DNA of 41,771 nt, taken from Verrucomicrobiota bacterium. GTDB lineage: Bacteria; Verrucomicrobiota; Verrucomicrobiia; JABWAM01; JAHFSZ01. Below the pieces are notes generated by a model, which saw nothing but the letters and a program-made list of their open reading frames with translations, had not been told where the DNA came from and did not search any database. The DNA lies in contig JAHFSZ010000011.1 of the NCBI GenBank assembly GCA_023265515.1, forward strand, positions 1 through 41,771. Direction: 5' to 3'. Position numbers and translations under genes: made by a program. Position 1 is the first letter of the stretch, and every line of letters starts with the position of its first letter. This document shows positions 1 through 41,771 of this stretch, one piece after another.

Positions 1-490
1 CCTGGTCATGCGCGATGGAGAAGTAGGTTAAATTGGGATCCGTCTGACCAGCAGGCAAGTCATCATAGGAATAGCGGGAGCGCGCAAAGTCCGAAGCGCC
101 CATCGGATTGCGGACAAAGCTCAACCCGATGCCGGTGCCGCTCCGTGTGAAAAGGTTATTCATGGCGCTCAGCCGTCCGGCCGGGCTTGCCACCTGGTTC
201 AGCAGATAGGCCGAGGAGTCCGTGAACGAGCCCCCAAACCCTTCAATTTGCTGATAACTCTGCGTTTCATCAAAGAAGACGGCATTGGCGCCGCTGCCAC
301 CGGGCGCGAAAACAAGCGGAGACTGCGGCTCCATCTTTTTTCTCTGATTGTCGGTGGTCAGCCAGACATTGACGACTTCCCCGGAGGCTTGAACTGTTAC
401 CGGTAACACAAAAATCAGCAAGAAAACCACCGCCAATGCAGACCGTCCCCCGCGCAGCATGATTTCCCTGAAAGCCCGCTCTGGGCGCAT
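1..490 (-). CDS. Glycoside hydrolase family 30 (glucosylceramidase-like) N-terminal fragment with signal peptide; runs off the window edge
   Basis: My own translation of the minus strand: MRPERAFREIMLRGGRSALAVVFLLIFVLPVTVQASGEVVNVWLTTDNQ...YQQIEGFGGSFTDSSAYLLNQV...GIGLSFVRNPMGASDFARSRYSYDD. GH30-like QxIxGFGGSFTDS and RNPMGASDF motifs. Absent from the ORF track because it has no stop in the window. Start could be 460 or 490. Confidence 0.85.
   Translation of the reverse strand, partial: MRPERAFREIMLRGGRSALAVVFLLIFVLPVTVQASGEVVNVWLTTDNQRKKMEPQSPLVFAPGGSGANAVFFDETQSYQQIEGFGGSFTDSSAYLLNQVASPAGRLSAMNNLFTRSGTGIGLSFVRNPMGASDFARSRYSYDDLPAGQTDPNLTYFSIAHDQ
395..408. promoter_or_regulatory. Perfect 14-bp palindrome TGTTACCGGTAACA, LacI-family operator-like
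   Basis: Perfect inverted symmetry with central CG; a close relative lies at 526-545. Confidence 0.5.
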
Positions 491-525
491 GAAATCGTGC
501 CAGCGGGGCGCGGCAAAACCATTCG

Positions 526-545
526 ATATGTTACCGGTACCATAT
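526..545. promoter_or_regulatory. 20-bp near-perfect palindrome ATATGTTACCGGTACCATAT, LacI-family operator-like
   Basis: 9 of 10 symmetric pairs; shares the TGTTACCGGTA core with 395-408; lies just upstream of the likely GH30 start. Confidence 0.55.
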
Positions 546-783
546 TGAGCAGCAAAAAACGTGGTTAAAGCAGTAAAATCACATATACATTTCATTTTCA
601 TAGGGGGGGTCCTTCCGTGAGATGCAAGGCTAGCATTCCCGCAGGGAGGGTCAAGCCTCCATCCGGGCGCTTTCCGGCAGGAACCGCTTTCATGGGGAAA
701 ATCGAGCCAAAAAAAGAACCGGTGTCAAAAGGCATTGTCGGTCAATTGCGAAATAATCCACTTTCATGATCAACTTTTCCGCC

Positions 784-853
784 GATCGGCACTCCCACCG
801 CAGCGATTCGGTCCGCGGCCTTCGCGGTTCAGGGATCATTCCAAGTGCCGATC
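784..853 (-). other. 10-bp perfect inverted repeat spanning the pabC 3' end
   Basis: GATCGGCACT (784-793) and AGTGCCGATC (844-853), with a small inner CCGCG/CGCGG stem; no U tract. Confidence 0.4.
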
Positions 854-1672
854 CCGGAACTGCTCAAACTTTTCCTGCAATGCCAGCGTGAGAACGGGAA
901 CCCTGGATGGGACCTTTTTACCAATCACGCAGGGGACGATCTCGAGCAGGCTGTTGGTGATGAAGATTTCCTTGGCTTTCTTAAGCGCACGAACCGGCAT
1001 CGGTTTTTCCGACATGCGGATCTTTAATTTTTTGGCAATCTTGATGACGGCCTGGCGGGTGATGCCTTCCAAACAGCCGCTGGAAAGAGGCGGTGTCCAA
1101 AGGAATTTTTCGCTGGCGATGAAAACATTGCTCGCGGCCGCCTCCATCACCTCGCCCTTCGGATTAAGCAGGATCGGATCCTCATAACCGTTCTGCTCCG
1201 CCTTTTTCTTGGCCAGAACGTGCGGCAGATAACTGAGCGTCTTGAATCCGAGACCGCGGACTATGTCGTCGACGATGCAAAGCCTCCAGACAGGGTGCCG
1301 GCGCTGCCATGTGCTGAGATTTCGCGGACGCGCCACCACGATGATTTGCGGCGCCCCGGAGCCACGGGGCGAAAATCCAAGCAGGCCCTCCCCGCGCGTC
1401 ACCACGATCCGGATAAATCCATCCTTCACACCATTGCGAATGACGAGCTCACGAACAAAAAATTCCAGCTCCACCCGGTTATAAGGAATTTTGATGCCGA
1501 GCCGTCCGAGGCCGCGCTGGAGACGGAGCAGGTGCCGGTCGAGCCAGAAAAACCGGCTACCGTAGATCCGGGTCGTCTCGAAAACCCCATCACCGTAGAG
1601 TAAACCCCGATCAAACGCGGAGATACGCACCTGTTTTTCAGGGACAAAACGGCGGTTAAAGAAAGCATCCAT
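836..1672 (-). CDS. pabC: Class IV aminotransferase (aminodeoxychorismate lyase / branched-chain aminotransferase-like)
   Basis: Fold type IV PLP enzyme motifs (GDGVFET, LSYLPHVLAKKKAEQNGYEDPILLNPKGEVMEAAASNVF); adjacent to pabB. Confidence 0.8.
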   Translation of the reverse strand: MDAFFNRRFVPEKQVRISAFDRGLLYGDGVFETTRIYGSRFFWLDRHLLRLQRGLGRLGIKIPYNRVELEFFVRELVIRNGVKDGFIRIVVTRGEGLLGFSPRGSGAPQIIVVARPRNLSTWQRRHPVWRLCIVDDIVRGLGFKTLSYLPHVLAKKKAEQNGYEDPILLNPKGEVMEAAASNVFIASEKFLWTPPLSSGCLEGITRQAVIKIAKKLKIRMSEKPMPVRALKKAKEIFITNSLLEIVPCVIGKKVPSRVPVLTLALQEKFEQFRDRHLE

Positions 1673-1717
1673 TGTGTGACTTACCCGGTCTTCTTATAGG
1701 GGGGTTTCGCGATCATA

Positions 1718-3202
1718 TCAAACAGGGAATGGTGAAACCGCGATTTTGTTTTGGCAACATTCATTGACGCGCGCGCCCGCCTCATCGAACACGCCGAGCA
1801 GCGCGCGGGCTTTGTCGAGCGTCTCACGATGCTCCTGTTCGCGGCATGAATCCGAGGTGATGGCCCCACCGACCGAAAACGCGGCCCGTCCCTCGGCGCA
1901 GACGATCGTTCGAATCGCGATGTTCCATTGGCTCATGCCCGATCCAATCCAGCCGATGGACCCGGTGTAAATGCCCCGTGCATAGGGCTCCAACTCGTGG
2001 ATGATCTCCTGTGCGCGCAATTTGGGAGCGCCCGTGATCGAGCCTCCCGGGAAACACGCCATCACAACGTCCAGCGGTTCCACACCCAGCCTCAGGTGCG
2101 CTGTGATCGTCGAAACCAGGTGATAGACGGTCGCATATTCTTCGCACTTTACCAATTCGGGCACGCAAACACTGCCGAACTCGGCAATCCTGCCCAGATC
2201 GTTGCGCAACAAGTCGGTGATCATCAGCAACTCGGCGCGGTCCTTGCGGCTTTGGAGAAGGCCCTGCGCCCGCTCCCAATCCGAGGGCCCATCTCCGAAC
2301 CGCGGGCAGGTTCCCTTGACTGGCCGTGTTCTGACTTCGCGCCCTGCAATCTTCAAAAATTCCTCGGGCGACGACGAAAGGATTTGAAACGCGCCACCGT
2401 CGAGCATGGCTGCGAATGGCGCGGGATTCAGCACCCGGAGCTGCTCGTAGATCCAGCCGGACGAAGGCACGCCGTTCGCAAGGAATGGATACGTCAGATT
2501 GGCCTGGTAGATGTCGCCGGCGCGGATGTACGACTGGATCCGTTCGAATAGCCGGCCATATTCCTGCTCGGAAAGCAGGGGCCGCCATGTTCGTGGTTCG
2601 TGAATCGTGGATCGTGAGTCGTGGATCGTGGTTCGTGGTTCACCCGCGGATGGAAATGGAAGGACGTTGCTGTCGAGCTCATCGAGAAATTGATCCAGGC
2701 GATAACGCGCCCGCTGAAGGCTGGCGCTTGCCCGACCCGACCGGCCTGAGCTGACGACAAAAGCACGGCGTTCCACATGGTCGAACACAACCACCGTGTC
2801 GTAATAGGCGAGCCAGAAATCGGGGTGTTCCAGCACCGGCTTGCGGGCAAGGGGCAGTTTTTCCAGCCCGTGGCCAAGTTCGTAGCCAAGGTAACCGGCC
2901 ACCAGGCCGGAGCCCGCTGCCTCCAGCGCGTCCTGGGCGCGGCAGGGAATCCCCGGAAAGAAACGCGACAGGAAATATTCGATCGCCTCCCACGGATCGC
3001 TTTCAAACTGGAGAACGCCGTCCGCATTACGCCAGTGGATGCTCCGGCCGGTCCCGCAGATCACCTCCGCCGGATCAGCCATGAGGAGCGACCAGCGCCC
3101 GTGTTCGGGATCCATCTTCGCGCTGTCGAGAAACACAACATGCCGCAAATGGCGCAACCGCCTCCAGGATTCCACCGACGTGAGGCCGATTTCTTCGATC
3201 AT
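1718..3202 (-). CDS. pabB: Aminodeoxychorismate synthase component I / anthranilate synthase component I family
   Basis: Chorismate-binding motifs: IRAGDIYQANLTYPF, PVKGTCPR, DLLRNDLGRI, FPGGSITGAPKLRAQEII, GSIGWIG. Confidence 0.88.
   Translation of the reverse strand: MIEEIGLTSVESWRRLRHLRHVVFLDSAKMDPEHGRWSLLMADPAEVICGTGRSIHWRNADGVLQFESDPWEAIEYFLSRFFPGIPCRAQDALEAAGSGLVAGYLGYELGHGLEKLPLARKPVLEHPDFWLAYYDTVVVFDHVERRAFVVSSGRSGRASASLQRARYRLDQFLDELDSNVLPFPSAGEPRTTIHDSRSTIHEPRTWRPLLSEQEYGRLFERIQSYIRAGDIYQANLTYPFLANGVPSSGWIYEQLRVLNPAPFAAMLDGGAFQILSSSPEEFLKIAGREVRTRPVKGTCPRFGDGPSDWERAQGLLQSRKDRAELLMITDLLRNDLGRIAEFGSVCVPELVKCEEYATVYHLVSTITAHLRLGVEPLDVVMACFPGGSITGAPKLRAQEIIHELEPYARGIYTGSIGWIGSGMSQWNIAIRTIVCAEGRAAFSVGGAITSDSCREQEHRETLDKARALLGVFDEAGARVNECCQNKIAVSPFPV
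2591..2641. repeat. Heptad array: 7 tandem TCGTGRN units inside pabB
   Basis: TCGTGGT TCGTGAA TCGTGGA TCGTGAG TCGTGGA TCGTGGT TCGTGGT TC. Confidence 0.9.
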
Positions 3203-3909
3203 GTCGCCTTCTTGAATTTTGAATTTTGAATTTTGAATTTTTCGAGCGCTGTTTCCGCCGCCCGTTGCTCAGCGGATTTCTTGGTCGCGCCGATTCCCCG
3301 GCCGATCTCCTCTCCCTTCCACTCCACCACCGCCTCGAACAGGCGCGAATGGTCGGGCCCCGACAGGGCCGCGATCCGATAGAGCGGCAGCTCGGCGCCC
3401 TCGGCCTGCAGACATTCCTGCAGAAGGCCCTTGGCGTTTTGCGGTTCGGGATTGTCCACCACTTCCTTCAGACGCAAAGCCAGCAGGCGCGCGATCAGTT
3501 GCTCGGTCTTTTCCAGTCCACGGTCGAGGTAGATGGCGCAAATCACCGCTTCCATCGCATTGGCGAGGTTCGAGGAGCGGATGCGACCGCCGTTCTTTTC
3601 CTCACTGGGCCCAAGAATCAGGTGCTGGCCAAGTTCCAGCGATTGAGCCATCTGCATCAATGCAGAGCGGTTTGCCAGATGTGAGCGCATCTTGGTCAAC
3701 CGTCCCTCCTTGGCCTCAGGAAATTGGTCGAATAAGAGGCGGCTGATGATCAATCCCAGGACGGCATCGCCGAGGAATTCGAATCGCTCATTGTGGAGGA
3801 CTTTCCTGCCTCCCTCATACCCGACCGATGCATGCGTCAGCGCCTGCCTCAACAGCTTCGGATTCTTGAACTTGACCCCCAGTTTCGCTTCGAGTTCGGA
3901 GACGGACAT
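3199..3909 (-). CDS. rnc: Ribonuclease III
   Basis: MSVSELEAKLGVKFKNPKLLRQALTHAS..NERFEFLGDAVLGL plus C-terminal dsRBD (NAKGLLQECLQ..ATKKSAEQRAAETAL). Start at the internal Met (3909) preferred over 3960. Confidence 0.95.
   Translation of the reverse strand: MSVSELEAKLGVKFKNPKLLRQALTHASVGYEGGRKVLHNERFEFLGDAVLGLIISRLLFDQFPEAKEGRLTKMRSHLANRSALMQMAQSLELGQHLILGPSEEKNGGRIRSSNLANAMEAVICAIYLDRGLEKTEQLIARLLALRLKEVVDNPEPQNAKGLLQECLQAEGAELPLYRIAALSGPDHSRLFEAVVEWKGEEIGRGIGATKKSAEQRAAETALEKFKIQNSKFKKAT
3212..3239. repeat. Heptad array: 4 perfect TTGAATT units in the 3' end of rnc
   Basis: TTGAATT x4, 10 nt before the stop codon. Confidence 0.9.
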
Positions 3910-3956
3910 CTTGGGTGGGATTCTAGAGATCTCACTCGGGCCTGGTAAAGAGAGAA

Positions 3957-4904
3957 TCACCCCCTGGGGTGAAACTTCTTGTGAATCTCCTTCAACCGCG
4001 GCGTATGGACATGCGTATAGACCTGCGTCGTGGCGATACTGCTGTGGCCGAGCATCTGCTGGATGAATCGAAGGTCAGCGCCATTCCAGAGCAGATGCGT
4101 CGCGAAGGAGTGCCGGAGCATGTGCGGCGTGATGTTTTTCTCGATCCCGGCCCTCTTCACATACTTTTTGAAGAGCAGCCAGAGGGTGGATGTGTCGAAA
4201 CCCGTGCCACGCTCGCTCAAAAAGACCTCGGAGCGGGTCCGCGCCTTGACCAGCTTCGGGCGCTCCGTTTCCAGGTAGCGCTCGATGGCTTCGCGCGCCC
4301 GGCCGCCAATCGGGACCATCCGCTGCTTGTCGCCCTTGCCAATGACGTTCAGAATTCCTTCCTCCAGATCCACGTTTTCGAGGCGGAGGGTTGCCAGCTC
4401 GGCGAGCCGGAGACCCGACGAATAAAACACCTCGAGGATCGCACGGTCGCGGTTGCTCCATTTCGTCGCGGATACGCCGACGGAACCTAACAGCTGTTCG
4501 ACCTCCTCATGGGTCAGCGTTTTTGGCAAAATCAGTCCCTTCTTCGGAAGCTCCAGCCGCTCACCCCAGTTTTCGCGCGGCTTGCGGGACGTCCCGACCA
4601 GCCAGTGGTAAAGCGCCCGCAGCGCCGAGATCGTGAGATAAATCGAGCGCGGGCCCCGGCCGCCCTCGCGCCGCTTCAACAGCAGTTTCACCAGATCGGC
4701 GTAACCAACGTCCTGCCAGGAAAGGATCCCGGACTTTTCCAGATGATAGCCGATCCAGCTCAATTCGTAGTCATAAACCCGGCGGGTGTGGAGAGACAAT
4801 CCGCGCTCGAGGACAAGGGAATTGAGAAAATCCTGGATGGTATCCGACAACAGCGCGGCACGCGTCGGCGCCTTTTTCTTCAGCTTGTCAGACTTCTTCA
4901 ACAC
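3957..4904 (-). CDS. Tyrosine recombinase XerC/XerD family
   Basis: SAM-like N-terminal domain and catalytic motifs (SSGLRLAELATL, HMLRHSFATHLLWNGADLRFIQQMLGHSSIATTQVYTHV). Confidence 0.92.
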   Translation of the reverse strand: MLKKSDKLKKKAPTRAALLSDTIQDFLNSLVLERGLSLHTRRVYDYELSWIGYHLEKSGILSWQDVGYADLVKLLLKRREGGRGPRSIYLTISALRALYHWLVGTSRKPRENWGERLELPKKGLILPKTLTHEEVEQLLGSVGVSATKWSNRDRAILEVFYSSGLRLAELATLRLENVDLEEGILNVIGKGDKQRMVPIGGRAREAIERYLETERPKLVKARTRSEVFLSERGTGFDTSTLWLLFKKYVKRAGIEKNITPHMLRHSFATHLLWNGADLRFIQQMLGHSSIATTQVYTHVHTPRLKEIHKKFHPRG

Positions 4905-4951
4905 CTAGGTTTTTTATCAGGCGAACGGTTCAAACGCGATCCGATTCTATT

Positions 4952-5063
4952 ATTTCTGATTTCTCATTTCTAATTTCCGACCAAACAGGGCACAAAATCG
5001 GCGAAGCAGCGGGAAACCGTCCGCAAATCGTTGATGAGAAATCAGGAATCAGAAATCAGAAAT
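4952..5063. repeat. Inverted heptad-array pair between xerC/D and rfbD
   Basis: 4952-4979 ATTTCTG ATTTCTC ATTTCTA ATTTCCG; 5036-5063 GAGAAAT CAGGAAT CAGAAAT CAGAAAT (reverse complement family); rfbD stop lies in the second arm. Confidence 0.88.
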
Positions 5064-5922
5064 CGACTTTCTCCCTGAGAAAGTCCGGCAGTGTTTCCCT
5101 CCAATGCCTCGGTTCCTTGCCCAGCAATTCAACCGTCTTGCTCAAATCGAGAACCGAGTACTCCGGCCGGAGCGCCCGGCTGGAAAAGCTTTTCGAGCTG
5201 ACCCGCTCGAGGGTTTCAGTACGGACTGGCAGATCCAGATTCCGGGCCGCTGCAAGGAGTTCCTCGGCAAAACCGTGCCACGAGCAACTGCCGGCATTGG
5301 CGAAGTGATAAATCCCCCGCGCATCCTTTTGTGCGAGCATCCACAGCGCCTCGGCGAGGTCGGGCGCGTAGGTACAGGGCCCTTCGCGGTCATCCGCCAC
5401 ACAAAGGTGCTTCTCCCGCAGGATCAGGTCTTTGAGTTGTGAGAGAAATGTTCTTCCGCCGGTCTTGAAAAGCCACGCGACGCGGACCACGAGATGCTGG
5501 TTGCTGGTGCCGAGGACGGCCTTTTCGCTGTCCGCCTTGGTCTGTGCGTAGATGCTGAGCGGTCCCACCGGATCGTCGGGAAGATAAGGCGTGCGTTTTT
5601 CGCCGTCGAAAACGTAATCGGTGCTCAGATGAACCAGCTTGCCACCGGTTTCGGCGAGGGAGCGCGCCAGGATGCGTGGGCCATCGACGTTGACCCGATG
5701 GGCCAGTTCCGGCTCCCTTTCGGCATCATCGACCCGCGTGTAACCGGCGCAGTTGAAAACGATTTCGGGTTTCGCCTTGGCGAGCGTTTTTCGGACACTC
5801 GCCTCGTCCGTGATGTCCAGATCGACATGCCGGCAGGCGGTGAGGCGGGCTTTGGATTCAAGATGACGCACGAGCGTGCGGCCCGCGGTTCCGGCCGCGC
5901 CTGTGATCAATACGGCTTTCAA
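5056..5922 (-). CDS. rfbD: dTDP-4-dehydrorhamnose reductase
   Basis: NAD-binding SDR (ITGAAGTAGRTLVRHL), FNCAGYTRVDDAE, LSTDYVFDGEKRTPY. Confidence 0.9.
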   Translation of the reverse strand: MKAVLITGAAGTAGRTLVRHLESKARLTACRHVDLDITDEASVRKTLAKAKPEIVFNCAGYTRVDDAEREPELAHRVNVDGPRILARSLAETGGKLVHLSTDYVFDGEKRTPYLPDDPVGPLSIYAQTKADSEKAVLGTSNQHLVVRVAWLFKTGGRTFLSQLKDLILREKHLCVADDREGPCTYAPDLAEALWMLAQKDARGIYHFANAGSCSWHGFAEELLAAARNLDLPVRTETLERVSSKSFSSRALRPEYSVLDLSKTVELLGKEPRHWRETLPDFLREKVDF

Positions 5923-6659
5923 AGGTCCGGAACCTGGATCTTCCGATGTTTGGCAACCCGGCAGTTGGCGCGGAGCAGCGCGTCGTGCGATTCGCCCGCG
6001 TCAAGCCACATTCCGTCCAGAAGACGATAGGTCAGCCTGCGGCGACGAATATAAGCATTGTTGACGTCGCTGATTTCGAGTTCGCCGCGCTTGGATGGTT
6101 TCAGCTTTCGGATAATGTCGAACACAGATGAATCGTACAGATAGACTCCAATGACAGCATAGTTTGATTTGGGACGACGCGGCTTTTCCTCCACCTTCAC
6201 GATTCTGCCGTTCCTGAAAACCGGCACCCCATAGCAGCTCGGGTTATCGACCTCGGCCAGGTAAACCATCGCGCCGCGCCGCTGCTTGCGAAACGCCGCC
6301 ACGCCTTTGCGGATGCTTCCCTCGATGATATTGTCTCCGAGCATGACGACGATTTTTTCCCCGTGAACATAAGGCTCCACGAGCGAAAGCGCCGCGGCAA
6401 TCCCGCCCTCCCCCTCCTGGTAGGTGTAATGAATGTGCTTGAGGCCGAAGTCGCTGCCGTTGCCGATCAGCCGGAGGAAATCACCCGCATTGTTGCCGCC
6501 GGTGACAATGACAATCTCCCGCATCCCCGCATCAACGAGCGTCTGGATCGGGTAGAAGATCATCGGCCGGTCGTACACCGGCAATAGGTGTTTGTTGGTG
6601 ATTTTCGTCAGTGGCCGCAACCGCGTCCCAAGGCCGCCTGCAAGTATGACACCTTTCAT
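5919..6659 (-). CDS. rfbA: Glucose-1-phosphate thymidylyltransferase (short form)
   Basis: MKGVILAGGLGTRLRPLTKITNKHLLPVYDRPMIFYPIQTL; ATGA coupling to rfbD. Confidence 0.92.
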   Translation of the reverse strand: MKGVILAGGLGTRLRPLTKITNKHLLPVYDRPMIFYPIQTLVDAGMREIVIVTGGNNAGDFLRLIGNGSDFGLKHIHYTYQEGEGGIAAALSLVEPYVHGEKIVVMLGDNIIEGSIRKGVAAFRKQRRGAMVYLAEVDNPSCYGVPVFRNGRIVKVEEKPRRPKSNYAVIGVYLYDSSVFDIIRKLKPSKRGELEISDVNNAYIRRRRLTYRLLDGMWLDAGESHDALLRANCRVAKHRKIQVPDL

Positions 6660-6672
6660 AGCTCCCCCCGCT

Positions 6673-7692
6673 TCATCTGCGTTTGTAGTATTTGCTCTGA
6701 AATTTCCGATGTTCCCGAAGGCGGACCAGGCGCTGCCACCACCGCCGGTTCACGCAGTACCATGCCACGGTTTGCTCGAGCGCGTCCGAAAAATCGTGGG
6801 CCGGCTTCCAACCGAGCTCCCGGCGGATCTTGCGCGAATCGATCGCATACCGGCGGTCGTGACCCAGCCGGTCGCGGACATGCCGCACCAATGACTTCGG
6901 CTTGCCCAGCAAGCCCAACACCCGGTGGACGATTTCAAGGTTCCGGCGCTCCTCATGGCTGCCGATGTTGTAAATCTCGCCCGGCGCGCCCCGATCCAGC
7001 ACGCGGAGAAGGGCCGCCGCATGATCCTCGGCATAAATCCAGTCGCGGACATTTTTGCCGTCGCCATAGACCGGCAGCGGGCGGTCCTGAAGAGCATTGG
7101 TTACCATCAGCGGGATCAGCTTTTCAGGAAACTGGTAGGGACCGTAATTATTCGAGCATCGTGTGATGGTAACCCATTGGCCATACGTTTCATGCGCCCC
7201 CCGGCAGCAAAGGTCGGCGGCCGCCTTGCTGGCCGAATACGGGGAATTCGGCCTGAGCGGATCGCTCTCGCGAAATTTTCCGCGCGCTCCAAGTGTGCCA
7301 TAGACTTCGTCGGTTGAAATTTGAAGAAACTTTTTGATGCCCGCCTGCCTTGCGCATTCGAGGAGGACCTGGGTGCCGATCACGTTGGTTTTCAAAAAGG
7401 GCGTCGCATCCAGGATACTCCGATCGACATGCGTTTCGGCCGCGGAGTTCACCACCGCATCGAACCGGTGTTTCTTCATCACCGAGAGGACCTGCCGGCG
7501 GTCACTGATGTCGCCGCGGACCAACTTGTATCGTTTCCTGTGGGCAATCGGAAGATTCGCGAGATTTCGGCCGCGGCCCGCGTAGGTCAACTTGTCGAGG
7601 TTTACGATCCGGGCTTGAGGCCGGTTTTTCAGGACATGGCGGATAAAATGACTGCCGATGAAACCGCACCCTCCTGTAACCAAAATTTTCAT
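6673..7692 (-). CDS. rfbB: dTDP-glucose 4,6-dehydratase
   Basis: MKILVTGGCGFIGSHFIRHVL, STDEVYG, YSASKAAADL, NNYGPYQFPEKLIPL. Confidence 0.95.
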   Translation of the reverse strand: MKILVTGGCGFIGSHFIRHVLKNRPQARIVNLDKLTYAGRGRNLANLPIAHRKRYKLVRGDISDRRQVLSVMKKHRFDAVVNSAAETHVDRSILDATPFLKTNVIGTQVLLECARQAGIKKFLQISTDEVYGTLGARGKFRESDPLRPNSPYSASKAAADLCCRGAHETYGQWVTITRCSNNYGPYQFPEKLIPLMVTNALQDRPLPVYGDGKNVRDWIYAEDHAAALLRVLDRGAPGEIYNIGSHEERRNLEIVHRVLGLLGKPKSLVRHVRDRLGHDRRYAIDSRKIRRELGWKPAHDFSDALEQTVAWYCVNRRWWQRLVRLREHRKFQSKYYKRR

Positions 7693-7764
7693 GCGAGGCA
7701 GGCTGGGAATTTACTCAATATGGCTTTCGCAAGTCGTTGGCTGCAAGGAAATTCGGGGAATCCA

Positions 7765-8310
7765 TCAACGCGGCTCGTAGAGCGGCACCCAGTTTCGATC
7801 CCTGTCCTCCCGGCACGCGACGAAGGACCACTCGAGAATTTTGCCTTCACGCACCCAAAACTCAAATTTCCACTCGCCCGGCGCCAGCTCATAATCGTGA
7901 TCGAAACTGTAGCCGGTGAAACCCCTGGCTTTCCCGTCAACAACGGGAATTCGTTCCTTGAACTTGAACCCGTTTGAAACCGACCCGTCGGGCTTTTGAA
8001 TGGGCGGATGCGTAACGATGATCATGACATCCACTGGCCCCTTCTTGCCGCCGGTAATCTCGTAGTCGAAGCCGAACCGCACCCCCTTCCTCGCGAGAAT
8101 CATCCGCGTATGCTCGACAAAACGGATGCTGCGCGGCGTCCGCTTTGCCCCGGAAGTCGCTTGGGGGAGCGCAACTTCCACTTCACCGCCGACCGGCTCG
8201 AAAACCCCGTAGTCGCCGATGGCGGCCTTCCGGTTGGCCGGTTCCTGTGCCGCAAGAGCGGCCGCGGCAAACGCCGCCGCGCACAACGCGAATTGGAACG
8301 GCCTTTTCAT
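7765..8310 (-). CDS. Secreted hypothetical protein, possibly DUF3859-like
   Basis: Internal Met gives a signal peptide (MKRPFQFALCAAAFAAAALAAQEP); C-terminal beta-rich domain (GYSFDHDYELAPGEWKFEFWVREGKILEWSF). Domain name from memory only. Confidence 0.6.
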   Translation of the reverse strand: MKRPFQFALCAAAFAAAALAAQEPANRKAAIGDYGVFEPVGGEVEVALPQATSGAKRTPRSIRFVEHTRMILARKGVRFGFDYEITGGKKGPVDVMIIVTHPPIQKPDGSVSNGFKFKERIPVVDGKARGFTGYSFDHDYELAPGEWKFEFWVREGKILEWSFVACREDRDRNWVPLYEPR

Positions 8311-8503
8311 CCGGCAGAGAACATGATCGCTCTGCGGAGCCCCGGGCAAGAAAAATCGTGGCGGCAGGCGGCCCCCGCAAGCGCCGGTGATCCGGTTGCC
8401 ATTCCATAAAGGCAGCTCCGGCTGCCAAAGTGAACGTAAACGCCCATGACCGAGGCTAAATGAAGCGCCAACGAAGAAATTCGACGCCCATCTTCGCAAG
8501 ACA

Positions 8504-8577
8504 CGACCCCGGCGGGGATTGAACCCACAACCTACGGATTAGAAATCCGTTGCTCTATCCAATTGAGCTACGGGGTC
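8504..8577 (-). tRNA. tRNA-Arg (anticodon TCT)
   Basis: Cloverleaf on minus strand: acceptor GACCCCG/CGGGGTC, anticodon stem ACGGA-TTTCTAA-TCCGT, T arm GTGGGTTCAATCCC. CCA not encoded. Confidence 0.93.
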
Positions 8578-8620
8578 TGAGATCAAGAAACCACACTCGA
8601 ACCACAGCCTCAAGGTGGAA

Positions 8621-8652
8621 ATGAAAACGCCCCGCCGGACCCAGGCCGGGGG
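8621..8652 (-). terminator. Candidate intrinsic terminator after the receiver-like gene
   Basis: Minus strand CCCCCGGCCTGGGTCCGGCGGGGCGTTTTC: GC stem with a short U tract. Confidence 0.45.
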
Positions 8653-9015
8653 TTACTCCAGAAGCACCTTGCCCTTGGCGACCGCCTTACGGGCCCACAA
8701 TTCATATCGGTCACCCATTTTCGGCACCAAAGCCGCCGCGCCCTTGATCCGCATCGTTTCGTTGTAGCCGGGACTGCCGCTGATGGCGACAACCTTGGCC
8801 CAGAGATGGGTGGGGATGGCATGGATGAAGGTGCCGTCGGGCGCCTCGCCGTCGCAGAAAATCAGGTCGGGCTGGGATTCCTTGAGATAAACGCGGGCCT
8901 CCGATTGCGTCTTCTTGACGACGATCGCATATTCGTCGTTCTTGAGCAGCTTTTTGAGGGCCAGTGAGTATGTGGAAATATCTTCCAGGATAAGGACGAG
9001 TTTTTTCTTTTTCAT
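8653..9015 (-). CDS. Stand-alone response-regulator receiver-like protein (120 aa)
   Basis: MKKKKLVLILEDISTYSLALKKLL...DLIFCDGEAPDG...VVAISGSPG...ALVPKM: acidic pair, candidate phosphoacceptor Asp and conserved Lys. Start overlaps the metG stop (TAATG). Confidence 0.6.
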   Translation of the reverse strand: MKKKKLVLILEDISTYSLALKKLLKNDEYAIVVKKTQSEARVYLKESQPDLIFCDGEAPDGTFIHAIPTHLWAKVVAISGSPGYNETMRIKGAAALVPKMGDRYELWARKAVAKGKVLLE

Positions 9016-10544
9016 TACTTCTTCGGTTCCGAGCGCGGAAAGAGCGGCGTCGGCTGTCCCGTTTGATGCTGCGGCTTGAGTGATTTCAGACATGACAAAT
9101 CCTTTTTGGAAAAAATAAATCCCGGCACTTGCAACTGCGCCGCTATTTTTGGGGATGTTTCAGGAAGAAATGGCGACAAAAGAGTGCCAAGCGTGTAAAC
9201 AACCTCGACCAGCCGGTTCAGAACGGTGTCAAGCCGGCCAGCAAGACCCGCGTCCTTGGCGAGCTTCCATGGCGCATTCTCTTCGACATACTGGTTGGCC
9301 CGTTGAACGAGACGGCCGGTCCGTTCAAGCACCCTGCCATATTGGAAGAGCGGCATGTTCTCCAGGTAGAATTCAACGGTCTCAGCCGCCTGTTTTTGAA
9401 GTTCGTCGTCACCCGTGCCTTGGGATCCGACGGCAGGCAGCTTGCCGCTGCGGTAGCGCTGGAGCATGCTGATCGAACGATTGACCAGGTTGCCAAGGTC
9501 ATTCGCCAGCTCCGAATCGTACCGCTGTTTGAAAAGTTCGTCGGTGTAGTTGCTGTCGCCGGCCAGCTGGAGTTCCCGGCAGACGAAGTAACGTACGGCG
9601 TCGGCGTCGTAGGACTGGATGAGTTCGATGGGATCTTTCACATTGCCCAGCGTCTTGCTCATCTTGGCGTTGCCGAAAAGCCACCATCCATGCGCGAACA
9701 TCTGGCGGGGCAAGTCGATTCCGATCGCCTTGAGCATGGCCGGCCAATAGATCGCGTGCGGCGTGATGATTTCCTTGCCGATCAAATGAACATCGGCAGG
9801 CCAGAACTCCTTGAACCGCGCTTCGCCGTAGCCGGGAACGGAAATGTAGTTAATCAAGGCATCGAACCAGACGTAGGTCACATAGTCCTTGTCGAACGGC
9901 ATCTCGATCCCCCACGAGAGCCGGGACTTCGGACGCGAAATGCATAGGTCGCCCAGCGGCTGACTCAAGAAGCCGAGAATCTCGTTGCGGCGCGAGTCAG
10001 GCTGGAGAAACCCGGGGTTGCCCTTGAGATACTCGACGAGCCACGACTGGTACTGGCCCATCTTGAAAAAATAGTTCTTCTCGGAAATCTTGACGACGTC
10101 GCCGTAGATCTCGGGAAACTTTCCGTTGACCATCTCCTTCTCGGTCACAAACTGCTCGGCGCGGGCGCTGTACCAGCCTTCGTGTTCGGCCAGATAGATT
10201 TCACCCCGGTCATGAAGCTCCTGGAGGACTTTCTGCACCACTTTCTTGTGGCGCGGCTCGCTGGTCCGGACAAAATCGTCGTTCGAGATGTGGAGCTGCT
10301 TCCAGAGATTCCTGAAAGAAGCCGCCATTTCATCGGCATGGGCCTGGGGTTCGACGCCTCTTTTCTTCGCCGTCTGCTGGACCTTGGTCCCATGCTCATC
10401 CAGCCCGGTCAAAAAAAACACTTCGCGGCCGGTCATCCGCTGAAACCGGGCCTGCACGTCCGCCCAGATCGTGGTCGACGCATGTCCGAGGTGCGGCCGA
10501 TCGTTTACGTAATAGATCGGGGTGGTGATGTAGTACTTTTTCAT
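9015..10544 (-). CDS. metG: Methionyl-tRNA synthetase
   Basis: YYITTPIYYVNDRPHLGHASTTIWADV, KMSKTLGN. Confidence 0.96.
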   Translation of the reverse strand: MKKYYITTPIYYVNDRPHLGHASTTIWADVQARFQRMTGREVFFLTGLDEHGTKVQQTAKKRGVEPQAHADEMAASFRNLWKQLHISNDDFVRTSEPRHKKVVQKVLQELHDRGEIYLAEHEGWYSARAEQFVTEKEMVNGKFPEIYGDVVKISEKNYFFKMGQYQSWLVEYLKGNPGFLQPDSRRNEILGFLSQPLGDLCISRPKSRLSWGIEMPFDKDYVTYVWFDALINYISVPGYGEARFKEFWPADVHLIGKEIITPHAIYWPAMLKAIGIDLPRQMFAHGWWLFGNAKMSKTLGNVKDPIELIQSYDADAVRYFVCRELQLAGDSNYTDELFKQRYDSELANDLGNLVNRSISMLQRYRSGKLPAVGSQGTGDDELQKQAAETVEFYLENMPLFQYGRVLERTGRLVQRANQYVEENAPWKLAKDAGLAGRLDTVLNRLVEVVYTLGTLLSPFLPETSPKIAAQLQVPGFIFSKKDLSCLKSLKPQHQTGQPTPLFPRSEPKK

Positions 10545-10598
10545 CCGGCGGGCTTGTTCCTAACCTTCTGTTTCCAGTCTGGCAAGCAATTCGACATA

Positions 10599-12620
10599 TT
10601 AAAGCAGGTTCAATGCGTCCACGTCCACGCTCACGCGCACGTTCTTCTGGCGGGGCACCCTGCCAAGGAGAGGATGCAGCACCTTGGCCAGTGTTTTCAT
10701 CACACGCGACCGCAGAAGAATCTGCCGGCGATGCCGTCCCCTCAATTTCGCCATCGGCGGGACGGCTGGTCCCAGCAGGGTCACATGCTTGGGAATCTTT
10801 TCCGACATCTCCTTCTGCAGCCAGCGGGCTACGAAATCAACCTCCGTCTCCTGGACAGCTGAAAGCTCGATGATTACAAGATGGGAGAATGGCGGATAGT
10901 CGAGCTGCTCACGGTAGGAAATCTCCTCTTCGTAAAAGCCGACGAAATCGTGGTGTCGCGCGAACTGGATCGCCGGATGGTGCGGTGTAAACGTTTGAAC
11001 GATCACCTCGCCCATGACATCTCCGCGGCCCGCGCGGCCCGCTACCTGGGTCACGAGCTGGAACGTCCTCTCGCCGGCCCGGAAGTCCGGCAGGTGGAGG
11101 GCCATATCGGCATAGACAATTCCCACCAGGGTCACGTTGGGAAAATCCAGGCCCTTGGCGATCATCTGGGTGCCGAGCAGGATGTCGATTTTCCCGCGGC
11201 GAAAATCCATCAGCGTTTCGACATAGGCGCGCTTGCGGGTCATGGTATCGGAATCCATCCGCACAATCCTGGCCTGGGGAAAGAGTTTCTGGATCCCCTC
11301 CTCCACTTTTTCAGTGCCCAGGCCGGTGAATTTCACCTCGGGGCTTCGGCATGACTCGCAGACATTCGGAGCGGGCTTCTCCGTGCCGCAGAGGTGGCAC
11401 ATCAACTTGGCGAGCGCCCGGTGGTAGGTGAATGGGATCGCGCACTGGTTGCATTGGGGGACGTGGCCGCACGCAGGACAAAGCATCGACGTGGCGTAGC
11501 CCCGCCGATTCAGGAAAAGAATGGTCTGCTCCCTGCGCTCAAGCCGCTTCTGGATCGCCTCCTTCAGCGTTTCGGAAAAAATCCTCAGTCCCTTCTGTCG
11601 GAGCGCCTCCTCCCGCATGTCGACGATGCGCACCAGCGGCATCTGGATTTCATCGATACGCTTGGGCAGCGAGCAAAGCCGGTATTTGCCCGCCTGGACG
11701 TTGTAATACGACTCCATCGACGGCGTCGCCGAGCCGAGCAGAACCAGGGCCCCCTCGAACTTTCCGCGCATCACCGCCACGTTGCGCGCATGATAGCGGG
11801 GCGCTTCATCCTGCTTGTAAGTGTTCTCGTGCTCCTCGTCGACGACAATCAACCCGAGACTTTTTACGGGCGCGAACACCACTGAGCGGGCCCCGATGGC
11901 AATTCGCGCCTCGCCTTTCCGAAGCCGCTGCCATTCGTGGAAACGCTCGCCGGCCGAAAGATGGCTGTGAAGGATCGCGATCGTGGGGCCTCCCGGTCGA
12001 TTGCCGAAGCGCGCCTGGAAACGCTCGATCGTCTGGGGTGTCAGGGCGATTTCCGGGACGAGCATGATGGCCGACTTTCCGGCGTTCAGGACTTCCTCGA
12101 TGGCCTGCAGGTAGACCTCGGTTTTGCCGCTGCCGGTAGCCCCATGCAGGAGAATCGGCGTGGGCGCTTCCCCCATCAGTTCGCCACGAATGAATTCGAG
12201 CGCTTTTTGCTGGTCGGCGGAAAGCTGGAACCGCTTTGGGACATGCTCGACCGCTTCCCCATCCTTGGCAACGGGCTTTCGCTTTCCCTTGATCTGCGCC
12301 TTCTGGACGGCCGCGGGCACCAGGCATCGGAGCGCCTGCTCCAGCGGACAGATATAGTACTCCGACATCCAACGCGCCACGCGCAGGAGCTCCGGCGTGA
12401 AGATGGTCCGGTCGCCGATGATCTCCGCGATCGGCTTGAGATCCTCCCGTCCCGCGGCCGCGGGACTGGCCCAACCCACGACGGTGCCGAGGATTTTGCG
12501 TCGACCGAACGGGACACGGACACGCGAACCGACCTGAAGATGTCCTGTCCACTGCGCAGGAACCAGGTAGTCGAACTCCCGATCCAGACTCAAATCGACG
12601 CGAATCTTGGCGATTTGCAT
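10599..12620 (-). CDS. priA: Primosomal protein N' (replication restart helicase)
   Basis: GATGSGKTEVYLQAI, VDEEHENTYKQDEAPRYHARNVA, zinc-binding CPACGHVPQCNQC..CHLCGTEKPAPNVCESC. Start at MQIAKIRVDL preferred. Confidence 0.95.
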   Translation of the reverse strand: MQIAKIRVDLSLDREFDYLVPAQWTGHLQVGSRVRVPFGRRKILGTVVGWASPAAAGREDLKPIAEIIGDRTIFTPELLRVARWMSEYYICPLEQALRCLVPAAVQKAQIKGKRKPVAKDGEAVEHVPKRFQLSADQQKALEFIRGELMGEAPTPILLHGATGSGKTEVYLQAIEEVLNAGKSAIMLVPEIALTPQTIERFQARFGNRPGGPTIAILHSHLSAGERFHEWQRLRKGEARIAIGARSVVFAPVKSLGLIVVDEEHENTYKQDEAPRYHARNVAVMRGKFEGALVLLGSATPSMESYYNVQAGKYRLCSLPKRIDEIQMPLVRIVDMREEALRQKGLRIFSETLKEAIQKRLERREQTILFLNRRGYATSMLCPACGHVPQCNQCAIPFTYHRALAKLMCHLCGTEKPAPNVCESCRSPEVKFTGLGTEKVEEGIQKLFPQARIVRMDSDTMTRKRAYVETLMDFRRGKIDILLGTQMIAKGLDFPNVTLVGIVYADMALHLPDFRAGERTFQLVTQVAGRAGRGDVMGEVIVQTFTPHHPAIQFARHHDFVGFYEEEISYREQLDYPPFSHLVIIELSAVQETEVDFVARWLQKEMSEKIPKHVTLLGPAVPPMAKLRGRHRRQILLRSRVMKTLAKVLHPLLGRVPRQKNVRVSVDVDALNLL

Positions 12621-12635
12621 TTTGAAATTGGAAAA

Positions 12636-13226
12636 ATGGGTTGGGGCCGCTATCATAAGGCTGTGCGAAAGGTTTGGCTAATCGTTTTCACCAGCGTGGG
12701 CCTCTTCCTGCTGACCCTTGTTTTGCAGCAGTTTCGCCTGCAGTACTGGATGAGGCAAAATCGTTTCGATTCCCTCATCCTGGAAGCCTCCGCCGAATAT
12801 GGAGTGGATCCCAACCTGATCAAGGCTGTGATTCTGCGGGAAAGCAAATTCGAACCCAGAACCCTCGGGACCGTCGGCGAAAAGGGGCTGATGCAGGTCA
12901 CGGACACGACCGGTTCCGAGTGGGCCAGGGCGAACAAAATCGCCAGCTTTCAACCGGAACAGCTCTTCGATCCCCGAATCAACATCCGCGCCGGGGCATG
13001 GTACCTGGGCAAGGCGCTCAACAACTGGGAGACGGCGGAAGACCCAGTGCCGATGGCCCTCGCCGAATACAATGCCGGCCGGAGAAATGTGCTGCGCTGG
13101 ATGGACGAAAAGAGCCTCGTAGACCCGGACCATTTCCTGGGTCGCATCGGTTTTCCATCGACTCAGTCGTACATCAAAACGATCGTCCAGCAAAAGAAGT
13201 TTTACACCAACAACGGCGAGTTTTAA
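12636..13226 (+). CDS. Lytic transglycosylase with N-terminal membrane anchor
   Basis: In-frame internal start of ORF 11937..13226: MGWGRYHKAVRKVWLIVFTSVGLFLLTL..; SLT motifs ILRESKFEPRTLGTVGEKGLMQVTDTTG, ALAEYNAGRRNVLRW. Confidence 0.88.
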   Translation: MGWGRYHKAVRKVWLIVFTSVGLFLLTLVLQQFRLQYWMRQNRFDSLILEASAEYGVDPNLIKAVILRESKFEPRTLGTVGEKGLMQVTDTTGSEWARANKIASFQPEQLFDPRINIRAGAWYLGKALNNWETAEDPVPMALAEYNAGRRNVLRWMDEKSLVDPDHFLGRIGFPSTQSYIKTIVQQKKFYTNNGEF

Positions 13227-13894
13227 TCCGTCACGCCCAAGGGGGAACAGAGCGGGACGTCCCCGCCAAGGTCCAAGAGAGCGTCCTCAAGCTTTTTGCG
13301 TTCCATTTCGAACTCCCCCTCAGTGCGGGCCCGCTGAACAAAAATCGGCTCGCCAATGATGACCCTGCAGTGGGCGAACGGCAACGGGATGAGAAACCTG
13401 TCCCAACTCTTGAGCTCGATCTTCCGGTCGGCGGTGTACGAAACCGGATAAATCGGGGCTCCCGTCCGCTGGGCCAGGCCAATGATCCCCTGCTGGACGT
13501 TATAGCGCGGCCCGCGCGGGCCGTCGGGCGTGATCGCCACATCGGTTCCATTCTCGAAGTGGATGGCGAGCTCCCAGAGCGCCTCCTTGCCCCGCCGCGA
13601 GCTGGAGCCGCGCGCCGACTTGATTCCGAATCTTTCAACCACACGGGCAATCATCTCACCGTCAGAGCTGGCGCTGATCAGGCAGATGCATCGGCGGCCG
13701 GAGAGATTCGATTTATGAAACGGCGGCAGGAGCAGCATCCGGTTGTGCCAGAATGCATAGATCACGGGCTGGCCGGAAGCGCGGCAAAGAAGCTTGCCCC
13801 GATCATCGACTGAGACGCGGAGAGTCCTCCAAAGCAGGCGCAGCAGTGGGGCGCCAATGAACCCAACTAGAAAGTTCCGGAATTTTTTAAACAC
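13223..13894 (-). CDS. DUF374 / LPLAT-family acyltransferase-like protein (start uncertain, possibly GTG)
   Basis: VIYAFWHNRMLLLPPFHKSNLSGRRCICLISASSDGEMIARVVERFGIKSARGSSSRRGKEAL, ITPDGPRGPRYNVQQGIIGLAQRTGAPIYPVSY. Confidence 0.82.
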   Translation of the reverse strand: MFKKFRNFLVGFIGAPLLRLLWRTLRVSVDDRGKLLCRASGQPVIYAFWHNRMLLLPPFHKSNLSGRRCICLISASSDGEMIARVVERFGIKSARGSSSRRGKEALWELAIHFENGTDVAITPDGPRGPRYNVQQGIIGLAQRTGAPIYPVSYTADRKIELKSWDRFLIPLPFAHCRVIIGEPIFVQRARTEGEFEMERKKLEDALLDLGGDVPLCSPLGVTD

Positions 13895-13919
13895 GGCGTG
13901 TTTGCCGCTTATTTGCCGC

Positions 13920-14588
13920 TTATTTGCCGTTTTTCTGGACGGGCTTTTTTGGCAGCAGGCCGCGGCGACGCAGGATGTCCTCAGGAAGGCGAAGCTGTTG
14001 GAGGCCTTGGAGGGTCGCCTTGACCACATTGGGAATGTTGCTCGGGCCGAGCGTCTTGCCGATGATGTCGCGGATGCCTGCCGCTTCGACGACGGCGCGA
14101 ACGCCGCCACCCGCCACGATGCCGGTGCCGGGGCTGGCCGGACGCAGAAGGACGCGGCCGCCACCGAAGACGCCCTCCACCTCATGTGGAATCGTGCTTC
14201 CCTTGACCGAAATCTTAACCAGGTTCTTGCGGGCAATTTCTGTTCCCTTGCGGATAGCCTCGGCAACCTCGTTGGCCTTGCCAAAACCATAGCCGACACT
14301 CCCTTTGCGGTTGCCCGCGACGATGAGGGCGCTGAAGCTGAAGCGACGGCCGCCCTTGACGACCTTGGCGCAACGGTTGATGAATACCACCTTCTCGGTG
14401 AACTCGGGTTTCGGCTTGTCGGAGGAATCGTCCCGCCCGCCGGGGCGTCTGCGGTTTCTGGATCCCATGGGTCCCCCTGGCCCGTGATCCCTGATGGGAC
14501 CAGCCGGTTCCTTGACGGGCATCTTCGCCGGCGTCTCGGCCGGGACGGCCTTGGGGGTCGGGGTTGCTTCTGTGTTTGTTTCAGTCAC
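13920..14588 (-). CDS. rpsE: 30S ribosomal protein S5
   Basis: [47 protein letters not shown]; ~60-aa Pro/Glu/Arg-rich N-terminal extension. Confidence 0.97.
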
Positions 14589-14627
14589 GCTGTCAGCTCC
14601 TTGATCAGTTCACCAAATGTTAAGTTC

Positions 14628-14987
14628 TTAAAACTGCAATCCCGCCTCGCGCGCCGCGTCGGCGAGCGCCTTCACTTTCCCATGGTATTTGCGACTGCCT
14701 CGGTCAAAAACAACGGCCTTAATCTTTTTCTGAAGCGCTCTTTCCGCAGCCATTTTGCCCGCGATGGCGGCCCCCGCAATGTTGGGCTTGAGCTTTGTTT
14801 GCCGAAGATCCGGCTGCAGCGACGAGAAGGAGGCCAGAGTCACTCCATGCGTGTCGTCAATGAACTGCACGTGGATGTGGCGTCCCGAAAACTTCACGCT
14901 CAGACGGGGCCGCTCGGCGGTGCCGATGATTTTCTTGCGCACTCGCCAGTGTCTCCGGATCGACAATTCTCTTTTCGATTTAGCCAT
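14628..14987 (-). CDS. rplR: 50S ribosomal protein L18
   Basis: RRHWRVRKKIIGTAERPRLSVKFSGRHIHVQFIDD. Confidence 0.96.
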   Translation of the reverse strand: MAKSKRELSIRRHWRVRKKIIGTAERPRLSVKFSGRHIHVQFIDDTHGVTLASFSSLQPDLRQTKLKPNIAGAAIAGKMAAERALQKKIKAVVFDRGSRKYHGKVKALADAAREAGLQF

Positions 14988-15039
14988 GTTTCTAAAACTC
15001 TCTGATCAAATGTTCAAAGTCTTGTCGCAGTCAGGCCCC

Positions 15040-15585
15040 TTAAGCGGTTTGCCCAGCCGTCTTGCCCACCTTGCGACGCACCTGTTCGCCGGCATAACGG
15101 ATGCCCTTGCCCTTGTACGGCTCAGGGGGATAATACCGCCGGATGCTTGCCGCGACTTCGCCGACGAGCTGCTTGTCAGCCCCATCAATCTGGATCTGGG
15201 TGTTCTCGGCCACCTGGATCTTGATCTCCTTGGGAATTGGAAAAAGGACCGGGTGCGAGAATCCGAGGCTCAAATTCAGATTGCTGCCCTGGACGGCGGC
15301 CTTGAAACCGACGCCCTGAATTTCCAGCTTCTTCTGATAACCGTCGGTCACGCCCTTGACCATGTTCTGGGTGAGTGCGCGCGCCAGCCCGTGGAGCGCC
15401 TTCATCTCACGGTTGTCACTCTTCCGCTCGAAATGGACCGATTTATCCTCGATCTTGGCGGTGATGCCCTCCGGCAGGGTATAGCTGAGCTTCCCCCTCG
15501 GCCCCTCCACTTTGAGGATGCGGCCCTCCAAGCTCACTTTGACCTTGTCCGAAAAGACGACCGGCTTTTTTCCAATGCGGCTCAT
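15040..15585 (-). CDS. rplF: 50S ribosomal protein L6
   Basis: MSRIGKKPVVF...PEPYKGKGIRYAGEQVRRKVGKT. Confidence 0.97.
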   Translation of the reverse strand: MSRIGKKPVVFSDKVKVSLEGRILKVEGPRGKLSYTLPEGITAKIEDKSVHFERKSDNREMKALHGLARALTQNMVKGVTDGYQKKLEIQGVGFKAAVQGSNLNLSLGFSHPVLFPIPKEIKIQVAENTQIQIDGADKQLVGEVAASIRRYYPPEPYKGKGIRYAGEQVRRKVGKTAGQTA

Positions 15586-15589
15586 AAAA

Positions 15590-15982
15590 TCACCAGACAA
15601 AACAGAGGACTTCGCCTCCCACTTTCTCCTTTTTCGCCTCGCGGCCCGTCATAATGCCGCGGGAGGTGGAAAGGATCGACACACCCAGACCGCCGCGTAT
15701 CACCTTCGGGATTGCCGTGGATGAAACATACCGGCGCAGCCCAGGCTTGCTGATGCGCTTCAGGCCGGTGATGGCGCGCTGCTCGCCAATACCCCGCAAC
15801 TTGATCCTGATTTGCATGTGGTTCTTCACTTTCTCCACTTTGAAATCCTCGATAAAACCTTCCTTTTTCAACACCCGCACGATGTCGGCCTTGATCCGGG
15901 AGTGCGGGACGGAAATCTCTTCTTTCTCGACCTGGTTTGCGTTTCGAAGCTGCGTCAACAAATCTGAAATGGGATCGTTCAT
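15590..15982 (-). CDS. rpsH: 30S ribosomal protein S8
   Basis: MNDPISDLLTQLRNANQ...VSILSTSRGIMTGREAKKEKVGGEVLCFVW. Confidence 0.97.
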   Translation of the reverse strand: MNDPISDLLTQLRNANQVEKEEISVPHSRIKADIVRVLKKEGFIEDFKVEKVKNHMQIRIKLRGIGEQRAITGLKRISKPGLRRYVSSTAIPKVIRGGLGVSILSTSRGIMTGREAKKEKVGGEVLCFVW

Positions 15983-15992
15983 TGTTTTTTCC

Positions 15993-16178
15993 TCACCAGC
16001 TCGCCTTCGTTACGCCGGGAATGTTCCCCTGCAACGCCAGCTCGCGGAAGCAGATTCGGCACATTTGAAACCGGCGGATAAAAGCGCGGCGGCGCCCGCA
16101 GGTCTTGCAGCGGTTGTAGCGGCGCACTTTGAATTTCTGCGGCAGTTTCTGTTTATTTTCCCATGAGAGTTTCGCCAT
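15993..16178 (-). CDS. rpsN: 30S ribosomal protein S14 (zinc-binding type Z)
   Basis: 61 aa with [25 protein letters not shown]. Confidence 0.97.
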
Positions 16179-16191
16179 AGATCTTCCTCGA

Positions 16192-16746
16192 CTACGCAGC
16201 CGCCATTTTCCGGTCCGAGAATGGCATTCCGAGCAGTGCCAGCAGCTCCTTTGCCTCTTCGTTGCTTTTGGCGGTTGTCACAAAAGTAATGTTCATTCCG
16301 ACGTTGCGCTTGATTTTATCCAGTTCGATTTCCGGGAAAATGGTGTGGTCATCCACGCCGAGGGTATAATTGCCGCGGCCGTCGAAACTGCGCGCCGGCA
16401 CGCCTCGGAAGTCCCTGATGCGCGGCAGTGCCGTGCCCATGAACCTCTCCATGAACTCGTACATCATGCGCCCGCGCATCGTGACTTTCACGCCGATCGG
16501 CTGGTCCTTGCGCAGCTTGAAATTCGAAATGCTTATGCGCGACCGCGTGATGATGGGCTTCTGGCCGGTCACGATCTTGATCTCCTGGACCGTATCTTCA
16601 ATGGCCTGCTTCTCGGCCGTGGCATTGATGCCGACGTTGATGACGATCTTCTCAAGCCTGGGGACTTGCATGGGATTCCTGTATTTCCGCAGCTCCATTA
16701 GCTTGGGAACAATCTCTTTTTTATATTTGTCCTGCAAAACGCTCAC
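16192..16746 (-). CDS. rplE: 50S ribosomal protein L5
   Basis: [17 protein letters not shown]...[22 protein letters not shown]. Confidence 0.97.
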
Positions 16747-17048
16747 TTTTTCTTCTCTTTCTTGCTTTCCCTCTTCTTCGTCGACTTCTCATCCTCGGCG
16801 ACCACACGCAGATTGGAAACATGGACACGCGGGTGCAGATCCACGAACCCCCCCTGCGGGTTGTCCTGCGATTTGCGGATGGCCTTTTTAATATAAGGCA
16901 GCTCCTGCCCCTCCTTGTTCTTGCGAGGAAACTCTACCGCGGCGCGCCCCGCCTTGGTCAGGACTTTGACGACCTTGCCGCGGGCACCTCTCCAGCGCCC
17001 GGAAATCGCCTCCACCATATCGCCCTTTTTCAAATGATAAACGCGCAT
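16743..17048 (-). CDS. rplX: 50S ribosomal protein L24
   Basis: KOW motif: HLKKGDMVEAISGRWRGARGKVVKVL. Confidence 0.95.
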   Translation of the reverse strand: MRVYHLKKGDMVEAISGRWRGARGKVVKVLTKAGRAAVEFPRKNKEGQELPYIKKAIRKSQDNPQGGFVDLHPRVHVSNLRVVAEDEKSTKKRESKKEKKK

Positions 17049-17413
17049 TAGATGACCTCCGGCGCGAGTGAAACGATCTTCATGAAATTCCTGTCGCGCA
17101 GCTCGCGTGCTACGGGACCAAAAATGCGCGTGCCAACGGGATTCTTTTGTTTGTCAATGATCACGATCGCGTTGCGATCGAAACGCAGGACTGAACCGTC
17201 GGGTCTGCGAATCGGCTGGCGAGTGCGCACGATGACCGCGTCCACGACGGCGCCCTTCTTTACGGAGCCATCCGCATCCGCCTCCTTGATGTTGCATTTG
17301 ATCACGTCACCGATGCGGCCGAAAAGGCCGGGCCGGCCGAGGACGCCGATCGCCGAAGCGCGGCGCGCGCCTGTATTGTCCGCAACATCCAAAATACTTC
17401 TGATCTGAATCAT
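17048..17413 (-). CDS. rplN: 50S ribosomal protein L14
   Basis: [26 protein letters not shown]. Confidence 0.97.
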
Positions 17414-17712
17414 GCGATCACCTCGGGCTCATTCTCGATCTTTTCAATCACCTCACCCCGGGAAATGACCGTCAGCAGCGCCCAGCGTTTCAACCGGCTC
17501 AGCGGGCGTGATTCGATGATGCGCACCCTGTCGCCGGCCTTCGCCTCGTTCTTCTCGTCGTGTGCATAGTATTTCTTCGAAAGGTTCATGACCTTCCCGT
17601 AAATGGGGTGGCGGGTGCGGCGGTCGACGCGGACAACGATCGTTTTCTCCATCTTGTCCGACACGACAATGCCTTCCTTTTCTTTCAAATGTTTTTTTGC
17701 TTTCTCAACCAT
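17410..17712 (-). CDS. rpsQ: 30S ribosomal protein S17
   Basis: [29 protein letters not shown]. Confidence 0.96.
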
Positions 17713-17724
17713 AAATGAGTTGGC

Positions 17725-17967
17725 CTATTTTTTTTCCGCTTTGGACTGGGTCAAAATCGTTTCAATCCGGGCGATACCCTTGCGCAGATCCCGAATGCGG
17801 CTGGGCTTCTCAACTGCGCCAGTCTGCTGACGCAGGCGAAGGTTGAAGAGCTCCTGGCGGAAGTGTTTTGATTCCGTCAACAGTTCATCCTTCGACATCC
17901 CGCGCAGACGCGCCAGCGCATCCTGCCGCTTGCCCTGCTTCTTCCTGGTTTCTTTTTCTTTGCTCAT
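17725..17967 (-). CDS. rpmC: 50S ribosomal protein L29
   Basis: KHFRQELFNLRLRQQTGAVEKPSRIRDLRKGIARIETIL. Confidence 0.93.
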   Translation of the reverse strand: MSKEKETRKKQGKRQDALARLRGMSKDELLTESKHFRQELFNLRLRQQTGAVEKPSRIRDLRKGIARIETILTQSKAEKK

Positions 17968-17984
17968 CTAAAAATCCTCTTGTC

Positions 17985-18404
17985 TCAAGCCTCGTGGCGC
18001 TTGGACAAAAACCGCGTCCGAATCGGCAGCTTGGCCGCCGCGAGAGCGAGTGACTCGCGCGCCGTTGTTTCAGGCACGCCGTCGACCTCGAACATCACGA
18101 CGCCCGGTTTCACCACCGCCACCCAGATCTCGGGTGCGCCCTTCCCCTGGCCCATTCGCACCTCTGCCGGTTTCTTCGAAACCGACTTGTGCGGGAAAAT
18201 CCGGATCCAAACCTTGCCCTTGCGCTTCATATTGCGCGTGAGGGCAACGCGTGCCGCCTCGATCTGAGGGCCCGTGACCCAGGCCCGCCCCAGGGCCTGC
18301 AGCCCGAAGGAGCCGAAATCAATTTTCACCGCGCGGCTGGCAAAGCCTTTGCGGCTTCCCCGCTGCATGCGGCGGTACTTCACTTTGGACGGCATCAATG
18401 CCAT
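17985..18404 (-). CDS. rplP: 50S ribosomal protein L16
   Basis: [19 protein letters not shown]...[37 protein letters not shown]. Confidence 0.97.
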
Positions 18405-18425
18405 AAATCAATATCTCCGATTGGA

Positions 18426-19079
18426 TCAGCCGACTTTGGCGGCTGCCTCCTGCTTCTTCTCTTCCTTGAAGATCCAGGCCTTGACGCCGATCTTCCCGTA
18501 CGTCGTCAGGGCCTCGGCGAATCCATAATCAATGTTCGCGCGGATCGTGTGGAGCGGGACCTTGCCAAGCCGGTGCCATTCGGTTCGCGCGATTTCTGAA
18601 CCTCCGAGCCGGCCAGAGCAGCGCACCTTCACCCCCTGGGCGCCAAAATCCATCGCCGTCTGCGCGGCCTTCTTCATCGCTCGCCGGAAGGAAATTCTTC
18701 GCTCGAGCTGAAGAGCGACGTTTTCGGCGATCAACTGCGCGTTCGTCTCCGGCGTTTTGATCTCCTGGATGTCGACGTAAACTTCCTTCAGCGTGCTCAG
18801 GGCCGCGATATCCTCCTTGAGCTTGTCGATCTCGGAACCTTTGCGGCCAATGACGATGCCAGGGCGCGCGGTGAAAATCGTGACGCGCAGACGCTGTGAA
18901 GCGCGCTCGATATTGATGCGCGGCACCGCGGCCTGCTCCAGCTTCTTCTTTAAAAAGGCACGGATCTTCAGATCCTCGTGCAGCATGAGCGCGTACTCCT
19001 TGGGCGCCGCGTACCAGCGCGAGCGCCAGTCACGGTTCATCTGGATTCTAAAGCCGATTGGATTTACTTTTTGTCCCAT
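18426..19079 (-). CDS. rpsC: 30S ribosomal protein S3
   Basis: [24 protein letters not shown] domain; [26 protein letters not shown]. Confidence 0.97.
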
Positions 19080-19082
19080 AAG

Positions 19083-19493
19083 CTACTTTTTCTTTTGTTT
19101 ACGGGGCTGCTCAACCGGATCAGCTTTCTTGGCCTTTCCAGACTGCCGTTCATCGCTCACCACAACCTTCAGGTGGCTGGTCCGCTTGCGGATGACGCTT
19201 GCCGATCCCCGCGCCCTTGCGCTGATGCGCTTGATCGTGGTCCCCTGGCCAACCTCCGCACGGCAAACCCGAAGCTGCGCGGAATTCATATGAATCTTGC
19301 TGTTTCGGGCCTGATCCTCCGCATTCGCGACGGCCGACTTGAGCGTTTTGGCGATCAAGCGTGCGGCTTTCCGCGGAATAAAGCTCAACAGGCTCTGGGC
19401 CTCCTCCACACCGAGTCCAGAGATCTTGCGCATGACCTCCCACGCCTTGCGGGGAGCAATCCGCACGTTCTTTGTTATGGCTTGAACTTCCAT
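19083..19493 (-). CDS. rplV: 50S ribosomal protein L22
   Basis: NVRIAPRKAWEVMRKISGLGVEEAQSLLSFIPRKAARLIAKTLKSAVANAE. Confidence 0.96.
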   Translation of the reverse strand: MEVQAITKNVRIAPRKAWEVMRKISGLGVEEAQSLLSFIPRKAARLIAKTLKSAVANAEDQARNSKIHMNSAQLRVCRAEVGQGTTIKRISARARGSASVIRKRTSHLKVVVSDERQSGKAKKADPVEQPRKQKKK

Positions 19494-19510
19494 TGAAAAT
19501 TCTTTCTTCG

Positions 19511-20281
19511 CTATGACTTCCTCAACACAGCCTGATCATCCATCTTCACAGGATTTTTTCCCTCCATCCGCTCGATCAGAGCGCCGCATATCTTGTCGCG
19601 CACTTCCACCACATAAACGGTCGCCACGAGTCTGTTGTCCCGAACGATATCAAACGGCATCCCAAGCCGGATTCCGTGCTCCCGGCCAACGTTCAACACC
19701 ACGAGACTCAGGTCTTTGCGGAATTCCGCAACCCTTGCCGTCTTCAATGCCTCGACGTCGACGCTCTCAGGCTCGCTGGCTTCTCCCTCTTGCTTCCGCT
19801 CCCATTTTCCAGGTCCGAGCAGCTTCTTGACCGCTCGCACCTCTTCTTCAAGCAGGGCCCTCTTTTTCGGATCCACCCGATCCGCAGACTTCACCGCCTC
19901 TTCCGCCAGCAGGGTGACTTTCCGGAGTCGCTGTTCCAGCTCCTCGCCGGCAAGTTGCCCGCGTCTCAACAGGCGCAATGTCGTCAGCATCTGCCATCGC
20001 AGCTCCTCGGATGTTTCCGGAACTGCTTTCAGCGCGCCCGACTTCTTCCCGACATCCGGTCCACCGGAACCACTTCGGGCCTCCTTGAGGTTGAGAACCT
20101 CGATTTTCATCAAGGCCTCTTGCACCTGCTTCTGAAGGTTCAAGTTCTGCTGTCGCAACGCCTGAACACTCAGACGCAGCTCCTCGATCTCTTCCCCGTT
20201 CTCCTCTGATCGAACTGACAATGAACAAACAACCAACAACAAGATTGCAACAACGCACCCGCCTGCCCGTCTATAACACAC
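19511..20281 (-). CDS. Uncharacterised predicted exported coiled-coil protein inserted between rpsS and rplV
   Basis: Hydrophobic N-terminus (CVVAILLLVVCSLSVRSEE), Leu/Glu/Gln coiled-coil regions, C-terminal domain LSLVVLNVGREHGIRLGMPFDIVRDNRLVATVYVVEVRDKICGALIE. Co-directional, with very short gaps to rpsS and rplV. Confidence 0.8.
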   Translation of the reverse strand: MCYRRAGGCVVAILLLVVCSLSVRSEENGEEIEELRLSVQALRQQNLNLQKQVQEALMKIEVLNLKEARSGSGGPDVGKKSGALKAVPETSEELRWQMLTTLRLLRRGQLAGEELEQRLRKVTLLAEEAVKSADRVDPKKRALLEEEVRAVKKLLGPGKWERKQEGEASEPESVDVEALKTARVAEFRKDLSLVVLNVGREHGIRLGMPFDIVRDNRLVATVYVVEVRDKICGALIERMEGKNPVKMDDQAVLRKS

Positions 20282-20283
20282 GA

Positions 20284-20556
20284 TTACTTCGTAACCTTTT
20301 CGGTATGCGCACCGTGTTTCTTGAAGGTGCGGGTCGGGGAAAACTCACCCAACCGGTGTCCGACCATGTTCTCCGTGACAAAAACCGGGTTGAAAATCTT
20401 GCCGTTGTGAACCATGAAATGATGGCCCACGAATTCCGGGATGATCATCGAGCGACGCGACCATGTCTTGATGGGCTTTTTTTCTGCGCCCATCTTCTGA
20501 ACTTTTTCCATCAGATGATCGTCGACAAACGGCCCTTTTTTCAGTGAACGTCCCAT
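20284..20556 (-). CDS. rpsS: 30S ribosomal protein S19
   Basis: [19 protein letters not shown]...[18 protein letters not shown]. Confidence 0.97.
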
Positions 20557-20568
20557 ATTTCCTCGGAT

Positions 20569-21402
<834 letters not shown>

Positions 21403-21409
21403 TTTAAAA

Positions 21410-21490
21410 TTTCTGATTTCTGATTTCTAATTTCTGATTTCTTGGCCGATGTGGGAGTTGTTAGGAATTTGAAATTCAAAATTAGGAATT
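21410..21490. repeat. Inverted heptad-array pair between rplW and rplB
   Basis: 21410-21437 TTTCTGA TTTCTGA TTTCTAA TTTCTGA; 21463-21490 AGGAATT TGAAATT CAAAATT AGGAATT; ends 1 nt from the rplW stop. Confidence 0.85.
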
Positions 21491-21491
21491 G

Positions 21492-21779
21492 TTACGCCGT
21501 CACCTCAATCTTGTCGCCGTCCTTCAAAGTGACGATCGCCTTTTTCCAGTGCGACGTCCGGCCCGCCTGAGCCGTGCGCTGGCGGCGCGGTTTGCCCGCA
21601 AAATTCATCGTGCGAACCGCCGTCACCTTCACGTTGAACAGCTTTTCGACGGCGTCCCTGATTTGAAACTTGTTGGCGTGCGGATCGACCTTGAGCGTGT
21701 ACTGGTTGTTCTTCTCGCTCAGGAGCGAACCTTTCTCGGTGATGCGCACCGTCTTGACGATGTCAAAAGGAGACTTCAT
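21492..21779 (-). CDS. rplW: 50S ribosomal protein L23
   Basis: TEKGSLLSEKNNQYTLKVDPHANKFQIRDAVEKLFNVKVTAVRTMNF. Confidence 0.95.
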   Translation of the reverse strand: MKSPFDIVKTVRITEKGSLLSEKNNQYTLKVDPHANKFQIRDAVEKLFNVKVTAVRTMNFAGKPRRQRTAQAGRTSHWKKAIVTLKDGDKIEVTA

Positions 21780-21782
21780 GGC

Positions 21783-22442
21783 TTAAGCATCCCCCTTCTT
21801 GGCGGCGATTTTTTTCCCCGTTTTCTCGGACAAGCGGGCCCGCACTTTCTCGAGCGCGTCCTCGGTGAAAATCAGTTTACCGTACATCAATAACTGGTAA
21901 AGGTTCAGCGACTCGGCCGAAACGATGTCCACCCGCGGCAGGTTGCGGCCGGCGAGCAGGAGGTTCTTGTCCGGATCGGCGTAGACGAAGAGGGCGCGGC
22001 AGCCGTCCAGCGGGAGCTTATCGACGATCGCGGCGAACTCGCGCGTTTTGGGCGACGAGAGCTTCAACCCCCTCAGGACGATCATGTCGCCGGCTTCCGC
22101 GCGCTGGACGAGGGCATTTTGAAACGCCGAGCGCTTCATCTGCTTCGGCATCGACTTGGAATAATCACGCGGCTTGGGCCCGTGCACGACGCCGCCGTGC
22201 CGCCATAGCGGCGAGCGAATCGAGCCGGCGCGCGCGCGGCCGGTCCCCTTCTGGCGCCACGGCTTCTTGCCCGAGCCGGCAACCTCGCCCCGCGTCTTGG
22301 TCGAGGCGTTGCCCTGACGCTGGTTGGCCCGGTAGGTCACCACCGCATCCTGGATGAGCTGGGTGCTGGCACCCGAGGACTGGATCTTCAGGTCCATGTC
22401 CCCGTGCGCCTTGCCATGCTGGTCGTAGAGCTTAACTTTCAT
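21783..22442 (-). CDS. rplD: 50S ribosomal protein L4
   Basis: NQRQGNASTKTRGEVAGSGKKPWRQKGTGRARAGSIRSPLWRHGGVVHGPKPRDY. Confidence 0.97.
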   Translation of the reverse strand: MKVKLYDQHGKAHGDMDLKIQSSGASTQLIQDAVVTYRANQRQGNASTKTRGEVAGSGKKPWRQKGTGRARAGSIRSPLWRHGGVVHGPKPRDYSKSMPKQMKRSAFQNALVQRAEAGDMIVLRGLKLSSPKTREFAAIVDKLPLDGCRALFVYADPDKNLLLAGRNLPRVDIVSAESLNLYQLLMYGKLIFTEDALEKVRARLSEKTGKKIAAKKGDA

Positions 22443-22448
22443 TTGAAA

Positions 22449-23096
22449 TTACTTTTTCTTCTCTGCTTTTTTCTTAACAGCAGGCCTGATGACCAGGTAA
22501 TCGCCGTTGGCGCCCGGAACCGCTCCTTCGATCAACAGCACATTTTCCGTCTCGCGAACGTTGATGATCTTCAGGTTCTGGACCGTGATGCGGTCACGGC
22601 CGGTGTGCCCCGGCATCTTATGGTTCTTGAAAATGTGCCCGGGATCTGCGCGCTCGCCGATAGCCCCCGCGCGGCGATGACTCTTGGAACCGTGCGCCGC
22701 TCCACCACCGGCGAATTTCCAGCGGCCAACAACCCCCAGAAAACCCTTGCCCTTGGAAATTCCGATGACGTCGACGAACTGGCCGGTTTGAAAGCGGTTG
22801 ACGGTCAGCTTGTCGCCGACGTTCAGCTCCTCGCCCGCCTTGGTTCGAAATTCGCGAACAAATCGGCACGGCTTGGCATTCGCCTTCTTCGCGTGGCCAA
22901 GCTCTGGTTTGGTCGCGCGATTTTCCTTCTTGTCATCGAAACCGAGCTGGACGGCTGCGTACTTCTCCCTCTCCATCCCTTTCTTCTGAAGGACAGTGCA
23001 GGGACCGGCCTCGACGACCGTCACGGGGTGTAAAATACCCCGATCATCATAGACCTGCGTCATGCCCAGTTTCTTTCCTAATAGTCCGATGCTCAT
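22449..23096 (-). CDS. rplC: 50S ribosomal protein L3
   Basis: MSIGLLGKKLGMTQVYDDRGILHPVTVVEAGPC; start at the internal Met. Confidence 0.96.
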   Translation of the reverse strand: MSIGLLGKKLGMTQVYDDRGILHPVTVVEAGPCTVLQKKGMEREKYAAVQLGFDDKKENRATKPELGHAKKANAKPCRFVREFRTKAGEELNVGDKLTVNRFQTGQFVDVIGISKGKGFLGVVGRWKFAGGGAAHGSKSHRRAGAIGERADPGHIFKNHKMPGHTGRDRITVQNLKIINVRETENVLLIEGAVPGANGDYLVIRPAVKKKAEKKK

Positions 23097-23115
23097 GAAA
23101 AATTTTGTGACCCCG

Positions 23116-23424
23116 TTAAATTTTAATTTGGATGTCGACGCCTGCCGGCAGGTTGAGCTTCTTGAGCTCATCCACGGTCTTGGCCGTCGGGTTGATCAGG
23201 TCAACGAGGCGCTTGTGTGTGCGCATCTCGAATTGCTCCATTGATTTCTTGTCCGCATGGACCGACCGGTTCACCGTGAACCGCTCGATCTTTGTCGGAA
23301 GAGGAATGGGGCCCGCAACCTGCGCGCCCGAGCGCTTTGCTGTCTCAACGATCTCGCTCGCTGATGCGTCGAGCAACCGGTAATCAAAGCCTTTCAACCG
23401 AATTCTGATGCGCTGTTGGTCCAT
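23116..23424 (-). CDS. rpsJ: 30S ribosomal protein S10
   Basis: [41 protein letters not shown]. Confidence 0.97.
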
Positions 23425-23431
23425 ATTTTCT

Positions 23432-23540
23432 CAGAATTCAGAACTCAGAATTCAGAACTCAGAATTACTTCTGATTCTGTATTTTTGGGTTCTGATGTTT
23501 TTCTATTCTGACTCCTGGGTTCTGGGTTCTGAGTTCTACT
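23432..23540. repeat. Inverted heptad-array pair between fusA and rpsJ
   Basis: 23432-23466 CAGAATT CAGAACT CAGAATT CAGAACT CAGAATT; 23506-23540 TTCTGAC TCCTGGG TTCTGGG TTCTGAG TTCTACT, overlapping the fusA stop. Confidence 0.9.
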
Positions 23541-25698
23541 TTTTAGTTTGTTCGAGGATCCTCTGCAGAACCTGCTCCGGAACCTTCTCGAAGTGTGAAG
23601 GCTCCATCGAATAGGCCGCACGGCCCTTCGACAGGGAGCGGATGTCGGTCGCGTAACCAAACAGCTCCTCAAGCGGAACTTCCGCGTGAATAAGGCAGGT
23701 GTTTCCCTTGTTCTCCATGTTCATGATTTTGCCGCGGCGGCGGTTCAAGTCGCCCATCAGGTCGCCTTGGTACTCTTCGGGCGTGCTCAGCTCGACCTTC
23801 ATGATCGGCTCGAGCAGGATGCACGACGCCTTTTTGAGCGCGTCTTTGATCGCAAAGATGCCCGCCATCTTGAAGGCGATTTCCGACGAGTCGACATCGT
23901 GGTAACTGCCGTCCAAAATCTGGACTTTGATGTCGACCACCGGGTAACCCGCGAGGATGCCGGTCAACAGGCCCTCTTCAACTCCCTGAATGGACGGCTT
24001 GATGAACTCCTTGGGAATGTTGCCGCCGACCACCTCGTTTTCGATGACGTGGCCGGAACCGCGATCGCCGGGCTGCACATCGAGGCATACGTGACCGTAC
24101 TGGCCACGCCCACCAGTCTGTCGGATGAACTTACCCTCGCCGGCAGCCGACTTGGTGATCGTTTCACGGAACGCAATCTGCGGTTTGCCCGCGTTGGCCT
24201 CCACCTTGAATTCACGGAACATGCGGTCGCGGATGATTTCAAGATGGAGCTCGCCCATGCCGTGGATAATCAACTGCCCCGTGTCCTCGTTTGTTTTAAC
24301 GCGAAACGTCGGGTCCTCTTCAGCCAGGCGCTGGAGCGCTTCGCCCATCTTCTCACGGTCGGCTTTCGTCTTCGGTTCAACGGCCATGGAAATGACCGGC
24401 TCAGGGAAAGTGGGAGGCTCCAGGAGAATCGGAAAGTCGGGGTCGCAAAGGGTGTCGCCGGTCGCAATGTTCTTAAGACCAACGAGCGCTGCAATGTCAC
24501 CGGAGTAAACAACATCAACCTCCTCGCGCTTGTCGGCCTGCATCATGATGACGCGGCTGACGCGTTCAGTCTTGTTGGTGCGCGGGTTGTAGACGCTGTC
24601 GCCCTTGGTCAACTTGCCGGTGTAAACACGGAAGAAAACCAGCTTTCCAATGTACGGATCGCTCCAAAGTTTGAAGGCCAGCGAAACGTCTTCGGCGTTG
24701 TCATCGGGATGAATCAGCATCGGGGAGTGGTCGTCCGGATCAAAACCGTGGATCTCACCCACATCGAGCGGGTTTGGGAGAAAATCGACCACCGCATCGA
24801 TCAGCGGTTGGACGTTCTTGTTTTTATAAGCCGACCCGCCGACCACAGGGACAAATTTGCCCGAAACTGTCGCCCGCCGAATGCCCTGGCGCAGTTCCTT
24901 CTCATCGATCGGCTGCTCATGTAAAAACTTGTCGGCGATGAGGTCGTCGACGTTCGCGACCGCTTCAATAAGCTCCATCCGGTGCAGTTTCATTTCGTCA
25001 GCGAGATCGGCCGGGATGTCGGTCACCTCGTACTTCATGCCGCTCTCGTCCGACGGATCGTAAATGACCGCCTTCTGGGCGATGACGTCGACACAACCCT
25101 TGAGCTGGTCCTCCCTGCCGATGGGGATGAGAATCGGCCACGCATTCGCGCCAAGTTTCTGGCGCATCTCCTTGACGGCCGCTTCGAAGTTCGCGCCCAC
25201 GCGGTCCATTTTGTTCACGAACGCGATCCGCGGGACTTTGTACTTATTGGCCTGGCGCCAAACCGTCTCGGACTGGGGCTGGACGCCGGCGACGCCGCAG
25301 AACACCGCGATCACGCCGTCGAGTACGCGGAGCGAGCGCTCCACTTCGGCCGTAAAGTCGACGTGGCCGGGCGTGTCGATAATGTTGACGCGATGCTGGA
25401 TGTCTTTGTACTGGCCCGACCGCGGCTTCCAAAAGCACGTCGTCGCAGCGGAAGTGATCGTGATGCCGCGCTCGCGCTCCTGCTCCATCCAATCGGTGAC
25501 CGTGTTGCCATCGTGCACCTCGCCCATCTTGTGGATCAGGCCGGTGTAATAGAGAACGCGCTCCGTCACCGTCGTCTTGCCGGCGTCGATGTGCGCGGCT
25601 ATGCCGATGTTGCGAGTGCACTCCAGCGTGAACTTCCGCCCGGGGTCGTTCGGGTTGGAGGGCTTTGAAGCAGGTTTGTCCATAACGGTCGCTGACAT
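23536..25698 (-). CDS. fusA: Elongation factor G
   Basis: [56 protein letters not shown]. Confidence 0.98.
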
Positions 25699-25719
25699 AT
25701 AATAGAGGAAGTTAAATCA

Positions 25720-26193
25720 TCACCATCGAAAGTGGGCGAAGGCCTTGTTGGCCTGGGCCATCTTGTGGGTTTCCTCGCGCTTTCGGACCGACGTGCCCTG
25801 GCCCTGGTAAGCCTCAAGGATCTCTGCGGCAAGCGAGTCTTTCATTCCAACCCCCTTGCGCCCTCCGGCTGCATCGCAAATCCAGCGCATCGCCATCGTG
25901 ATCTGACGGTCCATCGGGACTTCGACGGGCACCTGGTACGTGGCACCACCGACGCGCCGGGAACGAACTTCAACGCGAGGACGGACATTATCGATGGCCT
26001 TCTGAAGGACTTCGAGCGGATTCGGGTTGGCGGTCTTCTCGACCACCTTGTCGAAGGCCCCATAGACGATCCTTTCGGCCGTTGTTTTTTTGCCCTGCTT
26101 CATGACCGAATTGATGAGTCGGTTCACCAAAGTGTTGTTGAACCGGCTGTCCGGGTGGCGCTCTTTAACAATGGCACGGCGGCGACGAGACAT
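25720..26193 (-). CDS. rpsG: 30S ribosomal protein S7
   Basis: MSRRRRAIVKERHPDSRFNNTLVNRLINSVMKQGKK. Confidence 0.97.
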   Translation of the reverse strand: MSRRRRAIVKERHPDSRFNNTLVNRLINSVMKQGKKTTAERIVYGAFDKVVEKTANPNPLEVLQKAIDNVRPRVEVRSRRVGGATYQVPVEVPMDRQITMAMRWICDAAGGRKGVGMKDSLAAEILEAYQGQGTSVRKREETHKMAQANKAFAHFRW

Positions 26194-26207
26194 ACTTTGA
26201 CTCCCCT

Positions 26208-26621
26208 TTACTTCTTGGCGGGCTTTTCAGCCGCCGCTTTCCCGCCGCCCGCTTTCGGGGCCTTGGCGCCGTATTTGGAACGACTGCGCCTGCGACCCTC
26301 GACACCCAGCGTGTCCAGCGTTCCGCGCACAATGTGATAGCGAACACCCGGCAGGTCCTTGACACGTCCGCCTCGGACCAAAACAATCGAGTGCTCTTGA
26401 AGGTTGTGTCCGACGCCGCCGATGTAACCCCAAACCTCATTGCCATTGGTCAGGCGCACGCGCGCCACTTTGCGCAAGGCAGAGTTCGGCTTCTTCGGAG
26501 TCATGGTCTTTACGATAAGACACACGCCACGACGCTGCGGACAGCCGCTCAGATGAGGCGATTTGGACTTCACCTTCATCCGTTTCCTGCCTTTTCGTAC
26601 CAGTTGGTTAATCGTCGGCAT
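26208..26621 (-). CDS. rpsL: 30S ribosomal protein S12
   Basis: [52 protein letters not shown]. Confidence 0.97.
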
Positions 26622-26721
26622 ACTGTTATTTTTCCAATAAAATGTGACGTTTTTTAGAAAAAGAGAGCGGAGCCTAACCCCCGTTCCCTTTTCGCGCAAG
26701 AAGTATTTAGCCCGCAGCCGG

Positions 26722-30885
<4,164 letters not shown>

Positions 30886-30907
30886 ATTTTTCCTTTTTAG
30901 GCTTTCA

Positions 30908-30995
30908 GCGGTCGGCGGTCGGCGGTCGGCTCAACCCACTCGCGCAAAACGCGACTGGAAGGCCGAAAGCCGAGGCTGAATGCTGATTGCTCATT
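30908..30995. repeat. Inverted heptad-array pair between rpoB and rpoC
   Basis: 30908-30928 GCGGTCG x3; 30961-30995 GGCCGAA AGCCGAG GCTGAAT GCTGATT GCTCATT, overlapping the rpoB stop. Confidence 0.88.
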
Positions 30996-33900
30996 AAATC
31001 GCGGCGAATTCTTCCTCGTAACCAGTCTTCTCGACGTTCACGTCGAGGCAGAGACTCTGCATCTCCTTGATCAAAACGTTGAACGATTCAGGCGTGCCCG
31101 CCTGCAGCGAGTTGTCGCCTTTGACGATCGACTCGTAGATCCTCGTGCGTCCGGCCACATCGTCGCTCTTCACCGTCAGCATTTCCTGCAGGGTATACGC
31201 GGCGCCATAGGCCTCCAGGGCCCAAACCTCCATCTCGCCAAAACGCTGGCCTCCATACTGCGCCTTGCCCCCCAGCGGCTGCTGGGTGACGAGTGAGTAC
31301 GGGCCGACAGCACGTGCATGGATTTTATCGGCGACCAGGTGGCCCAGCTTCATCATATAGATGTAGCCAACGACCACTTCCTGGTCGAACTTCTCACCGT
31401 TGCGACCGTCCCAAAGCGGCACCTTGCCATGCTGCGGCAGATTGGCCTCCTTCATAAGCTCGCGAATCTCCTTTTCCTGAATGCCGTCGAAGACGGGTGA
31501 TGCGATTTTGAACCCAAGGATTCTCGCCGCCCAACCCAGGTGGGTTTCGATGACTTGTCCGACGTTCATTCGGGAAGGCACACCTAGCGGATTCAGAACG
31601 ATGTCCACCGGGGTCCCATCGTCGAGAAACGGCATGTCTTCCTCGGGAACAATCTTGGCAACGACACCCTTGTTTCCGTGGCGTCCCGCCATCTTGTCGC
31701 CAACGCTCAGTTTGCGCTTGCTGGCAACGTAAACCTTGACGCTCTTGATGATACCCGGATCGACCTCGTCGCCGCTTTCGATGCGCTCCAAGTCCTGCTC
31801 GTATTGCATCTCCAATTCGAGGAACTTCTTCTCAAACGAGCCGATGATCTCGCGGATTTTGATCCGGATCGGGCTTGGGTCAATCTCGACATGGTCGTAA
31901 ACCGCGGCGAGTTTGCGCAGCAGAGTCTTGGTGATCTTCCGGTTGGCCGGGATGATGATCTCGCCGGTCTCGGCGTTCACCACGTCGAGCGGGATCTTCT
32001 CACCGAGGAGAATGTTGCTCAGCGCCTCGGTCAGCTCCTCGTGGAGCTCGGCTTTTTTCTTCGCGTAATTGTCCTTTAACACCTTCGATTGGTGGCGGCT
32101 TTCGGTCGGGGTCAGCTTCTGCTTCACCGGCGTGATGTTGGCCGAAATCTTCACGTCCATCACGATGCCTTGCGTGCCGCTCGGCACGGTAAGCGAGGTG
32201 TCTTTCACGTCCGCGGCCTTCTCGCCGAAAATCGCGCGCAGAAGCCGCTCTTCCGGAGCCAGCTCCGTCTCGCTCTTGGGCGTGATTTTGCCGACCAGGA
32301 TGTCCCCGGGCTTCACCTCCGCGCCGATGCAGGCGACACCGTCGGGCCCCAGGTTCTTGAGGGCCTGCTCGCCCACATTCGGGATGTCGCGGGTGATTTC
32401 CTCGGGTCCCAGCTTCGTGTCGCGGGCGCCGATCTCAAATTCCTCGATATGGATGCTGGAAAACTCGTCGTCCTTGACGAGGCGCTCGCTGATCAGGATC
32501 GCGTCCTCAAAGTTGTAGCCGTTCCAGGGCATGAAAGCGACCAGCACGTTCTTGCCGAGCGCGAGCTCGCCGTTGTCCGTGCAAGGTCCATCCGCCAGGA
32601 CCTGGCCCTTTTTGACGTGGTCGCCCTTCTGGATGATCGGGTGCTGATTGATGCAGGTGCCCGCATTGGAGCGCATGAACTTCCTCAGCTCATAAACGTA
32701 AATGCCCTTCTCCTCGTCAGTATGGAGTTTCTTTTTCTGGTCGGGATAATGTCCATCCTTGGTGACAATGATGTGGCGAGCCGAAACCGAAGCAACTCTG
32801 CCCGATGATTCCGAAATGACCGTGATCATCGAGTCGCGAGCGACGCGGGACTCCATTCCGGTGCCGACATAGGGCGATTCGCTGCGCAGCAAGGGCACTG
32901 CCTGCCTCTGCATGTTCGACCCCATGAGCGCGCGGTTGGCGTCGTCGTGTTCAAGAAACGGAATGAGGCTGGCGGCCACCGAGACCAGCTGCTTCGGCGA
33001 CACGTCCATGTAGTTGACGCGGTCCGGCAGGACTTCCAGAAAGTCGCCTTTGAACCGGACGCTGACCGTGGGGCCCACGAGCTTGGAATGCGTATCGACG
33101 ATCGAGTTGGCCTGCGCGACCACGTACTTCTCCTCCTGGTCGGCCGTCAGATAATCGACGCGCTCCAGCACGCGGCCGTTTTCCACCTTGCGGTATGGGG
33201 TTTCAAGGAAACCGAACTCATTGATCCGCGCAAACGTGCTCATCGAGGAGATGAGGCCGATGTTCGGGCCTTCCGGTGTCTCAATCGGGCAGATGCGGCC
33301 GTAGTGGCTGGAATGGACGTCGCGGACTTCGAATCCCGCGCGATCACGGGAAAGGCCGCCGGGCCCGAGGGCCGAGAGGCGCCGCTTGTGCGTGAGCTCG
33401 GAGAGAGGATTGGTCTGGTCCATGAACTGCGAAAGCTGGCTGCGGCCGAAAAAGTCTTTGATAACGGCCGAAAGCGCCTTCGGGTTGATGAGTTTCTGCG
33501 GAGTCATCCCCTCGGTGTTCATGTCGAAGAGCGTCATGCGTTCCTTGACCAGGCGCTCGGTGCGGGCCAGGCCCACGCGGCACTGGTTGGCGATCAGCTC
33601 GCCGACCGTGCGGACGCGCCGGCTGCCGAGATGGTCGATGTCGTCGACGGTCCCTTCGCCCTTGCGCAGGCTGATCAGGTACTTGATCGCCGCGACAAGG
33701 TCGTCGTTTTGGATGACGCGAAATTCAGCCTCCTCGGTTCCATGATCGGCCTTGCGATCCATGAAAAGTTTCTGGTTGATCTTGTAGCGGCCAACGCGGC
33801 CGAGGTCGTAACGTTTTGGGTCGAAAAACGTCCGCTTGATGAGCGCCTTTGCGTTGGCGATCGTCGGGGGATCGCCGGGGCGCAGGCGTCGGTAGATATC

Positions 33901-34809
33901 TTTCAGGGCCTCCTCTTCATTGCGGGTCGGGTCCTTCTTGAGGGACTTGATGATGATGCCGTCATCCTTGCTCGTATCGATCACCTTGACCTTGGAAATC
34001 TTCAGATCAACCAGCTGGCGAACGATTACCTTGGAAAGCGGCTCAAACGCGCGCGCGATCACAACATTCTTTTCCGAATCGATGACATCGTCGATGAGCA
34101 CCTTGTTGGCAAGGTCTTCTTCATCCATGTCTTTGCGCAACTTTACTTCGTCAATGTCGTAGAACAGCTTGATGATGTCCTGATCGGTGCTGTAGCCAAT
34201 GCACCGCAGGAACGTCGTTGCCAGCACCTTGCGGCGGCGGCGGCGGCGATCGAGGAAGATGTAGAGCAGGTCGTTGATGTCGAACTGCACCTCAAGCCAC
34301 GAGCCGCGGTCCGGGATGATGCGGAACGAAAACAGGATTTTCCCATTGGTGTGAACCGTCTGCTCAAAGCAGATGCCGGGCGAGCGGTGGAGCTGGCTGA
34401 CGATGACGCGCTCGGCGCCATTGATCACGAACGTGCCGCTCGGGGTCATCAGGGGCATTTCGCCCATGTAAACCTTCTCCTCCTTGGTATGCTTGTGACC
34501 TTCGCGATCCTCCTGGAGGCGGAAGGTCACATGAAGGGGTGCCGCGAACGTGATGCCCTCGCGGATGCACTCGATCCAGGTGTTTTTCGCGTCGCCGATT
34601 TCGTAGCGCACGAACGAAAGCACGCTCTTGCCATCGTAACTCTCAATCGGAAAAACTTCATTGAAGACTGCCTGTAATCCGACGTTCTTCCGCTTGTCGG
34701 GAGGACTCCCGACCTGCAGGAACTCGGAAGCGGAATTGTTCTGAACCTCGATGAGGTTGGGCGGATCGATGACTTCTTTTACTTTTCCAGAATATCTGCG
34801 CTCGAACAT
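30994..34809 (-). CDS. rpoB: DNA-directed RNA polymerase subunit beta
   Basis: [67 protein letters not shown]. Confidence 0.99.
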
Positions 34810-34880
34810 AATTTATTCTTTCCTTACGTTGCTGATATAACTCGTTTCGACCCTCGCCCTCTTCTCATCTTACCGCTCAA

Positions 34881-34914
34881 AGCAGGAGATCCGGCGGCTG
34901 CCGGACCTCCTGCT
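34881..34914 (-). terminator. Large hairpin in the rplL-rpoB spacer: candidate attenuator or RNA processing site
   Basis: Minus strand AGCAGGAGGTCCGGC-AGCC-GCCGGATCTCCTGCT: 15-bp stem whose only non-Watson-Crick pair is a G.U wobble on the transcript strand; no strong U run follows. Confidence 0.6.
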
Positions 34915-34931
34915 CTCAAAAGTACGAACCC

Positions 34932-35318
34932 TTACTTCAATTCGACCTTACCTCCGGCCGCTTCCACCCTCTTTTTGATGTCATCGGCTTCCTGCTTCGT
35001 CGCGCCTTCCTTGATCGGCTTGGGCGCGGATTCAACGAGGTCCTTGGCTTCCTTCAAGCCCAGGGTCGTCACGGCGCGGATCTCCTTGATCACAGCGATT
35101 TTGTTGGCGCCCGATTCGGTGAGAATGACGTCAAAAGCCGTCTTCTCCGCGGCCGCACCAGCCGCTGGTCCAGCTCCGCCCGCGGCAGGAGCGGCAACTG
35201 CAGCCACCGGGGCGGCGGCACTGACGCCCCACTCGGTTTCGAGGGTCTTCACCAACTCAGCGACTTCCAAAACGGTCAGTTTGCTCAACTGATCCACGAT
35301 TGTCTTTAACTCTGCCAT
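34932..35318 (-). CDS. rplL: 50S ribosomal protein L7/L12
   Basis: [28 protein letters not shown]-terminal domain [33 protein letters not shown]. Confidence 0.97.
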
Positions 35319-35365
35319 TGTCTTGTCCTCTGGTTTCAACGCCCAACCCAGCCTGGGTCGGATTA

Positions 35366-35383
35366 TTTCGGCGGCTGCCGAAA
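35366..35383 (-). other. Hairpin in the rplJ-rplL spacer, same AGCC loop as 34881-34914
   Basis: Minus strand TTTCGGC-AGCC-GCCGAAA, perfect 7-bp stem. Confidence 0.55.
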
Positions 35384-35436
35384 CGCTGAGTTACCTTTTT
35401 GTTTTTCCTGTTTATTTCTCCGGTTTCACCCGAAAT

Positions 35437-35952
35437 TTACTTTGTCTCTTTCTTCGACTTCGCATCCAGCACCTGGACAAGCTGCGACGCCGGGGTGTTC
35501 AACAGCCGCGCCAGCTTGGTCGCGGGGGCCAGCAACACACCCAGGAGCTGGCTGAGCAGAACCTCACGGCTCGGCAGGTCGGCCAATGCCTCGATTTGTG
35601 CCTTCTCCAGGATCAGCCGGTCGAGAATGCCGACTTTGATCTTCGGCTTCTCAAACTCGGACTTGAAATTCTTCAGGATCTTGGCGGCTTGCGAAATGTC
35701 CTGCTCGCCGTAAACGATGGCGGTCGGACCTTCAAGAGCGCCTTCCAACTCCGGGCGCTCGAGTTCCTTCAAAGCGCGTTTGAGCATCGTGTTCTTGGTG
35801 ACGGTGAATTTCGCCTTCACCCTGGTCAGCCGGTTGCGCAATTCTGCGAACTCGCCGACCTTCATGCCGCTGTAGTCTGCCACAATCAGGTAAGGCGACC
35901 CGTCAAGCCGCCTCTTGATTTGATCAACGATGGTTTTCTTCTCTTCTCTCAT
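35437..35952 (-). CDS. rplJ: 50S ribosomal protein L10
   Basis: KKTIVDQIKRRLDGSPYLIVADYSGMKVGEFAELRNRL. Confidence 0.95.
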   Translation of the reverse strand: MREEKKTIVDQIKRRLDGSPYLIVADYSGMKVGEFAELRNRLTRVKAKFTVTKNTMLKRALKELERPELEGALEGPTAIVYGEQDISQAAKILKNFKSEFEKPKIKVGILDRLILEKAQIEALADLPSREVLLSQLLGVLLAPATKLARLLNTPASQLVQVLDAKSKKETK

Positions 35953-35960
35953 ACCGGAAA

Positions 35961-35988
35961 ATTTCTAATTTTTAATTTCTGATCCCTA
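35961..35988. repeat. Heptad array between rplA and rplJ
   Basis: ATTTCTA ATTTTTA ATTTCTG ATCCCTA. Confidence 0.8.
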
Positions 35989-36000
35989 ATTTAGCGCGGG

Positions 36001-36693
36001 CTACGCCGCGATGAACTCCTTGATGTCGAGTGGGATACCCGGGCTCATCGTCGCGCTCAGCACCACATACTCCAGATAGTTGCCTTTGGCCGTCGCCGGT
36101 TTCGCCTTCACAATGGCCTCCAGCGCCGCCCGCGCGTTCTCCACGATCTGCTTGCCTTCGAAAGACAACTTGGCGACCGAAACGTGCAGGTTCGCCGCCT
36201 TGTCCAGCTTGAACTCCACGCGGCCCGCCTTGAACTCCTTCACCGCCTTGGCAATATCCTCGGTCACGGTGCCGGTCTTTGGGTTCGGCATGAGGCCCTT
36301 GGGCCCCAGCTCCCTGCCGAGCTTGCGGACTTCCTGCATCGCCGCCGGCGTCGAAATGACCACGTCAAACTCGAACCAGCCGTCCTTGATCTTCTGGATC
36401 AAATCCTTGAAACCAACATGATCGGCGCCGCCATTGCGCGCGGCTGCCGCCTGCTCGCCGTCCGCGAACACCAGGATCCGGACATTCTTTCCCGAACCGT
36501 GCGGAAGCGAGACAGTGCCCCTCACCATCTGATCCGAATGCTTCGGATCGACCCCGAGCTTGATCGATAGGTCCACTGACTCGTCGAATTTGACTTTTGG
36601 AAATTTTTTCAGGATCTCGACCGCTTCGTTCAAACGGTACTTCTTCTTCCGGTCGACCAACTTGACTGCTTCTTTTATTCGTTTGCCTGCCAT
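36001..36693 (-). CDS. rplA: 50S ribosomal protein L1
   Basis: KFDESVDLSIKLGVDPKHSDQMVRGTVSLPHGSGKNVRILVFA. Confidence 0.97.
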   Translation of the reverse strand: MAGKRIKEAVKLVDRKKKYRLNEAVEILKKFPKVKFDESVDLSIKLGVDPKHSDQMVRGTVSLPHGSGKNVRILVFADGEQAAAARNGGADHVGFKDLIQKIKDGWFEFDVVISTPAAMQEVRKLGRELGPKGLMPNPKTGTVTEDIAKAVKEFKAGRVEFKLDKAANLHVSVAKLSFEGKQIVENARAALEAIVKAKPATAKGNYLEYVVLSATMSPGIPLDIKEFIAA

Positions 36694-36700
36694 ATTTCTC

Positions 36701-36791
36701 TCGTGATTCGTGGTTCGTGACTCGTGGTTTGTCTCTCGCGGAAAAATTCTACCCGTTCATTTTTCTTTTCCGATCCACGAAAACCGATCCT
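36701..36791. repeat. Inverted heptad-array pair between rplK and rplA
   Basis: 36701-36728 TCGTGAT TCGTGGT TCGTGAC TCGTGGT; 36771-36791 CGATCCA CGAAAAC CGATCCT; same family as the pabB array. Confidence 0.82.
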
Positions 36792-36798
36792 CTGCTTT

Positions 36799-37227
36799 TT
36801 AGCCCTCGATCTCGATTCCCATGCTCCGGGCCGTGCCCTCGATCATCCGGCACGCCGCCTGGTCCGACTTCGCGTTGAGGTCGTTCTTCTTCTTATGCGC
36901 AATTTCCAGGACCTGCTTGCGCGTCACCTTGCCAACCTTGTTCCGGTTCGGCTGGGCCGACGCCGTCGCGATATTCGCCGCCTTCTTTAACAGCACGGAT
37001 GCGGGCGGCGACTTGGTCACAAACGTGAAAGTCTTGTCCTTGAAAATCGTGATCACCACCGGCAGGATCTCCCCCGCCTGCTTCTGCGTCGCGGCGTTGA
37101 ATTCTTTGCAAAACTGCATGATGTTCACGCCACGCTGGCCCAGAGGCGGACCCACGGGCGGCGCGGGATTCGCCTGTCCCGCGGGGATCTGCAATCGAAC
37201 GATTCCGGTGATTTCTTTTCCTGCCAT
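36799..37227 (-). CDS. rplK: 50S ribosomal protein L11
   Basis: [36 protein letters not shown]. Confidence 0.97.
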
Positions 37228-37234
37228 AAAATTG

Positions 37235-37269
37235 ACTTCTAATTTCTGATTTCTAATTTCTAACGCCTA
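37235..37269. repeat. Heptad array between nusG and rplK
   Basis: ACTTCTA ATTTCTG ATTTCTA ATTTCTA ACGCCTA; the last unit contains the nusG stop. Confidence 0.88.
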
Positions 37270-37836
37270 GGCTTTTTCCACTTGCCAAAATTCCAACTCC
37301 ACCGGTGTCGAGCGCCCGAAAATCGAGACTGAAACCTTCAGCTTGCCGCGATCCAAGTCGATCTCGTCGACCACGCCCGTCAGGCCCTTGAATGGACCAT
37401 CGTTGATGTTGAGCGTTTCACCCGGCTCGTACACAATCTTGGGAAGGACTTTGTCCTCACGGTCCTTCATCTGGCTGAGCATTCCCTCCACCTCCGACGG
37501 CGGCATGGGGATCGGCTTGTCGCCGTCCGCGAAACCAATCACGCCGGGCGTATTTTGGAGAAAATACCACGACTTCTCGACCAGCTTCTGGTTCTCATCA
37601 TACAGATCAACGTTTACAAAAACGTAACCGGGAAACAGCTTGCGCGATGTCGTGGTTCGCTTGCCCTTCTTGATCTCCTCGACCTGCTCGGTGGGGATCA
37701 CGGCTGCGTGGACCACGTCGGTCACTTCCTCAAGCACACGCCGCTTCTCAATGCTTTCCTTGACCTTCTGCTCCTGGCCCGAAAGCACATGCAGCGAGTA
37801 CCATTGGTTGCATCTGGTCTGAGTCTTTTCGGTCAT
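37267..37836 (-). CDS. nusG: Transcription termination/antitermination protein NusG
   Basis: WYSLHVLSGQEQKVKESIEKR, KLFPGYVFVNVDL, KOW EPGETLNINDGPFKGLTGVVDEID. Confidence 0.96.
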   Translation of the reverse strand: MTEKTQTRCNQWYSLHVLSGQEQKVKESIEKRRVLEEVTDVVHAAVIPTEQVEEIKKGKRTTTSRKLFPGYVFVNVDLYDENQKLVEKSWYFLQNTPGVIGFADGDKPIPMPPSEVEGMLSQMKDREDKVLPKIVYEPGETLNINDGPFKGLTGVVDEIDLDRGKLKVSVSIFGRSTPVELEFWQVEKA

Positions 37837-37837
37837 G

Positions 37838-38032
37838 TTATTGGATCATCCAGCGGATGAGGTAATGAAAACCAAGATCGACCACAAAACTGAACAGGCC
37901 CAGGATCAGCATCGAGACGATGATGACGATGGTGGAACCCCTCACTTCCTGCCAGTTCGGCATGCTGCACTTCCCGAGCTCCTGCTTCACCTCTCCCAGG
38001 AACGCTTTGATTCGATCAATCAGCGTTTTCAT
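37838..38032 (-). CDS. secE: Preprotein translocase subunit SecE
   Basis: 64 aa, one TM, FLGEVKQELGKCSMPNWQEVRGSTIVIIV; immediately upstream of nusG. Confidence 0.93.
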   Translation of the reverse strand: MKTLIDRIKAFLGEVKQELGKCSMPNWQEVRGSTIVIIVSMLILGLFSFVVDLGFHYLIRWMIQ

Positions 38033-38043
38033 TTCTCGAATTT

Positions 38044-38071
38044 CCTTAAACTTTAAACTTTAAACCTGAAA
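38044..38071. repeat. Heptad array between tRNA-Trp and secE
   Basis: CCTTAAA CTTTAAA CTTTAAA CCTGAAA. Confidence 0.82.
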
Positions 38072-38082
38072 CCAACCGATAC

Positions 38083-38158
38083 TGGCAGGGCAGGAGGGAC
38101 TCGAACCCCCAACCGACGGTTTTGGAGACCGCTACTCTACCAATTGAGCTACTGCCCT
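38083..38158 (-). tRNA. tRNA-Trp (anticodon CCA), 3' CCA encoded
   Basis: Minus strand AGGGCAGTAGCTCAATTGGTAGAGTAGCGGTCTCCAAAACCGTCGGTTGGGGGTTCGAGTCCCTCCTGCCCTGCCA. Confidence 0.95.
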
Positions 38159-38378
38159 TTTTTACTTCAGATACGCGGCGCATCGCTGCGTTCTTCGGCG
38201 CTCGACCTGCGGTCGAGTACGTCTCATGCACACTCCCTTGGTCTCGCGCCTCAGCCTTGCGCTGCTTGCGTCTCTTCGTAAAAAAAATTCAAATAACAGT
38301 GAACCCGAACCTTTTTCTCCACTCATCGCAAAACTTCTGTGACAAACTGCCAAAACCCTCAAACGACAAAAACGGAGC

Positions 38379-38410
38379 AGGCGGGACTCCTGTTTCCAGG
38401 AGTTCCGCCT
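38379..38410 (-). terminator. Candidate intrinsic terminator/processing hairpin downstream of tuf
   Basis: Minus strand AGGCGGAACTCCTG-GAAA-CAGGAGTCCCGCCT then GCTCCGTTTTTG; 14-bp stem with one mismatch, GNRA loop. Confidence 0.6.
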
Positions 38411-38428
38411 CCCAAAAAACTGATCTTC

Positions 38429-39631
38429 CTAAGCGACGATGTCGGTAACGCGTCCGGCGCCCACCGTCTTGCCGCCTTCGCGAATGGCGAAGCGCATCGT
38501 CTTTTCCATGGCAACTGGTGTGATCAACTCGACTTCCATCTTCACGTTATCGCCCGGCATCACCATTTCGGCTTTGTCGCCGGTGGAGGTCTTGATGTCG
38601 GTAACCTTGCCGGTGACGTCCGTGGTCCGGAAGAAGAATTGAGGACGATAATTGGCGAAGAACGGCGTGTGTCGGCCGCCCTCCTCCTTGCTTAGAATAT
38701 AAACCTCGGCCTTGAACTTCGTGTGCGGCGTGATGGATCCCGGCTTGGCCAGAACCTGGCCCCGCTCGATCTGGTTCTTGTCGACGCCGCGCAGGAGCGC
38801 GCCAATATTGTCCCCCGCCAGGCCCTCATCGAGCAACTTGCGGAACATTTCCACGCCCGTAACAACAGTCTTCATCGTGGGCTTGATCCCAACGATCTCG
38901 ACTTCTTCGCCAACCTTGACCTTGCCACGCTCGATACGGCCCGTGGCGACTGTGCCGCGGCCCGTGATCGAGAAGACGTCCTCAACCGCCATCAGGAATG
39001 GCTGGTCGATCGCGCGCTGGGGAAGCGGGATGTAGGAATCGACGGCTTCCATCAGCGCAAGAACCTGCTTCTCAGCTTCGGCATCGCCCTCGGAGGCCTT
39101 CAAGGCGCTGCCGCGGATGATCGGAATTTTGTCTCCTGGAAATTCATACTTGGTCAGAAGGTCGCGAACCTCCTCTTCAACCAATTCCAGCAGATCCTTG
39201 TCATCGACCATGTCACATTTATTCAGGAAGACGACGAGCGCAGGAACACCGACCTGGCGGGCGAGCAGAATGTGCTCGCGAGTTTGAGGCATGGGGCCGT
39301 CCGCGGCGCTGACGACGAGGATGGCGCCATCCATCTGGGCGGCGCCGGTCACCATGTTCTTGATGTAGTCGGCATGGCCGGGGCAGTCAACGTGAGCATA
39401 ATGGCGCTTTTCGGTCTCGTACTCGACATGCGCCGTGTTGATCGTGATGCCGCGCTCTTTTTCCTCAGGCGCGTTGTCGATGTCGGCATAGCCCTTTTTC
39501 TGGGCAAGGCCCTTCTTGGCCAGCACCATGGTAATCGCCGAAGTCAGCGTGGTCTTGCCGTGGTCGACGTGACCAATGGTTCCAACGTTCACGTGTTCCT
39601 TATTGCGGTTGAATTTGTCTCTGCCTGCCAT
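38429..39631 (-). CDS. tuf: Elongation factor Tu
   Basis: [53 protein letters not shown]. Confidence 0.98.
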
Positions 39632-39702
39632 ATTATTATTTCCTCCTTGAACTGCTTACTTATCCTTTCGCTCCTGTTTTTCGTTTCTCCAGGCCCATTC
39701 TC

Positions 39703-39737
39703 CAATCCACGTTTTACGATCCCCGATCCACGAAATA
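39703..39737. repeat. Heptad array abutting the 3' CCA of tRNA-Thr
   Basis: CAATCCA CGTTTTA CGATCCC CGATCCA CGAAATA; next base (39738) is the tRNA 3' end. Confidence 0.8.
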
Positions 39738-39813
39738 TGGAGCCCATGACCAGGATCGAACTGGTGACCTCGTCCTTACCAAGGACGTGCTCTACCAACT
39801 GAGCTACATGGGC
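39738..39813 (-). tRNA. tRNA-Thr (anticodon GGT), 3' CCA encoded
   Basis: Minus strand GCCCATGTAGCTCAGTTGGTAGAGCACGTCCTTGGTAAGGACGAGGTCACCAGTTCGATCCTGGTCATGGGCTCCA. Confidence 0.95.
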
Positions 39814-39953
39814 AACAAAAGAACCGCATGCGGTCCGCGTTTTTCCTTATCCAACCCTGACTTCCGGGCCAAAAAAAGTGAACAAAACACCATTGTCGTT
39901 TCCCTCACCCACGAAAAAAGCAGCGAAACGACCGGGTGCTCCCTCTCAAATTT

Positions 39954-39990
39954 GTTGACAGGAATACGTTTAGAAGCCCAACCTGTCAAC
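39954..39990. promoter_or_regulatory. Inverted repeat GTTGACAGG-19 nt-CCTGTCAAC in the divergent proB / tRNA-Thr-tuf spacer
   Basis: Perfect 9-bp arms; each arm contains a TTGACA -35-like hexamer on opposite strands. Confidence 0.5.
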
Positions 39991-40019
39991 CCTTTTTAGG
40001 CCAAAATCGGTCCCCTAGT

Positions 40020-40832
40020 ATGAAAAATGCTTACCATCGCAATTACCTTCGCCATTGCCGCCGACTGATTGTCAAATTGGGGACAGGGATTCTCACCACC
40101 GACCGGGGCGATTTGAGCCCTTCGCGGATTCGAAACCTGGCCCTTCAGGTCAAAACCATCGTGCGAAAACGGGCCCAGGTTGTCCTCGTCAGCTCCGGGG
40201 CGATTGCCGGGGGCATGGCCCGCCTCGGCCTAAAAACCCGGCCTACCCGTATCCATGACCTGCAGGCCTGCGCCGCGATCGGCCAAAACCTGCTGATGCA
40301 CCACTATGAAACCGCCTTTTCACGGCTTGGGCTGGTTGTTGGACAGGTTCTCTTGACTCACGGCGATTTTCAGGATGACCAGCGACGGGAAAACGCCCGC
40401 CACACACTGCTCCGTCTCCTGAAGCTTGGCGTCATCCCGATCATCAACGAAAATGACGCTGTTTCCTATGCCGAGATCAAATTCGGCGATAACGACCAGT
40501 TGGCCGCCCAGGTCCACAAACTGGTCCATGCCGATGCGACGATTCTGCTCAGCACGGTGGACGGTTTCTATGTCCGCGAAGGCCGAAAGAAATTTCTTCT
40601 CAAAACCGTCGGCTCGGTCAGCCTATCGCTGATGCGGCACGCAGGCGATACGGTCTCTGGCCGATCGGTTGGCGGGATGAAGTCGAAATTGCTCGCCGCC
40701 CGCCGCGTCAATGCCGCCGGTTGCCCTCTCATCGTCGCCGGCGGACGAGTGAAAGATATCCTGCCAAGATTGTTGAAGGGCGAGGAACTGGGTACGATCT
40801 TTTTGCCGCGAAAGAAGTGCAGAGCCCCTTAA
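40020..40832 (+). CDS. proB: Glutamate 5-kinase, kinase domain only (no PUA domain)
   Basis: RRLIVKLGTGILT, VLVSSGAIAGGMARLGL, INENDAVSYAEIKFGDNDQLAAQVHKLVHADATILLSTVDGFY, GGMKSKLLAARR. Start at the internal Met. Confidence 0.9.
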   Translation: MKNAYHRNYLRHCRRLIVKLGTGILTTDRGDLSPSRIRNLALQVKTIVRKRAQVVLVSSGAIAGGMARLGLKTRPTRIHDLQACAAIGQNLLMHHYETAFSRLGLVVGQVLLTHGDFQDDQRRENARHTLLRLLKLGVIPIINENDAVSYAEIKFGDNDQLAAQVHKLVHADATILLSTVDGFYVREGRKKFLLKTVGSVSLSLMRHAGDTVSGRSVGGMKSKLLAARRVNAAGCPLIVAGGRVKDILPRLLKGEELGTIFLPRKKCRAP

Positions 40833-40840
40833 GCCTGCCA

Positions 40841-41470
40841 TCACTGAACGTGCAGCTTGGTCCTGATCTCGCTCTTGATCTTCTCCTCGAGCTTGATCTC
40901 CTTCGTCTCTTCCTGATGCGTTTTGATGAAATACGCGAGAATGAATCCCGCTGTCCCCCATCCGAGAAGCATGTCCCGGATCAAATTCAACGTAAAACCG
41001 GAGGGGTAGCCGTGCCAGATCCAGTCGGGAAGATACCCGGCGAGACTGATGATGCAGCCAATCAAGAAACCAAAAAGCCAACGGGACCTGAAACTCGGCC
41101 TGCCGGCGAGCGTCTGTGACAGCAGGAAAGCGGCGATCAACGCCGCGGCCCACTGGGTGAGCAGGGCCGCGCCGAACTTCCTGATGCCGAGGGGCCCATG
41201 GCCCTGCGGATTGTAAATCAGGATGCCGGTGGGCCCGACCGAAACCTTCCGGTTCCACTCGGCGATTGAATTTGGGCTCTGGTCCGGATGTTTTGGAAAA
41301 TAATAAATTCCCTTGTCCGGCAACGATTCGTTGAGCGTGCGCACGACCGCCTCCTCGTCGAGAACGTCCTTGAAGTTGGTGTAGGTCGGCAGGAAGAGCC
41401 ATGCCGTGCAGCCCCATAAGAAGAGCACAATTCCAGCAGCCAGGCTTCCCACTAATATTCGCTTGGTCAT
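40841..41470 (-). CDS. Hypothetical membrane protein (about 4 TM segments)
   Basis: Continuous 209-aa ORF with several hydrophobic segments; no family recognised. Confidence 0.65.
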   Translation of the reverse strand: MTKRILVGSLAAGIVLFLWGCTAWLFLPTYTNFKDVLDEEAVVRTLNESLPDKGIYYFPKHPDQSPNSIAEWNRKVSVGPTGILIYNPQGHGPLGIRKFGAALLTQWAAALIAAFLLSQTLAGRPSFRSRWLFGFLIGCIISLAGYLPDWIWHGYPSGFTLNLIRDMLLGWGTAGFILAYFIKTHQEETKEIKLEEKIKSEIRTKLHVQ

Positions 41471-41509
41471 TTCTTCTCGATCCTGCTTCTCAAACTGGCC
41501 CCTTATTCA

Positions 41510-41584
41510 AGTAGCTGGTATCTGGTATCTAGTAGCTGAAGCGCAGTTGGGTTGCTAGCTACCGACTACGAGCTACAAGCTACC
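41510..41584. repeat. Inverted heptad-array pair after the probable fba fragment
   Basis: 41510-41537 AGTAGCT GGTATCT GGTATCT AGTAGCT; 41557-41584 AGCTACC GACTACG AGCTACA AGCTACC; the upstream CDS stop is in the second arm. Confidence 0.9.
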
Positions 41585-41771
41585 AGATTTTCAACCGCCT
41601 TGCGAACCTGGTCGAGCGTTCCCGCCGAGCCAAGCTTTTCATTCTTATGGGCGATGAACTTGGCATACTCATCCATGAAAATCTTGCCGGGCGGTCGAAA
41701 ATCGAATTCGGCCGGCTTGTCGCGGAAGAATTCGCGGTGGACGCGGGTCCAAACGAGACGCCCGTCCGTGT
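41566..41771 (-). CDS. C-terminal fragment, probable class II fructose-bisphosphate aldolase
   Basis: My minus-strand translation: TDGRLVWTRVHREFFRDKPAEFDFRPPGKIFMDEYAKFIAHKNEKLGSAGTLDQVRKAVENLVACSS*; resembles FBA-II C-termini (N/D-T-D-x-R-L, EFDxR, GSAG). Start outside the window. Confidence 0.5.
   Translation of the reverse strand, partial: TDGRLVWTRVHREFFRDKPAEFDFRPPGKIFMDEYAKFIAHKNEKLGSAGTLDQVRKAVENLVACSS

Follow-up and report, generated by a model that had tools for sequence, protein, structure and literature searches.

Most Verrucomicrobiota branches carry, between the ribosomal protein genes rpsS and rplV of the S10 operon, itself among the best-conserved ribosomal clusters, a gene for a putatively exported protein with a predicted C-terminal beta-barrel. 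This gene, termed gene X in what follows, is ancient and spread across the phylum rather than an oddity or insertion of one genome, and it is apparently undescribed. The rpsS-rplV junction is among the steadiest gene junctions in bacteria. The gene is described here from a window of 41,771 nt (the whole stretch of DNA that was analysed), in a genome of 2.2 Mb (103 contigs, 88.5% complete) whose ribosomal proteins place within Verrucomicrobiota on the tree presented below. The coordinates (Table 1) bear out the original prediction of a co-directional 256-aa open reading frame tightly set between rpsS and rplV: 2 nt separate it from rpsS and 17 nt from rplV, and its GTG is the first possible start in frame. 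By its strand, tight spacing and conserved position gene X belongs to the S10 operon, and because it is co-directional and closely packed with its neighbours it is probably co-transcribed with them. Internal promoters and terminators were found at about chance level, and the RNA elements found in the window were tRNAs only.

Table 1. Gene X, its neighbours and its predicted protein segments, in window coordinates
Feature	Position	Strand	Description
Gene X	19511..20281	minus	256 aa, GTG start; putatively exported coiled-coil/beta-barrel protein
rpsS (S19)	20284..20556	minus	upstream neighbour of gene X; PF00203
rplV (L22)	19083..19493	minus	downstream neighbour of gene X; PF00237
Signal-peptide-like or anchor segment, residues 1-26	20204..20281	minus	two Arg, then strong hydrophobic core
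First helical (coiled-coil) stretch, residues 27-71	20069..20203	minus	AlphaFold2 model, pLDDT about 70
Second helical stretch, residues 91-161	19799..20011	minus	AlphaFold2 model
C-terminal six-stranded beta-barrel, residues 180-256	19514..19744	minus	predicted; pLDDT 88, pTM 0.78

BLAST matches to the gene X protein were found in 73 of 113 relatives' genomes, and in all 29 further BLAST-derived loci (L003-L031) a homologue directly follows rpsS. Next comes rplV in 28 of these; at the exception, L012 (1390-3054), rpsS and X precede an unrelated gene that looks exported, with no rplV in the stretch covered, so that either the gene order is broken there or the assembly has joined separate sequences. 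A 36-member profile of X (A2) reaches the whole phylum. Chance cannot account for so wide a recurrence. The survey of the rpsS-rplV spacer in relatives that had been proposed as a check returned homologues in this same spacer at 92 deduplicated loci (108-314 aa), from every major Verrucomicrobiota branch sampled, with median gaps of 15.5 nt on the rpsS side and 12 nt on the rplV side. Since these 92 loci share the identical rpsS-X-rplV arrangement, a chimeric assembly is excluded. A mobile or phage origin was also considered and rejected, gene X being without matches in viral contigs, phages and plasmids. X is absent from all of the roughly 30 loci sampled in other phyla, among which Chlamydiota (a single locus, 17-nt spacer) and Planctomycetota are incompletely covered; they show the usual spacer with no gene in it.

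The original prediction had allowed that the protein might be an already characterised, clade-wide member of the S10 operon, and this proved half right: it is resident phylum-wide, but no description of it was found in the open-access literature, so that its novelty is provisional. The sections covered of PMC8046335, which treats this cluster in Gammaproteobacteria and Bacilli, place gene insertions mostly between operons and name none inside S10; in the sections covered of PMC3444138 (PVC signature proteins) and PMC2474590 (the Methylacidiphilum genome) we found no mention of gene X.

The history of the gene was followed on a tree of rplB, rpsS, rplV and rpsC (166 rows, split-operon genomes left out). 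All X-bearing loci on it fall inside Verrucomicrobiota (136 rows, SH-aLRT 98), across all main branches. Parsimony gives at least 12 changes of X state, and the sequences are most simply explained by one gain near the base of the phylum with about 11 losses. Lineages that lost X include the Limisphaera/Pedosphaera clade (mostly with 1-18 nt gaps), one family (f8), a Kiritimatiellae-type clade and two 0.9-Mb genomes. Two loci with titles that look misassigned, L067 ('Akkermansia muciniphila') and L040 ('Hydrogenedentota'), both place in the X-less Limisphaera/Pedosphaera clade. The X-less spacers gave no profile signal of a decayed X, including those of small genomes (148-313 nt) and the 552-nt spacer of L188 (1773-2325), which holds no convincing open reading frame; the only other spacer open reading frame of at least 90 aa, also in L188, has no profile match to X.

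Of 59 genomes drawn evenly, 18 show the order rpsS-X-rplV and 19 have rpsS-rplV lacking X. The operon is split in the others: X lies immediately before rplV in 14 of them and is missing from that place in 8. Lentisphaeria-like genomes (families f43, f48 and f53; L213, L215, L218, L230 and others) have S10 split exactly after rpsS, with X-rplV-rpsC opening a separate block. After an operon split X usually went with rplV, which makes rplV its firmer link, and retention of the pair suggests that the two are tied by function or by inertia. One genus (g98) has X away from ribosomal genes (L275 2971-3741, L278 2919-3692, L277 2970-3722), adjoining a recN-like gene (read by eye) in two genomes. These relocated copies place nearest the rplV-linked ones, and whichever of the three settings they come from, X copies group apart from a paralogue, Y (SH-aLRT 97.9); as judged from their sequences, they are a single orthologous family. 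Persistence of the relocated gene in one genus suggests that the protein itself is of use, and since some lineages keep X elsewhere, it does not strictly need to be co-expressed with ribosomes.

A signal-like N-terminus, a coiled coil and a C-terminal beta domain had all been expected of the protein, and each is corroborated. On the Kyte-Doolittle scale the best 11-residue hydrophobic stretch near its N-terminus reaches 3.6, whereas five neighbouring ribosomal proteins give 0.4-1.1. In the full-length AlphaFold2 model, helices span residues 8-71 and 91-161, and residues 182-253 form a beta domain predicted with confidence (pLDDT about 91); the barrel modelled alone reaches pTM 0.78. An N-terminal hydrophobic core of at least 1.6 on the same scale, which serves as a heuristic only, is present in 88 of the 92 family members. 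By appearance the N-termini differ in type, being signal peptides, anchors or, in the eight of 92 members with lipobox-like motifs, lipoprotein signals. The coil ranges from absent to long, and several families have short forms (about 110-135 aa) that lack it but retain signal and barrel; what stays constant in the family is the export signal and the barrel, and members can do without the coiled coil. Best conserved is the glycine-rich core of the barrel, and the invariant or nearly invariant residues (Gly199, Gly203, Gly207, Met208, Arg214, Val227 and Arg228) cluster in this domain. Median dN/dS within one genus is 0.14 (53 pairs), and X is under strong purifying selection.

No Pfam or NCBIfam family matches X above its cut-off. 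PF16538 (FlgT_C) scores 18.5 bits against gene X, with a gathering cut-off of 27, and weak FlgT_C matches recur in 6 of 36 members, over the first 25-30 positions; the best matches by sequence among solved structures cover coiled coils only. By Foldseek, another of the checks proposed at the outset, the modelled C-terminal barrel resembles both FlgT-C and the crown barrel at the N-terminus of F1/V-ATPase. The best matches of the full model are the LPHT ring (E 4e-4) and FlgT (E 7e-4); for the barrel alone the F1-ATPase crown barrel ranks above FlgT, and none reaches E 0.001. Superposed on FlgT-C, the barrel has a TM score of 0.68-0.70 over the domain, equalled by F1-ATPase crown barrels. Given this domain-only ranking, fold alone leaves the role unfixed; the likeness to both kinds of barrel would point to a binding module, not an enzyme.

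Three known or related proteins invite comparison. FlgT, of the Vibrio flagellar H/T ring, is periplasmic, as X is predicted to be, and has a similar beta-barrel by Foldseek of the modelled domain, but X lacks the N and M domains of FlgT and has only the signal and coil, or almost nothing, ahead of its barrel. MreC shares with X an N-terminal membrane segment, a coiled coil and a beta domain (Foldseek E about 0.01), but there is no profile match between the two. Identity of X with MreC was rejected: the host genome encodes a separate MreC next to mreB (PF04085, E 1.6e-44), and X is unmatched. The two occur independently across genomes, with no correlation of X loss with MreC; in two genomes of genus g6 (G021 and G064) X is present and no MreC was found. 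Paralogue Y, at L210 1477-2271 in the host genome (contig C13, 264 aa), resembles X in its membrane segment and coiled coil, and its C-terminal barrel is homologous (hhalign E 1.4e-7), but Y forms a separate clade and does not lie beside ribosomal genes. It recurs across the phylum, uncharacterised, and accounts for the second-tier profile matches lacking ribosomal neighbours.

The reading we favour, at about an even chance, is of an S10-resident gene, gained once and early, for an exported, oligomeric envelope scaffold or adaptor made approximately in proportion to ribosomes. X would be exported by Sec and stay periplasmic, either released by cleavage or tethered through an N-terminal anchor or lipid; it would oligomerise through its coiled coil where this is present, and its FlgT_C-like barrel would bind a cell-envelope partner. 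If rpsS, X and rplV share one transcript, X synthesis would be roughly proportional to that of ribosomes, giving the link between growth rate and envelope function that was hinted at originally. As a best guess this suits a protein that is exported, usually has a coil and carries a conserved barrel of binding type; against it stand the many lineages without X, the variation in signal-peptide type and the FlgT_C scores below cut-off. An envelope-function gene among ribosomal protein genes has a precedent in secY of the spc operon, although secY is nearly universal and encodes a translocon component, whereas X, unrelated to it, is found in one phylum of our sample.

The same precedent, with the ribosomal-operon location and the export-like signal, could instead suggest that X partners the Sec translocon or ribosomes bound at the membrane, helping in targeting or periplasmic folding, which would account for the site of the gene; a coiled coil is found in some periplasmic chaperones too. 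We consider this unlikely, as profile searches found nothing to link its sequence with known components of the translocon and the short forms have no coil. An exported protein immediately ahead of rplV, in a pair that survives operon splitting, also recalls cis-acting nascent chains such as SecM and VemP: the export state of X would govern ribosome movement and thereby translation of downstream rplV, whose product L22 lines the exit tunnel, as in arrest-peptide systems. Such cis-regulation is disfavoured because the C-terminal tails vary in sequence and length among 36 members, with no shared arrest motif; the folded domain moreover extends almost to the C-terminus, X copies are maintained away from rplV and many lineages have rplV without X, all of which makes it quite improbable.

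Clean losses, leaving gaps of 1-18 nt in whole clades, mean that X is dispensable, and together with its absence from the two 0.9-Mb relatives they might mark it as a nearly neutral passenger in a hard-to-break operon; strong purifying selection, phylum-wide retention and survival after relocation render this very improbable. Least probable of all is a role at the RNA level, in which the exported reading frame would tether S10 mRNA to the membrane (transertion) with the protein of little import, for although anchor type and coil length vary freely beside a nearly universal export-like signal, conservation peaks in the glycine-rich barrel core, dN/dS stands at about 0.14 and one genus maintains X outside the operon.

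Beyond the favoured scaffold or adaptor reading, we tentatively raise a wider possibility, itself rather doubtful: that X is part of an ancestral Verrucomicrobiota device coupling envelope building to ribosome synthesis, in which an exported barrel protein, whose gene lies directly before rplV and has remained matched to it despite the break-up of S10, would act as a growth-rate-matched envelope scaffold or in a feedback from export to L22 synthesis. A phylum-wide, putatively exported protein at the rpsS-rplV junction is a strong marker of the phylum and points to an undescribed envelope component. Its repeated independent losses, the operon splits and the relocation are natural experiments on X, and cultured Verrucomicrobiota make its role testable.
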